A program made the translations under genes and the position numbers. From NCBI GenBank assembly GCA_902516625.1, contig CABXYU010000003.1:18312-82311 (forward strand): a stretch of 64,000 nucleotides of DNA, in the 5' to 3' direction. Numbering within the stretch: position 1 is the first letter of the stretch; each line of letters opens with the position of its first letter. The DNA is from an uncultured Pelagibacteraceae bacterium (GTDB lineage: Bacteria; Pseudomonadota; Alphaproteobacteria; Pelagibacterales; Pelagibacteraceae). Below are positions 1 through 64,000 of the stretch, piece by piece. The notes beneath the pieces are model-generated. The model ran no database searches. It was not told the DNA's origin and worked only from the letters and a program-made list of their open reading frames with translations.

Positions 1-340
1 TGTAAAAATTGATAATAAAGAAAATCCATATTTTAAAAATCTTGATAATAATATTTTTGAATTTCATATAGCTCACAACGAAGGCAACTATTTTTGTACA
101 AAAGATCAATTAAAAGAAATTAACGATAACAGCCAAGTTGCTATCTATTATTGTAATGAAAAAGGTCAAATAGATGACCAACATAATCCCAACGGTTCTC
201 TTAAAAATATTGCTGGAATATTTAATAAAGAAAAAAATGTTCTTGGAATGATGCCCCACCCTGAGAGAATGATCGATCAAAGTTTGTCAGGTGAAGACGG
301 GTCTTTATTTTTTAAAAACCTAATAAATAATATAAAATAA
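1..340 (+). CDS. purQ: Phosphoribosylformylglycinamidine synthase subunit PurQ, C-terminal part (5' truncated by window)
   Basis: Open frame to TAA at 338-340 encoding ...LGMMPHPERMIDQSLSGEDGSLFFKNLINNIK, the typical PurQ C-terminal glutaminase motif; directly upstream of and overlapping purL. Confidence 0.85.
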   Translation, partial: VKIDNKENPYFKNLDNNIFEFHIAHNEGNYFCTKDQLKEINDNSQVAIYYCNEKGQIDDQHNPNGSLKNIAGIFNKEKNVLGMMPHPERMIDQSLSGEDGSLFFKNLINNIK

Positions 341-2532
341 TGTTAGTAAATGAAAAAGTAGCTATTGAACATGGTCTTAAAGCTGAGGAATATAAAAAGA
401 TATGTGATCTTTTAAAAAGGGTTCCAAATTTAACTGAACTTGGAATTTTTTCAGCAATGTGGAATGAACACTGTTCATACAAATCTTCTAGATTGCATCT
501 AAAAAAATTACCCACAAAAGGTGATAAAGTAATTCAAGGACCAGGCGAAAACGCTGGGGTAATTGATATTGAGGACAATGACGCTATTGTTTTTAAGATT
601 GAGAGTCACAATCATCCATCTTTTATAGAACCTTATCAAGGCGCAGCTACTGGTGTTGGTGGAATAATGAGAGATGTCTTTACAATGGGAGCGAGACCTA
701 TCGCTAATTTAAATTCAATACATTTTGGTTCCCCTCAAAATAAAAAAACTAAGAATTTATTAAGAGGTGTCGTTCATGGAATTGGTGGATACGGAAACTG
801 CATGGGTGTGCCAACTATTGCGGGTCAAACGACTTTTGACAGTTCTTATAATGGAAATATTTTAGTAAACGCAATGACATTAGGTTTAGTCAAAAAAGAC
901 AAAATATTTTATTCAAAAGCTGCTGGTTTGAATAAACCAGTCATTTATGTTGGATCAAAGACTGGGAGAGATGGTATCCATGGTGCTAGTATGGCCTCAG
1001 CAAGCTTTGATGAAAAAATTGAGGAAAAAAAACCAACCGTTCAGGTTGGCGATCCTTTCACAGAAAAACTTCTTCTTGAAGCTTGTTTGGAGTTAATGGC
1101 AGGTGACTCTATTATTGCAATTCAAGATATGGGAGCAGCTGGTCTTACTTCTTCGAGTATTGAGATGGCATCAAAAGGAAGTTTAGGAATTAGAATTAAT
1201 TTAAATGAGGTTCCTTGCAGAGAAACAAAAATGACTCCCTATGAAATTATGCTTTCTGAAAGTCAAGAAAGAATGCTGATAGTTTTAGAGAATGGAAAAG
1301 AAAATCACGCAAAAAAAATTTTTGATAAATGGAATTTAGATTTTGCTGTCATAGGAAAAACAACAAAATCTAAAAATATTGAATTATTTTTCAATGATGA
1401 GCAGGTAGCAAATATTCCAGTAAATACTTTAGTGGAGAACTCTCCTATGTATGATCGAAAATGGAAAAAAGCTAAACTACCAAAAAAAAATAAATTTAAG
1501 AATGAGGATTTTAATAATCTAAAAATAAAAGATATTTTAAAAAAAATCTTATCAAATCATAATGTTTGTAGCAAAGAATGGATATGGCAGCAGTATGATC
1601 ACACTGTAATGGGTGATACCATTCAAAAACCTGGTGGTGACTCTGGGGTTGTAAAAGTTCATGGAACAAATAAAGCAGTAGCTGCATCAGTTGACTCATC
1701 TGCAGTTTATTGTTGGGCTCACCCTCTAACAGGAGGTAAACAAGTTGTTGCTGAAAGTTGGAGAAACTTAATTTCGGTAGGAGCTAAACCTATAGCCATT
1801 ACAAATTGTTTAAATTTTGGCAGTCCAGAGAATGAAGAAAACATGGGCGAGTTTGTAGAATGTGTCCAGGGCATTACTGAAGCAAGCAAATACTTAAATT
1901 TTCCCGTCGTATCAGGAAATGTCTCTTTTTATAATCAAACAAAAGAAATGGGAATTAAGCCTACACCTGTAATAGGTGGTGTCGGTTTAATTAAAGATTA
2001 TAAAAAGATGGTAACAATGAAATTTAAAGAAGTAAGTAATCTTGTATTAATAGTTGGAAAAACTGAGGGCCACATAGATCAGAGTTTATTTGCACGAACA
2101 ATTTTAGATGAAAAAAATGGTCCACCCCCCGAAGTAAACCTTTTTAATGAAAAAAATAATGGTGAGTCAATTTTAGAGCTTATTAAGAAAGATTTTATAA
2201 AAAGTGCTCATGATATTTCTTTGGGTGGGTTACTGACTGCAGTCAGCAAAATGTGTATAAAAGGAAATAAAGGAATCAAGCTAAATAAATCCAAAAATTT
2301 AATTAATGAAATTGAATATTTTTTTTCAGAAGATCAAGGAAGGTATATAATTGAGATAAATCCAACAGATTTTAAAGAAGTCTCAAAAATTTTAGATAAA
2401 AATTCGGTTCACTTTGAAGAATTGGGTATAATCATCGATAAAGAACTTATTATTAATCAAAAGACAAAAGTTACAATTGACGAATTAAAATCATATAATA
2501 CTAATTGGTTGAAGAATTTTATGAGCTCATAA
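340..2532 (+). CDS. purL: Phosphoribosylformylglycinamidine synthase subunit PurL
   Basis: 730 aa; GIFSAMWNEHCSYKSSR, FKIESHNHPS, GVGGIMRD motifs. Confidence 0.97.
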   Translation: MLVNEKVAIEHGLKAEEYKKICDLLKRVPNLTELGIFSAMWNEHCSYKSSRLHLKKLPTKGDKVIQGPGENAGVIDIEDNDAIVFKIESHNHPSFIEPYQGAATGVGGIMRDVFTMGARPIANLNSIHFGSPQNKKTKNLLRGVVHGIGGYGNCMGVPTIAGQTTFDSSYNGNILVNAMTLGLVKKDKIFYSKAAGLNKPVIYVGSKTGRDGIHGASMASASFDEKIEEKKPTVQVGDPFTEKLLLEACLELMAGDSIIAIQDMGAAGLTSSSIEMASKGSLGIRINLNEVPCRETKMTPYEIMLSESQERMLIVLENGKENHAKKIFDKWNLDFAVIGKTTKSKNIELFFNDEQVANIPVNTLVENSPMYDRKWKKAKLPKKNKFKNEDFNNLKIKDILKKILSNHNVCSKEWIWQQYDHTVMGDTIQKPGGDSGVVKVHGTNKAVAASVDSSAVYCWAHPLTGGKQVVAESWRNLISVGAKPIAITNCLNFGSPENEENMGEFVECVQGITEASKYLNFPVVSGNVSFYNQTKEMGIKPTPVIGGVGLIKDYKKMVTMKFKEVSNLVLIVGKTEGHIDQSLFARTILDEKNGPPPEVNLFNEKNNGESILELIKKDFIKSAHDISLGGLLTAVSKMCIKGNKGIKLNKSKNLINEIEYFFSEDQGRYIIEINPTDFKEVSKILDKNSVHFEELGIIIDKELIINQKTKVTIDELKSYNTNWLKNFMSS

Positions 2533-2762
2533 TGGCAATGGATTTAAAAGAAATTGAAAAATTTATTAAAGAGGCTATGCCTGATGCTGTGGTTGATATT
2601 CAAGACTTAGCTGGTGATGGCAATCACTATTCTGCTACAGTCGCTTCTTCAGAATTCACCGGTAAAAGTAAAATTGAGCAACATAAAATGGTATATAATT
2701 CTCTTAAAGGAAGAATGGGTAATGAACTACATGCTCTAGCTATAAAAACAAAGGAAAGATAA
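2532..2762 (+). CDS. BolA/IbaG family protein
   Basis: ORF 2505-2762; likely start ATG 2532 (MAMDLKEIEKFIKEAMPDAVVDIQDLAGDGNHYSATVAS); overlaps purL stop. Confidence 0.88.
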   Translation: MAMDLKEIEKFIKEAMPDAVVDIQDLAGDGNHYSATVASSEFTGKSKIEQHKMVYNSLKGRMGNELHALAIKTKER

Positions 2763-3094
2763 TGGATGATAAAACTAAAAATTTAATTCAAGATTATATT
2801 AAAAATAACGAGGTCTGTTTATTTATGAAAGGTACGCCAGATGCTCCACAATGTGGTTTTTCAATGGCTGTTTCAAACATGCTTAAAATATTGGAGGTAA
2901 ATTATAAAGGTGTAAACGTATTAGAAGATCAATCTTTAAGAGAAGGAATTAAAGTTTTTAGTGATTGGCCAACAATACCACAACTTTATATAAAAAATGA
3001 ATTCGTAGGTGGCTGTGATATTGTTAAAGAAATGTATGAAAGTGGAGAGTTGAAAAAAATTTTTGAAGAAAAAAATATTTCATTTAAGAAATAA
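2762..3094 (+). CDS. grxD: Monothiol glutaredoxin, Grx4 family
   Basis: 110 aa with MKGTPDAPQCGFS (CGFS motif) and WPTIPQLYIKNEFVGGCDI. Confidence 0.95.
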   Translation: MDDKTKNLIQDYIKNNEVCLFMKGTPDAPQCGFSMAVSNMLKILEVNYKGVNVLEDQSLREGIKVFSDWPTIPQLYIKNEFVGGCDIVKEMYESGELKKIFEEKNISFKK

Positions 3095-3359
3095 AATGAA
3101 ACAATTTATCTATAAAACAATCATAATTTTAATTGCTGTTATTGTTCTTTTTGAATTTACTATTGGAAATAAAATTTCACAAGTTTATGAAAAGATTGAT
3201 GTTGTTTCTACAAAAGAAGGCAGAAAAGATTCTGTCAACAAGATTAGAGAAGAATTAAGAAGAGCGATTAAAAAAGAGAGATATCTCTCAGAGGAAGATG
3301 CAAAACTAATAAATGATTTTTTAGGCAAGATAAGAAAAGAATTGAACGAAGCTCAATAA
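3094..3359 (+). CDS. Small single-TM membrane protein, unknown function
   Basis: Internal ATG at 3094 of ORF 3063-3359 (MKQFIYKTIIILIAVIVLFEF...); overlaps grxD stop. Confidence 0.65.
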
Positions 3360-3360
3360 T

Positions 3361-4941
3361 TTAATTACAATACCATAATTTTCCTGTGATTATATCTTTA
3401 TTAAATAAAAAATAATTATATTTATCTTCATAGATTAAATTACAATCTTTGGGATCAGATCTTTTTATATTTCTTGCATTTTGATAAGCAAAGAAAGGTC
3501 TTTGCTTAGCACCGTCTAATGAGCTGTAAGAATTAAAACATGTAAATCCTTTTTTTTCTAAAAAAACATTTGCATACATATTTCCATAAATACATGTATC
3601 TTTGAGAATATTATTTTTTATTGAATAATCATTTATTTGTTTTTGTAAATTTTTATTACTAATCCCCATATACTCTAGTTCAAAGTTTTTTTGAATATTG
3701 GTCAATTTTGCAAAAGAGTTCAACCAGGTATATTGATATTTTTTTAATGAAATATTTTCAGCAACAAAAAAGATTATCACAAATATAGCAGAATAAAAAA
3801 AAATCTTTTTATTAAAAATATAAATATTGTATAAAGATATAACTAAGATAGCAGGTATCAAAAACATTATGTGTCTTATCTCATCATAGAGGGCAACATT
3901 CCTTAAAATAAAAAGGAATAATAATGACAAAACTGTTAAAGCTAATGTTCCATAATAAATTGTCTTTATACCGTCATTGAATATTTTTTTTTCAATTAGT
4001 GGAAAAATTGCTAAACCAAAGAGAACTAAAATTGGAAGTTTAAAAAATAGCCAGATAAAAATGTAGCTAGTAGGTAAATTTTGTGCTCTCATACAACTCC
4101 CTAGAGTAAGTGTGCATGTATCGTTGTAATATTTACTCATCCATTTCACAGAATTAATTATTTCCAAAGGATTGGACCAAAATATTGGATTTAAAATATA
4201 AACGAAAAGTATAAGAGATAATGAAAAAAATAAGAAAAACTTTTTATTTTTAACTAAAAATGAAAAAAATTTTTGATCTTTAACATTCAACAAAATCATA
4301 AGAGCAATTAAATATTCTAGTAAAATTAGTAATCCAGTTATTCTAATACTTATTAAGAAAGCAGTACATAAAGAAATTAAAAAAATACTTTTTAAATCTA
4401 TCTTTTTTTCAAAATAGAATTTTTCAATAATATTAAATAAAAGATATGTTGAAATTACCCATACCGATAAAAACGGAATGTCTTTTCCATTGATTTGTGA
4501 ATGTCCAAAAAAATAAGGATATAATAAAAATAAACTGAAACAAATTAGTGAAAAATTTTTATCATTTGAAATTTTATTGCATATTAGGTAAAAAAAATAA
4601 CCTGCGGTAACAAAAGTAAGAAAAACAACTGCATGTCTTGATAGATAATATGATCCCTCTAAAGAAACCTCATTTATCCGACCTACTGTACCATGAATTA
4701 AAAATTGTATTGGTTGTGATATATAATGAAAAGCAATGCCATGATACCTATCAATATAATTTAATAAAATACTATAGTCCCCCTCGCCATTAAAAATGCT
4801 TTTTATAGCTTGAAAATTAATTCTCCAATTTTCTTGTTCGTGAAATTGATCGTGTGAAATTCCGTTAAACAAGGAAAGATATAAACCCGACAAGATATAA
4901 GTGAAAAATAGAATGCTAAATAAAATATCTTTATGTTTCAT
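3361..4941 (-). CDS. Multi-pass membrane glycosyltransferase-like protein (GT39/PMT-like)
   Basis: 526 aa, many TM segments, N-terminal loop followed by GT39-like architecture (HAVVF..., GHSQINGKDIPF). Confidence 0.6.
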   Translation of the reverse strand: MKHKDILFSILFFTYILSGLYLSLFNGISHDQFHEQENWRINFQAIKSIFNGEGDYSILLNYIDRYHGIAFHYISQPIQFLIHGTVGRINEVSLEGSYYLSRHAVVFLTFVTAGYFFYLICNKISNDKNFSLICFSLFLLYPYFFGHSQINGKDIPFLSVWVISTYLLFNIIEKFYFEKKIDLKSIFLISLCTAFLISIRITGLLILLEYLIALMILLNVKDQKFFSFLVKNKKFFLFFSLSLILFVYILNPIFWSNPLEIINSVKWMSKYYNDTCTLTLGSCMRAQNLPTSYIFIWLFFKLPILVLFGLAIFPLIEKKIFNDGIKTIYYGTLALTVLSLLFLFILRNVALYDEIRHIMFLIPAILVISLYNIYIFNKKIFFYSAIFVIIFFVAENISLKKYQYTWLNSFAKLTNIQKNFELEYMGISNKNLQKQINDYSIKNNILKDTCIYGNMYANVFLEKKGFTCFNSYSSLDGAKQRPFFAYQNARNIKRSDPKDCNLIYEDKYNYFLFNKDIITGKLWYCN

Positions 4942-4942
4942 C

Positions 4943-4987
4943 TTTTAAAAAAAGATAATGAATAATCAAATTTCTTATTATTATCTT
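4943..4987 (-). terminator. Putative intrinsic terminator of rpsD overlapping its stop codon
   Basis: Arms aagataat (4952-4959) / attatctt (4980-4987), followed on the minus strand by a 7-T run (4953-4947). Confidence 0.45.
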
Positions 4988-5598
4988 GAATAATATTCGA
5001 TAACTAGGTTTGGTTCCATTGCTATCGGATAAGGAACCTCTTCAAATTTTGGAATTCTTACAAATTTAAATTTTTTATTTTTTTGGTCCATTTGTATGTA
5101 TTCTGGTGTTTCTCTCTCTTTATTAGCTAAAGCTATATCAATTATTGCTAGTTGTTTAGATTTATCTCTTATTTCTATTGTGTCTTCCTCTTTTACTGAA
5201 TAACTAGAAATATTTACTTTTTTTCCATTAACTTTAACATGACCATGATTTATTAATTGCCTTGCAGAAAATATTGTAGTGGCAAACTTTGCTCTATAGA
5301 TAACCGCATCGAGTCTTCTTTCAAGTAAACCTATTAAATTTTCACTTGTGTCTCCTTTAAGCATACTTGCTTTTTTATAAATATTTCTAAATTGTCTTTC
5401 ATTTATATTGCCATAATATGCTTTAAGTTTTTGTTTTGCCTGAAGTTGAATTCCATAATCAGATGGTTTTGAGGTTTTTGTTTGGCCATGCTGACCTGGT
5501 CCGTAAGCTCTAGTGTTAAAAGGGCTTTTAGGCCTCCCCCAAAGATTTACCTTTAATCTTCTATCAACTTTATGTTTAGAGTTTAATCGTTTAGTCAT
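4981..5598 (-). CDS. rpsD: 30S ribosomal protein S4
   Basis: 205 aa; [52 protein letters not shown]4 domain. Confidence 0.97.
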
Positions 5599-5638
5599 TT
5601 AATATTGGGCTTTATAAACTTACTCCTAATTTTGTCAA

Positions 5639-6352
5639 TCAACGTTTTTTACCTAAACTTGCGAATACACTTGATAATATACGGGTTTCTTTATCAGAAA
5701 GATCCATCTTAAAGAAAATATTTCTCAAATTTTCTAACATTATTGATCGCTTTTCCTTTGGCCTAAAGAAATTTATCAAATCTAAATTTTTAACACATAA
5801 ATTTACCATTAATTGAATATCTTTTTTTGAAGCAGATTTTACTTTTTTTGATTTATCAAATTTAGGATTTTTAAATTTGATTATACTAGAGACATATTGT
5901 GCAATAATAATTAAACTATGCGATAGATTAAGTGACTTAAAATTGGGATTTGTGGGTATTTGAAGTGTATAATTAGCATAACTTATTTCATTATTTGACA
6001 ATCCAGATGCCTCAGATCCAAACAGAAAACCAATTTTTTTTTTAAAATTAATTTTTTTTAATTCTTCCAAATTGATATGTTTTATATTCTTATTTCTAAA
6101 TCTTGCAGAGGTAGCGACAACAATATCAATGTTTTCAAGAGCATGCTCTAAATCTTGATAGACTTTGCTGTCATTAATTATATTTTTAGCGCCAACAGAA
6201 GTAGCTAAAATTTTGTCATTTGGAAAAATTGGTTTTGGATTAACTACAATTAATTTATTAAAATCAAAATTTTTAATAGCTCTAGCACAAGCACCAATAT
6301 TTTCTGACAATTGAGGTTTGTGAAGAATAAAAGAGATATTGCTTTTACTCAT
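5639..6352 (-). CDS. TrmJ/SpoU-family tRNA/rRNA methyltransferase
   Basis: ISFILHKPQLSENIGACARAIKNF, FLFGSEASGLSNNE, LNLSHSLII SPOUT motifs. Confidence 0.9.
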   Translation of the reverse strand: MSKSNISFILHKPQLSENIGACARAIKNFDFNKLIVVNPKPIFPNDKILATSVGAKNIINDSKVYQDLEHALENIDIVVATSARFRNKNIKHINLEELKKINFKKKIGFLFGSEASGLSNNEISYANYTLQIPTNPNFKSLNLSHSLIIIAQYVSSIIKFKNPKFDKSKKVKSASKKDIQLMVNLCVKNLDLINFFRPKEKRSIMLENLRNIFFKMDLSDKETRILSSVFASLGKKR

Positions 6353-7954
6353 CTATTTGCTTGCTGGAGCATTATCTTTAAAAAGTTTGTAATCTAAACT
6401 ATCAACTAATGCTTTGAAAGAAGCTTCAATAATATTTGTGGACACTCCGATGGTAAACCAATTCTTGCCATTTGAGTCTGTACTTTCTATAGAAACTCGT
6501 GTAACAGCCTCTGTACCAGTATTTAAAATTCTTACTTTATAATCAACTAATCTCAAATCTTTTAAGTATTTTGAATATTTAGCTAATCGATCAACATTTT
6601 TTCTGATTGCGTTATCCAAAGCATTTACTGGACCATTACCCTCGCCTTCACAAATAATTTTTTCTCCGTCAACTTCTAATTGAGCTTTTGCTGATGAAAT
6701 TATTTTTCCAGAAATATCTTTTTTTACTGAAACATCATACTCAGTAATCGAGATGTATCTGGGAATTTCACCAATTATTCTTCTAGCTAATAGTTCAAAA
6801 GAGGCATCAGCACCATCATAACTATAACCAATAAATTCTCTATCTTTTACTTCATTCAAAAGCTTTTTAATCTTTGGATCATTCTCATCGATATTAATAT
6901 TTATAGTTTTTAATCTTGAAATTATATTTGATTTTCCAGACTGATCTGAAATTACTATGTTTCTGTTATTCCCTACACTTTCTGGGTTTATATGTTCATA
7001 AGTTTTTGGATCTTTTTGGACTGCAGAAACATGTAGTCCTCCTTTATGGGAAAAAGCAGCTGCTCCTACGTATGGTAAATGCATGTTTGGTTTTCGATTT
7101 AAAACTTCATCTAACAATCTCGAACATTCTGTTAAATTCTTAATGTTAGTAGATTTGATGCTTGTTTCATATTTAGATGAAAAATCTTTTTTTAAAAAAA
7201 ATGTAGGGATTAATGACATTAAATTTGCATTTCCACACCTTTCTCCTAAACCATTAATTGTTCCCTGAACTTGACGAACTCCTGATAATACGGCAGCTAA
7301 AGTATTTGCAACCGCATTTCCTGTATCATTATGGGCGTGAATTCCTAAGTTTTTTCCTGGTATTACTTTAGTGACTTCACTAACTATTTGTGAAACTTCA
7401 TGTGGAAGTGTTCCGCCATTAGTATCACACAGTATAACCCACCTAGCACCTTGATCATAAGCAGCTTTGATACAAGAAAGAGCATATTTTGAATTTGCTT
7501 TATAACCATCAAAAAAATGTTCTGCATCAAACATGAATTCTTTTTTTGCTTTAACGAAATGTTTGGCACTTTCAGTAATATTTTCTAAATTTTCATCATT
7601 TGTAATCCCTAAGGCAACATCAACGTGAAAATCCCATGACTTACCAACCAAACATACAGCAGAAGTGCTTGAATTCATAAGTGCTGATAAACCTGTATCG
7701 TTTTCTGCACTTCGTCCTGATCTCTTAGTCATACCAAAAGATGTAAGTATTGAATTTTTAAAGTCATGTTTCTTTTGAAAAAACTCTGTATCAGTTGGAT
7801 TAGCTCCAGGCCAACCTGCCTCAATATAGTCTACACCTAGATTATCCAAAGCTAAGGCAATTTTTTCTTTATCTTCTATAGAAAAGTCAACACCTTGCGT
7901 TTGAGCTCCGTCTCTTAGAGTTGTGTCAAAAATGTATAATTTTTCTTTGCTCAT
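6353..7954 (-). CDS. cimA: Citramalate synthase
   Basis: 533 aa; FDTTLRDGAQTQGVDFSIEDK, GIHAHNDTGNAVANTLAAV, GLGERCGNANLMSLIP. Confidence 0.93.
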   Translation of the reverse strand: MSKEKLYIFDTTLRDGAQTQGVDFSIEDKEKIALALDNLGVDYIEAGWPGANPTDTEFFQKKHDFKNSILTSFGMTKRSGRSAENDTGLSALMNSSTSAVCLVGKSWDFHVDVALGITNDENLENITESAKHFVKAKKEFMFDAEHFFDGYKANSKYALSCIKAAYDQGARWVILCDTNGGTLPHEVSQIVSEVTKVIPGKNLGIHAHNDTGNAVANTLAAVLSGVRQVQGTINGLGERCGNANLMSLIPTFFLKKDFSSKYETSIKSTNIKNLTECSRLLDEVLNRKPNMHLPYVGAAAFSHKGGLHVSAVQKDPKTYEHINPESVGNNRNIVISDQSGKSNIISRLKTININIDENDPKIKKLLNEVKDREFIGYSYDGADASFELLARRIIGEIPRYISITEYDVSVKKDISGKIISSAKAQLEVDGEKIICEGEGNGPVNALDNAIRKNVDRLAKYSKYLKDLRLVDYKVRILNTGTEAVTRVSIESTDSNGKNWFTIGVSTNIIEASFKALVDSLDYKLFKDNAPASK

Positions 7955-9300
7955 CTAAATTTCCAGATTGTTTTACCATCTTTATCCTCTATTAAAACAC
8001 CTTTGTCTAAAAGCTCATCTCTAATTCTATCAGCTTCTTTGTAGTTCTTATTTTCTCTAGCCTTATTTCTTAAACTAAGCATATTTTCGATTTCAGATAC
8101 TGTTATAGAGATTCTTATCTTTTTAAAATTATTCCATTCATCATTATTTTCATTCATTAAACCAATAAATTTGCATGCTGAAATGAATAAGTCTACATTC
8201 TCACCTTTGTTAGCTTTTTCATACAACTTGTGAAGATTTGCAATATATCCTGGGGTGTTTAGATCTTCATACAAAGGTTTTAAAATTTCGTCTAAAACTT
8301 TTACAGTTTGTATATTTGGTGAGAATACTTTGTACCATTTATCTAAAGTGTTTTCACAATCTTTTAATAATTTATCAGTCCAATCTAATGGTTGTTTATA
8401 ATGTGCACTCATTAAAGCCAATCTTATTATTTGGCCACTAAATTTATTTCTGAAATCTTTTATCTTTAAAATATTGCCTTGAGACTTAGCCATCTTTTCA
8501 TTAGACATTGTAATAAAAGCATTGTGAACCCAATAATTTGCAAAAACTTTTGTGTCATTCGCACACCTAGATTGGGCTATTTCATTTTCATGATGAGGAA
8601 AAATTAAGTCTATTCCTCCTCCGTGGATATCAAATTCGTTTCCTAAAAATTTCTTTGACATAGCTGAACACTCTAAATGCCAACCTGGTCTGCCTTTTCC
8701 CCAAGGTGAATCCCAAGCTGGCTCATCATTACCTGATGGTTTCCATAATACAAAATCTTCTGAGTTTTTTTTATTATCACTTATTTCCACTCTTGCTCCA
8801 GCAACTAAATCCGCTAAATTTTTATTTGATAATTTTCCGTAGTCAGAAAATTTTCTGACCTCAAAATAAACATGTTTTTTATTCTCATATGCAAATCCTT
8901 TTTTTATCAAATCATTAATCATCTCTATCATTAGATTAATATGTTCAGTTGCTTTTGGCTGATAAGTGGGATTTTCACAATTTAAAAACTCACAATCTTT
9001 CAGAAAACTAGCGGTTACTTTTTCCGTAAGCTCTTTTGTTGAAATTTTTTGCTCTTGAGAAGATTTGATTATCTTATCATCAATATCAGTTATATTTCTT
9101 ACATAAGTTACTTTTGAAAAATTATTCTTTAGCAATTTAAATAAAATATCAAAAATTACTAATGGCCTGGCGTTTCCAATATGTGGATCATCATAAACTG
9201 TCGGTCCACAAACATACATCCTTACATTTGCTTTTTCTTTTGGGGTAAAAAGCTCTTTTTTATTACTTAAATTATTTGTTAAAAAAATATCCATATTCAT
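7951..9300 (-). CDS. cysS: Cysteinyl-tRNA synthetase
   Basis: YVCGPTVYDDPHIGNARP and KMAKSQGN (KMSKS-like) motifs. Confidence 0.97.
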   Translation of the reverse strand: MNMDIFLTNNLSNKKELFTPKEKANVRMYVCGPTVYDDPHIGNARPLVIFDILFKLLKNNFSKVTYVRNITDIDDKIIKSSQEQKISTKELTEKVTASFLKDCEFLNCENPTYQPKATEHINLMIEMINDLIKKGFAYENKKHVYFEVRKFSDYGKLSNKNLADLVAGARVEISDNKKNSEDFVLWKPSGNDEPAWDSPWGKGRPGWHLECSAMSKKFLGNEFDIHGGGIDLIFPHHENEIAQSRCANDTKVFANYWVHNAFITMSNEKMAKSQGNILKIKDFRNKFSGQIIRLALMSAHYKQPLDWTDKLLKDCENTLDKWYKVFSPNIQTVKVLDEILKPLYEDLNTPGYIANLHKLYEKANKGENVDLFISACKFIGLMNENNDEWNNFKKIRISITVSEIENMLSLRNKARENKNYKEADRIRDELLDKGVLIEDKDGKTIWKFR

Positions 9301-9345
9301 TGATTAAGAAATATACCTTATTTGTAGATTTGTTAATCTAATTGA

Positions 9346-10083
9346 TTAATTTGGAATCTTACAAACTGGAATTGGCTCCATTTTATGCAAGTTTTGATTT
9401 CGAATTTTTTCGTATTGTCCTCTATGGGGTGAGTTTGGATTGGCCATAGCATCTTCAAGTTCTACATATTTAAAACCTAATTGACCCTCATCTGTTCTTC
9501 CATCGTCCCATAGACCATCTGTAGGTGGAGCATCTATTATTTCCTTCAATATACCAAGCTCCTTTCCTAACTCCCATACCTCTGTTTTATTACAGTCTGC
9601 AATTGGAGATATATCAACTCCACCATCACCATATTTTGTATAAAAACCAACACCAAAATCCTCCACTTTGTTTCCGGTTCCCACAACTATACCTTTGTTA
9701 GCAGCCGCAACTTGATAAAGCGTAGTCATTCTTAGCCTAGCCCTTGAATTAGCAAAGCCATGCTCATTATCAAACTTATTTAAAGTAGATGAAAATGTCT
9801 CAAATAATTTGTCTAGACTTAAAGTATGTGCTTCAACGTTTTTAAATTTTTTAACTAACCATTCTTGATGTTTTAAACTTAAGTCGTGTTGACTTTCTTT
9901 TTGTTTAATTGGCATAGTTAGAACAATTGTTTTTAACCCAGTCATAGCACTTAAAGTACTTGATACAGAAGAATCTATTCCACCAGATATACCAATAATT
10001 AGAGACTGTGCCTTAGTGGGCATTTGATCAACGTAATTTTTGATCCAATTTGAAATATATTCTATTTTTTCTGATGGGCTCAT
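9346..10083 (-). CDS. nadE: NAD(+) synthase (short, NH3-dependent type)
   Basis: IGISGGIDSSVSS P-loop, GTGNKVEDFGVGFYTKYGDGGVDISPIADCNKTEVW. Confidence 0.94.
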   Translation of the reverse strand: MSPSEKIEYISNWIKNYVDQMPTKAQSLIIGISGGIDSSVSSTLSAMTGLKTIVLTMPIKQKESQHDLSLKHQEWLVKKFKNVEAHTLSLDKLFETFSSTLNKFDNEHGFANSRARLRMTTLYQVAAANKGIVVGTGNKVEDFGVGFYTKYGDGGVDISPIADCNKTEVWELGKELGILKEIIDAPPTDGLWDDGRTDEGQLGFKYVELEDAMANPNSPHRGQYEKIRNQNLHKMEPIPVCKIPN

Positions 10084-10122
10084 ATAATCCTATATAATAA
10101 CCTTACCTTATAAAACAATGGC

Positions 10123-11508
10123 TTAAGATGCCGCTTGAATAGCATTTTTGGAATAGCTGCTATTCTTTTTAATCTCATCTGAAATTAAAAAAGCTAGTTC
10201 TAATGCTTGATCTGCATTTAATCTAGGGTCACAGTGTGTGTGATATCTGCTTGATAAATCTTGATCTTGAATATTTTTTGCACCTCCAGTGCATTCAGTT
10301 ACGTTTTGACCAGTCATTTCGATATGCAATCCTCCAGCATAAGACCCTTCACTTTGATGCACTGCAAATACGTCCTTAACTTCTTTTAAAACATTATTGA
10401 AACGTCTTGTTTTATAACCTGTTGTTGATTTTATAGTATTTCCATGCATCGGATCACATGACCAAATTACATTAACACCTTCTTTTTTAATTCCCCTAAT
10501 AAGTTTTGGTAAATATTTTTCAACACTATCATGACCAAATCTTGATATTAAGGTAATTTTACCTTTTTCATTTTTTGGATTTATCAAATTACAGATCTTT
10601 ACAATTTCATCAGGTTTACTAGTCGGTCCACATTTAATTCCAATGGGATTTTCTATCCCTCTACAATACTCAACATGACCTCCTTCTAATTGTCTTGTTC
10701 TGTCACCGATCCAAACAAAATGCGCTGAAGTTGCATGGTGTTCGCCCGTTGTTGAGTCGATCCTTGTCATACTTTCTTCAAAAGGCAAATGTAATGCTTC
10801 ATGAGATGTCCAAAAATTTACTGTCTTAAGTCTTCTGTTAAATTCTGAATTAATTCCACAAGCATCCATAAATGCTAAAGCATCTGCAATCTTATCCTCT
10901 AGTTCTTTAAATTTTTTTGCTTGAGGACTTTTTTTAATATATCCCAAATTCCATAAGTGAACCTTTTTTAAATCTGCAAATCCACCATGCGAGAATGCTC
11001 TTAAAAGATTTAATGTTGAAGCTGATTGAGAGTAAGCTCTAAAAAGTCTTTTAGGATCATGTTTTCTAGCCTTCTCGCTAAATTCTATTCCATTTACATT
11101 GTCACCAAGATAACTAGGAAGTTCTACATCACCTTGTTTTTCGGTAGGAGCACTTCTTGGTTTTGCAAACTGTCCTGCGATCCTTCCAAGCTTTATGACT
11201 GGTAATGAGGCTGAATAAGTTAATACTAAAGACATTTGTAGAATAACTTTAAAAGTATCTCTTATATTATCAGGATTAAATTCAGCAAAACTTTCAGCAC
11301 AATCTCCGCCTTGAAGTAAAAATGCTTTTCCATCAACTACTTCTGCTAATTGTTGTTTTAGATGTCTTGTTTCACCAGCAAATACAAGTGGAGGAAAAGT
11401 TTTCATTTTATTTAAAACTTGATCCAATTCTTTTTTATCCAGATATTCTGGAATATGTTTGACTGGATATTTTCTCCAACTATTAATTTTCCAATTTTTC
11501 ATGTTCAA
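10123..11508 (-). CDS. Class II 3-deoxy-7-phosphoheptulonate (DAHP) synthase
   Basis: 461 aa; PPLVFAGETRHLKQQLAEV..GKAFLLQGGDCAESF, WSCDPMHGNT, ECTGG. Confidence 0.95.
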   Translation of the reverse strand: MNMKNWKINSWRKYPVKHIPEYLDKKELDQVLNKMKTFPPLVFAGETRHLKQQLAEVVDGKAFLLQGGDCAESFAEFNPDNIRDTFKVILQMSLVLTYSASLPVIKLGRIAGQFAKPRSAPTEKQGDVELPSYLGDNVNGIEFSEKARKHDPKRLFRAYSQSASTLNLLRAFSHGGFADLKKVHLWNLGYIKKSPQAKKFKELEDKIADALAFMDACGINSEFNRRLKTVNFWTSHEALHLPFEESMTRIDSTTGEHHATSAHFVWIGDRTRQLEGGHVEYCRGIENPIGIKCGPTSKPDEIVKICNLINPKNEKGKITLISRFGHDSVEKYLPKLIRGIKKEGVNVIWSCDPMHGNTIKSTTGYKTRRFNNVLKEVKDVFAVHQSEGSYAGGLHIEMTGQNVTECTGGAKNIQDQDLSSRYHTHCDPRLNADQALELAFLISDEIKKNSSYSKNAIQAAS

Positions 11509-11537
11509 CTCACGATTGTTGTATCAGAGTTTTCTTA

Positions 11538-13358
11538 TTATTCAACGGTTACAGATTTAGCTAAATTTCTAGGCTTATCTATATCTAATCCTTTTTTTAA
11601 AGCCGAATAATAAGCTAGTTTTTGGAGCGGTATAGTTAGAAGGAATGGTAAAAGATCCTCATTTGTACTCTCAACTTCAATTGTTTCCCAAATATTTTCA
11701 GAAATAATTTCATCACTGCTTTTATTTGTAATTAATAAAACTTTCGCTCCTCTAGCGATTACTTCCTGCATATTTGAAATTGTTTTTTTGTAATAATTAT
11801 CTCTTGGAGCTAAGACTACTACTGGCATACCCTCCTCAATTAAAGCCAAAGGTCCATGTTTCATTTCGCCTGCTGGATAACCTTCAGCATGCACATAAGA
11901 TAATTCCTTCAATTTTAATGCACCTTCTAATGCAATAGGATAAGAGAAGCCTCTACCTAAAAACATAGATCCTTTTGCATCATTAAAAGTGCTAGACACA
12001 TTTTGGATTTTATTGTCTGTTAATAAAGTTTTTTCGATCAATTTAGGTAATTCTTTTAAATCATTTAATTTTTTGGAAAGTTCTTTGTTTTCTAAATCGC
12101 CTCTTAATAATGCCAGTTTCAAGGCTAAAATGTACAATATAAGAATTTGACCTAAGAAAGCTTTGGTAGAAGCAACCCCGATTTCGGTGCCACAATGAAT
12201 AGGTAGAACAAACTCTGAATCTCTAGCTATAGAGCTTTCAATAACATTAACTACAGCGCAAGTTTTCATACTATTTTTCTTACATAAATCTAAGGCTGCA
12301 TAAGTATCTGCTGTTTCCCCAGATTGAGAAACGAAAACATACAAGGTATCTTTTTTAAATCTATTTTTCCTGTATCTAAATTCAGAGGCAATATCGACAT
12401 TAACGTCAAGAGAGGTTAATTCCTCAAACCAATATTTAGCCATCAAACATGAATGGTAAGCTGTACCACAACCAATTAAAGTAACCGCAGAAATTTCATT
12501 TTTTTTCCATGGAATATTATAAATATTTATATTGTTATTAGCTGAATCAATATATTCCTTTATTCCATTTTTAAGAGTAATTGGCTGTTCTTCAATTTCT
12601 TTAGCCATAAAATGTTTATAATCACCTTTGTCATATTTTTCATCTTCACTTGATAATTCTAAAACTTTTTTGTTAATCTTAGTTCCATCTTCACTAAAAA
12701 ATTCAACATGATCTTTTTTAATAACACAAAATTCTCCATCATTAAGATAAGTAATTTTGTTTGTCATTGACTTTAGAGCATAAGAGTCTGATCCTAAATA
12801 ATTTTCGTTTGGACCATAACCAACTGCCAAAGGTGAGCCTCTTCTTGCACCCACAATTAAATCAGGTTGGTCTTTAAATATTATTCCCAAAGCAAAACTT
12901 CCATGAAGGGCTTTCAAAGTTTTCTTTATCGAATTAACAATATTTTCTGTTTTTAAATTTTCTGTGATTAAATGAACTATCACTTCAGTATCAGTTTGAG
13001 ATTTAAACTTGTGACCTTTACTTACTAAAAATTTCTTTAACAAAGTTGAATTTTCAATAATACCATTATGAACAACTGAAACATTTTGTGATGAGTGTGG
13101 ATGTGCATTTATACTATTTGGTAATCCATGAGTAGCCCATCTTACATGTCCAATACCAATATTACCTTCCATATTTTGAACTAAGGAATTTTTTTCAAGA
13201 TTTTTTACTCTACCCTCCGATTTAATTTCGTTAATAAATCCATTCGAGAGAGTTGCAATTCCAGCTGAGTCATACCCTCTATATTCGAGTTTTTTTAAAG
13301 AGCTAATAATTGTAGCCGAGACTGACTTATTACTATTGATACCTATAATTCCACACAT
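11538..13358 (-). CDS. glmS: Glutamine-fructose-6-phosphate aminotransferase
   Basis: 606 aa; MCGIIGI N-terminal cysteine, HVRWATHG, two SIS domains, DKPRNLAKSVTVE C-terminus. Confidence 0.98.
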   Translation of the reverse strand: MCGIIGINSNKSVSATIISSLKKLEYRGYDSAGIATLSNGFINEIKSEGRVKNLEKNSLVQNMEGNIGIGHVRWATHGLPNSINAHPHSSQNVSVVHNGIIENSTLLKKFLVSKGHKFKSQTDTEVIVHLITENLKTENIVNSIKKTLKALHGSFALGIIFKDQPDLIVGARRGSPLAVGYGPNENYLGSDSYALKSMTNKITYLNDGEFCVIKKDHVEFFSEDGTKINKKVLELSSEDEKYDKGDYKHFMAKEIEEQPITLKNGIKEYIDSANNNINIYNIPWKKNEISAVTLIGCGTAYHSCLMAKYWFEELTSLDVNVDIASEFRYRKNRFKKDTLYVFVSQSGETADTYAALDLCKKNSMKTCAVVNVIESSIARDSEFVLPIHCGTEIGVASTKAFLGQILILYILALKLALLRGDLENKELSKKLNDLKELPKLIEKTLLTDNKIQNVSSTFNDAKGSMFLGRGFSYPIALEGALKLKELSYVHAEGYPAGEMKHGPLALIEEGMPVVVLAPRDNYYKKTISNMQEVIARGAKVLLITNKSSDEIISENIWETIEVESTNEDLLPFLLTIPLQKLAYYSALKKGLDIDKPRNLAKSVTVE

Positions 13359-13360
13359 AA

Positions 13361-13978
13361 TTATTTCTTTTTATAATTTCTCACTTCAGTTTGTAAACTT
13401 CTAGTTAATGCTAATGACTTTTTTCTTACATTTTTTGTTATCACTGATCCAGCTCCAACCACACTACTTGCTCCAATAATTATGGGAGCCACTAAGGAAG
13501 AATTAGATCCGATAAATACATTATCTTTTATGTTTGTTCTGTTTTTGTTTATCCCATCGTAATTACATGTAATAGTTCCAGCACCTACATTGACAGATTT
13601 TCCAATTTTACTGTCGCCTATATATGAAAGATGACTTACTTTTGATTTTTTTCCAATAGTACTTTTTTTAATTTCAACAAAGTTGCCTACTTTAGAGCCT
13701 TCTTTAAGAATTACTCCTGGTCTTATTCTAGCATAAGGTCCTATATCAACTTTGTTTTCTATTCTACAATTTTCTAAATGTGAAAAAGATTTGATTGTTA
13801 CATTATTACCAATTTTTACTTTTGGTCCAAAAACTACATAAGGCTCTATGGTTACATTTTTTCCAATTTTAGTATCTTTTGAAAAATAAATTGTCTCTGG
13901 CCCCAACATTTTAACACCAGACTTTAAAAATTTATTTCTCAGTCTGTTTTGTTGTTTTTGTAAATTTAATTGCTTCAT
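13361..13978 (-). CDS. GlmU C-terminal (acetyltransferase, left-handed beta-helix) domain protein lacking the uridylyltransferase domain
   Basis: 205 aa; QNRLRNKFLKSGVKMLGPETIYFSKDTKIGKNV..., GAGTITCNYDGINKNRTNIKDNVFIGSNSSLVAPI; divergent gph starts about 65 bp upstream so no N-domain is present. Confidence 0.88.
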   Translation of the reverse strand: MKQLNLQKQQNRLRNKFLKSGVKMLGPETIYFSKDTKIGKNVTIEPYVVFGPKVKIGNNVTIKSFSHLENCRIENKVDIGPYARIRPGVILKEGSKVGNFVEIKKSTIGKKSKVSHLSYIGDSKIGKSVNVGAGTITCNYDGINKNRTNIKDNVFIGSNSSLVAPIIIGASSVVGAGSVITKNVRKKSLALTRSLQTEVRNYKKK

Positions 13979-14049
13979 CTAGTAAATTCTTTATATTAAG
14001 TATATATTTTTCTTAATTCACAAAATATTTCTTAAAAATACTTTTGATT

Positions 14050-14733
14050 ATGGCACAACAATACACAATTCTTTTTGATTTAGATGGTACTCTTGTCGAT
14101 ACAGCACCTGATTTAATGCGTGCACATAATCACGTAATGAAAAAATTTGGTTATCCTACAAAATCAACCAATGAGATAAGAAATTTAGTTGGCCAAGGTG
14201 CTGGAGCCATGCTTGGAAGATCTATTTGGGGTCAAGCAAAAAAAGAATTTAGTAAAGTGCAAGATGAAAAAGTTAAGAAAGACATGGTTAACGACTTTGT
14301 TGATTTTTACGGAAAAAACATTGTAAATGAAAGTACTCTTATAAAAGGCGTAAAAGAATTTTTATCTTGGTGTAAAAAAAGAAAAATTTCAATGGGTGTT
14401 TGTACTAATAAACAAGAACATCTAGCGATTGATCTTTTAAAAAAAATTGGTATTTACAATTTTTTTGATTATGTCGCTGGTCATAATACATTTCAATATT
14501 GTAAACCAGACCCAAGACACTTAACCTCTGTAATAGAAATATTAGGTGGTGACATCAAAAAATCTTTAATGATAGGTGATAGTGAAACAGATGCTAATGC
14601 AGCACAAAATGCTGGAATACCTGTTATCTTATTAGAAGATGGCTACACAGAAAAGAATACAAGCGAAATATATCACAATCACTTAATAAAAGACTTTGTG
14701 GGTATTGAAAAAATTGTATTAAGATATCTTTAA
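14050..14733 (+). CDS. gph: HAD-family phosphoglycolate phosphatase
   Basis: LFDLDGTLVDTAPDLMRAHN; IGDSETDANAAQNAG; likely ATG at 14050. Confidence 0.88.
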   Translation: MAQQYTILFDLDGTLVDTAPDLMRAHNHVMKKFGYPTKSTNEIRNLVGQGAGAMLGRSIWGQAKKEFSKVQDEKVKKDMVNDFVDFYGKNIVNESTLIKGVKEFLSWCKKRKISMGVCTNKQEHLAIDLLKKIGIYNFFDYVAGHNTFQYCKPDPRHLTSVIEILGGDIKKSLMIGDSETDANAAQNAGIPVILLEDGYTEKNTSEIYHNHLIKDFVGIEKIVLRYL

Positions 14734-14787
14734 TATTGATTATTTTTTTTTAACTATTAAAAACAATTTCGAAAGTTAGGAGTTTTT

Positions 14788-16290
14788 TTGATAGTACATA
14801 AAGTAAAAGTTTATCCATCTAAAATTCATCTTCCAAAGAAAAACCAGCTTGCTTGGAAAATAGCAGAGATAGCTAGTGATAATGCAAAATTAAGTGGGGA
14901 TGCAATTGAAATGGTTATTAATAGAATTATTGATAATGCTTCAGTAGCAATTGCATCTTTAAACAGACGTCCTGTAATTTCATCGCGAGAAATGGCGCTC
15001 AAACATTCTAGAAAAAATGGTGCTACTTTATTTGGTGTAAATAAAAAATTAAAATTTGATTGTGAATGGGCTGCTTGGTCTAATGGTACTGCAGTAAGAG
15101 AACTAGATTTTCATGATACGTTTTTAGCTGAAGACTATAGTCATCCTGGAGACAACATACCTCCACTTATAAGTGTTGCACAACAAAAGAAGAAAAGTGG
15201 TTTAGATCTTTTAAGAGGAATTATCACTGCATATGAAGTTCAAGTAAATTTAGTAAAAGGAATTTGTTTACACAAACATAAAGTTGATCATATTGCTCAC
15301 TTGGGTCCTAGTGTGGCTGCTGGTCTTGGAACAATGTTAAGATTAAATACAGAAACAATTTATCAAGCAATTCAACAAGCCTTGCATACAACTGTATCAA
15401 CAAGACAATCAAGAAAAGGAGAAATTTCCAGTTGGAAAGCTTATGCTCCAGCTCATGCAGGAAAACTTGCAATAGAAGCAGTTGATAGGGTGATGCGAGG
15501 TGAAGGAGCTCCAAGCCCAATATATGAGGGAGAGGATAGTGTGATAGCGAGAATATTAGATGGAAAAAAAGCACTTTATAGTGTTCCATTACCCAAAAAA
15601 GGAGAGATCAAAAAAGCAATACTTGAAACTTATACAAAAGAATATTCTGCTGAATATCAGTCTCAAGCTTTAATTGATTTAGCAAAAAAACTTAAAAAAA
15701 AAATTTCAAATTTAAATCTAATAAAAAAAATTGATATCTATACTAGTCATCATACTCATTACGTGATTGGAACGGGTGCTAATGATCCTCAAAAAATGGA
15801 TCCTTATGCTAGTAGAGAAACCTTAGATCACTCTATTATGTATATTTTTGCTGTAGCTTTAGAAGATGGTAGCTGGCATCATGTAAAATCTTATACAAAA
15901 GAAAGAGCGAAAAGAAAAAGTACGATTAAGATTTGGCAATCAATTAAAACCCACGAGGATAAAAAATGGACTAAAAAGTATCATGACCCAAACCCAAAAA
16001 AAAAATCATTTGGTGCTAAAGTAGTAATCACACTTAAAAGCGGTAAGAAAATAACAGAACAACAAGACAAAGCCGATGCCCATCCTTATGGCTCAAGACC
16101 ATTTAAAAGACAAAATTATATAAATAAATTTTTAACTTTGACAGAGAGTATTTTAAGTAAAAAAGAAAGTGATAGATTTTTAAAAACAGTGCAAAATCTT
16201 AAAAAATTGAAGCCAGGTGAACTTGATAAATTGAATATTGAAGTAAGAAAAAGTAAATTAAAAAAAAATTTAAAAAAAGGGATTTTTTAA
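14788..16290 (+). CDS. prpD: 2-methylcitrate dehydratase (MmgE/PrpD family)
   Basis: 500 aa, TTG start; [35 protein letters not shown]; followed by prpB and prpC. Confidence 0.94.
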
Positions 16291-17186
16291 TGCATTTCGT
16301 CGAAAAAGAACCTCCTCAAAAAAGAATTGACTTTAATAATAAGCTTAAATCAAAAAAAATTTTAAGAGTTCCTGGGGCTTTCAATCCCCTAACAGCAAAA
16401 TTAATTGAGGAAATTGGTTATGATGCTGTTTATGTTTCAGGTGGAGTAATGGCAAATGATCTTGGTTTCCCAGATATAGGTTTAACGACATTACAAGATG
16501 TTAGTACACGTTCATACTTAATTTCAAGAGTTACAAATCTTCCAACTATTGTCGATATTGATACAGGTTTTAAATCTTGTAAAGAAACGATTGAAACTTT
16601 TGAAGAGTTTGGAATTTCTGCAGTGCACTTGGAAGATCAAATTGAAAGAAAAAGATGTGGTCATTTAGATAATAAAGAATTAATAACTACTGACTCCATG
16701 GTTAAAAAAATTAAGGAATGTGTTTCAGCTAGAAAAGATGAAAATTTTAAAATTATCGCAAGGTCTGACGCAAAAAGTGTTGAAGGAATTGATAAAATGA
16801 TTGAAAGATGTAAAGCCTATATAGATGCAGGTGCTGAAATTATTTTTCCAGAAGCTCTTCAAGATGAAAAAGATTTTGAAAAAGTAAGAAAAAAATTATC
16901 GTGTTATTTACTGGCAAATATGACTGAGTTTGGTAAATCGAAATTATTTAATTATAAAGAGCTTGAAAACTTTGGTTATAATATTGTTATTTATCCAGTA
17001 ACGACACAGAGATTGGCCATGAAAAATGTTGAAGATGGATTAAGGGACATTTATGCAAATGGACATCAAAATAATATTATTGATAAAATGCAAACCAGAA
17101 AAAGACTTTATGAACTTGTCGATTACGAAAAATATAACAGTTTAGATGAAAAAATTTATAATTTTAGCACTGAGGGGCATGAATAA
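16290..17186 (+). CDS. prpB: Methylisocitrate lyase
   Basis: VPGAFNPLTAKLIEEIGYDAVYVSGGVMAND, DIDTGF, HLEDQIERKRCGHLDNK. Confidence 0.95.
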   Translation: MHFVEKEPPQKRIDFNNKLKSKKILRVPGAFNPLTAKLIEEIGYDAVYVSGGVMANDLGFPDIGLTTLQDVSTRSYLISRVTNLPTIVDIDTGFKSCKETIETFEEFGISAVHLEDQIERKRCGHLDNKELITTDSMVKKIKECVSARKDENFKIIARSDAKSVEGIDKMIERCKAYIDAGAEIIFPEALQDEKDFEKVRKKLSCYLLANMTEFGKSKLFNYKELENFGYNIVIYPVTTQRLAMKNVEDGLRDIYANGHQNNIIDKMQTRKRLYELVDYEKYNSLDEKIYNFSTEGHE

Positions 17187-18310
17187 TGACGGATGAAATA
17201 AAAAAAGGTTTATTAGGCATAGTAGTAGATGAGACAGAAGTATCTAAGGTAATGCCAGAAATTAATTCTCTTACTTACAGAGGATATGCGGCGCAAGATT
17301 TATGTGAATATTGTAGATTTGAAGAAGTAGCTTATTTAATTTTAAATAAAGATTTACCGAACTCAATCCAACTTAGAAAATTTGAAAAAGAGGAAAAAAC
17401 AAATAGAGACCTATCAACCGATTTATATTCCATAATAAAACGTATGCCAAAAAAATCACATCCAATGGATGTTGCGAGAACTGCGGTAAGTATATTGGGG
17501 TTGGAAGATAAAGAAACTACAGACTCATCCCCAGAAGCAAATATGAGAAAAGCCATTAGAATTTTAGCCAAAACACCCACGGCTCTTGCTGCATTTTATA
17601 GACTTAGAAAGGGAAAAAAGATAATAAAGCCAAAAAAAGATTTAAGTATTGCTGAGAACTTTTTTTACATGTGTTTTGGTAAAGTTCCTCAAAAAGAAAT
17701 AGTTAAAGCATTCGATGTATCATTAATATTATATGCAGAGCATAGTTTTAATGTTTCAACATTCACAGCAAGAACAATCACATCAAGTTTATCAGATATA
17801 CATGGTGCCATAACAGGAGCTATTGCCAGTTTAAAAGGTCCATTACACGGTGGCGCCAATGAGGAAGTTATGCACATGATGAATAAGATCAAAAAACCAG
17901 AAAATGCCTTAAAATGGATTAATGATGCTTTAAAAAATAAAGAAGTTGTTATGGGATTTGGTCATAGAGTTTATAAATCTGGAGATTCTAGAGTTCCAAC
18001 AATGAGAAAATATTTTGCAAAAGTTGCTAAGATTAAGAAGGATAAAAAGTTTGAAAAAATTTATGACATAGTTGAAAAAGTAATGATTGATAGAAAAAAT
18101 ATTCATCCTAATGTTGATTATCCAACAGGTCCTACGTATCATCTAATGGGTTTCGATACAGACTTTTTCACACCCATTTTTGTAATTTCAAGAATAACTG
18201 GTTGGTCTGCACATATTATGGAACAACATGCAGCAAATAAATTGATCAGACCTCTTGCAAGTTATAAAGGTAACCAACATAGAAAAGTTGTTCAGCTTAA
18301 TCAAAGATAA
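17186..18310 (+). CDS. prpC: 2-methylcitrate synthase/citrate synthase
   Basis: TYRGYAAQDLCEYC, ILYAEHSFNVSTFTART, GPLHGGANE, GFGHRVYK. Confidence 0.93.
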   Translation: MTDEIKKGLLGIVVDETEVSKVMPEINSLTYRGYAAQDLCEYCRFEEVAYLILNKDLPNSIQLRKFEKEEKTNRDLSTDLYSIIKRMPKKSHPMDVARTAVSILGLEDKETTDSSPEANMRKAIRILAKTPTALAAFYRLRKGKKIIKPKKDLSIAENFFYMCFGKVPQKEIVKAFDVSLILYAEHSFNVSTFTARTITSSLSDIHGAITGAIASLKGPLHGGANEEVMHMMNKIKKPENALKWINDALKNKEVVMGFGHRVYKSGDSRVPTMRKYFAKVAKIKKDKKFEKIYDIVEKVMIDRKNIHPNVDYPTGPTYHLMGFDTDFFTPIFVISRITGWSAHIMEQHAANKLIRPLASYKGNQHRKVVQLNQR

Positions 18311-18864
18311 CTGATAATTTTCTCCGGATCAGGTCTTTTTCTTTCACTAGGCTCTTCAGTTTTGTGACCGATATATATAAAACCTGATATCTTATCTTTA
18401 TTTTTTCGAGCCCCCAGATATTCTAGCATTTTATTGTTATAAGCATACCATTCAGTCAACCACTGAGAGGCATATCCAAGAGATTGAGCACAAGATAATA
18501 AATTCATGCATACTGCTCCTGAAGATAATATCATTTCCCACTCTGGTATTTTTGATTGTTCTACTGGAGTGGATAAAACAGCTATGACCAAAGAAGCTCT
18601 TTGTAATCTTTTAGATTCTATTTCAAGTTGGGTTTTGTTTGCATTTGGATTTTCTTTTTTAAATTCACTTAAAATAATTTCCTCATCAATAAATTTTAAT
18701 TTTTCACCTCTTATTACTTTTATTGTCCAAGGATTTAGTGCTCCGTGATCTGGTACTCTAATACCAGCTGATAAAATTTTTTTTAAATCCTCATCTGGAA
18801 CTGTTTTTGCCAACATCTTTCTAGCAAGTACAGATCTTCTTTTCTGGAAAAAATTAGTTTCCAT
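18301..18864 (-). CDS. Nitroreductase family protein
   Basis: RRSVLARKMLAKTVPDEDLKKILSAGIRVPDHGALNPWTIKVI; IGHKTEEPSERKRPD. Confidence 0.88.
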   Translation of the reverse strand: METNFFQKRRSVLARKMLAKTVPDEDLKKILSAGIRVPDHGALNPWTIKVIRGEKLKFIDEEIILSEFKKENPNANKTQLEIESKRLQRASLVIAVLSTPVEQSKIPEWEMILSSGAVCMNLLSCAQSLGYASQWLTEWYAYNNKMLEYLGARKNKDKISGFIYIGHKTEEPSERKRPDPEKIISYL

Positions 18865-18886
18865 TTATGATTTAAAGATTTTATTT

Positions 18887-19912
18887 TTAACTAAAAGCTT
18901 CTACCCAGGTTCCTTGTGTCGATGCTTTTGAGTACTCTGTTGCACGTCCTTCAAAGAAGTTCATGTGCTCAACTGCATTCAACATAGTATCGAGCCATCC
19001 GAGAGGATTTTTTTGGACGTCGTAAATAGGCTCTAAACCTAATTGAACTAACCTTCTATTACCAATAAATCTAATATAATCCTTAACTTCTTGAGCCGTT
19101 AATCCTTCCATTGGACCCATCTCAAAAGCTAAATCAATAAAAGCATCCTCGTGAGAGATAATCGTTCTGCACGCTTCATAAAGTTCTTTTTTTAATTTTG
19201 GTGTCCAAATTTCAGGATTTTCTTTTATAAATTCTTTGAAAATTCTAATCATTGAATTACAGTGAAGAGTCTCATCTCTAACTGACCAAGTAACAATCTG
19301 GCCCATACCTTTAAGTTTATTATGTCTTGGAAAGTTTAACAGTATTGCAAAACTTGCGAATAATTGTAAACCTTCTGTAAATGCACTGAACACCGCAACT
19401 GTTTTTGCAATATCTTCTTTTGAATTTACATTAAAGCCTTGCATATAATCATATTTATCTTTCATCTCTTTGTATTTCATAAAAGCTGAGTATTCAGATT
19501 CAGGCATACCAATCGTATCTAATAAATGAGAATAAGCAGCTACGTGAACTGTTTCCATTGCAGCAAAGGCTGTCATCATCATTAAAACTTCTGTTGGTTT
19601 AAAAACAGTTGTGTAGTGTCTCAAATAACAGTTGTTAACTTCAACATCAGCTTGAGTAAAAAATCTAAAAATTTGTGTAACTAAATTTTTTTCTGGTTGT
19701 GATAAATTTTTTTGCCAGTCTCTTACATCATCACCAAGAGGAACTTCTTCTGGTAACCAATGAATTCTTTGTTGAGTTAGCCACGCATCATAGCACCAAG
19801 GATATCTAAAAGGTTTATACACCGGGTTTTCTACTAATAAGCCCATTTTTTTTGGTTGAATTATTTCTTTCTTATCTGTTTTAATCTTTTCTTTTACTGA
19901 CATGATAGACAC
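18887..19912 (-). CDS. nrdB: Ribonucleotide reductase class Ia beta subunit
   Basis: KNLSQPEKNLVTQIFRFFTQADVEVNNCY; ETVHVAAYSHLLDTIG; RDETLHCNSMI. Confidence 0.95.
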   Translation of the reverse strand: MSIMSVKEKIKTDKKEIIQPKKMGLLVENPVYKPFRYPWCYDAWLTQQRIHWLPEEVPLGDDVRDWQKNLSQPEKNLVTQIFRFFTQADVEVNNCYLRHYTTVFKPTEVLMMMTAFAAMETVHVAAYSHLLDTIGMPESEYSAFMKYKEMKDKYDYMQGFNVNSKEDIAKTVAVFSAFTEGLQLFASFAILLNFPRHNKLKGMGQIVTWSVRDETLHCNSMIRIFKEFIKENPEIWTPKLKKELYEACRTIISHEDAFIDLAFEMGPMEGLTAQEVKDYIRFIGNRRLVQLGLEPIYDVQKNPLGWLDTMLNAVEHMNFFEGRATEYSKASTQGTWVEAFS

Positions 19913-21834
19913 TCCTCATATTCTGGTTGATCGTTAGTTTGTTTATTTTTAGATTTATATACATTGGCTGTAATATCAGTTGACTGAGCATTATTGATAT
20001 TTTCAGCTCGTTGAATTGATTTTGATCTACAATAGTAAAGGCTTTTCAAACCTTTTTTCCATGCATCAAAATGAATTCTATGTAATTCTTTTTTGTGAAC
20101 ATCAGCTGGTAAGAACAAGTTAACTGATTGTGCTTGAGAAATAAATGGTGTTCTATCTCCACTAAGCTCGATAATCCATTTTTGATTTAATTCAAAAGCT
20201 GTTTTGAAAACATCTTTTTCTAAGTCAGTCAAAAAATCTAAATGTGAAACTGAACCTTGATTGGTTGTAATTGTAGACCAAGTCTCGTCATCATTTTTGC
20301 CGTGACTTTCTAAAATCTCTTCTAAGTATCGATTTCTGACATTGAAAGAACCTGATAAGGTTTTATGAGTGTAGCTATTAGCTGCTATAGGTTCAACTCC
20401 TGGTGAAGCACCTCCACAAATAATAGAAATCGATGCTGTTGGCGCTATTGCAGTTTTGTTGGAAAATCTTTCTTGAAATCCGTACTCTGCAGCATCTGGG
20501 CAAGCACCTCTTTCTTCTGCTAAGTCTTTTGAGGCTTGATTGACTTGTTCATCTATTCTTTTAAATATCTTTTTGTTCCAAGCTTTTGCCATTACAGACT
20601 CAAGTGGAATTCTATGTTTTTGTAAAAAAGAATGAAAACCCATTACTCCGAGTCCAACACTTCTTTCTCTTTCAGCAGAATATTTTGCATCTCTAAATTG
20701 TTCTGGTGCTTTATTAATGAAATCAGACAAAACATTGTCTAAAAATCTCATCACATCTCCAATCATATTAGGATCATCTTTCCAATCATCATACTTTTCT
20801 AAATTTAAAGAGGATAGACAACAAACAGCTGTTCTATCTCTTCCATCTTTATCAATTCCTGTTGGTAAAGTTATTTCGCTACAAAGATTAGAAGTTTTAA
20901 CAGTAAGATTTGCTAATTTGTGATGTTGTGGAATTTGTCTATTAACAGTATCGATATAAATTATGTAAGGCTCTCCTGTTTCTATTCTTGCTGTTAATAA
21001 TCTTATCCATAAATTTCTTGCAGATATAGTTTGTTGAATGGTGCCGTCAGCTGGACTTTTCAGTGCCCACTGTTCATCATTTTCAACAGCTCGCATAAAG
21101 GCGTCTGAAACTAAAACACCATGATGTAAATTTAAAGCTTTTCTATTTGGATCACCGCCCGTGGGTCTTCTCATCTCCATAAATTCTTCTATTTCTGGAT
21201 GATCAACTGGAAGATAACAAGCAGCTGAGCCCCTTCTTAAAGACCCTTGACTAATAGCCATTGTTAAAGAGTCCATAACTTTAATAAATGGTATTATACC
21301 AGAAGTTTTTCCAACCTTACCTATTTTTTCTCCGATCGATCTTAAGTTACCCCAATAACTTCCTATACCTCCGCCTTTGGCTGCTAGCCAAACATTTTCA
21401 CTCCATAAATCCAAGATACCACCCAAACTATCGGATGCTTCATTTAAAAAACAAGATATTGGTAATCCTCTTTTTGTTCCACCGTTTGACAAAACTGGTG
21501 TTGCTGGCATAAACCATAAATTACTGATGTAGTTATAAATTCTTTGAGCATGTAAATTATCATCTGCATATGTACTCGCCACTCTAGCAAATAAATCTTG
21601 AAAGGACTCATTATGTCCTAGATACCTATCTTGTAGTGTTGCTTTTCCAAAATCTGTTAGATTAGAATCTTTGGAACGATCAATTTTAATAATGATGCCT
21701 TTATCATTTTGAAAAAGTTCGGTTTCATTACTTAATGAAAATAAGTCAGGTCTATTATCTTTCGAGACCTCTTTTACATCTGGGCTATATTCGGAGACAG
21801 CTTTCTTTAGGGCTTGAGACAGAATTTTGTTCAT
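19894..21834 (-). CDS. nrdA: Ribonucleotide reductase alpha subunit
   Basis: 646 aa; PATPVLSNGGTKRGLPISCFLNEASDSL; NLCSEITLPTG; C-terminal EECLSCQ. Confidence 0.96.
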   Translation of the reverse strand: MNKILSQALKKAVSEYSPDVKEVSKDNRPDLFSLSNETELFQNDKGIIIKIDRSKDSNLTDFGKATLQDRYLGHNESFQDLFARVASTYADDNLHAQRIYNYISNLWFMPATPVLSNGGTKRGLPISCFLNEASDSLGGILDLWSENVWLAAKGGGIGSYWGNLRSIGEKIGKVGKTSGIIPFIKVMDSLTMAISQGSLRRGSAACYLPVDHPEIEEFMEMRRPTGGDPNRKALNLHHGVLVSDAFMRAVENDEQWALKSPADGTIQQTISARNLWIRLLTARIETGEPYIIYIDTVNRQIPQHHKLANLTVKTSNLCSEITLPTGIDKDGRDRTAVCCLSSLNLEKYDDWKDDPNMIGDVMRFLDNVLSDFINKAPEQFRDAKYSAERERSVGLGVMGFHSFLQKHRIPLESVMAKAWNKKIFKRIDEQVNQASKDLAEERGACPDAAEYGFQERFSNKTAIAPTASISIICGGASPGVEPIAANSYTHKTLSGSFNVRNRYLEEILESHGKNDDETWSTITTNQGSVSHLDFLTDLEKDVFKTAFELNQKWIIELSGDRTPFISQAQSVNLFLPADVHKKELHRIHFDAWKKGLKSLYYCRSKSIQRAENINNAQSTDITANVYKSKNKQTNDQPEYEECLSCQ

Positions 21835-21867
21835 ATTTTATGTATTATAATTAGTTATTTAGCGAAA

Positions 21868-21915
21868 ACAACTATATGTTGTGTGCGCTGGATATTGATA
21901 TACTATATAATCAAT
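21868..21915. promoter_or_regulatory. Two dyad elements upstream of nrdA, candidate NrdR-type boxes
   Basis: ACAAC-TATAT-GTTGT (21868-21882) and ATTGAT-n10-ATCAAT (21894-21915), centres about 30 bp apart. Confidence 0.4.
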
Positions 21916-21992
21916 AAATCAATAGAACATTTATAGAACAACATAAAAAAAATTCAACTATAAAAATGAAAAAAATGTAAGTAATTAACAGC

Positions 21993-23447
21993 ATGAATCA
22001 ATCATTAAAAATAGATCCTTACGGCTTTAGAGAATATGACGCACGATGGCTTTATGAAAAAGATATCAACTCTATTGGAATCACTAATCTTGGTAAGGGA
22101 TTAGGAACACAAATAATTAAACACACCAATAAAAAAAACCCAAGAGTAATAGTTGGTCATGATTATAGATCCTATAGCGAAGATATCAAAATATCATTAA
22201 AAAAAGGTTTAATCTCTACGGGATGTTTTGTCGAGGATATAGGGCTCTCATTATCACCAATGGTTTACTTTGCTCAATTTGAATTAAATGCTGATGCAAT
22301 AGCAATGGTTACTGCTAGTCATAATGAAAATGGTTGGACTGGAGTAAAAATGGGTATTAAAAAAGGGTTAACGCATGCTCCAGAAGAAATGACTGAATTA
22401 AAAGATATTACGTTAAATGAAAAATTTATCTCTGGAAATGGTGAAGAAAAAGAAATTAAGAACTTCCAAGAAATTTATAAAAAAAACCTTACCTATAAAA
22501 AAAGGATAAATAAAAAGATAAAAGCAGTTGTAGCTTGTGGAAATGGAACTGCAGGAATTTTTGCTCCAGATATTTTACGAAAGATTGGTTGCGAAGTTAT
22601 AGAATTAGACTGTGATTTAGACTGGAGTTTTCCAAAATATAATCCAAATCCAGAAGATCTAAAAATGCTTGAAGAAATAACTAAAGCTGTAAAAGAAAAT
22701 AAAGCAGATATTGGCTTTGGTTTTGATGGAGATGGAGATAGAGTTGGGGTGATTGACAATAATGGTAATGAAATATTTTCAGATAAAATAGGCCTATTAA
22801 TTGCTAGAAATTTATCAAAAAAATATAAAAATTCAAAATTTGTAGTTGATGTGAAATCAACAGGTCTTTTTAAAAATGATGAAATATTAAGCAAAAATAA
22901 ATGTAAAACAATTTATTGGAAAACAGGTCACTCCCACATCAAAAGAAAAGTAAATTTCGAAAAAGCACTTGCAGGATTTGAAAAAAGTGGGCATTTCTTT
23001 TTTAATCAACCTATTGGGTATGGATACGATGATGGAATAAATTCCGCTATTCAAGTTTGCAATTTGTTAGATAATCAAGAAAAACAAATGAGCGAATTAA
23101 TAAATGAACTACCGAAAACTTTTCAATCACCTACAATGGCACCTTTTTGTCAAGATAATGAAAAATATAAAGTTGTAGATAATATTATCCAACAAATTGA
23201 AAAAATTAAAAATAAAAAAATAAAAATCGACAATCAAGAAATAAAAGAAATATTAACTGTGAATGGTATTAGGTTTTCTTTTGAAGACGGATCATGGGGT
23301 CTTGTTAGAGCATCATCTAATAAACCTTCACTTGTTGTCGTTACTGAGAGTCCGACTTCAGATGAAAGAAAAATAGAGATATTTAGATTTATAGATAAAT
23401 TGTTAGATGAAACTGGAAAAATTGGCGACTATGATCAAAAAATATAA
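21993..23447 (+). CDS. Phosphomannomutase/phosphoglucomutase
   Basis: VTASHNENGWTGVKMG phosphoserine loop; GFGFDGDGDRVGVID metal loop. Confidence 0.93.
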   Translation: MNQSLKIDPYGFREYDARWLYEKDINSIGITNLGKGLGTQIIKHTNKKNPRVIVGHDYRSYSEDIKISLKKGLISTGCFVEDIGLSLSPMVYFAQFELNADAIAMVTASHNENGWTGVKMGIKKGLTHAPEEMTELKDITLNEKFISGNGEEKEIKNFQEIYKKNLTYKKRINKKIKAVVACGNGTAGIFAPDILRKIGCEVIELDCDLDWSFPKYNPNPEDLKMLEEITKAVKENKADIGFGFDGDGDRVGVIDNNGNEIFSDKIGLLIARNLSKKYKNSKFVVDVKSTGLFKNDEILSKNKCKTIYWKTGHSHIKRKVNFEKALAGFEKSGHFFFNQPIGYGYDDGINSAIQVCNLLDNQEKQMSELINELPKTFQSPTMAPFCQDNEKYKVVDNIIQQIEKIKNKKIKIDNQEIKEILTVNGIRFSFEDGSWGLVRASSNKPSLVVVTESPTSDERKIEIFRFIDKLLDETGKIGDYDQKI

Positions 23448-23451
23448 TTAA

Positions 23452-24606
23452 TTATTTTTTATTTTCTTCAACTTCACTTGTATCAATATTTTCATCTTTT
23501 TTTAAATTGTTTTCATTGTCTTGATCAAGTGAATTATCGCTATAAAATTTTTTGATTAATTCATCTTCTTTTCTTTTTTGTTCCTGATCAAATTTATCTT
23601 CCCATTCTTTAATTCTTCTATTTTCCTCTTTAATTCTCTCTTCTTCCTCCTGTTTATGCTTAAGAGCAATAGCCCTCTCCTCTTCTATTTTTCTTTGTTC
23701 CTCTTCTTCTTTTCTCAAAGCTTCAGCTTTTTCTCTTTGCTCCTTTTCTAGTAAAATTCTCTCCTGTTCAGCAACTTTAATCTTTTCTTCTTTTTGTTTA
23801 AGCTCTTCTTCTTTAGCTCTTTGATTAGCTTGCTCTTTTAAAAGTTGTCTCTCAATATCCTGCTGTCTATCAATTTCCAATTGTCTCAATCTGTTTTCAG
23901 TCTCTCTTAATTTCTCCTCTTCATATTTTAGTTTTCTAGCTGCTTCACGAATTTTTTGCTCTTCATCAAGTCTTTTTTGTCTTTCTATCTCTTTGAGTCT
24001 ATTTTTCTCTTGTCTTTCTTTTTCTTTTTCTTCCCTAATCTTTTGAGCTTCAATTTCCTTAGCTTTAATTGCTTCTTCCCTAACTTTAATTTTCTCTTCC
24101 CTTGCTCTTTGTCTTTCCAGTATTTTTAGTCTTAATTCTTCCTCTCTAAGTCTTTGAGCATCCTCTCTTAATTTTCTGGTTTCTTCGTCTTTAATTTTTT
24201 GTTGCTCTAATTTAATTCTTTTTTCCTCTATTTTTTTTCTTTTTTCCTCATTCTTTCTGATTTGTTTCTCATTATCGATAATTAATTTTTTTTGAGCTAT
24301 TATTTGACGTTTTTCATCTCTAATTTTTCTTATTTTTTCTTTTTGTGCTTGTTTTTTCTGCCTCTGAAATTCTTTTTTTTCATCTAAAATTCTTTTTTTC
24401 TCTAATCTTTTTTTTTCTTTATCCCTCTCTTTTTTGAAAGTATCGTAAAAATTACCAATTTTATTTTTAGTATCTTCAATTACAGCAGCAGGATTTATTT
24501 TTAATTTAGGTAAACTTAAATTTTTTGGAACTAAAGCTTTTATACTATCTGCACCCAAATTATTTTTTCTTTTAATTTTTTTAGGGCTCATACAAAATGT
24601 TAACAA
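23452..24606 (-). CDS. Very highly charged, low-complexity coiled-coil / single-alpha-helix protein, unknown function
   Basis: 384 aa of K/E/R/Q-rich heptad-like repeats (REEKEKERQEKNRLKEIERQKRLDEEQKIREAARKLKYEEEKL). Confidence 0.75.
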   Translation of the reverse strand: MLTFCMSPKKIKRKNNLGADSIKALVPKNLSLPKLKINPAAVIEDTKNKIGNFYDTFKKERDKEKKRLEKKRILDEKKEFQRQKKQAQKEKIRKIRDEKRQIIAQKKLIIDNEKQIRKNEEKRKKIEEKRIKLEQQKIKDEETRKLREDAQRLREEELRLKILERQRAREEKIKVREEAIKAKEIEAQKIREEKEKERQEKNRLKEIERQKRLDEEQKIREAARKLKYEEEKLRETENRLRQLEIDRQQDIERQLLKEQANQRAKEEELKQKEEKIKVAEQERILLEKEQREKAEALRKEEEEQRKIEEERAIALKHKQEEEERIKEENRRIKEWEDKFDQEQKRKEDELIKKFYSDNSLDQDNENNLKKDENIDTSEVEENKK

Positions 24607-24789
24607 TTTTAAGTAAATTAAAAATATTACTAGTGTTTATAATGAGCTTTTAAAAATGGGATATTCTTGAAAAATTCAAAAAAAATTTTTTTTTTTTATG
24701 AATTTCAATTGAAGCGTGTATTTTTATTTTTTTTTAAATTAATTTTCAATTACAATTTTAAAGAATCTGATAATAGCAGCAAATATTTT

Positions 24790-25089
24790 ATGATTAAAAA
24801 TTTATTTTTTCTTTTATGTTTCTTTCTTCTAACAAATTGTGTGACTAATAGTTCTGCTTTGCTAGGACCCATAATTACTGGAGCGAGAACTGGTAGTATT
24901 TATCAAGCTTCACTTTCTTACGGTTCAGGAAAAATCATGAATGAATTTAAGAAAAATAAAATATTTTCGAAACCACTGTATTTTCAATCTATGAAAACTA
25001 ATGTTGAAAAAGAACCGGTCATTTTATTAACATACGCTGTTGATAAAATAAAAATATCTGAGGTTTTGGAGCCAGAACCCCTACCTTAA
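24790..25089 (+). CDS. Small putative lipoprotein
   Basis: Internal ATG of ORF 24667-25089; signal MIKNLFFLLCFFLLTNC with lipobox-like LLTNC. Confidence 0.7.
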   Translation: MIKNLFFLLCFFLLTNCVTNSSALLGPIITGARTGSIYQASLSYGSGKIMNEFKKNKIFSKPLYFQSMKTNVEKEPVILLTYAVDKIKISEVLEPEPLP

Positions 25090-25145
25090 AAAATTTCAAT
25101 TATTACGAGTTTTTAATATATAAAAGAATCACATATTATCATGAC

Positions 25146-25173
25146 GGGTGGTAGAGGGAGACTGAAACCACCC
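25146..25173. other. GC-rich hairpin in a convergent intergenic gap
   Basis: GGGTGGT (25146-25152) / ACCACCC (25167-25173), loop agagggagactgaa. Confidence 0.6.
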
Positions 25174-25178
25174 CAACC

Positions 25179-25964
25179 TTATAGTTTGAAAAACTCTAGC
25201 AAAAATTTAATAGAAACAATTAATAAAAAAATTCCAAATATTTTACTAATTTTATTCTTATCTATTGAGTGAACTGTTTTTGCCCCTATACGAGCCATAA
25301 AAGTAGTAATTGGAATAAATATTAAAAAGGCAGGAATATTTAGAAAACCTAAACTCATTGGTAGATTTGTTTTTAGATAACTTCCAGTCATTAAAAAACC
25401 TAAAGCTCCAAAAACAGCAATCAAAAAACCTATAGCAGCGGCACTCCCTATTGCTCTATTTATTGAATAACCAAAAAATTTTAAAATTGGTACATTCATA
25501 ATAGCACCTCCTATTCCCATAGGGGCAGATATAAAACCTACAATAAATCCCAATATTATTTTTAGATATAGCTTTATGTTAATAACAATATTTTTCTCTT
25601 TTTCTTTTAATAACAATAAATAAATACCCAAGATAAAAATAACGATTGAAAAAAATAAGACTAAAGATTTTGTCTTTAAGCTTGCTGCAAATATTGTTCC
25701 TATAATCACTCCAAAAATCACAAAAATTCCATAACTTTTAACTATATCAAAATCTACTGCTTTAAACTTATGGTGAGTTAAAACTGATGCTATTGATGTT
25801 GGTATAATTATTGCAAAAGAGGTCCCAACAGCCAAATGCATTAAATATTTTTGATCAAATCCTAGGTTTTCAAAAATATAATAAAGAAATGGAACTGTTA
25901 TTAATCCTCCTCCAATTCCAAAAAGTCCCGCTACAAAGCCAACCATAATAGCTGTCAATGCCAT
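25179..25964 (-). CDS. TauE/SafE-family sulfite/anion exporter
   Basis: GFVAGLFGIGGGLITVPFLYYI and GFISAPMGIGGAIMNVPIL duplicated motifs. Confidence 0.92.
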   Translation of the reverse strand: MALTAIMVGFVAGLFGIGGGLITVPFLYYIFENLGFDQKYLMHLAVGTSFAIIIPTSIASVLTHHKFKAVDFDIVKSYGIFVIFGVIIGTIFAASLKTKSLVLFFSIVIFILGIYLLLLKEKEKNIVINIKLYLKIILGFIVGFISAPMGIGGAIMNVPILKFFGYSINRAIGSAAAIGFLIAVFGALGFLMTGSYLKTNLPMSLGFLNIPAFLIFIPITTFMARIGAKTVHSIDKNKISKIFGIFLLIVSIKFLLEFFKL

Positions 25965-26013
25965 TAATATAACTATATGGCTATAATCGTTAGCTAAAAT
26001 TGAACTAATCAGA

Positions 26014-26997
26014 TTAACCTACTCTTGTCTCAAAATTTTTATACTTAATCTTATCCATAATGTGATCAATTTTTTTTATATCGGCATCTCTTACACACAT
26101 ATTTTCACTTAAATATCTTTTCCAAAAGCTAGCACCAGTTTGACCGTGAAATAAACCTAAAGTGTGTCTCATTATTTGATTTAATCTTGTACCTTTTTTG
26201 GTTTCTTCTTTAATATAAGGGATTAATTTTTTAATTACTTGTTCTCTTGAAAGTACATCATTATTCTTAAAAATTTCTTTTTCAATTTCTGCTAAAAAAT
26301 ATGGAGTGTGATATGCAGCTCTACCAATCATGACACCATTTGTTTTATCTAGATGTCCTTTAATTTCTTTAATATTGGTTATGCCCCCATTAATTATAAT
26401 TTCTTCGTCAGGAAAATCTTTTTTTAATTTGTATGCGTAATTATATTTTAAGGGAGGAATATTTAAATTTTGTTTCGGTGTAAATTTTCCTAACATTGCT
26501 TTTCTAGCATGAATAATGAAAGTCTTTACCCCTGTCGATCTTATAGTTGATATAAAATTATAAAAATTTTCATAGTCTTCAACATCATCATACCCAATTC
26601 TAGTTTTTATAGTTACAGGGAGCTTTGTTGCAGATTGCATTTTTTCTAAACATTCTGCTACTAATTTTGGTTCTTTCATTAAACAAGCTCCAAACTTATT
26701 TTTCTCTACTTTTCTACTTGGGCATCCTAAATTAAGATTTATTTCATCGTAACCAAAGTCCTCTCCAATTTTTGATGCCTCAGCTAAAAGTTTTGGTGAA
26801 GACCCTCCTAATTGTAATGCCACTGGTTTTTCACTTATATTAAATTCTAATAATTTTTTTTTATCACCCCTACTAATTGCTTCATCAACAATCATTTCTG
26901 TGTATAAAAGTATATTTTTGGATATTAGTCTTAAAAAGTAACGTTCATGACGATCTGTGCAATCCATCATTGGAGCAACTGAAACTTTCCTGTTCAT
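26014..26997 (-). CDS. dusA: tRNA-dihydrouridine synthase A
   Basis: VSVAPMMDCTDRHERYFLRLISKN, NLNLGCPSRKV, MIGRAAYHTP. Confidence 0.95.
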   Translation of the reverse strand: MNRKVSVAPMMDCTDRHERYFLRLISKNILLYTEMIVDEAISRGDKKKLLEFNISEKPVALQLGGSSPKLLAEASKIGEDFGYDEINLNLGCPSRKVEKNKFGACLMKEPKLVAECLEKMQSATKLPVTIKTRIGYDDVEDYENFYNFISTIRSTGVKTFIIHARKAMLGKFTPKQNLNIPPLKYNYAYKLKKDFPDEEIIINGGITNIKEIKGHLDKTNGVMIGRAAYHTPYFLAEIEKEIFKNNDVLSREQVIKKLIPYIKEETKKGTRLNQIMRHTLGLFHGQTGASFWKRYLSENMCVRDADIKKIDHIMDKIKYKNFETRVG

Positions 26998-27021
26998 GAT
27001 AAATGTTTATATAATATTTCT

Positions 27022-27558
27022 TTAAGAGTTTGAAGTTTCAGAATCATCATTTTGAATGTTTGATTCTTGATTTTCACTCTCAGAAACTTCCTCTAAAGAA
27101 ACATCGCTATTTTCTGTTTCTGCATCGCTGGCATCAGGGACATCTACATCTGGTTGAGATGTTTGCGAAAGTTCTGCTAAATCCTCTTTTGAGACTTGAA
27201 TTTTTTCAGGAGCTTTTCTTGCTCTTTTAGATGGCAATATTGGTGCTCCACTTTTTGAGATTTCACCCTTGTATAAACTTTCAAAATCATCACCTACATC
27301 TTCATCAGCCTCAGAGTTATCATCAACCTGCTCAACATGTTTTCTTAATTTGTAAACAGCACTTTCAGTTAATTCTGGTACCTTTACATTTTCCTCCGCA
27401 ATCTCTCTTAAAGCAATTACAGTATTCTTGTCGTTATCTCTATCTAAGGTTGGTTCAATCCCAGAATTTAGTTGTGTTGCTCTTTCTTTTGCAACTAAAA
27501 CCAATTCATAAGGGCTATCTACTTTATCTATACAATCTTCAACGGTAACTCTTGCCAT
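27022..27558 (-). CDS. rpoZ: RNA polymerase omega subunit with long acidic C-terminal extension
   Basis: [33 protein letters not shown]...[16 protein letters not shown]; acidic/Ser-rich tail to 178 aa. Confidence 0.93.
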
Positions 27559-27602
27559 GCGGATTAATTACACAGTGAACAAAAAAAAATCAAGGAGATT
27601 TT

Positions 27603-28805
27603 TTATATATACTGTGGATTTAGCTTATTTCTTATAAAAAATAAGAAAGTAATAGATAAAGAGATATAAAAAACAGAGACTAATGCTATTTGTTCAATTG
27701 AAAACCCTTTATCAATTAAAAATCCAAATAAAGCTGTTCCAAATGCTGTAGAAAAAACCATTAAGGCTGTTGTAAGAGCTTTAATCGAACCAATATACTT
27801 AACGCCATAAATTTCAGCCCAAGTCGAGGAGCCCAAAACATTAGCCAAACCATTTGAAACACCAATAAGACCTAAAAAAATAAATGCTGATAAAGGTATA
27901 TCGAAAAAAATTAATACCAACGCTGACATTAACAAAGGAATGTTTATGAAAATTAACAGTTTTCTACTAGTAAATTTGTCTATTAAAAAACCGGATGCCA
28001 ACAAAGTAATTACTGATAATGCAGAATAGACCATGAAAGATTGTGCAATTACAAATTCACCCCACCCTTTTGACTCTGTTATAAATGATTGATAAACAAA
28101 AACACCAGTTGCAATCCATGGCATTGCTAGCATATTTAAACAGACAATATAAAATCTATAATCTTTAATTACTTCAACTCTTTTCCACTGTTTAATATTT
28201 TTAGGTTTGTCATCATTTATTTCCTCTCTTGACTCAAAATTTAACTTTTTTATCAAGAAAAAAGATGCAATCGGTAAAAATACTAAAACTAATAACGATA
28301 TAAATATCCATATATTTTGCCAGGTTGTGATGGTTAATAAAAAAACAATTAATACTGGTAAAATAAATTCTGCTGTTGATAGACCAAACCAACATACGCT
28401 TAAAGCTTTTCCTCTAGATTTTGTAAAATATCTTGAAATAGTTGTCGTTGCAGTATGGGACATCATTCCTTGGCCTGAAAACCTCATTAAAAAAATTGCA
28501 ACAAATAAAAATACTATAGAAGAAATTTTTGAGAAGAAATAACAAGAAAAAGAAAGAAGTAATGTTACAAAAAAAGCGAATTTAAATATATTAATATCGT
28601 CTATTTTTTTTCCAACCCAAATCAAAAGAAAACTACTTAGTAATGTAGCTGAAGCATAAATTGATCCAAATTGTCCCTGTGTAATAGAAAGTGTCTCACG
28701 TATACTGGAATTAAACAAACCAAGAAAAAAACTCTGTCCAAAACTAGAAAAAAATGTAAAAATAAATCCAAATATAATTACTTTTAAACTTAAATTATTA
28801 AACAT
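27603..28805 (-). CDS. MFS transporter
   Basis: 400 aa, about 12 predicted TM segments, MFS fold-like repeats. Confidence 0.85.
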   Translation of the reverse strand: MFNNLSLKVIIFGFIFTFFSSFGQSFFLGLFNSSIRETLSITQGQFGSIYASATLLSSFLLIWVGKKIDDINIFKFAFFVTLLLSFSCYFFSKISSIVFLFVAIFLMRFSGQGMMSHTATTTISRYFTKSRGKALSVCWFGLSTAEFILPVLIVFLLTITTWQNIWIFISLLVLVFLPIASFFLIKKLNFESREEINDDKPKNIKQWKRVEVIKDYRFYIVCLNMLAMPWIATGVFVYQSFITESKGWGEFVIAQSFMVYSALSVITLLASGFLIDKFTSRKLLIFINIPLLMSALVLIFFDIPLSAFIFLGLIGVSNGLANVLGSSTWAEIYGVKYIGSIKALTTALMVFSTAFGTALFGFLIDKGFSIEQIALVSVFYISLSITFLFFIRNKLNPQYI

Positions 28806-28813
28806 AAAAAATT

Positions 28814-29683
28814 ATGAGTTGTAATGTTGCTTTCATTGGTCTTGGTGTCATGGGTTATCCAATGGCTGGTTATATATCAAAAGGTGGGCACAATGTAACT
28901 GTTTTTAACAGAACTAAATCTAAAGCAGAAAAATGGATTAAGGAATACAAAGGTAAAATTGCAGAAACACCAGCTGAAGCTGCAAAAGATGCTGAATATG
29001 TTTTTACCTGTGTTGGAAACGATAATGATTTAAGAGAAGTTACTTTTGGTGACAAAGGTGCATTTAAAAATATTAAGAAAGGTGCAATATATATTGATAA
29101 CACAACTGCTTCAGCAACAATAGCGAAAGAAATTTACGAATACGCAAATAAAAATGGATTTGGAGCACTGGATGCTCCTGTGTCAGGTGGACAAGCTGGT
29201 GCTGAGAATGGTGCATTAACAGTTATGATTGGTGGTGATCAAGCTGACTTTGATAAAGCAAAAGATAAAATCGATTGCTACAGCAAAAAAATAAAATTAC
29301 TTGGTAAAGCTGGTTGTGGACAATTAGCAAAAATGGTTAATCAAATTTGTATTGCAGGATTAGTTCAAGGATTATCTGAGGGAATTAATTTTGGAATTAA
29401 AGCTGGATTAAACATGGAAGATGTAATTGAAGTTATTTCCAAAGGTGCTGCTCAATCTTGGCAAATGGAAAATAGATATAAAACAATGATTGATGATAAA
29501 TTTGATTTTGGTTTTGCGGTTGATTGGATGAGAAAAGATTTAAAAATAGCAATGGATGAGGCTAAGAATAATGGTTCATTATTACCTGTTACAGAACTAG
29601 TTGATAAATTTTATGAAGAAGTTCAAGATTTAGGTGGAAATCGTTGGGATACATCAAGTTTAATCAAAAGATTTAGAAAGTAG
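28814..29683 (+). CDS. NAD(P)-dependent 3-hydroxyisobutyrate dehydrogenase-family oxidoreductase
   Basis: VAFIGLGVMGYPMAGYISKGGHNVTVFNRT; DAPVSGGQAGAENGALTVMIGG; KMVNQICIAG. Confidence 0.92.
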   Translation: MSCNVAFIGLGVMGYPMAGYISKGGHNVTVFNRTKSKAEKWIKEYKGKIAETPAEAAKDAEYVFTCVGNDNDLREVTFGDKGAFKNIKKGAIYIDNTTASATIAKEIYEYANKNGFGALDAPVSGGQAGAENGALTVMIGGDQADFDKAKDKIDCYSKKIKLLGKAGCGQLAKMVNQICIAGLVQGLSEGINFGIKAGLNMEDVIEVISKGAAQSWQMENRYKTMIDDKFDFGFAVDWMRKDLKIAMDEAKNNGSLLPVTELVDKFYEEVQDLGGNRWDTSSLIKRFRK

Positions 29684-29686
29684 TGT

Positions 29687-30286
29687 ATGCAGCCAGCATA
29701 CTATGAAAATTTAGATGAAATTCAGAATAAGTATTGGTCAATGTTAGATGATGCAGTTACTAACAGGGCTTCGCCTTTTAGAATTCCTGTTTTTATCTGT
29801 GCTCATCAAGATGAAGTTGACGGTAGAGTTGTTGTTTTAAGAAAATCAGATCGAAAAAATAATCTATTACAATTTCACACTGATTTTAGATCTCCAAAGG
29901 TAAATATTCTCAAAAAAAACAAAAATGCATCTTTAGTTTTTTATGATAAAGAGGAAAAAATACAATTAAGAGCAAAAGTAGAATGTGAAGTTAATAATCA
30001 AAATTCTACCACAGATGAATCTTGGGAAAAAACTCAACATATAAGTAGAAGGTGCTATTTAACTGATAGTCCTCCAGGAACTACATCAGAAAATCCAACC
30101 TCTGGAATGATATCTAAATTAGAGGATTTTGATTATACGATGGAGCAAAGTGAAGAAGGCTATAAAAATTTTACAGTTATTAAATGTAAAATTAAGTCTA
30201 TTGAATGGCTTTATCTTGCAGCTAAAGGACATCGAAGAGCTAAGTTTGATTTAGACACTAATAAAAATGATTGGTTAATTCCCTAA
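29687..30286 (+). CDS. Pyridoxamine 5'-phosphate oxidase-like FMN-binding protein
   Basis: RVVVLRKSDRKNNLLQFHTDFRSPKVNIL; C-terminal EWLYLAAKGHRRAKFDLD. Confidence 0.85.
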   Translation: MQPAYYENLDEIQNKYWSMLDDAVTNRASPFRIPVFICAHQDEVDGRVVVLRKSDRKNNLLQFHTDFRSPKVNILKKNKNASLVFYDKEEKIQLRAKVECEVNNQNSTTDESWEKTQHISRRCYLTDSPPGTTSENPTSGMISKLEDFDYTMEQSEEGYKNFTVIKCKIKSIEWLYLAAKGHRRAKFDLDTNKNDWLIP

Positions 30287-31095
30287 AATCTCAACAATAA
30301 TAATTTCTTTATTATATTAAATATCATAAAAAGAAATGTATAGATTTTATAAAAAACTTTATACTTAAGATAGTACTTAAATGAATTACCAGTTCGTGAA
30401 GATTTTTCATTAAACTTCATATCTTCATAAGAGTGATTAATAACTTCTTTACTTGATTTATCATTTATACCTTTTCTTACAAAAACTAAATTATGATAAA
30501 AAGAAATATTTGTTATTTTAGCATCATACTTATCAGAAATATAAAATGGGTTTGCTATTTCTTGATAATTTAATCTATCAGTTAAATGCTTAAAAAAATT
30601 CATGTGAGTATTAGAATATTTCAAATCAAAAGGATTTCCACCAAAGAAATGATTATAACTTGTTTGCATATCTTCAACTACATATAAACCTTCGTTATTT
30701 AGAAAAGGAAAAAGAAGATGAAAACTTTTAATTACATCTTTTTTTAAATGACTGCCATCATCTATAATAATGTCAAAATTTTCGTATTTATTGATTATTT
30801 CATTAATAAAATTTTCATCACTTTGAGACCCCTGATGGACTTCAATGTTATCTCTATCTAATTTTTTTTCTTTAGTATCTATTTTGTGAATATCAATTCC
30901 AATTATTTTTGAGTTTTTGAAGTAATCTGACCAGGTCAGTAAAGACTTTCCATCAGCAATTCCTATTTCAAGTATCTTAAGTCTTTTGTCTCTCAATCTT
31001 TCAAAATAGTTTTCGTAAACATTTGTGTATCCATGTTCTAATTTATCTGTTTTATATGACGCTGCTATAGTGGAAAGTTTATTATTTGAATTCAT
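30283..31095 (-). CDS. Class I SAM-dependent methyltransferase (macrocin O-methyltransferase/cephalosporin hydroxylase-like)
   Basis: KILEIGIADGKSLLTWSDYFKNSKIIGIDIH; FDIIIDDGSH; likely start ATG 31095 in ORF 30283-31137. Confidence 0.82.
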   Translation of the reverse strand: MNSNNKLSTIAASYKTDKLEHGYTNVYENYFERLRDKRLKILEIGIADGKSLLTWSDYFKNSKIIGIDIHKIDTKEKKLDRDNIEVHQGSQSDENFINEIINKYENFDIIIDDGSHLKKDVIKSFHLLFPFLNNEGLYVVEDMQTSYNHFFGGNPFDLKYSNTHMNFFKHLTDRLNYQEIANPFYISDKYDAKITNISFYHNLVFVRKGINDKSSKEVINHSYEDMKFNEKSSRTGNSFKYYLKYKVFYKIYTFLFMIFNIIKKLLLLRF

Positions 31096-31106
31096 TTTTT
31101 TAAAAT

Positions 31107-31619
31107 CTAAAATATAGATTTGGAATATTTTTTCCAATTATCCTGGTAATGCTTTGTATTTTCCCAAACTGCTTTTTTTTCTTCCTCAGTAACCTCTCTT
31201 ACCACTTTGCCTGGTGACCCAATTACTAAGGAATTATCTGGTATTACTTTATTTTCTGTTATTAGAGCTTTTGCTCCAATAATACAGTTCTTGCCTATAT
31301 TTGCTTTATTCAAAATTACTGCCCCGATACCAATCAGACTATTGTCACCAATAGTGCAGCCGTGAAGCATAACTAAATGTCCAACTGTTACGTCTTTTCC
31401 AACTTTTAAAGGACATCCTGGATCTGTATGTAATACGCTTCCATCTTGCACATTTGAACCTTCTCCAATATGAATATTTTCTATATCTCCTCTCAACGTT
31501 GCGTTGAACCAGATACTTGTATTTTTTTCTAGTGTAACATCGCCTATAACAACAGCATTTGGGGCTACCCAATTTTCACCAGAGTTTTTTGGTTTTTTAT
31601 CTTTTAAATCGTAAAACAT
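31107..31619 (-). CDS. Gamma carbonic anhydrase family protein
   Basis: WVAPNAVVIGDVTLEKNTSIWFNATLRGDIENIHIG, VLHTD, VGHLVMLHGCTIGDNSLIG hexapeptide repeats. Confidence 0.92.
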   Translation of the reverse strand: MFYDLKDKKPKNSGENWVAPNAVVIGDVTLEKNTSIWFNATLRGDIENIHIGEGSNVQDGSVLHTDPGCPLKVGKDVTVGHLVMLHGCTIGDNSLIGIGAVILNKANIGKNCIIGAKALITENKVIPDNSLVIGSPGKVVREVTEEEKKAVWENTKHYQDNWKKYSKSIF

Positions 31620-31639
31620 AATTTATATATTATTACATT

Positions 31640-32191
31640 ATGCCAATACAAACTCCAATATGTGATTTCGGCCAAAAGGCACATGACTTTGAGCTTAAAT
31701 CAACTGATAATAAAATAATTTCTCTAAATGATATTAAAGGCGAAAATGGAACTCTAATTATGTTTATTTGCAATCATTGTCCTTATGTAAAAGCTGTTAC
31801 AAAAGATATTGTTGAAGATTGCAATGAATTAAAAAAAATTGGAATTAACTCGGTAGCTATTTGTGCTAACGATGCTGAGAATTATCCTGAAGATTCTTTT
31901 GATAATATGATTGAATTTGCAAAAAAAAATCAGTTTGGTTTTCCTTATCTAAATGATGAAACTCAAGAAACAGCCAAAACATATGGTGCTGTATGTACAC
32001 CAGACTTTTTTGGTTATAATAAAGATTTAGAGCTTCAGTATAGAGGAAGATTGAGAGAACTTAAAAATTTATTGCCAGTAAGAAGTGGTGAAAGTGATCT
32101 TCTTGTAGCTATGAAACAAATAGCTGAGATAAATAAAGGGCCTGAAAACCAAACTCCTAGTGCTGGTTGTGGCATTAAGTGGAAAAAATAA
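31640..32191 (+). CDS. Thioredoxin-like (AhpC/TSA) family protein
   Basis: DFELKSTDNKIISLNDIKGENGTLIMFICNHCPYVKAV. Confidence 0.9.
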   Translation: MPIQTPICDFGQKAHDFELKSTDNKIISLNDIKGENGTLIMFICNHCPYVKAVTKDIVEDCNELKKIGINSVAICANDAENYPEDSFDNMIEFAKKNQFGFPYLNDETQETAKTYGAVCTPDFFGYNKDLELQYRGRLRELKNLLPVRSGESDLLVAMKQIAEINKGPENQTPSAGCGIKWKK

Positions 32192-32194
32192 TTA

Positions 32195-33277
32195 ATGTAT
32201 CTAATTGTTACTAGAGCTTTTCCACCAGAATTAGGTGGCATGCAAAGTCTTATGTGGGGTCTTGCTAAAGAAATGTCTAAAAACTTTATGATTAAAGTTT
32301 TTGCAGATTATCAAGAAAATCATAAAGAGTTTGATAAAAAAGAAAACTTTTCAATTGAAAGAGTTGGAGGATTAAAATTTCTTCGAAAAATAAGAAAAGC
32401 TCAATTAGTAAATGAATTTTTAAAAGACAGTAAAGTACAAGGAATAATTGCTGATCACTGGAAAAGTCTAGAATTTATTAGTACTGATAAAAAAAAATAT
32501 TGTTTAATCCATGGAAAAGAAATCAATCATCCAAAAGGAAGTTCGTTAAACAAAAGAGTAATTAAAGTTTTAAATAATGTTGAAAAAGTAATTGCTAACT
32601 CTGAATATACTAAAAATTTGGCGATTAATAATGGAGTAAATAAAGATAAATTAATTGTAATTAATCCTGGTGTTAATCCTGTTCAAGAATTAAATAAAAA
32701 ATCATTGGAAAAAGTTGAAAGCTTACTTAAAATAAAATCCCCAAGATTAATCACCGTTTCAAGATTTGATAAAAGAAAAAATCATGAAAAAATAGTCATG
32801 GCTCTAAGAAATTTAAAACAGATATATCCAGATATAGTCTATATTTGTATTGGATACGGTGATGAAGAAGAAAATATTAAAGATTTAGTAAGAGAACTTG
32901 ATCTAAGTTCTCAAGTTATGTTTTTTAAAAATATCAGTGATGAATTAAAAAATTCTTTACTAGCTAAGTCTAATATTTTTGTTATGCCTTCAATTATTCA
33001 CAAAAAATCTGTAGAGGGTTTTGGAATAGCTTATGTGGAGGCCGCTCAATACAGCATTCCATCACTTGGAGGAAAAGATGGTGGCGCATCGGATGCAATC
33101 AGTCATGGTAAAACAGGTTTAATTTGTGATGGAAATAATTTGGATGATGTTTATTCATCATTAAATTCAATGATTGAAAACAAGAAATATCATGTGCTTG
33201 GTAAAAATGCTAAAGAATATGTTTCTAAATTTCAGTGGGAAGAAATAGTAGAAGAGTACAAAAAAATTCTGAATTAA
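32195..33277 (+). CDS. Glycosyltransferase family 4 protein
   Basis: ARAFPPELGGMQSLMWGLAKEM-like N-terminus; SRFDKRKNHEKIVMAL; EGFGIAYVEAA. Confidence 0.9.
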   Translation: MYLIVTRAFPPELGGMQSLMWGLAKEMSKNFMIKVFADYQENHKEFDKKENFSIERVGGLKFLRKIRKAQLVNEFLKDSKVQGIIADHWKSLEFISTDKKKYCLIHGKEINHPKGSSLNKRVIKVLNNVEKVIANSEYTKNLAINNGVNKDKLIVINPGVNPVQELNKKSLEKVESLLKIKSPRLITVSRFDKRKNHEKIVMALRNLKQIYPDIVYICIGYGDEEENIKDLVRELDLSSQVMFFKNISDELKNSLLAKSNIFVMPSIIHKKSVEGFGIAYVEAAQYSIPSLGGKDGGASDAISHGKTGLICDGNNLDDVYSSLNSMIENKKYHVLGKNAKEYVSKFQWEEIVEEYKKILN

Positions 33278-34776
33278 GGTTTCTTTTTTGTTAAAGTTTT
33301 ATAAATATGCCAAAGAACAATTAATATTGTTGTTGCTAATATACAAACTGTAAGAGTTCTATCCCATAAAAATTCCCAAGACCCATTACTTAAAAGTAAA
33401 GATCTTCTTAAATTTTCTTCCATTAGTCCACCAAGAACAAATGCTAAAATAAGAGGTGGCATTGGAAAATCATATAATCTCAAAAATGTTGCAACCAGTG
33501 CTATTCCAATCATTAAATAGATATCAAAATTATTAAATGACATTACATAAATTCCTGTTATTGAAAAAAATAAAATTAATGGAATTAAATAATTTTTTGG
33601 AACTGCAAGAATTCTAGCGATATAAGGGATTAGAGGTAAATTTAATATTAATAAAATAACCATTCCTATATACATAGACATTATTACAGACCAAAAAATT
33701 TCTGGGTTGGTCATATATAATCTTGGTCCAGGCTGAATACCAAAACCTAATAGAGCTCCCAACATAACAGCTGTAGTTCCACTTCCTGGTATACCAAGAG
33801 TTAACATTGGAACAAAAGAACCAGAGCAAGCTGCATTATTAGCAGTTTCAGGAGCAGATAATCCGTTTACACTTCCTTTTCCAAATTTTTCTTTTTCCTC
33901 ATCTTTAACTAAATTTCTCTCCAATCCGTAAGCTAGGAAAGATGCGATGGTTGCTCCTGCTCCAGGCAAAACACCAATGAGAAAACCTATCACCGAAGAT
34001 CTAGGAATTGTTTTGTACATTTTTCCTCTTTCTACTTTATCTATTTTAATTGATCCTAATTCAGTCAATGAAACTTGTTTTGCAGCAGCTGTTGGATCAT
34101 TTCTTTTTAAAATAATAGTCAATGCTTCACTCATTGCAAAAGTTGCCATTACCACAAGAACAAAGCTTATTCCGTCAGTAAGGTTCATATTGTTAAATGT
34201 AAATCTTGTAATATCTGACAATGAGTCCTGACCAACTGACGCCAACATCAAACCAAGAACAACCATCATCATTGCTTTTAAAAATTGACCTTTTGAAGAA
34301 AAGGCTGCAATGGCTGTTAAACCTAAAATCATAAGAGCAAAATAATCTGGTGATCTAAATGATAAACTCACTTTAGATAAACTTGGAGCCATGAATAATA
34401 AATAAATTGCTGACAATGTTCCTCCTGCAAATGAACTCCATGCAGCAATCGCTAGAGCTTTTCCAGCTTTTCCTTGTTGAGCCATTGGATAGCCATCAAA
34501 TGATGTAGCTACGGTTCCTGGAACACCGGGTGCATTTAATAATATTGACGATGTTGAACCTCCAAAAACAGCACCATAGTAAACTCCAGCCATCAAAATT
34601 AATCCAGTTGCAGGATCAAAACCATATGTAATTGGTATCATTAAAGCTATTGCTGTCATTGGGCCTAGTCCTGGCAGCATTCCAATAATTGTTCCAAAGA
34701 AACAACCAATCATCACCATGAAGATATTTTTAAAAGTAAGTGCTGTAGTTAAACCAATTAGTATTCCTTCAATCAT
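33274..34776 (-). CDS. tctA: Tripartite tricarboxylate transporter, large permease
   Basis: 500 aa; GMLPGLGPMTAIALMIPITYG; GGSTSSILLNAPGVPG. Confidence 0.95.
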   Translation of the reverse strand: MIEGILIGLTTALTFKNIFMVMIGCFFGTIIGMLPGLGPMTAIALMIPITYGFDPATGLILMAGVYYGAVFGGSTSSILLNAPGVPGTVATSFDGYPMAQQGKAGKALAIAAWSSFAGGTLSAIYLLFMAPSLSKVSLSFRSPDYFALMILGLTAIAAFSSKGQFLKAMMMVVLGLMLASVGQDSLSDITRFTFNNMNLTDGISFVLVVMATFAMSEALTIILKRNDPTAAAKQVSLTELGSIKIDKVERGKMYKTIPRSSVIGFLIGVLPGAGATIASFLAYGLERNLVKDEEKEKFGKGSVNGLSAPETANNAACSGSFVPMLTLGIPGSGTTAVMLGALLGFGIQPGPRLYMTNPEIFWSVIMSMYIGMVILLILNLPLIPYIARILAVPKNYLIPLILFFSITGIYVMSFNNFDIYLMIGIALVATFLRLYDFPMPPLILAFVLGGLMEENLRRSLLLSNGSWEFLWDRTLTVCILATTILIVLWHIYKTLTKKKP

Positions 34777-35243
34777 CCCATTACTCCAATTAATTTTAAG
34801 AAAGGATCTCTTAAATAAATATCAAGAACACCATGCAACAAATACATAAACGTAGCCACAAATGGAAATGACAAAAAAAACATTAATATCCATCTTCTTT
34901 CGCCTAAAAAATAATAAGAGGCAAATAAAAACAAAGAAGTAGTTAAAAAGTATCCAACCTTTAGAATTGTTGCTCCATATATAATTGCTATTAGAATTAA
35001 TATTCCTGTTTTTTTGTACTCTAAAGATTTATATTCAACTTTAATGGTATCAGGATCTGGTAAGATTAATTTTAAACCAGAAAAGAATAGACCAGAGTAA
35101 CCTAGATAAATTGGAAATGTTTTGGCATTAAAAGGTGCATTTTCATCAAATGCAAATACCTGAATTTGGTGAGCAGTATATAAATAAAATGCTGAGAAAA
35201 TAAAAAAGAGCAGTGATATAATTTTTGTAGTATTTATATTCAC
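34773..35243 (-). CDS. tctB: Tripartite tricarboxylate transporter, small permease
   Basis: 156 aa, GTG start, 4 TM; between tctC and tctA. Confidence 0.9.
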   Translation of the reverse strand: MNINTTKIISLLFFIFSAFYLYTAHQIQVFAFDENAPFNAKTFPIYLGYSGLFFSGLKLILPDPDTIKVEYKSLEYKKTGILILIAIIYGATILKVGYFLTTSLFLFASYYFLGERRWILMFFLSFPFVATFMYLLHGVLDIYLRDPFLKLIGVMG

Positions 35244-35251
35244 TGCTCTTT
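35204..35251 (-). promoter_or_regulatory. Terminator-like/start-codon-sequestering hairpin at tctC-tctB junction
   Basis: 12-bp perfect inverted repeat aaagagcagtga (35205-35216) / tcactgctcttt (35240-35251), followed on minus strand by T-run; contains the tctB GTG start (35243-35241). Confidence 0.6.
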
Positions 35252-35258
35252 AAATTTA

Positions 35259-35275
35259 TTAATCCGAAGGATTAA
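35259..35275 (-). other. Small hairpin at tctC stop codon
   Basis: ttaatcc-gaa-ggattaa, 7-bp perfect stem overlapping the tctC stop at 35272. Confidence 0.45.
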
Positions 35276-36252
35276 ATAACTCCTAGCTTTTTCATAAGAG
35301 CTGTCATTTCTTTAGTTTGAGTTTTTAAAAACTTAACAAACTTTTTGTCTGGATTGTAAATATTAACCCAAGCATTTCTTGCTCTTACAGCTTCCCATTC
35401 AGGAGTTTTTTGTACATCACCTAACATTTTAGCAATAGCTTTTTTATCTTTATTGCTCATGCCTGGAGGGCCAAAAAATCCTCTCCAATTTACGAATTGT
35501 ACATCATATCCTTGTTCTTTAAGTGTTGGTGCATCTGGTGCATCAGAAACTCTTTCAGGTGCAGTAATACCAATAATTCTTACTTGGTCTCTTGCCCCCA
35601 TAAGTTCACCTAAACCTGTAGAAATAATTTGAGTTTCTCCAGATAAAAGTCCTGCTAATGCCTTTCCACCTGCATCGTAAGGAATATAAGCTACATCATT
35701 TGGATTTGCACCGGCAGCTTGGAAAGCTAAAGCACCAATTAAATGGTCCATACTTCCTCTTACAGAACCACCAGCCATTTTAATTGAACTAGGGTTTGCT
35801 TTGTATGCATCCACAACATCTTTAAAGTTTTTGTAAGGTGAGTCTTTAGCAACTGCTATCGCACCGTAGTCACCAATTACTCCAGCTATTGGCACAACAT
35901 CTTTATAAGATAAAGTTCCACTTCCACTTACATAACCCTTATGTCTTGTGATTGATCTTAAAACTAAAGGTGTTGATTGTACTAATATAGTATTTTCAGG
36001 CTTAGTATTAATCATAAAAGCAAGTGCTTTTCCACCACCACCACCTGACATGTTTTCAAATGATGCGCTTTTTAAAAATCCAGCTTTTGTTAAAGCTTCT
36101 CCAGTACCTCTAGCAGTTCCATCCCAACCACCACCAGCACCCCCACCAATTACAAAGTGTAATTTTTCAATTGCAATTGAGTTTACTGTTGTTGTTGATA
36201 ATAAAAGAACAGCTGAGAATAAAACTGAAAAAAAAGATTTAATTAGTTTCAT
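35272..36252 (-). CDS. tctC: Tripartite tricarboxylate transporter substrate-binding protein
   Basis: Signal peptide; LHFVIGGGAGGGWDGTARGTGEAL; DAPDAPTLKEQGYDVQFVNWRGFFGPPGM. Confidence 0.93.
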   Translation of the reverse strand: MKLIKSFFSVLFSAVLLLSTTTVNSIAIEKLHFVIGGGAGGGWDGTARGTGEALTKAGFLKSASFENMSGGGGGKALAFMINTKPENTILVQSTPLVLRSITRHKGYVSGSGTLSYKDVVPIAGVIGDYGAIAVAKDSPYKNFKDVVDAYKANPSSIKMAGGSVRGSMDHLIGALAFQAAGANPNDVAYIPYDAGGKALAGLLSGETQIISTGLGELMGARDQVRIIGITAPERVSDAPDAPTLKEQGYDVQFVNWRGFFGPPGMSNKDKKAIAKMLGDVQKTPEWEAVRARNAWVNIYNPDKKFVKFLKTQTKEMTALMKKLGVI

Positions 36253-36331
36253 TATTTCCTCTCGTTGTTATATTTAATAATTAGATTAAACATATTTTAA
36301 GTAATCTAGTCAACAACCAAAGATAGAATAC

Positions 36332-37411
36332 ATGTTTAAAGCGATTCACTTTGACCGAGAAAATTTAAGTCAATTACTTACAAAAAAATTCTTAATCGTA
36401 ATTTTAATTTCAATTCCAAGTGCAATTATTGCTGATTTTTTGAGTATTCCTCTTGCTTGGATGATTGGTCCAATGATTGCAACATCTTTGATTGCTTTAA
36501 ATGGCTTTCAAGTTTTAATGCCAAAAATAGCTTTAAGCTCAATATTAATTATCTTAGGCCTTCATATTGGAAATTACATTGATCAAAACCTTTTTAGTCA
36601 AATGGTCAATTGGATTTGGACAACGGTTATTATGTTTTTGTACATTGTCGTGAGTATTTTAATTGTTTCAAAATACTTACAAAAATTTTCAGGATATAAA
36701 GAAAAAACATCAATATTTTCTGCTGCTCCTGGCGCGTTAGGTCCTTTAATGATTTTAGCAGAGTATGAAAAATCAGATTTATCTCAAGTAGCAACAGCAC
36801 ACTTAATAAGATTAATAATAATAATAACTTTGTTTCCTTTTATAATTGTTACCCTCTACCCGGTTGAAGCTTTAGAGTTAGAAAAATTTGATTATATGTC
36901 TCAAAATCATTGGGAATTATTTTTATTAATTATAGCATCATTAATATTAATATTCTTTTTTGATAAATTTAAAGTTCCAGCAGCACTCCTTTCTGGAACA
37001 TTGGTTGCGAGTGGAATCTTGCAAATATTTGATGTTGCATCATATAAATTACCAGACGCTTCTATTAATTTTTGTTTATTAATTTTAGGAGCTTCTGTTG
37101 GATGTAGATTTGCTAATAAAACATTTAAAGAGGTTGCTAATAATTCCTTTCATGGATTAGTTGCAACTGTACTTTTAGTTTTGTTAGGATTTATAGCTGC
37201 TTATATTGCAACATTTTTTGTTGATACTAATTTTTTTAGTTTAATATTGTCTTTTTGTCCTGGTGGAATTTATGAAGTAGCTGTAATAGCAATTGCTTTT
37301 GATTTAGAGCCTGACTTTGTTGCCTTTCATCATATTATTAGATTATTATTTATATTATTTATTGTCCCTGTAATTTTAAGATTACTAGAAAAAATTAGGA
37401 CAAAGAATTAG
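36332..37411 (+). CDS. AbrB-family (duplicated) membrane transporter/regulator-like protein
   Basis: 359 aa; PLAWMIGPMIATSLIA; SAAPGALGPLMILAE; CPGGIYEVAVIA. Confidence 0.85.
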   Translation: MFKAIHFDRENLSQLLTKKFLIVILISIPSAIIADFLSIPLAWMIGPMIATSLIALNGFQVLMPKIALSSILIILGLHIGNYIDQNLFSQMVNWIWTTVIMFLYIVVSILIVSKYLQKFSGYKEKTSIFSAAPGALGPLMILAEYEKSDLSQVATAHLIRLIIIITLFPFIIVTLYPVEALELEKFDYMSQNHWELFLLIIASLILIFFFDKFKVPAALLSGTLVASGILQIFDVASYKLPDASINFCLLILGASVGCRFANKTFKEVANNSFHGLVATVLLVLLGFIAAYIATFFVDTNFFSLILSFCPGGIYEVAVIAIAFDLEPDFVAFHHIIRLLFILFIVPVILRLLEKIRTKN

Positions 37412-38336
37412 ATAACCTCTCAAAGACTTTTTCAGCACTTAAATTATTAAGATCACTTACTTCAATTGCTTTAAAATTTTCCCTTTCAATACTAACTTTA
37501 TAAGCTGTTGTGTGTTTGCCAAATAATGTGAGACCATTAGCTCTTACATGGGCTGCTATGTGTGCAGGACCAGTATCATTGGCCACAACAAATGAACTAT
37601 CTTTAATTAAAGATGTTAATTGAGAAATATCTAATGCTCGTCCGTTGTCTAGTAAAGCTAGTGCATTTATATCTTTTGCTTCATTAATTTCTGATGGCCC
37701 TGGTGCAGTTAAAATTTTATACTCTTGACCATATCTATTTAAAATTAACTCAATAAGTTTATTGTAATAAGGCCATTTTTTAATTGTTAAATGAGGTGAA
37801 CAAAAAGGAAATAATAAAATATATTTATCAAACTTATAAAAATTTCTGATCTCACTAATATCTGTAGAAGCCCAATTGAAGTCTGGTTTTAAAGTGTTTA
37901 AAGTATTTAAGCCAGACTCATTTAATTGATGATCAAATCTTTCAAGCACTGATATTTTATCAAATTCGTATTTATTTTTATCTTGTGGCATTGTTGTGAT
38001 TGAACCCGACCAAACTATTTTATCAGCTTTTGGAAAAAGAATATTCTTATAAAAATTAGTTCTAGAAGAGTTTTGAAGATCAAAAACTTTTGAAAAGTTA
38101 TGCTTTTTTAAGTCTCTCATTAAAAAATATAAATAAATTAAATTATATTTTGGGAGCCTTTTGTCTAAAATTACCTCATGAATAAAGGGATTTTTTTTAA
38201 ACAAATCTAAATAAGGTTTTGTTGTCAAAAGATAAATCCTATCACTTTTATGATTTTCAGATATATCTTGAATTGCACCACTAGCTTGAGCTATATCTCC
38301 TAATGATCCGTGTTTAATAATTAAAATATTAGACAT
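37395..38336 (-). CDS. Glycosyltransferase family 9 (heptosyltransferase-like)
   Basis: NILIIKHGSLGDIAQASGAI; FVVANDTGPAHIAAHVRANGLTLFG. Confidence 0.9.
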   Translation of the reverse strand: MSNILIIKHGSLGDIAQASGAIQDISENHKSDRIYLLTTKPYLDLFKKNPFIHEVILDKRLPKYNLIYLYFLMRDLKKHNFSKVFDLQNSSRTNFYKNILFPKADKIVWSGSITTMPQDKNKYEFDKISVLERFDHQLNESGLNTLNTLKPDFNWASTDISEIRNFYKFDKYILLFPFCSPHLTIKKWPYYNKLIELILNRYGQEYKILTAPGPSEINEAKDINALALLDNGRALDISQLTSLIKDSSFVVANDTGPAHIAAHVRANGLTLFGKHTTAYKVSIERENFKAIEVSDLNNLSAEKVFERLSNSLS

Positions 38337-38368
38337 ATTTACAACAAGATAGCACAGTATAAAAATTT

Positions 38369-38758
38369 ATGAATAAAATTATAGTAGAAGTTTCGGTTGG
38401 TGAACTTTTAGACAAAATTTCTATTTTAGAGATCAAGCAAGAAAAAATTAATGATCTAGAAAAGTTAAAATTCATAAACAATGAACATTCAATTTTAAAA
38501 AATCAATTAGAAAAAAATGTTAAGTCAGATGATAAACTCAATAAACTATATCAATTACTTAAAGATATAAATGCCAAACTTTGGGTCATAGAGGATGAAA
38601 AGAGAGAATGTGAAAAAAATAAGGATTTTAAAGATAAATTTATAAAACTATCTAGAGATGTGCATTTTCTAAATGATAATCGAGCAAAAATTAAATTAGA
38701 AATAAATAATCACACTGGATCGATAATCAAAGAAATCAAAGAGTATACAAGTTATTAA
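38369..38758 (+). CDS. DUF6165-like small alpha-helical protein
   Basis: IIVEVSVGELLDKISILEIKQEKINDLEKLKF. Confidence 0.7.
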   Translation: MNKIIVEVSVGELLDKISILEIKQEKINDLEKLKFINNEHSILKNQLEKNVKSDDKLNKLYQLLKDINAKLWVIEDEKRECEKNKDFKDKFIKLSRDVHFLNDNRAKIKLEINNHTGSIIKEIKEYTSY

Positions 38759-38766
38759 ATAATTGA

Positions 38767-39918
38767 ATGGGACTTCATTTTTCAAAAGAAGAGTTTTCTA
38801 AAAGAAAATCTAAAGTTTTAAAATTTATGAATGAGCAAAATATTGATGCTCTTTTAATGTTTAGACAAGAATCTATGTACTGGTTAACAGGGTACGACAC
38901 TTTTGGATACGTTTTTTTTCAAACACTTATCTTAGATAAAAGTGGAAACACAATATTACTTACAAGAGCTCCCGATTTTCGCCAAGCACAAAATACATCT
39001 AATATAGAAGATATTAGAATTTGGGTTGATAAAGATGGATCAAACCCAACTGATGACCTTAAGATTATTTTGAATGAATTAAATCTTAAAGGTAAAAAAT
39101 TAGGTGTTGAATATGAGGCTTACGGTTTGACTGGACGTAATGCACTTCATCTTAACAAATCTTTGGAAGGTTATTGCAATATAGAAGATAAATCAGACTT
39201 AATAACTAAGTTGAGAGTAATTAAATCTAAAGAAGAAATTGTTTATGTTAAAAAAGCTGCTGAGCTTGCTGATAAAGCATTAGATGAGGTATGGAAGCAT
39301 GCGAGAGCTGGAACAAGTGAGTCTAAAATATTAGCTGAAATGAATAGAGTTATTTTTGAAGGTGGAGGAGATTATCCTGCTAATGAATTTATTATTGGTT
39401 CTGGGAAAAATGCCCTTCTATGTCGTTATCAATCTGAAAAACAAATTTTGAGCAATCAAGATCAATTAACTGTAGAATGGGCTGGAACATATAGACATTA
39501 TCATTCTGCAATGTTTAGAACTATTCCAATAGGGAAAGCAAATCCAAAACATTATAAAATGCATGAGGCTTGTGTTGAAGCTTTATTGAATTGTGAAAAT
39601 AAATTAAAACCAGGAAATAAAATTGGAGAAGTTTTTGATGCTCACGCAAAGACATTTGATGATCTTGGTTTTAATAAGGCTAGAATGAATGCATGTGGTT
39701 ATTCTTTAGGTACAACTTTTTCTCCAAATTGGATGGATTGGCCCATGTTATACACAGGAAATCCATACATAATTGAACCAGGTAATGTTTTCTTTATGCA
39801 TATGATTTTAATGGACTCAGATAATGGGTTAGCAATGAATTTGGGTGAGACTTATCTGGTTACAGAAAAAGGAAGCCAAAGACTGGGGAAACAAAAATTA
39901 GATTTAGTTATTCTTTAA
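38767..39918 (+). CDS. M24-family Xaa-Pro dipeptidase / ectoine hydrolase-like protein
   Basis: QNIDALLMFRQESMYWLTGYDTFGY; VIFEGGGDYPANEFIIGSGKNALLCRYQSEKQ; pita-bread fold-like. Confidence 0.82.
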   Translation: MGLHFSKEEFSKRKSKVLKFMNEQNIDALLMFRQESMYWLTGYDTFGYVFFQTLILDKSGNTILLTRAPDFRQAQNTSNIEDIRIWVDKDGSNPTDDLKIILNELNLKGKKLGVEYEAYGLTGRNALHLNKSLEGYCNIEDKSDLITKLRVIKSKEEIVYVKKAAELADKALDEVWKHARAGTSESKILAEMNRVIFEGGGDYPANEFIIGSGKNALLCRYQSEKQILSNQDQLTVEWAGTYRHYHSAMFRTIPIGKANPKHYKMHEACVEALLNCENKLKPGNKIGEVFDAHAKTFDDLGFNKARMNACGYSLGTTFSPNWMDWPMLYTGNPYIIEPGNVFFMHMILMDSDNGLAMNLGETYLVTEKGSQRLGKQKLDLVIL

Positions 39919-40589
39919 TTAAAACTGTATTTTTTCTCTAAAAATTTTATCACATTATGAATTAAAAAAGTCATAAATAGATAAATACCACCTGCTACAA
40001 TAAATACTTCTATGGGTTTAAAAGTTGTAGAAATTATATATTTTGCAACTCCAGTTAAATCCATTATTGTAACTGTACTAGCGAGAGAAGTTCCTTTCAT
40101 CATTAAAATAATTTCATTTCCATATGCTGGTAATGACTGTCTAATAGCGATTGGTATTTGAATTTTATAAAAAATTATTTTATTAGGAATTCCTAAACTC
40201 TTTCCGGCCTCTATAATACCAGGTTTAATTGTTTGGAATGCTGATCTTAAGATTTCAGATGTATAAGCACCCGTATTAAGTGCAAAAGCAATTATTGCAC
40301 ACCAATATGGTTCTTTTAAAATTACCCATAATACTGTTGATCTTAAATATTCAATTTGACCTAAACCAAAATAAATAATGAATATTTGAACTAATAATGG
40401 CGTTCCTCTAAATACATATGAATATCCATATGCAAATTTATTAACAAAACTGTTTTTGTGTAATCTTAAGAGTGCAAAAAATAAACCGATAAACAATCCT
40501 ACAATTAAAGAAACTGATAAAAGTTTTAAAGTTATTACAGCAGCACTAATCAATTTTGGAAAACTATTAGACATTAATTCAAAATCCAT
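39915..40589 (-). CDS. Polar amino acid ABC transporter permease
   Basis: YSYVFRGTPLLVQIFIIYFGLGQ; NTGAYTSEILRSAFQTIKPGIIEAGKSLG. Confidence 0.93.
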   Translation of the reverse strand: MDFELMSNSFPKLISAAVITLKLLSVSLIVGLFIGLFFALLRLHKNSFVNKFAYGYSYVFRGTPLLVQIFIIYFGLGQIEYLRSTVLWVILKEPYWCAIIAFALNTGAYTSEILRSAFQTIKPGIIEAGKSLGIPNKIIFYKIQIPIAIRQSLPAYGNEIILMMKGTSLASTVTIMDLTGVAKYIISTTFKPIEVFIVAGGIYLFMTFLIHNVIKFLEKKYSFN

Positions 40590-41281
40590 TAGTACCCCCT
40601 GCTATACTTTACTTCTAATTTATTGATTAGTTTCATGCTTAAATAAGTTAACATCAAATATAGAACTGCTGCAAAAGAGTAAAAAAACAGAGGATCTCTG
40701 GTGGATCCAGCCGCAATATAAGATTGTCTCATTATTTCGACTAAACCTGTTACAGAAATTAATGAGGTATCTTTAAGAGTGATTTGCCAAACGTTACTAA
40801 GATTTGGAATTGCAAGTCTAAGCATTTGGGGAAGAATAATTTTATAAAATTGTTTAAATTTACTAAAACCTAAAACTTTAGCGGCTTCAAATTGACCTTT
40901 GTCTATTGATTGAATCGCTCCTCTAAAAACTTCTGTAGAATAAGCACCAGAAATAATTCCAATAGCAAATGAACCAGTTACAAATGCATTGATCTCTATG
41001 TATTCATTATAACCAAACATTGAGGCAACAAACATTATTGCTCCACTTCCTCCAAAAAAGAAAAGATAAATGACAAGAAGTTCAGGCACTCCTCTAATTA
41101 CTGTTGTGTAAATATTCGCTACTAAGTTTAAAGATTTGAATTTGGATAATTTTAATGGAGTAAAAATCCCAGCAAAGCTAAAACCAATTACCATCGCTGT
41201 AATTGATACGGCTATTGTCATTAGAGTGGCTCGGAATAACTCATCACCCCAACCAGTATCACCAAATGCTAGAAGTTCCAT
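40589..41281 (-). CDS. Polar amino acid ABC transporter permease
   Basis: TTVIRGVPELLVIYLFFFGG; GAYSTEVFRGAIQSIDKGQFEAAKVLG. Confidence 0.93.
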   Translation of the reverse strand: MELLAFGDTGWGDELFRATLMTIAVSITAMVIGFSFAGIFTPLKLSKFKSLNLVANIYTTVIRGVPELLVIYLFFFGGSGAIMFVASMFGYNEYIEINAFVTGSFAIGIISGAYSTEVFRGAIQSIDKGQFEAAKVLGFSKFKQFYKIILPQMLRLAIPNLSNVWQITLKDTSLISVTGLVEIMRQSYIAAGSTRDPLFFYSFAAVLYLMLTYLSMKLINKLEVKYSRGY

Positions 41282-41287
41282 ACAGAC

Positions 41288-41312
41288 TGGCGACTATACA
41301 TGATAGTCGCCA
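41288..41312 (-). other. Intercistronic hairpin between amino-acid SBP and permease genes
   Basis: TGGCGACTA (41288-41296) / TAGTCGCCA (41304-41312), 9-bp perfect stem, 7-nt loop, no U-run. Confidence 0.65.
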
Positions 41313-41326
41313 AATCTAAAATTTAA

Positions 41327-42157
41327 TTACATAGAAGCGTCGAAACCGAACCATTTAGTAGCTATTCTACTAATATCTCCGTTCTTTCTTGCTTTATTGA
41401 TTGCAGCATTAAACTTTTTCAAAAGTTCAGTATCATCTTTTCTAATACCAACTCCAACACCGTTTCCAAATGCACCACCTGAAAAAGTTGGGCCTGTTAA
41501 TACAACTGGTTTTCCTGATTTTTCTGCATAATCACTGAATGCTACCGCTGCAGCCAATGCAGCATCACATCTTCCTGAAGCTAAATCTAAGTTCACTTCA
41601 TCTTGTGTTTTATACGTTCTTACATTTACTTTTCCAACATCACCTGAGTCTAAAAAGTTTTGGTGAATTGTTGCAGTTTGTACACATACAGTTTTACCTG
41701 CTAGTGCCGTTGTAAGAGTTTTTAATGCTTTTTTCGCAGCTGCATTTGGTTTAGTGAGATTAATTCCAGCCGGAGTATCTAAACCCTCTAAGCTTGAACC
41801 TTTCATAACAGCTAAAGATGCAACTTCATCAGCATAACCTTGAGAAAAGCTAATAGCTTTCTGTCTTTCTGCAGTAATTGACATTCCTGCCATTATTGCA
41901 TCAAACTTTCTCATAATTAGTGCTGGTATCATTCCATCCCAATCTTGCTCAACTATCGTACACTGCTGTCCAATATATCTGCACAATGTGTAAGCTAACT
42001 CCACTTCAAATCCGATTAATTTACCAGACTCATCTTTAGAATTCCATGGAGGGTAAGCGCCTTCTGTTCCAATTCTTATTTTATCAGCATTAGCATTCCC
42101 TATAACTAATAAAGAAAGTAAAACTGAAAAAATAAATTTTTTGAATATATTCATCAT
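41327..42157 (-). CDS. Polar amino acid ABC transporter substrate-binding protein (Arg/Orn/Lys/octopine type)
   Basis: Signal peptide, KIRIGTEGAYPPWNSKDESGKLIGFEVELA; FDAIMAGMSITAERQKAISFS. Confidence 0.92.
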   Translation of the reverse strand: MMNIFKKFIFSVLLSLLVIGNANADKIRIGTEGAYPPWNSKDESGKLIGFEVELAYTLCRYIGQQCTIVEQDWDGMIPALIMRKFDAIMAGMSITAERQKAISFSQGYADEVASLAVMKGSSLEGLDTPAGINLTKPNAAAKKALKTLTTALAGKTVCVQTATIHQNFLDSGDVGKVNVRTYKTQDEVNLDLASGRCDAALAAAVAFSDYAEKSGKPVVLTGPTFSGGAFGNGVGVGIRKDDTELLKKFNAAINKARKNGDISRIATKWFGFDASM

Positions 42158-42214
42158 TCTCTCCTTTAATAAAAAAATAGTATTTCATAAATTACAGATT
42201 TAAAAAAGAAAAAA

Positions 42215-43255
42215 TTAATGATTTATTGATGATGAGAAATTCCAAGAACAGTCAAAACTAGGCACATAAACCCTTGATAATTTAGTATTTCCAAAATGGT
42301 GGTGAAAGATATTCAGCCAATTTTCAACTTGGTGGGGTTTTTTATCTTGACTTCCAACTTGAGCAGTTATTACTCCTTTAGGTTTCAAAATTCTTACTAA
42401 AGAGTCCATATTTTTTGCTGCAAGATCAATACAGAATTGATCATCATTTAGATCAACAAATATATGATCGTAAGTATCTTCTTTTACTGACTTTATACTT
42501 TCAAATGCATCACCCCAAACACATTTCACAGAATTCTTTTCAGTAGCTTTTTTTCCAATATCTCCTAAATGTTTATTACAGACGTCTACTACCTCAGGAT
42601 CTAGTTCATACCAATCTATAAAATTAAACTTTTTAGAAATACATTCTCGTGCAACACCGCCATCTCCCCCACCAATTATTGCAGCTTTGTCATTATTTTT
42701 ATTCAATTTTAAACCTGAGCCAATAAAAGTTGAGCTATAAAGATGCTCGTCTGATGACGCTACTTGAATTTCACCATCGATAAACAAAGATTTTCCAAAC
42801 TGCTCAAGTTCTAAAATTTCTATATGTTGACCTACTTTTGATTTAAAGTCTTCTAAAACTTCGTTAACTACATATGCTTTTTGAAGTCCTGGGGAGCTGT
42901 AAATATCATGATAAAGAGACCTAGTGTCTCTATTAAATTCCTTTTTAACAATTCTTTTGTACCTAAATTCGCTTTTAATAATATCTATTGCTACAGATGG
43001 GCTTATTTTTCCACATGTAAAAAAATCAAAGCTAATTATTCCTTTCTCTGGAAAAGTATGAAAACTTATATGGCTTTCTGCCAATAAAGCCAAAATAGTA
43101 AAACCCTGGGGTTCAAATTTATATTTGGATATATTTAATATAGTAACGTCAGCTGCTTTTGCAATTTTCTTGATAACTTTTTCATAAACAGAAGGATCAT
43201 ACTCTTTTGAAGTTCCAATTATATCTAAAGTAATATGCTCCCCAACTTTAATCAT
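42215..43255 (-). CDS. Fused S-adenosylmethionine decarboxylase (SpeD) - spermidine synthase-like (SpeE) protein
   Basis: N-terminal ESHISFHTFPEKGIISFDFFTCG (class 1b AdoMetDC with ES processing site), C-terminal AAIIGGGDGGVARECI...WYELDPEVVDVC...GDAFESI aminopropyltransferase. Confidence 0.92.
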   Translation of the reverse strand: MIKVGEHITLDIIGTSKEYDPSVYEKVIKKIAKAADVTILNISKYKFEPQGFTILALLAESHISFHTFPEKGIISFDFFTCGKISPSVAIDIIKSEFRYKRIVKKEFNRDTRSLYHDIYSSPGLQKAYVVNEVLEDFKSKVGQHIEILELEQFGKSLFIDGEIQVASSDEHLYSSTFIGSGLKLNKNNDKAAIIGGGDGGVARECISKKFNFIDWYELDPEVVDVCNKHLGDIGKKATEKNSVKCVWGDAFESIKSVKEDTYDHIFVDLNDDQFCIDLAAKNMDSLVRILKPKGVITAQVGSQDKKPHQVENWLNIFHHHFGNTKLSRVYVPSFDCSWNFSSSINH

Positions 43256-43256
43256 C

Positions 43257-43913
43257 TTACCCTTTTTTATAATTTTTAGCCTTATCTAAAACTTTTTTCA
43301 TTTCTTGAAATGAAAGAATCTTAGGTTGACCTAACCTTAGAGCAATAGTGTATTGATGACAAATATTTTCTACCTCTTGTGCAAGCTCGAAAGCTTGCTC
43401 TAAATTTTTACCAAAGGCAACCTGACCGTGATTAGACATTAAGCAAGCACTTCTGTTTTGTAGAGCTTTAATTACATTTTTAGACAACTCTTTTGTTCCA
43501 AAAGTAGCGTATTCAGCACATTTAATGTCCTCACCACCAGCTAGTGCAATCATATAATGAAATGGAGGAATTGACTTTCCATGTGAGGATACAGCCGTTG
43601 CGTGTGGAGAATGTGCATGGACAATCGCTTGAGCATCTTTTTTATCAACATAAATATCTCTATGAAATCTCCATTCAGATGAAGGATTATTGCTTGGGTC
43701 ATTATTTTCTACTTCCTCCTTTAAGCCCATAAAAACAATATCCTCTGGTTTTAAGGTCTCATATTTTTTTCCCGAGGGAGTAATCAAGTAACCATCTATA
43801 TCTTTTTCTTTAGATCTGAGAGATATATTGCCAGATCTAAGTGGTGAAAGATTTGTAGAATTCAGCTTTAAGGAATATTCAATAATTTGATTTCTTTGAT
43901 CTAAATTTTTCAT
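43257..43913 (-). CDS. Class II aldolase, FucA-like (candidate methylthioribulose-1-phosphate aldolase)
   Basis: PSSEWRFHRDIY, VHAHSPHATAVS, FHYMIALAGGEDIKCAEYATFGTKELS, MSNHGQVAFG; 4-nt overlap with mtnA. Confidence 0.88.
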   Translation of the reverse strand: MKNLDQRNQIIEYSLKLNSTNLSPLRSGNISLRSKEKDIDGYLITPSGKKYETLKPEDIVFMGLKEEVENNDPSNNPSSEWRFHRDIYVDKKDAQAIVHAHSPHATAVSSHGKSIPPFHYMIALAGGEDIKCAEYATFGTKELSKNVIKALQNRSACLMSNHGQVAFGKNLEQAFELAQEVENICHQYTIALRLGQPKILSFQEMKKVLDKAKNYKKG

Positions 43914-44980
43914 TTAAATAATCTCTTTAAGCCGTTTAGAGATGCCTCACATACACCCTTTTCAGTAATTAAACCTGTTACATACTTAGCGGGTGTTACA
44001 TCAAAAGCCAAGTTTATCGCTTTACTTTTTTTTGGATAAATTTGTATTTTTTTTATATTTCCATTTTCATCTAAACCTTCCATGTGTGATAATTCCTTTG
44101 AATTTCTCTCTTCAATAGGAATATCTTTATGATCTTTAATATTCCAATCAATTGTTGAGCTTGGTAATGCTACATAAAAAGGAACGTTGTTATCATGAGC
44201 TGCTAGTGCTTTTAAATAAGTTCCAACTTTATTACAAACATCACCATTAGCTAAAGTTCTGTCAGTTCCAACAATGCAAATATCAACTTGATTTCTTTGC
44301 ATTAAAATTCCACCAGTATTGTCTGCTATAATTGTATTTTTAATTCCTTCTTCATTCAGTTCATATGAGGTTAAGTTAGCTCCTTGATTTCTTGGCCTTG
44401 TTTCATCTGCCCAAACGTGAATTGGAATACCTTTTTTATGCGCATGATATATTGGAGAAGTTGCTGTTCCCCAATTTATTGTTGCAAGCCACCCTGCATT
44501 ACAATGGGTTAAAATATTTACTGTGTCCTTTTTTTTATTATAAATTTCCTCAATTATTTTAAGACCATTTAATCCTATATTTTCACAAAACTTTACATCT
44601 TCTTCACAAATTTCTTTTGCTTTATTGATTGCTATTTCTAAAATTTTATTACTATTAACGCCTGATATTTCGCTCATCATTCTATCGACAGCCCACTTTA
44701 GATTTATTGCGGTTGGTCTCGAACTAATTAAATTTTCTGATGATTTTTTTAAAAAAGATTTATCGTTATTTTCAATGATTGCTAAAACTAATCCATAAGC
44801 TGCTGTCGCTCCTATTAATGGTGCCCCTCTAACCTCCATTACTTTGATTGCATTTATTGCATCTTTAACCGTTTTAAGATCTTTTATTATAAATTGATGT
44901 GGAAGTTTCGTTTGATCAATTATTTTAACAACATTGTTTTCAAACCAAATCGTACGGTATTCTTTTCCCTCTATTCTCAT
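43910..44980 (-). CDS. mtnA: S-methyl-5-thioribose-1-phosphate isomerase
   Basis: MEVRGAPLIGATAAYGL; HCNAGWLATINWGTATSPIY; VWADETRPRNQGANLT; IVGTDR. Confidence 0.96.
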   Translation of the reverse strand: MRIEGKEYRTIWFENNVVKIIDQTKLPHQFIIKDLKTVKDAINAIKVMEVRGAPLIGATAAYGLVLAIIENNDKSFLKKSSENLISSRPTAINLKWAVDRMMSEISGVNSNKILEIAINKAKEICEEDVKFCENIGLNGLKIIEEIYNKKKDTVNILTHCNAGWLATINWGTATSPIYHAHKKGIPIHVWADETRPRNQGANLTSYELNEEGIKNTIIADNTGGILMQRNQVDICIVGTDRTLANGDVCNKVGTYLKALAAHDNNVPFYVALPSSTIDWNIKDHKDIPIEERNSKELSHMEGLDENGNIKKIQIYPKKSKAINLAFDVTPAKYVTGLITEKGVCEASLNGLKRLFK

Positions 44981-45849
44981 TTATTAAGAACTCTACCTGC
45001 AACTGTTTTAAGTTTATCTTTTGTTTTTTGGGTTCTTTTTTCAGGTGCTGTTATAAGTGCAACATCTAAACAATTGTTAGTTGGATCTTTAGGGTCAATA
45101 TGATTTTCAAAGTTTTCTATTAAGTTTTTAATCATATTTTTGGCTTTTGCTGCATTTCCTAGAAGGACTTTAATTACTTGTTGCACATCAACATTTTCAT
45201 GATCTAGATGCCAACAATCATAATCTGTCACCATGGATACAGATGCATATCTTATTTCAGCTTCTCTTGCTAATTTTGCCTCTGGCATATTTGTCATTCC
45301 AATAACATCTGCCTTCCAAGATCTATATAAATTTGATTCTGCTAATGTTGAAAATTGTGGACCCTCCATAACAACGTATGTTCCGTTTCTCTGATATTCA
45401 ATTTTTTCTTTTTTGATTGCTTCCTCGCACGCATTCATTAATCCATTAGAAGTTGGATGTGCCATTGAAACATGTGCAACTATTTCATCATCAAAAAATG
45501 TTTTATCTCTTGCAAATGTTCGATCAATAAACTGATCAACAATAACAAACTTTCCTGGTTGAAGTTCTTCTTTTAAAGACCCTACAGCTGATACAGAAAC
45601 AATATCTGTTACACCTAATTGTTTCAGCGCATCAATATTTGCTCTAAAATTAATTTTGGATGGAGATATAAAATGGCCTCTACCATGTCTAGGTAAGAAA
45701 TAAATCTCTTTATTATTGTAACTTGTTTTTAAAATTTTATCTGATGGTTTTCCCCACGGGGTACTCAAATCCAATAATTCTCTATCTTTAAACTCTTCAA
45801 CGTCATAAAGACCGCTCCCTCCAATAATTGCTAATTTATTTATTGTCAT
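44977..45849 (-). CDS. mtnP: S-methyl-5'-thioadenosine phosphorylase
   Basis: LAIIGGSGLYDVEEF; FLPRHGRGHFISPSKINFRANIDALKQLGVTDIVSVSAVGSL; EGPQFSTLAES. Confidence 0.96.
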   Translation of the reverse strand: MTINKLAIIGGSGLYDVEEFKDRELLDLSTPWGKPSDKILKTSYNNKEIYFLPRHGRGHFISPSKINFRANIDALKQLGVTDIVSVSAVGSLKEELQPGKFVIVDQFIDRTFARDKTFFDDEIVAHVSMAHPTSNGLMNACEEAIKKEKIEYQRNGTYVVMEGPQFSTLAESNLYRSWKADVIGMTNMPEAKLAREAEIRYASVSMVTDYDCWHLDHENVDVQQVIKVLLGNAAKAKNMIKNLIENFENHIDPKDPTNNCLDVALITAPEKRTQKTKDKLKTVAGRVLNK

Positions 45850-45890
45850 GTTTAAAATTTGATTTATTTATACTTTAATAAATAGCTATT
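45850..45890. promoter_or_regulatory. Short shared divergent promoter region between mtnP and apt
   Basis: 41-bp AT-rich gap between divergent start codons. Confidence 0.5.
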
Positions 45891-46418
45891 ATGAATTTAA
45901 AAGATTTTATTAGATCAATTCCAGATTATCCAAAAAAAGGTATTTTATTTAGGGATATAACTACACTAATCAAAGATGAAAAAGCTTTTTCAGAAACAAT
46001 CAATCAAATTGTGGAAAAATCTAAGAAATTTAATTTTAACAAAATTGCAGCCATTGAGTCGCGTGGTTTTGTCTTCGCTTCTGCAGTTTCATATATTTTA
46101 AAGAAACCTTTTATAATGCTTAGAAAAAAAGATAAGCTTCCAGCTGATGTTCATTCTGTAGATTTTGAACTTGAATATGGCACTGCAACAATTGAAGTGC
46201 ATAAAGATTCCATTAATGAGAATGATACAGTTTTGATTATTGATGATTTGATAGCAACAGGCGGTACGGCTGCAGCTGCAGCAAAACTTATTGAAATTTC
46301 AAAAGGTGAGGTCTCTGCTTTTATATTTGTTATAAATTTATTTGACTTAGGGGGGTGTGATAAATTGATTGATAAAAAATATAAAGTTGAAAATTTAATA
46401 GAATTTCCTGGACATTAA
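45891..46418 (+). CDS. apt: Adenine phosphoribosyltransferase
   Basis: IRSIPDYPKKGILFRDITTLIKD; IESRGFVFA; VLIIDDLIATGGTAAAA. Confidence 0.97.
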   Translation: MNLKDFIRSIPDYPKKGILFRDITTLIKDEKAFSETINQIVEKSKKFNFNKIAAIESRGFVFASAVSYILKKPFIMLRKKDKLPADVHSVDFELEYGTATIEVHKDSINENDTVLIIDDLIATGGTAAAAAKLIEISKGEVSAFIFVINLFDLGGCDKLIDKKYKVENLIEFPGH

Positions 46419-47299
46419 TTTTTTATTTTCGGTCTAAAAGACGATTTTTTTCCAGCTGCTGCATTTAAAAAACCTAAAACCCTTTGCAAATAAATTTGTT
46501 TCTCATTATTTTTTTTTGTCAGGAAATACAAAAAAAATTTTATTATAGAAGAAAGGAGGCTTGGTAATCCATTTATAAATGCAAACAAGTAGCCATAATG
46601 TTTCTTATTAAAGTAAAATTTTGACCAAACCCAGTGCCAATTTCTTGAAAGCTCAATTTCATAATTATATTCTGAATTGACAGCTTTACCGCCTAAATGT
46701 TTTATTCTAGATCTTGGTATTATAAATATATTCCTATTATAGCTATTTAATCTTTTACAAAGATCATCGTTTTCAAGATACATAAAAAAATTTTCATCAA
46801 AAAAATAAAAATTTTCAATATTATTTAATTCTTTTAAATTAAAAACCATAGCATAACCATCAATACTTTTTACTTTAAAAGGATCTAAATTTTTTTCATC
46901 TCTTAAAAATTTTTTATCAATTTTATAATTAGGATATTTTGCATCGGATGAAATTGGTGCTGAAATTGCAAATGTGTCTAATTTTTTTGATTCGCTTATT
47001 AGTTTGTCAATTGACTTTTCTTCAAAAATTACATCAGGATTAATAATAATTGCAAAATCAGTTTTTACATACTTCAACCCAAGATTATTGCCAGATCCCA
47101 TACCTAAATTGGTTGAAGATAATATACATTCCACATTGGAGTATTTTTTCTCAATATTTTCTTTAAATTTTTTATCATTTGAATTGTCAACGACAACTAT
47201 CTTAATTTCATTAGGAATTGATTTAATACAATTATCAATAACTTGATCGCTTTTAAACGACACTATGACAGCTGTTAAATTTTGCCTAGATATTGACAT
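46415..47299 (-). CDS. Glycosyltransferase family 2 (rhamnosyltransferase-like)
   Basis: TAVIVSFKSDQVIDNCIKSIP; STNLGMGSGNNLGLKYVKTDFAIIINPDV; FFMYLENDDLCKRL. Confidence 0.9.
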   Translation of the reverse strand: MSISRQNLTAVIVSFKSDQVIDNCIKSIPNEIKIVVVDNSNDKKFKENIEKKYSNVECILSSTNLGMGSGNNLGLKYVKTDFAIIINPDVIFEEKSIDKLISESKKLDTFAISAPISSDAKYPNYKIDKKFLRDEKNLDPFKVKSIDGYAMVFNLKELNNIENFYFFDENFFMYLENDDLCKRLNSYNRNIFIIPRSRIKHLGGKAVNSEYNYEIELSRNWHWVWSKFYFNKKHYGYLFAFINGLPSLLSSIIKFFLYFLTKKNNEKQIYLQRVLGFLNAAAGKKSSFRPKIKN

Positions 47300-47358
47300 A
47301 TGATAAGTATATTCAACTATACTAATACTTTTTACTAATGTAAAAAATAATTTATCTA

Positions 47359-48375
47359 ATGAAAAAAATAATAGTAACAGGAGGATTGGGCTTTATTGGA
47401 AGTAATCTGATTGATCTACTTTTAAAAAGAAATTATGAGGTTCTTAATATTGATAAAGTAACTTATTCGTCAAACTTTTATAATACAAAAGAATTTAAAA
47501 ACTCAAAAAAATATAAATTTGTAAAGTGTGATATTAAAGAAAAGAGGATCAGAAATATAATATTTAATTTTAAACCTGATTGTATTTTTAATTTGGCAGC
47601 AGAAACACATGTTGACAGATCTATAGACAACCCTGAAAGCTTTATTCAAAGTAATATTGTTGGTGTATATAATTTATTGGAAACATTTAGAAACTTCTCA
47701 AAAAAAAATAAAAAAAGTAGGCTCATCCATATCTCCACTGATGAAGTATATGGTGATGTGCTTAGGGGTAGATCGTCTGAGAGCTATCCCTACAAACCAA
47801 GTTCTCCTTATGCAGCAAGTAAGGCTGCCTCAGATCATTTAGTAAGTTCATATGTTAGAACGTATAACATACCAGCAATTGTAACAAATTGTTCAAACAA
47901 CTATGGCCCAAAACAACACCCAGAAAAACTTATTCCTAAATTGATTTACAACATTCTTAACAATAAGCCCTTACCAATTTATGGTAAAGGTAGAAACTCT
48001 AGAGAATGGATTTATGTTAAAGATCATTGTGAAGCTTTAATTAAAGTCTTTCAAAAGGGTAAGCTGGGTGAATTTTATAATATTGGCTCTAATATAAATT
48101 TAAGTAATCTAGAAGTTTCTAGAAGTTTAATTTATATATCAAAAAAAATAAGCAATTTGAGGAATAACGTAAAAATTTTATTTATTAAAGACCGCCCTGG
48201 TCATGATTTACGATATGCTTTAAATAGTAATAAAATTAGAAAGACGTTAAAATGGAATCCAAAAATAAATTTCAAAAAAGGAATAAAATTAACATTTGAA
48301 TGGTATAAAAATAATAAGTCTTACTATAAATCAATTTCAAAAAAAGATATCACTAAAAGATTGGGTAACAGATGA
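47359..48375 (+). CDS. rfbB: dTDP-glucose 4,6-dehydratase
   Basis: KKIIVTGGLGFIGSNLIDLLL; AAETHVDRSIDNPESFIQSN; STDEVYGD; YAASKAASDH. Confidence 0.95.
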   Translation: MKKIIVTGGLGFIGSNLIDLLLKRNYEVLNIDKVTYSSNFYNTKEFKNSKKYKFVKCDIKEKRIRNIIFNFKPDCIFNLAAETHVDRSIDNPESFIQSNIVGVYNLLETFRNFSKKNKKSRLIHISTDEVYGDVLRGRSSESYPYKPSSPYAASKAASDHLVSSYVRTYNIPAIVTNCSNNYGPKQHPEKLIPKLIYNILNNKPLPIYGKGRNSREWIYVKDHCEALIKVFQKGKLGEFYNIGSNINLSNLEVSRSLIYISKKISNLRNNVKILFIKDRPGHDLRYALNSNKIRKTLKWNPKINFKKGIKLTFEWYKNNKSYYKSISKKDITKRLGNR

Positions 48376-49241
48376 TAAAAAAAGGAATAATTTTAGCTGG
48401 TGGAATGGGAACAAGAATGAGTCCTTTAACAAAAGCTGTTAACAAACAACTATTACCAATATATGATAAACCACTTATATATTATCCGCTATCAATTTTA
48501 ATGTTAGCAAAAATTAGAGACATTTTAATTATTGTAAATAAAGGTCAATTAAGTCAATATAAAAAATTATTTATTAATGAAAAAAATCTCGGAGTCAAAA
48601 TAAGCTTTAGAGAGCAACAAAGTCCCAAAGGTTTACCGGATGCATTTATACTTGGTGAAAAATTTATTGATAATTCAAATGTGGCTTTAATATTAGGTGA
48701 TAATTTTTTCTATGGTCAAAACTTATCAAAATTATTGCGTGATAGTGCCAATCTTAAGCAAGGAGCTAAAATAGTTCTTCACAGTGTAAAAAATCCAGAG
48801 TTATTTGGTGTTGCAAAAATTAATGAAAAAAATAAAAAAATATTAAGAATTATTGAAAAACCAAAAAAATTTATTTCAAATTATGCCGTAACTGGACTTT
48901 ATTTTTTTGATAGAAGAGTTGTAGACTTTGCAAAAAAATTGAAGCCATCAAAAAGAGGTGAGCTTGAAATTATTGATCTTATAAATCAATATAAAAAGAT
49001 TAATAAATTATCGGCTGAAGTAATTGGAAGAGGTGGTGCTTGGTTAGATACGGGATCGATTAGCGATTACTATAAGACCTCCGCTTTTGTTCAAGCTGTA
49101 GAAAATAGGCAAGGTTTTAAAATAGCCTGTCTAGAGGAGATTGCTTTATTAAATGGATGGATAAGCAAAAAAAATATATTAGATGCGATAAAATTTTATG
49201 GTAATTGCGAATATTCATCTTATCTTAAAAAACTAATTTAA
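48372..49241 (+). CDS. rfbA: Glucose-1-phosphate thymidylyltransferase
   Basis: KGIILAGGMGTRMSPLTKAVNKQLLPIYDKPLIYYPLSILM; LGDNFFYG. Confidence 0.96.
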   Translation: MIKKGIILAGGMGTRMSPLTKAVNKQLLPIYDKPLIYYPLSILMLAKIRDILIIVNKGQLSQYKKLFINEKNLGVKISFREQQSPKGLPDAFILGEKFIDNSNVALILGDNFFYGQNLSKLLRDSANLKQGAKIVLHSVKNPELFGVAKINEKNKKILRIIEKPKKFISNYAVTGLYFFDRRVVDFAKKLKPSKRGELEIIDLINQYKKINKLSAEVIGRGGAWLDTGSISDYYKTSAFVQAVENRQGFKIACLEEIALLNGWISKKNILDAIKFYGNCEYSSYLKKLI

Positions 49242-49771
49242 TGATAAAAAAAACCAAATTTAAAGATTTAGTTATTTTCGAAAAAAACACTTATAAAGAT
49301 AAAAGAGGCTACTTTAGAGAACTTTATCTCCAAAAACATTTCAATATTAAATTTCCTTTTGATGTTATGTCATATTCAAAAAAACATGTTTTAAGAGGAT
49401 TACACCTTCAATTAAAAAATACTCAAGCTAAATTAGTTACAGTATTTAAAGGTGAAATTTTTGATGTATGTGTGGATTGTCGTAAAAATTCAAAAACTTT
49501 TGGAAAATATTTTTCAATTAAACTTTCAGATAAAGATAACAAATCATTGTTTATACCTGCAGGATTTGCTCATGGCGTGTATGCACTTACTAATGACGTT
49601 ATTATTCATTATAAATGCTCCAAATATCGACATGCCAGTTCAGAAACTGGAATTATATGGAATGACAAAGAACTAAAAATTAAGTGGCCATCAAAAAAAG
49701 TAATTCTTTCAAATAAAGATAAAAAAAATATAATATTCAAAGACTTTAAAAGACTTATTAAAAAAAGCTGA
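49241..49771 (+). CDS. rfbC: dTDP-4-dehydrorhamnose 3,5-epimerase
   Basis: RGYFRELYLQKHFN; KKHVLRGLHLQLKNTQAKLVTVFKGEIFDVCVDCRKNSKTFGK; PAGFAHG. Confidence 0.93.
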   Translation: MIKKTKFKDLVIFEKNTYKDKRGYFRELYLQKHFNIKFPFDVMSYSKKHVLRGLHLQLKNTQAKLVTVFKGEIFDVCVDCRKNSKTFGKYFSIKLSDKDNKSLFIPAGFAHGVYALTNDVIIHYKCSKYRHASSETGIIWNDKELKIKWPSKKVILSNKDKKNIIFKDFKRLIKKS

Positions 49772-49777
49772 AAAATT

Positions 49778-49854
49778 TGGTAGCGGGAAGTGGGATCGAA
49801 CCACTGACCTCGGGCTTATGAGTCCCGCGCTCTAACCAACTGAGCTACCCCGCC
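49778..49854 (-). tRNA. tRNA-Met (anticodon CAU, elongator-like), CCA encoded
   Basis: GGCGGGGTAGCTCAGTTGGTTAGAGCGCGGGACTCATAAGCCCGAGGTCAGTGGTTCGATCCCACTTCCCGCTACCA, full cloverleaf; one A31-G39 mismatch closing the anticodon stem. Confidence 0.95.
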
Positions 49855-49949
49855 TTGTTTTAATTTTAATGATTTATAATCGTTTGTTATTTTGATTCAA
49901 TATCAATTAGTGGAGAAAAAACTAAATTTTGCTTAAAAAGCTTTATTTA

Positions 49950-50156
49950 TTAAAAAATTATTAAACCAAATAAAAGCAAACCAGTAGATGCAGCAACTGA
50001 AAAATATAGCTTTCTCTTATATTCATTTTTTTGATTATTTTTTACTCTATTTAACAAAACATTAATATCGGTGCTCTTAGGCATTATCTTTGGAGCACTT
50101 TTGTCTAAATACTTTTCAACTAACTTATCTTTAACGCTTTGACCTAAATTTTTCAT
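49950..50156 (-). CDS. Small C-terminally membrane-anchored protein, paralogue of the next ORF
   Basis: 67 aa-class ORF with DINVLLNRVKNNQKNEYKRKLYFSVAASTGLLLFGLIIF. Confidence 0.6.
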   Translation of the reverse strand: MKNLGQSVKDKLVEKYLDKSAPKIMPKSTDINVLLNRVKNNQKNEYKRKLYFSVAASTGLLLFGLIIF

Positions 50157-50197
50157 GATTCAATTAAAACACTAATTTCTTTTTTTTGCAAATTTCC

Positions 50198-50428
50198 TTA
50201 CAGCGAAAGGTAAATTCCTAGAATACCAAGTCCTAAAACTAACGAAGAAAGAATGTATAAATTTTTTTTAAATTCTTTACTTTCAGACTCTTGTAATTTG
50301 GATTTTAGTACGTTGATATCTACTCTGTTGGGCCTAACTTTATGCGGTTTTAAAGGCTTTTCAGAATAACTACCACCATTTGGGGTCTCGATACTAGCTA
50401 ATTGATCTGTAAAGCCTTTATCACTCAT
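50198..50428 (-). CDS. Small C-terminally membrane-anchored protein, paralogue of the previous ORF
   Basis: DINVLKSKLQESESKEFKKNLYILSSLVLGLGILGIYLSL. Confidence 0.62.
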   Translation of the reverse strand: MSDKGFTDQLASIETPNGGSYSEKPLKPHKVRPNRVDINVLKSKLQESESKEFKKNLYILSSLVLGLGILGIYLSL

Positions 50429-50540
50429 GCATAATTAAAGCATTAAACTAATAAATAAACAATTTTAACAAAGTTCAAACTGGGTCACTATTTGGTTGAC
50501 ACATGTTCATTTTGGGTTTCATATCTAAATTTTTATAATT

Positions 50541-51518
50541 ATGAGCCTTAGACAAATAGATTTTACAAAAGTCCTTTCAGATGATCAAGTTTATGATCAC
50601 ATGATGGATAGCTATGAACAGTTAGGAAGAGACTGGATAGTTCATCAATGGAATTGGATGACCAATACCTACACAGCTTTTAAAGATCATTATAAATATC
50701 TAATTATTATTTCCTTAGTTGAAAAAACTTTACAATTTTATGATCAGATGAATATTAAATATACATTTGATCAATTTTACTCAAAATCAAGTCTTCAAAT
50801 TGAAAAATTTAGTATTTCTGAACTTTGTGAAAAGCTTCAGCTACCTAAAGAAACTGTAAGACGAAAAGTTTTAGAACTTGAAAAATTAGGTGTCTTGAAA
50901 AGACAAAAAAAACAATTAATAATAGATCGGTCAGTCTTTACTCAGGTAAAACCTGAAAGACAATTAAAATTAACTTCTAAATATATTTATTTGGTGTCTC
51001 AAATATTAAATAAAGATAAAATTTATTCAAAAAATTTAGATGCAAAATTAATCGAAAGTATAATGAAAAGAAACTTTAGCATATGTTGGAGATGGTTTTA
51101 CAGAATGCAAATTCCCATGATTATAGGATACCATGAAATGTTTGAAGATGTAGCTACATTTCATGTATGGGGAACTGTAGCAATGAACCAAGCTTTCAGC
51201 TATAAGAAAAATTTAAATAGTTCAAATATTTACAATTTAACTCCTGACTATATGACATTTAATAAAAGTCTCATTGAAGAAGAACCTTCAGCTGGCGTAA
51301 GTGCGATGTCGATATCTGATATGACACACATCCCTCGAGCAACAGTAATTAGAAAATGTAAATATCTTGTCTTAAATGGTTATTTAAAACTAAATGACAA
51401 AAAACAATATGTGATGACTGGTTTTAATATCTCAAGAATACTTCCCTATCAAAGAAAGGTTTTTAGAAATAAGGCTAAATTTTTGCGTAAGGTACTAAAT
51501 CTTTTAACTATTTCCTAA
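50541..51518 (+). CDS. Putative DNA-binding protein with two winged-HTH-like segments
   Basis: FSISELCEKLQLPKETVRRKVLELEKLGVLKR and MSISDMTHIPRATVIRKCKYLVLNGYLKLNDKK. Confidence 0.72.
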   Translation: MSLRQIDFTKVLSDDQVYDHMMDSYEQLGRDWIVHQWNWMTNTYTAFKDHYKYLIIISLVEKTLQFYDQMNIKYTFDQFYSKSSLQIEKFSISELCEKLQLPKETVRRKVLELEKLGVLKRQKKQLIIDRSVFTQVKPERQLKLTSKYIYLVSQILNKDKIYSKNLDAKLIESIMKRNFSICWRWFYRMQIPMIIGYHEMFEDVATFHVWGTVAMNQAFSYKKNLNSSNIYNLTPDYMTFNKSLIEEEPSAGVSAMSISDMTHIPRATVIRKCKYLVLNGYLKLNDKKQYVMTGFNISRILPYQRKVFRNKAKFLRKVLNLLTIS

Positions 51519-51562
51519 ATTATTTTTCTGTTATAATTTTAAAATTTTTTTTGGGGTAAAAT

Positions 51563-52414
51563 ATGGGAATAGTCACAACGATTGCACCGATAGCTTTAGC
51601 GATTATTATGTTAGGCCTAGGTGCTTCATTAACAGTAAAAGATTTTACAAGAGTTGTTCAAAACCCTAAAGAATTTTTTGTAGGATTAGTTTGTCAATTA
51701 GTAGTGCTTCCACTAATTGCATATCTATTAATAATTATTTTAAAGACTCCTATAGAATTAGCCTTAGGTGTAATGTTAATAGCTGCAGCTCCTGGTGGTG
51801 TTACCTCAAATGTACTTACAAAATTTGCTGATGGAGACGTAGCTCTATCAATATCTTTAACGGCAATTACAAGTTTAATTAGTATCGTATCAGTTCCTTA
51901 TGTAGTTTTTTTATCAATTGAAATATTCGATATTACTTACGTCCAAAAAGAAGTTTCAATGCTTGGTATATCTTTAAAAATGTTTTTTGTTGTAACGGTG
52001 CCAGTAATATTGGGGATGTTATTAAGAAAATTTGCAGATAATTTTATTCTTAATAATATGAAAACTATTCAGAGAATTTCTATTGGATTATTTGTTATTG
52101 TTTTTGTTGCTATTTATATTGAAGAGTGGGATAGCATTGTAATGTTCATAACAAAAGCTGGGACCATTGCTTTAATCTTAAATGTTACAATGATGATTGT
52201 CGGTTTTTATGTAGCTAAATTTTTTGCAACTGGAGTTGCACAAAGAAGATGTATATCTCTCGAGTGTGGACTACAAAATGGAACATTAGCTGTTTTTGTA
52301 GGAACTCAATTATTTGATACAAATATGACTTACATGGTACCAACTGCAGCCTACGCTCTAATCATGATGACAACTTCTGTAATTTTTGTACTTATCTTAA
52401 GAAGACAGACTTAA
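51563..52414 (+). CDS. Bile acid:sodium symporter family transporter
   Basis: GLGASLTVKDFTRVVQNPKEFFVGLVCQLVVLPLIAYLL; AAAPGGVTSNVLTKFADGDVALS; ECGLQNGTLA. Confidence 0.92.
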   Translation: MGIVTTIAPIALAIIMLGLGASLTVKDFTRVVQNPKEFFVGLVCQLVVLPLIAYLLIIILKTPIELALGVMLIAAAPGGVTSNVLTKFADGDVALSISLTAITSLISIVSVPYVVFLSIEIFDITYVQKEVSMLGISLKMFFVVTVPVILGMLLRKFADNFILNNMKTIQRISIGLFVIVFVAIYIEEWDSIVMFITKAGTIALILNVTMMIVGFYVAKFFATGVAQRRCISLECGLQNGTLAVFVGTQLFDTNMTYMVPTAAYALIMMTTSVIFVLILRRQT

Positions 52415-54859
52415 TTATAAATTTTTAAAATCTGTTCGTTTTAGGGGCTCTAATTGGATCGAGATTGGATATTTTTGCTTCTCAACCTCTATATATAAAT
52501 TTTTAGATTGAAGTTCATTATTTGTGAGATCATTTTTTATATAACCAAATACTAGGTTCTTTTTGAAATTGAATGAATAATTACCTGAGGTCGATCTTCC
52601 TATAATCTTATCATCAATATATATGGGCTCATCATGAAGCAATAAAGGTTTTCCCGGCTGACTTTCTTTTAAGATAAACATTGCAAATCTGCTTTTAATC
52701 TTATCCTCTTTAATTTTTTCTAAAGCTTGTTTTCCAATAAAGTCTACTTCTTTCTTTTTACTAATAGTAAAAGATAATCCTGCTTGATATTGATTTTCTT
52801 CAGGTGAAATATCATGTCCCCAATGTAAAAAACCACTTTCCATACGCATAATATCCATCGCATGCATACCACAATTTGAGAGATTAAAATCTTTGCCTTT
52901 ATCAATGATTACTTCGAATATTTTTTTTGCATCTTTAAATTCTACATATAATTCATAACCTAATTCGCCTACATAAGATAATCTTTGCACCCAAATCTTA
53001 ATTCCTTCTATTGTAATATACTTGGCTGTTCCAAATTTTAAATTCTCATTGTCAAAATTATCTTTAGATAGTACTTTTAATAATTCTCTACTTTTTGGAC
53101 CAAATAATCCAAACACGCAGAAATCGTCTGTAATATCTTTTAAATCTACATCTTTTGAGAGATGTTTTTTTATGTGAAACTTGTCTCTTTCTCTTGTTGC
53201 TGCAGAACTTATTATTCTAAAATGATTATTTTCAATACAAACTACTGTTAAATCTGTCTCTATTCCGCCATCAGAATTAAGCATATGTGTATAAACACAT
53301 TTCCCAGTTTCATTTTTAATATTTGCAGTACAAATTTTTTGTAGTTCTTGATGTGCCTTTTCTGATTTTATTTCAAACTTAGAAAAAGGGGTTAAATCAA
53401 ATAAACCAATATTTTTAATAGTGTTATTTGTTTCATACTCTGCAGAAGGGTACCAACTTTGATAATTATAACTATATTGATATTCAGCTTTTTCCCCATC
53501 AAGTGCAAACCACATCGGTCTTTCATAACCACCTGAAACTCCAAAACATGCACCAAAACTTTTTAAATCATCATGATGAGGTAGAGTTTTAATATTTCTA
53601 GAGGTTTTGTGTTGTTTAAATGGCCAATGCATCCCATACAGATCGCCTAACGACTCTGTAATTCTCTTTTTGATGAAACCTAATTCGGAATGAAATTTTT
53701 GAAATCTTTTTATATCATAACTAAATATGTCTTGATTTATATGACCAGTCATCAACCATTCTGCTGTAACTTTGCCTACGCCTCCTCCACTTCCAATTCC
53801 AATACTATTTAATCCACAACAAACAAAAAAGTTCTTAATTTCTGGAACTTCCCCCAATAAAGTATTTGTATCCGGCGTGAAAGACTCTGGACCTGAAAAA
53901 AATTTTCTAATACCTGCTTTTTCTAAAATTGGAAACCTGTCAATTGCAGATGCTAAATAAGGTTCAAAATGCTCAAAATTTTCCTGAAACTCACCAAAAG
54001 AAAAATCTTCTGGCACTTTATTTGTTTTGTTCCAAGCAGGAATTGAATTTCCCTCAAAAATACCAACTAATATTTTACCAGCATCCTCTTTAATATAAGT
54101 TCTATTGTCAAAATCTCTAATAACTGGCAAAGTCTTGGAAAGATTTTCTATTGGCTCAGTTATTATGTAAAAATGTTCAGCCGGATATAAAGGAATGCTT
54201 ACCCCAGCTTTTTCCCCTATTTGTCTTGACCACATACCAGAGGCTAAAACAATATATTCACAATCAATTTTTTGACCATTAACTTTCACTCCAGAAATTT
54301 TTCCATCCTTGGACAAAATCTCATCTACTGGAGATTTTTCAAAAATTTTTGCTCCATGCATTCTTGCACCTTTAGCAAGCATGTGAGTAACACCTGATGG
54401 ATCAGCGGCACCATCACCTGGCATTAAGATTCCTCCTATTACTTCATCAGTGTTAATTATTGGGTAATCTTTTTTTATTTGATCTTTATCTAAAATTCTT
54501 ACATCAACATCATAAAGTTGGGCAGTAGTTGCTTGTCTTTGAAGTTCTTGCCATCTTCCCTTGTTTTGCGCAATTGAAAGTGCACCGTTTAGTCTTAAAC
54601 CCGCTGAATGATCAACTTCTTTTTCAAGCTCTTTGTATAAATCTAAAGTATATTTTCTTATTTTAGTTATTGCTGCTGAAGGACCTAATTGACTTACGAG
54701 ACCAGCAGCATGCCAAGTCGTTCCTGATGTTAATTGATCTCTTTCTAATAGAACTGTATCCTTCCAACCAAATTTTGCCAAATGATATGCAACTGAACAT
54801 CCAACTACTCCACCTCCAATAACAACAACTTTTGTGCTACTTGGTAGTTTCTTGTCCAT
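52415..54859 (-). CDS. FAD-dependent oxidoreductase + GcvT aminomethyltransferase fusion (dimethylglycine/sarcosine dehydrogenase family)
   Basis: 814 aa; VVVIGGGVVGCSVAYHLAKFGW, TSGTTWHAAGL, C-terminal GcvT (GLFDLTPFSKFEI, GHDISPEENQYQAGLSF). Confidence 0.92.
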   Translation of the reverse strand: MDKKLPSSTKVVVIGGGVVGCSVAYHLAKFGWKDTVLLERDQLTSGTTWHAAGLVSQLGPSAAITKIRKYTLDLYKELEKEVDHSAGLRLNGALSIAQNKGRWQELQRQATTAQLYDVDVRILDKDQIKKDYPIINTDEVIGGILMPGDGAADPSGVTHMLAKGARMHGAKIFEKSPVDEILSKDGKISGVKVNGQKIDCEYIVLASGMWSRQIGEKAGVSIPLYPAEHFYIITEPIENLSKTLPVIRDFDNRTYIKEDAGKILVGIFEGNSIPAWNKTNKVPEDFSFGEFQENFEHFEPYLASAIDRFPILEKAGIRKFFSGPESFTPDTNTLLGEVPEIKNFFVCCGLNSIGIGSGGGVGKVTAEWLMTGHINQDIFSYDIKRFQKFHSELGFIKKRITESLGDLYGMHWPFKQHKTSRNIKTLPHHDDLKSFGACFGVSGGYERPMWFALDGEKAEYQYSYNYQSWYPSAEYETNNTIKNIGLFDLTPFSKFEIKSEKAHQELQKICTANIKNETGKCVYTHMLNSDGGIETDLTVVCIENNHFRIISSAATRERDKFHIKKHLSKDVDLKDITDDFCVFGLFGPKSRELLKVLSKDNFDNENLKFGTAKYITIEGIKIWVQRLSYVGELGYELYVEFKDAKKIFEVIIDKGKDFNLSNCGMHAMDIMRMESGFLHWGHDISPEENQYQAGLSFTISKKKEVDFIGKQALEKIKEDKIKSRFAMFILKESQPGKPLLLHDEPIYIDDKIIGRSTSGNYSFNFKKNLVFGYIKNDLTNNELQSKNLYIEVEKQKYPISIQLEPLKRTDFKNL

Positions 54860-54863
54860 TTAA

Positions 54864-55982
54864 TTAATTTTTTATTGCATCTCCTGGATCAACATATTTA
54901 TGTCCAAATACATCTGCAACTGCTTTATAAGTCACATGTCCCTTATGAACATTTAATCCTGCTAAAAAGTTTTTGTCTTCACCCAAAGCTTTTTGATAAC
55001 CTTTATTTGCTAATTTAATCAAGTAAGGGAGAGTTGCCTTATTAAGTGCAAAAGTTGAAGTTCTAGGAACTCCACCTGGCATGTTAGCCACACAATAATG
55101 AACTACGTCATCTACTATATAAGTTGGATCTCCGTGGGTTGTTGGTTTACTAGTTTCAACACAACCTCCTTGATCAATTGCTACATCGACTATTACGGAC
55201 CCTCTTTTCATAAATTTTAACATTTCTTTAGTAACTAATTTTGGTGCTTCAGCTCCTGGAATTAATACACCACCAACTAATAAATCTGCTTCAGCGACTA
55301 ATTTATTTAAATCTATCTTATCACTTTGTTGCGGAATGATCTTATCACCAAACATTTGGACTAATTGTTTTAATCTTAATTCTGACTTATCAACAATATG
55401 TACCTTTGCCTGCATACCAGTAGCAATCACAGCAGCATTTTCTCCAACGACACCACCTCCTAAAATTACAACTGTTCCCCCAGTAACTCCAGGTGCACCA
55501 CCTAATAAAAGACCTCTACCCTTTTGATTTTTTTCTAAACAATGTGCCCCAGCTTGTACTGACATACGCCCTGCAACAGCGCTCATTGGAGCAAGTAAAG
55601 GCAATCTACCATTGTCATCAGTAACAGTTTCATAAGCTATATTTATGCTTTTAGATTTGATTAATCCCTCAGTTAACTCTTTTGCAGCAGCTAAATGAAG
55701 ATATGTATAAATAATTTGATTTTCTCTGATCATGTCCACCTCTACTTTTTGTGGCTCTTTAACTTTAACAATTATTTCAGCATCATTAAAAATATCTGAA
55801 GCTTTATTTACTATTTTTGCACCTGCTTTTGTGTATTGATCATTTTCAAAACCAGCTTCAAATCCACCATTATTTTCAATTAAAACTTCGTGCCCCTCCG
55901 AAGTTAAAGCTTTTACACTATCGGGAGTTAGGCCAATTCTATTTTCCTGAGGTTTAATTTCTTTAGGTACACCGATACGCAT
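54864..55982 (-). CDS. ald: Alanine dehydrogenase
   Basis: MRIGVPKEIKPQENRIGLTPDSV; YTYLHLAAAKELT; ANMPGGVPRTSTFALNKATLPYL. Confidence 0.97.
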   Translation of the reverse strand: MRIGVPKEIKPQENRIGLTPDSVKALTSEGHEVLIENNGGFEAGFENDQYTKAGAKIVNKASDIFNDAEIIVKVKEPQKVEVDMIRENQIIYTYLHLAAAKELTEGLIKSKSINIAYETVTDDNGRLPLLAPMSAVAGRMSVQAGAHCLEKNQKGRGLLLGGAPGVTGGTVVILGGGVVGENAAVIATGMQAKVHIVDKSELRLKQLVQMFGDKIIPQQSDKIDLNKLVAEADLLVGGVLIPGAEAPKLVTKEMLKFMKRGSVIVDVAIDQGGCVETSKPTTHGDPTYIVDDVVHYCVANMPGGVPRTSTFALNKATLPYLIKLANKGYQKALGEDKNFLAGLNVHKGHVTYKAVADVFGHKYVDPGDAIKN

Positions 55983-56022
55983 TATCTCTCTCTATTAATA
56001 CAGATATAAAAATGTAAACTTA

Positions 56023-57369
56023 TTAGTTCTTTTGGTTCTTTTGATAATTAGTGATACCAGTTCTTAGTTTATCAACAATCTCATCAATATGTTTTTTCTC
56101 ACAAATGAATTGTGGAGCAATTATTAAACAATCACCTGTTGCTTTAAAATTTACACCTGCTTCATAACATGCTTTGAAACATTCATAACCAGCTTTACCA
56201 GGTTTACCTTTCATTTTCATATCAATTCCACCCATCATTCCATAACCTCTAATGTTCTCCACTGACTCTAGATCTTGAAGAGAAAATAAACCTTTTTGGA
56301 AATATGGAGCTAAATTTTTTGCTCTTTTAAAAATATCATCTTTTTCAAAAATATCTTGGACAGCTAAAGCTGCTGCTACAGCCACTGGAATACCTGAATA
56401 TGTATAACCATGAAATAATTCTACCGAACCCATTGGTGATGCATCCATCACTGCATCGTAAATTTCATCCTTACATGCAACTACTCCCATTGGCACCACA
56501 CCATTTGTTGTTGCCTTGGCCATTGTCATTATATCCGGTATAACACCAAATTCATGTCCTGCAAAAGAGGATCCTGTTCTTCCCCAACCTGTAATTACTT
56601 CATCAAAAATTAAAAGTATCCCGTGTTTATCACAAATTTCTCTAAGTTTTTGTAAGTAACCTTTAGGCGGAACTAAAGTACCAGTTGATCCTGCGATTGG
56701 TTCAACTATACATGCTGCAATATTTTCTGGACCAAAATTGCTTGCTATTCTCTCTAAATCATTAGCTAAATCTCCACCAGTTTCAGGTTGTCCACTTACA
56801 AATTTATGTTCTGGTAAATGGGTGTGTCTCATATGTTGAACACCTGGCATTAAAATACTAGCAAATGTTTTTACATTATTAATCATTCCCCCAACTGATA
56901 CACATCCGATGTTCATTCCATGGTATCCTCTTTCTCTTCCAACAAATCTAAATCTATGTGCGTTTCCTTTAGCTCTATGATAAGCAACGGCAATTTTTAT
57001 CGCTGTTTCAACTGCTGTAGATCCACAAATTGTGTAAAACATTTTATTCAGATTTCCCGGAGTATGTTTTGAAATTCTAGTTGCTAACTCAAATGAACCA
57101 CCAAAACCTTGTTGAAAAGGTTGAGCATAATCTAAAGTTTCTAATTGCTTGGTAACCGCTTCTGTTATTTCTTTTCTTCCATGTCCTAAAGGATTACAGA
57201 ATAATCCAGAGCTTGCATCAATTTGTGTCTTACCATGATGTGTTTTTAAATAAACACCCTTAGCTTCTGTGATTAACCTTGGATTTGCTTTAAAATCTTT
57301 ATTAGATGTAAACGGCATCCAATGTTCATTTAACGAATTTGGAACTGAAGTACGGTTTTCTGAGCTCAT
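56023..57369 (-). CDS. Class III omega-aminotransferase (beta-alanine/taurine:pyruvate type)
   Basis: WMPFTSNKDFKANPRLITEAKGVYL; RFVGRERGYHGMNIGCVSVGGMINN; LLIFDEVITGWGRTGS. Confidence 0.9.
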   Translation of the reverse strand: MSSENRTSVPNSLNEHWMPFTSNKDFKANPRLITEAKGVYLKTHHGKTQIDASSGLFCNPLGHGRKEITEAVTKQLETLDYAQPFQQGFGGSFELATRISKHTPGNLNKMFYTICGSTAVETAIKIAVAYHRAKGNAHRFRFVGRERGYHGMNIGCVSVGGMINNVKTFASILMPGVQHMRHTHLPEHKFVSGQPETGGDLANDLERIASNFGPENIAACIVEPIAGSTGTLVPPKGYLQKLREICDKHGILLIFDEVITGWGRTGSSFAGHEFGVIPDIMTMAKATTNGVVPMGVVACKDEIYDAVMDASPMGSVELFHGYTYSGIPVAVAAALAVQDIFEKDDIFKRAKNLAPYFQKGLFSLQDLESVENIRGYGMMGGIDMKMKGKPGKAGYECFKACYEAGVNFKATGDCLIIAPQFICEKKHIDEIVDKLRTGITNYQKNQKN

Positions 57370-57550
57370 AGAATCTTTTTTTTTAAATTAATATATATTA
57401 ACTTAAGTTTCTTTAGACTATATAGGTAAAATTAACCACCAAAATAATTGACGCAACTCTTGGTTGTATTAAAAATAAACACTTTTTTGTTTTACATCCA
57501 GCTAAATTTAATTTTAACTATTAGTAATATAAATCAACAAAGAGGATTAA

Positions 57551-58492
57551 ATGAAAAAAATAATTAGTTTTATTTTAGGATGTTTTGTAGCTCTTAACCT
57601 TAGCATTTCAGTTGCAAATTCTGCAGCGAATGAAGTTAGAGTTGCTTACTTTCTAGAATGGCCAAGTCCAAATTTAGAGGACATGCAAAAAAAAGCATTT
57701 GCAAAAGCACTTGGAGTACCAGTTAAATGGACAAACTTCACTAATGGTGGAGCAATGACTGATGCAATGTTAGCAGGAGATATTGATATTTCTTACTCTC
57801 AAGGATTAGTGCCTTTTATTAATGCGGTAAAATCTAAAGCACCAATCAAACTAGTTGATATTGCTATGGAATATGGAATGGGAGGAACAACTTGTGTTAC
57901 TTCTAATGCCTCAGGTATTACAAAAGCAAACGCTACTGAATTAGAGGGTAAAAAAGTTGCTGTTCCACTAGGAACAATGGCTGAGTATGTTTTCGATGAA
58001 AGTATGAAGGTTGTTGGAGCTGACAGAAAAAAAATGGATATTATTCAAATGGACCCTGAAGAAGGTGCTGCTGCTTTAGTAAGTGGCGATGTTGTAATGG
58101 CATGTTTATTTGGTGGTAACTCTATTAAAGCTGCAACTGCAGTTGGTTCTAGATTATTAACAGTTCAAGAAGCTAGAGATGCTGGTATCCTAGGAATAGA
58201 CATAACTTCAGTAACTACAAAGTTTATGAAGGAAAATCCTGGTATGCTTAGAACTTTTATAGAAGTGACTCATGAAGCTAATGCCAGATATAGAGCTGGT
58301 AAAAGTGATATGAACTCTATGTCAAAAGCTTCGGAAATGAAAGTTGCTGATATGAAAGAAACTTTAAGTGGCTTTAAGTTCCTAACTCCAGATGAAACTA
58401 AAAAATCCATGGAAAGTGGAAATCTTGATGCATTCTTAAAAGGAATGGGAACACCAAGAGGAAACGTAGACACTAGTTTCTTACCTCTATAA
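57551..58492 (+). CDS. tauA: Taurine-type ABC transporter substrate-binding protein
   Basis: Signal peptide; VRVAYFLEWPSPNLEDMQKKAFAKALGVPVKWTNFTNGGAMTDAMLAGDIDISYSQGLVPF. Confidence 0.88.
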   Translation: MKKIISFILGCFVALNLSISVANSAANEVRVAYFLEWPSPNLEDMQKKAFAKALGVPVKWTNFTNGGAMTDAMLAGDIDISYSQGLVPFINAVKSKAPIKLVDIAMEYGMGGTTCVTSNASGITKANATELEGKKVAVPLGTMAEYVFDESMKVVGADRKKMDIIQMDPEEGAAALVSGDVVMACLFGGNSIKAATAVGSRLLTVQEARDAGILGIDITSVTTKFMKENPGMLRTFIEVTHEANARYRAGKSDMNSMSKASEMKVADMKETLSGFKFLTPDETKKSMESGNLDAFLKGMGTPRGNVDTSFLPL

Positions 58493-58516
58493 TCTTATAG
58501 AGATAGAAAAATTTAA

Positions 58517-58551
58517 TAGGCGCCAATTCTAAAATTGGTGCCTATTTTTTT
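58517..58551 (+). terminator. Intrinsic terminator/attenuator between tauA and tauB
   Basis: taggcgccaat (58517-58527) / attggtgccta (58534-58544) followed by T7; one G-T wobble. Confidence 0.85.
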
Positions 58552-58579
58552 AATAAAAACTCTAATATAAAGATATTCT

Positions 58580-59377
58580 ATGAGTGATCTTATTTCACAA
58601 AATCTTAATATGATTTTTAAAACTCCAAAAGGAGAAAAGGTTCACGCATTAAAAGACTTAAATTTTACTCTTAAAAAAGGAGAACTACTTACAGTTCTTG
58701 GACCCTCTGGTTGTGGAAAAACTACTTTATTAAATATTACTGCAGGTTTTATAAGACCAACATCAGGAAGTATCACCCTTAACAATAAAGAAATTGATGG
58801 ACCAGGTGTTGAAAGAGGAATGGTTTTTCAACAAGGAGCTTTATTCGAATGGTTAACAGTAGCTGAAAATGTAAACTTTGGACTTAGAATGAAAAAAGAA
58901 GATCCAATCAAAACTTCAAAACGAGTGGATGAATGGTTAGAAATTGTTGGTTTAAAAGGTTTTGGAAATACCCCTACTTATCAGTTATCTGGTGGAATGC
59001 AGCAAAGAGTTGCTTTAGCAAGATGTCTTATAAATGATCCAGATTTAATTCTAATGGATGAACCATTAGGTGCTCTTGATGCATTAACAAGAGAAAAAAT
59101 GCAGTCTTTAGTTTTAAAGATTTGGAAAGAAACTGGTAAAACAATTATTCTTATCACCCACTCTGTTGAAGAAGCTTTATTACTTGGTGAAAGATTATAT
59201 GTAATGGCCCCACGGCCAGGTCGTATACATAAAGAATACAACCTTCCCTTTGCCTCAATGGGACTTGAGGAAGATTTGAGAGAAATTAAAAAAAATAAAG
59301 ACTTTTCTGCAAAGCGAGAGGAAATATTAGAAATGATTTGGAATATGGAAGAAGAAATTATGGGAAAAGAAATTTAA
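58580..59377 (+). CDS. tauB: Taurine-type ABC transporter ATP-binding protein
   Basis: VLGPSGCGKTTLLNITAGF; LSGGMQQRVALARCLINDPDLILMDEPLGALDALTRE. Confidence 0.95.
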   Translation: MSDLISQNLNMIFKTPKGEKVHALKDLNFTLKKGELLTVLGPSGCGKTTLLNITAGFIRPTSGSITLNNKEIDGPGVERGMVFQQGALFEWLTVAENVNFGLRMKKEDPIKTSKRVDEWLEIVGLKGFGNTPTYQLSGGMQQRVALARCLINDPDLILMDEPLGALDALTREKMQSLVLKIWKETGKTIILITHSVEEALLLGERLYVMAPRPGRIHKEYNLPFASMGLEEDLREIKKNKDFSAKREEILEMIWNMEEEIMGKEI

Positions 59378-61303
59378 ATGTTAACTCAAATAGTAACTTT
59401 TTTAATATTTTTTGCAGTAATCGGATGCATTCTTTACGGAAGACGTTTAATTCGAACTGAAAAAGTTGATGCTGTTTTTGGAAATCCTGAAAGAGCTTTA
59501 GGTGGAACACACTGGGTAATTGTCGGAAGTAGTTTTCTTTTATTAATATGGCTTTATTATTCTTGGGATATCGCAAAAGGTTTTTATCCAAAATCTGCAA
59601 ATGAACTTTGTCAAGTAGCAAAAGTAAATGACTCTTTATTGGGATTGAAATATCAATTTCCTATAGAGGAACGAGAATTAAAAAGTACCTCTCAAATTAA
59701 AAAGGAGAACAAAAATCTTAAGAAAATCTCTATTGAAATACAAAATTCTGAAGATCTGAATAATCAACAAAAAATAATTCTAATAAATTTTATAAACAAA
59801 ACTAATCAACTAATCCCATTGCTAACTAATGTGGACTTACTTGAAAATGAGACTAAACAAAAAATTGATGGTATTACTGGAAAAATTAATTTTTTAACTG
59901 AAAATTTTCAAAAACCAGATTATCCTTTTGAAACAGAACAGGAGCTTAGTGAAAGACTTAAAGCAGTAGGAGAGGAAGGTGGCTGGGGGATTACAAAGGT
60001 AAATGCAGGGTCCGGAACTATTGAGAATACTATAGAAGTTCCTTTAGTACCTGCAACAGATAGAGGTTTAAAGTTTCATGTAGCTGCTCAAGAATTAAAT
60101 CTTATTAGTAAGGAATTTTTTAAACTACGTAATCATAATCCAGAATTTAAAAGTAAGATTAAAGAACTTAAAGAAAGTATAAAAGTTTATCGAAAAGATC
60201 TTAACGATAATGAAGAAGTTGCATCATCATATGCTAAAAATATAGTTAAAATTGCAAGAAGAATAGAATTTGCAAGTATCTATCCACCAAATGCATTAAA
60301 TAAGATGCAAAATGCCATCATCAAATTTGATGAAGCACAATTACAAGCTCAAGGTGGATTAAGATTTATTGATATCTTTTTATTTCCAGCTGGAACGATT
60401 ATAGCTAGCGGTCCAAGCTGTTCAGAACAAGGTTCTGGTAGATGGCTTCCAAAACCTTCTGATACTTTTAAAAAATTTGTCCTCATGTCAAAACCAAGTG
60501 TTGGCTATAAAGATATTCCTCTTCTATGGATCAAGATGGTTGATGTAAGTACCTGGATAGGTTTTATTTTACCAGATTGGATAGCAGATGTTCTTCCAGG
60601 TCAATACCCTGTTCATACAAAAGATGGAATAGTGAAACAAAACTTTAAAGGTGCAGTTCTAAAGGTTGTAACAGGCGACTTCAAATTATTGAAGATCCCA
60701 GTTCCTTACGGTCATATTTGGGATTCATTTATGAGAGTATTTTTGGGATTAGTTTTTGGAATTATCATTGGTGTCCCATTAGGATTATTTATGGGTTTAA
60801 ATAGATTTGCAAAAGGTTTTTTTGATCCATTAATTGAACTTTATAGACCAGTTCCTCCTTTAGCTTGGGCACCATTAATTATCTCTGTATTAGGAATTGA
60901 TAATACTGGTAAAGTTTTTTTATTATTTATGGTGTCGTTATCTATTATGATCATTTCAGCAAGAGCTGGAGCATCAGGAACACAATTATCAAAAATTCAC
61001 GCCGCTCACTCTTTAGGTGCATCTAAAAAACAAATATTAAGGTATGTAATTTTTCCTAATTCATTGCCTGAAATTTTAACAGGGATAAGAGTTGCTGTTG
61101 GTATGTGTTGGGGAACTTTAGTTGCAGCAGAATTTTTAGCAGGGACAACAGGAATTGGTTTCGTTGAAAACGTAGCTAAAAAATATTTCCAATACGAAGT
61201 TATTTGGATTACTATTTTTATAATGGGAATGCTTGGTCTTTTATTTGACGTTACACTGAGAAAGATCATAGATAAAACAATCCCCTGGCGTGGGAAAGGT
61301 TGA
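59378..61303 (+). CDS. tauC: Taurine-type ABC transporter permease with long N-terminal extension
   Basis: 641 aa; C-terminal permease (GVPLGLFMGLNRFAKGFFDPLIELYRPVPPLAWAPL, HAAHSLGASKKQILRYVIFPNSLPEILTGIRVA); roughly 350-aa N-terminal region with TM and coiled-coil stretches. Confidence 0.92.
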   Translation: MLTQIVTFLIFFAVIGCILYGRRLIRTEKVDAVFGNPERALGGTHWVIVGSSFLLLIWLYYSWDIAKGFYPKSANELCQVAKVNDSLLGLKYQFPIEERELKSTSQIKKENKNLKKISIEIQNSEDLNNQQKIILINFINKTNQLIPLLTNVDLLENETKQKIDGITGKINFLTENFQKPDYPFETEQELSERLKAVGEEGGWGITKVNAGSGTIENTIEVPLVPATDRGLKFHVAAQELNLISKEFFKLRNHNPEFKSKIKELKESIKVYRKDLNDNEEVASSYAKNIVKIARRIEFASIYPPNALNKMQNAIIKFDEAQLQAQGGLRFIDIFLFPAGTIIASGPSCSEQGSGRWLPKPSDTFKKFVLMSKPSVGYKDIPLLWIKMVDVSTWIGFILPDWIADVLPGQYPVHTKDGIVKQNFKGAVLKVVTGDFKLLKIPVPYGHIWDSFMRVFLGLVFGIIIGVPLGLFMGLNRFAKGFFDPLIELYRPVPPLAWAPLIISVLGIDNTGKVFLLFMVSLSIMIISARAGASGTQLSKIHAAHSLGASKKQILRYVIFPNSLPEILTGIRVAVGMCWGTLVAAEFLAGTTGIGFVENVAKKYFQYEVIWITIFIMGMLGLLFDVTLRKIIDKTIPWRGKG

Positions 61304-61340
61304 TGTTCATCTATTTCATTAATCTAATGAGAGTTATTGA

Positions 61341-62276
61341 ATGATTAATTGGGGAATATTAGGCTTGGGAAGAATGGGCTCAACATTCGCGAATGCAATA
61401 AATGAAACCTCTAATTCAAAACTGATAGACATAGCCAGTAAGTCTGGAAAAACTTTTGATAAATTCAAAATTAAATCTTATGAAGATTTAATTAATAACA
61501 AAGATATTGATGCAGTATACATTTCAACTTTAAATAATACCCACAAAGATTTGATTAAATCATTGAGTGATAAAAACAAAAAAATTTTATGTGAAAAGCC
61601 AGTTTCTATGAATTTAAAAGATATGTTTGAAGTAGAAAAAATTATTTTAGAAAAAAAAATTCAATTTTATGAAGCAATTGCTTATTATTCTCATCCACAA
61701 ACCATAGAATTATTAAATTTAATTGAAAATGATGAAATAGGAGAAATCAAAACTATTGAAAGCAGTTTTGGTTTTAAAGCAAAATTCAGACCCTCTTCTA
61801 GAATATACAATAAAGAACTGGGTGGTGGCTCTATTTTAGATTTGGGATGTTATCCAATAAGTTTTTTTATGTTATTTGCTGAAACCATAGATCAAATCTC
61901 TCTTAATGATAAAAAATTAAGTTATGCAAAGTCAGGTGTAGATGATGAGGCAACAGCAACTTTAGAATATAACAATAAATTAGAAGGCAAAATTAAAGTG
62001 AGTATAAAATCGAATTTAGAAAATAGATGTATTATTCATGGATCTAAAGGATCGATAAAAGTAAATAGTCCATGGCTACCAAATAAAGAAACTGTTATTG
62101 AAATTTCTAATAAAAATCATTTTTATATAAAACAAATAAAATCAAATTTATCAGTTTATGCTAATCAAATTGAGAATGTTTCTAGAAGTTTTATAAATAA
62201 AAATTCTAAAAATAATCTCTTTAGTATAGAGAAATCTTCTATCAATATGCGTTTAATTAATAATTGGATGAATTGA
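61341..62276 (+). CDS. Gfo/Idh/MocA family oxidoreductase
   Basis: INWGILGLGRMGSTFANAI; DIDAVYISTLNNTHKDLI; KILCEKPVSMN. Confidence 0.92.
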   Translation: MINWGILGLGRMGSTFANAINETSNSKLIDIASKSGKTFDKFKIKSYEDLINNKDIDAVYISTLNNTHKDLIKSLSDKNKKILCEKPVSMNLKDMFEVEKIILEKKIQFYEAIAYYSHPQTIELLNLIENDEIGEIKTIESSFGFKAKFRPSSRIYNKELGGGSILDLGCYPISFFMLFAETIDQISLNDKKLSYAKSGVDDEATATLEYNNKLEGKIKVSIKSNLENRCIIHGSKGSIKVNSPWLPNKETVIEISNKNHFYIKQIKSNLSVYANQIENVSRSFINKNSKNNLFSIEKSSINMRLINNWMN

Positions 62277-63289
62277 TAAATTCTATGAATACGGATCAAT
62301 TGAAAAATATTGTAAAATCAATTCTTAAAAAGCATGATTTATCGAATAAACATGCCAAAATTTCAACAGACGCACTCATCAATGCGGAACTTGTTGGAGC
62401 GTATGGACATGGTCTTGCGAGACTAAGAATGTATTGTGATCGAATTAAAAAAAAAGTAATCAACCCTAAACCAAAGATAAGAATAAAAAAAATCTCAAAT
62501 TCTATTTCACATATTGATGCTGATGACAGTATTGGATTTGTTGCTGCTGATATAGCAATTAAAACAGCAATCAAAAATGCACAAAAAACCGGTATTGGAT
62601 TAGTTGCAGTGAAAAATAGTGGTCATTACGGTCTATCAGGATATTATGCAGAGCAAGCTGTCAAAAAAAAATTAGTTACCATGATATACACAAATGCTCC
62701 TCCTGCGGTCGCACCTCACGGATCATTAAAGAGTTTATTTGGGACTAACCCAATTTGTTTTGGTACACCGACTGGTTCAAAAATTCCTTTTATCTTAGAT
62801 ACTTCTATTTCAATGATTAATAGAGGAAAAATAAGAGTTGCGGCGAGGAACAATAAAAGAATTCCCAAAGGTGTTGCTCTTGATAAATACGGAAAACCTA
62901 CCACTGATGCAAAAAAAGCATTGTTAGGAGTTCAATTACCTATTGCTAGCTTTAGAGGATCTGGGTTAGCTTGGATGGTAGATATTTTAAGTGGCGTACT
63001 AACTGGGGGCAATCATTCTGGCCGTGTAAAAGATCCCTTTGATGATTTCTCAGGCCCTCAAAATATAGGACATTTATTTATCACATTTAAAACAAATTTA
63101 TTTGTCAAAGATTATAATAGTAGAATTAAAGAAAATATTAAAAGAATAAAAAAATTACCAAAAATTAAAGGTGTAAAAGAAATTGTTTATCCAGGACAAA
63201 ATAAATATAAGAGATTTAAAATGAATTCGAAAAATAACATAAAAATTTCAAGCGATTTAAAAAAAGATTTAGAATTTTTAATAAATTGA
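62264..63289 (+). CDS. Ldh2-family malate/L-lactate/sulfolactate dehydrogenase-like
   Basis: NAELVGAYGHGLARLRMYCDRI; VAVKNSGHYGLSGYYAEQA; GTNPICFGTPTG. Confidence 0.9.
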   Translation: MDELINSMNTDQLKNIVKSILKKHDLSNKHAKISTDALINAELVGAYGHGLARLRMYCDRIKKKVINPKPKIRIKKISNSISHIDADDSIGFVAADIAIKTAIKNAQKTGIGLVAVKNSGHYGLSGYYAEQAVKKKLVTMIYTNAPPAVAPHGSLKSLFGTNPICFGTPTGSKIPFILDTSISMINRGKIRVAARNNKRIPKGVALDKYGKPTTDAKKALLGVQLPIASFRGSGLAWMVDILSGVLTGGNHSGRVKDPFDDFSGPQNIGHLFITFKTNLFVKDYNSRIKENIKRIKKLPKIKGVKEIVYPGQNKYKRFKMNSKNNIKISSDLKKDLEFLIN

Positions 63290-63291
63290 TT

Positions 63292-64000
63292 ATGCTTTCA
63301 AATAAAGAAATCGTCTGCCCAAATAATTTATTAAACGTAGCTCACAAAAAAAAAGGTGTAAAAGTTGCTATTGTAAACGCTGGAAAGCAATTACCAATGC
63401 TATCAGTCCAAGATGCGGTAAGTGAAAATTTAATTGAACCTATTTTTATAGGAGATGAGAAAGAAATTTTAAAATGTGCTGATGATTTGAAATGGGATAT
63501 TTCAAAATTTGAAATTATTAATGAGCCTACTGAAAACAATACAGCTGCAATTGCTGCGAAACTTGCAAGTGAAAAAAAAATCAAAATAATTGTTAAAGGA
63601 CATATTCATACTGATGTTCTTATGAAAGAAGTTCTTAAAAGAGAATATAATTTATTAGGAAAATCAAGATTAAGTCACATCTGGCATATGACACTTGGAA
63701 AAGAGGATAAGCCACTAATAATTACTGATGGCGCATTAAATGTGTTGCCTAATGTTAAAACTAAGATGCATATTCTAAAAAATGTAATTGATTTTTCAAA
63801 TCGAATTGGAATTGAAAGACCAAAAGTTGCTGTATTATCTGCAACTGAGGAGGTTTTAGATAGTGTACCAAGTTCAAAAGAGGCTGAAGAACTAACAAAA
63901 CTCGTCAAAAAAGAAAACTTAAATGCAGATGTCTTTGGTCCATTAGCATTTGATAATAGTATTTCAAAAAAATCTGCAGCAATTAAAGGTATTAAAAATG
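63292..64000 (+). CDS. Phosphate acetyltransferase/butyryltransferase-family protein (3' truncated by window)
   Basis: Open from ATG 63292: VKVAIVNAGKQLPMLSVQDAVSENLIEPIFIGD; IIVKGHIHTDVLMKEVLKREYNL; PKVAVLSATEEVLDSVPSSKEA. Confidence 0.88.
   Translation, partial: MLSNKEIVCPNNLLNVAHKKKGVKVAIVNAGKQLPMLSVQDAVSENLIEPIFIGDEKEILKCADDLKWDISKFEIINEPTENNTAAIAAKLASEKKIKIIVKGHIHTDVLMKEVLKREYNLLGKSRLSHIWHMTLGKEDKPLIITDGALNVLPNVKTKMHILKNVIDFSNRIGIERPKVAVLSATEEVLDSVPSSKEAEELTKLVKKENLNADVFGPLAFDNSISKKSAAIKGIKN

Follow-up and report, generated by a model that had tools for sequence, protein, structure and literature searches.

We examined a window of 64,000 nucleotides (the whole stretch of DNA analyzed) from an uncultured Pelagibacteraceae bacterium, in which the three genes of a tripartite tricarboxylate-type (TTT) transporter lie on the minus strand. 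The operon begins with tctC, which encodes the solute-binding protein (SBP; PF03401; positions 35272 to 36252). It is followed by tctB, for the small membrane subunit (PF07331; 34773 to 35243), which starts with GTG, and by tctA, for the large membrane subunit (PF01970; 33274 to 34776), which shares an ATGA overlap with tctB. Only 28 nt separate tctC from tctB in the window, and the stop-to-start distance in relatives is mostly 22 to 35 nt. The GTG is the sole plausible start of tctB, because an in-frame TAA stands at -9 to -7 (35252 to 35250), because the next in-frame ATG, GTG, or TTG is found near codon 101, and because the GTG is present in 69 of 69 lineage representatives.

The junction of tctC and tctB holds a perfect 12-bp inverted repeat on the minus strand, AAAGAGCAGTGA and TCACTGCTCTTT, at 35240 to 35251 and 35205 to 35216 with a spacing of 23 nt. 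Folding adds a UAUAA/UUAUA pairing above one bulged A, which brings the hairpin to 17 pairs with a 12-nt loop, and the whole element reads AAAGAGCAGUGA-A-UAUAA-(12)-UUAUA-UCACUGCUCUUU. The 5' arm of the main stem (AAAGAGCAGUGA; 35240 to 35251) contains the GTG start (35243 to 35241). Its outer two bases differ among relatives, so that the outermost two stem pairs (-8 and -7) are variable and the conserved stem begins at AGAGC. A bulged A lies between the outer and inner stems (35239, minus strand), and most relatives retain an unpaired base at this position. Above it, the inner stem (35234 to 35238 with 35217 to 35221) and the variable 12-nt loop (35222 to 35233) occupy 35217 to 35238, where the pairs +6/+27 and +9/+24 covary. 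The 3' arm (UCACUGCUCUUU; 35205 to 35216) is made of tctB codons 10 to 13 (Ser-Leu-Leu-Phe), and its two Leu codons, CTG and CTC/CTT, are frozen by pairing. Past the stem lies a T-rich stretch (TTTATTTTCT; 35195 to 35204, minus strand), which is accounted for by Phe and Ile codons and is not conserved as a U-run.

A preliminary description of this DNA had claimed that a 12-bp hairpin buries the GTG of tctB, and this was confirmed: the perfect arms were located, the GTG lies in the 5' arm, and the hairpin is far more stable than expected (shuffle z = -5.5, with 0 of 200 shuffles equally stable). When the start regions of 61 crudely called genes of the window were folded, that of tctB was the most stable, at -18.8 kcal/mol (mean, -5.9; standard deviation, 3.3). 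Among 59 start codons, the GTG of tctB was computed to be the least accessible. The start codon was also predicted to be closed in every lineage, with an accessibility of about 0, which amounts to a computed sequestration of the start. From the tctC stop to the base of the hairpin there are about 20 nt. The operon thus has a strong hairpin where its SBP gene gives way to its permease gene.

The 5' arm had further been described as containing a Shine-Dalgarno-like AAAGAG, and this part of the claim is weaker than described. The AAAGAG is too near the GTG to serve as a good Shine-Dalgarno sequence, and no Shine-Dalgarno-like motif was found at -18 to -4 in 36 of the 69 relatives. A Shine-Dalgarno sequence in the 5' arm was therefore rejected as a general feature, being missing in about half of the lineages. 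Just upstream, a small hairpin that we call SL1 (TTAATCC-TTC-GGATTAA; 35259 to 35275, minus strand) includes the tctC stop codon. Its arms change together in relatives (TAATCC/GGATTA, CTAACC/GGTTAG), and it is absent from part of genus g4. Because SL1 is frequent and not universal in relatives, it was kept out of the core element.

Conservation and covariation of the stem

We compared the junction across relatives spanning seven genera of Pelagibacteraceae, the window's own genus among them, which yielded 166 distinct tctB orthologues and 69 lineage representatives. A hairpin over an invariant GTG was found in 166 of 166 distinct orthologues across the seven genera, and the core pairs (-6 to +4 with +28 to +37) were each formed in 97 to 100% of the sequences. 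Codon choice in the overlapped coding sequence was strongly constrained. Codon 11 was CTG in 68 of the 69 lineage representatives, and codon 12 was CTC in 64 of them and CTT in the remaining five, compared with a background of 1 to 2% in the rest of tctB (19 CTG and 34 CTC among 1,517 Leu codons). When codons 2 to 15 were redrawn synonymously from the gene's own usage, an equally stable fold arose in at most 1 of 200 trials in any lineage (mean z, about -6).

Among 61 distinct sequences, 93.4% of cells were paired and four pairs had changed on both sides. The covariation score was 0.134, compared with 0.069 for shuffled columns (0 of 500 shuffles reached it) and at most 0.056 for slid structures, and the same stem was recovered independently by RNAalifold. 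On a tree built from tctB codons 17 to 156, the -5/+36 pair (G-C/A-U) changed four times, each time on both sides, and no one-sided intermediate of this pair was found among the sequences. Position +36 corresponds to the third position in Leu codon 12. Covariation of a coding arm had been named in the preliminary description as one of the checks to make, and it is borne out by these four two-sided switches and by the 0 of 500 shuffles. The inner pairs +6/+27 and +9/+24, which are likewise third codon positions, switch among U-A, A-U, and G-C. Six single transitions were inferred in the core; every one of them gave G-U on the mRNA strand and none gave A-C, a pattern that indicates RNA of this strand and not a DNA palindrome.

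A sign test on strictly independent branches had too few pairs to reach 0.05, and the claim of covariation is therefore based on the counts of changes, the shuffles, and the slid controls. An additional covariation that we considered, between a G at -8 and TTC in codon 13, was unsupported on independent branches. The stem (GCRGUGA with UCRYUGC) varies even less in sequence than base pairing by itself would demand, which counts against the function proposed below. The conserved structure, the covariation, and the constrained wobble positions of the overlapped coding sequence indicate that the hairpin is under strong selection as RNA. The start codon and the rare Leu codons of tctB are held in place by RNA structure, and conservation there should therefore not be taken as protein constraint.

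Hairpins after other binding-protein genes

Paralogous TTT operons of the same family carry unrelated sequences at this junction, and in most of 16 such junctions a strong hairpin lies a short way past tctC. Several of these hairpins sit in the first tctB codons and are terminator-like. They do not have to cover the start codon. The second TTT system of the window's genome (L241), for instance, has AAAAAAGGGCAAAC-AAAA-GTTTGCCCTTTTTTTTT, with the look of a textbook terminator, inside the first tctB codons. In L241 (G000:C15:7000-8500), and also in L228, L231, L235, L243, and L245, a GGGC...GCCC stem with a T-run lies inside the first ~25 codons of the paralogous tctB; the encoded residues differ between relatives (KKRANKSLPFF, KKGGFLSALF, KKGRFNSALF) and the hairpin is retained. 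What the junctions have in common is thus a hairpin located behind tctC, and not one that covers the start codon.

Each of the three SBP-like genes in the window conforms to a pattern of strong hairpins behind SBP genes: among 66 gene 3' ends, they hold ranks one, three, and five. A similar hairpin (TGGCGACTAT-CATGT-ATAGTCGCCA; 41288 to 41312, minus strand) stands after an SBP_bac_3 gene (41327 to 42157) and before a permease gene (40589 to 41281); it stops 6 nt short of the permease ATG and lacks a T-run. Another (ATAGGCGCCAATT...AATTGGTGCCTAT, then a T-run; 58516 to 58545, plus strand) follows an NMT1-like SBP gene (57551 to 58492). Just upstream of the SBP_bac_3 gene, a single reading frame (42215 to 43255) gave a match to S-adenosylmethionine decarboxylase (PF02675) and another to spermidine synthase (PF01564).

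To place these hairpins in a whole genome, 1,042 same-strand gene junctions of one complete same-genus genome (G082), with crude gene calls, were ranked by hairpin energy. Among the 40 top-ranked upstream genes that were scanned, 21 were SBP genes of ABC, TRAP, and TTT systems. The first SBP comparison used seeds picked from the strongest hairpins; because such a list is hairpin-selected and the comparison circular, the test was repeated with SBP genes obtained from four Pfam searches. A hairpin of -18 kcal/mol or lower before the next gene was then found for 15 of 16 SBP genes versus 40 of 1,026 other junctions (P = 1.4e-19). When gap lengths were matched and the remaining known SBP genes were taken out of the comparison, the counts were 15 of 15 versus 17 of 209. 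The SBP hairpins of G082 are mostly intergenic, and a U-run is present in many and absent in several. Similar hairpins after nearly every SBP gene in G082 probably keep the binding protein in excess.

Very strong within-operon hairpins were also seen in G082 after genes for EF-Tu, a rhodopsin-like protein, and acyl carrier protein (L305, L330, and L325; one gene ending at 75562, the others at 565309 to 566076 and 478341 to 478580), which suggests that the same device may be used beyond transporters in this genome.

Proposed function and alternative explanations

We consider it reasonably likely that the element is a hairpin that sets the stoichiometry of SBP and permease through 3' protection, partial termination, or both, and that in this operon it sits on the permease start, where it would also throttle translation of tctBA. 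The sequence data show a selected hairpin of about 15 to 17 bp, beginning about 20 nt after the tctC stop, in which the start codon of tctB is base-paired; its effects on mRNA ends and on translation are inferred. Being the first strong structure to follow tctC, the hairpin may halt some RNA polymerases, block 3'-to-5' exonucleases after cleavage within tctBA, or do both, and the outcome at the mRNA level would be a stable tctC-only mRNA. Nearly all other SBP genes in G082 are followed by hairpins that would have this mRNA-end function in common with the one in tctCBA. Because the copy of the hairpin in this operon covers the start codon, fresh ribosomes would hardly initiate at tctB, which would then be translated mainly by ribosomes coming from tctC; low initiation and such dependence are expected given the hairpin's computed stability. 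Translation of tctA would depend on the same ribosomes by way of the ATGA overlap. The net effect would be an excess of TctC over TctBA that is constitutive and not set by a ligand. Low permease output relative to TctC had been proposed in the preliminary description, and such a role fits the genome-wide pattern of SBP hairpins.

Since a hairpin after the SBP gene is common across SAR11 and burial of the start is not, gating at the tctB start is probably a special case, and the general function is probably that of a 3' stabilizer or partial terminator after the SBP gene. In sequence data, the relative weights of protection, termination, and start occlusion appear inseparable.

A purely translational gate, in which the hairpin would hide the tctB start, only ribosomes from tctC would translate the gene, and the mRNA end would play no role, seems unlikely to us. 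Coupling by RNA unfolding is well documented (PMC12548453). At tctB, it would accord with a start codon computed to be closed in every lineage, with the short stop-to-start distance, with an ATGA overlap that would relay gating to tctA, and with a GTG kept in 69 of 69 lineage representatives even though ATG combined with a paired TTG would leave the protein unchanged. The paralogous tct junctions and most other SBP junctions, however, carry their hairpin off the start codon, either between the genes or inside the next gene. Moreover, the footprint of a terminating ribosome probably ends short of ~20 nt past the stop, and the base of the tctB hairpin probably lies outside it. We regard as less likely still a pure intrinsic terminator or attenuator, whose stem and U-run would end most transcripts after tctC and whose overlap with the start would be incidental. 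The stem is present and is followed in the window by TTTTTTATTTT, many other SBP hairpins in G082 resemble textbook terminators, and internal terminators with longer stems and fewer U residues than canonical ones have been shown in Clostridia (PMC9045158). On the other hand, the 12-nt loop with its bulged A and weak inner stem is atypical, a terminator scan permitting loops of up to 8 did not report the hairpin, and several other SBP hairpins are without a U-run. The U-run that had been described as ending the hairpin does not behave as a selected tract: the U content of the 8 positions after the stem is 6.42 versus a synonymous expectation of 6.28, no richer than Phe codons predict, and the first U-run is broken down to 2 nt in 20 of the 69 lineages. 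With no excess over the synonymous expectation, it was rejected as a conserved terminator tract.

A regulated switch, in which a ligand, protein, or temperature would open the stem, is very improbable, even though the invariance of the stem beyond the needs of pairing might reflect a factor that binds it. Within the element it is the loop that varies, the flanks are not conserved either, and there is a single stem without an aptamer-like conserved loop or junction. Rfam gave no family at the gathering score near the hairpin, and its sub-threshold matches were mostly to unrelated families, such as microRNAs; a riboswitch or a known RNA family was rejected in view of the variable loop and the lack of an Rfam match at the cutoff. 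The start stays paired at 4, 15, 25, and 37°C in silico, which led us to reject an RNA thermometer. The ligand switch that had been suggested earlier is unsupported, since the loop is not conserved, Rfam gave no match, and no response to temperature was predicted. In searches at the order and class levels, all strong model hits (at least 62 bits) fell in genomes that carry this tctB orthologue, with weak hits elsewhere, and one N18 pattern hit was seen in genome G324. A regulon sharing the motif was rejected because the window's own genome has a single exact site. Hardly credible, finally, is the view that there is no RNA element and that the repeat is due to chance or is a palindrome in the DNA to which a regulator binds. 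The core is indeed a palindrome with a conserved sequence, but the covariation in a stem with a bulge, the six G-U events on the mRNA strand without any A-C, the 0 of 500 shuffles, and the covariation of the inner stem at third codon positions all argue against it.

The preliminary interpretation as a whole is partly supported, and we favor the SBP/permease stoichiometry hairpin. SAR11 bacteria are among the most abundant cells on Earth and have high-affinity uptake and few classical regulators. It is a real possibility, if not quite a probable one, that in SAR11 one dedicated hairpin per SBP gene, in ABC, TRAP, and TTT systems alike, is the main route to an excess of SBP over permease, with the tctCBA copy fused with the start codon, exerting dual control, and dictating synonymous choices through RNA. 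If this is true, a simple sequence rule would explain strongly unequal output from one promoter in a streamlined genome. A rule for the ratio of SBP to permease across SAR11 transporters would be directly checkable in existing SAR11 transcriptomes.

Relation to known systems

Hairpins at SBP/permease junctions are, as a kind, already known. In the open-license papers that were searched, we found no description of the version on a start codon with covariation across the arms, nor of a near-universal rule of SBP hairpins in a SAR11 genome. Candidate structured RNAs have been reported for "Candidatus Pelagibacter ubique" from a search of intergenic regions only (Meyer et al. 2009, PMC2704228). 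Like the tctB hairpin, these are cis elements of SAR11, and the hairpin of the "rhtB element" is also found near livM/livK, about half of its examples having a poly-U tract; "tct" was not found in the main text of that paper.

Systems of translational coupling by RNA unfolding, for which models have been reviewed (PMC12548453), resemble tctCBA in having a structure over the downstream start and a short intergenic distance. In those systems, however, the upstream ribosome reaches the structure, whereas about 20 nt lie between the tctC stop and the tctB stem, so that ribosomes would have to reinitiate or scan.

Partial internal termination at stem-loops that follow SBP genes has been shown by Northern blotting in cellulolytic Clostridia (PMC9045158). 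These stem-loops likewise lie between SBP and translocator genes; they have long stems and fewer U residues than canonical terminators and are thought to set SBP excess. Unlike tctCBA, the Clostridia cases are ABC operons in which termination was shown, and the portions cited report no burial of a start codon (PMC9045158).

The 3'-protective hairpins of the E. coli malE-malF type are often found inside the next coding sequence and have conserved wobble positions, and in E. coli transporter operons the SBP mRNA is invariably the stabilized, longer-lived one (PMC5927463). The tctB hairpin is like these in being a strong hairpin right after an SBP gene that may overlap the downstream coding sequence and whose wobble positions are conserved. 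Unlike the embedded hairpins of E. coli, whose mean position is about 107 nt inside the coding sequence and which lack a U-tract (PMC5927463), the SAR11 tctB hairpin sits on the start codon and is followed in the window by T-rich sequence, and the SAR11 hairpins, known from sequence, occur in TTT, TRAP, and ABC operons.
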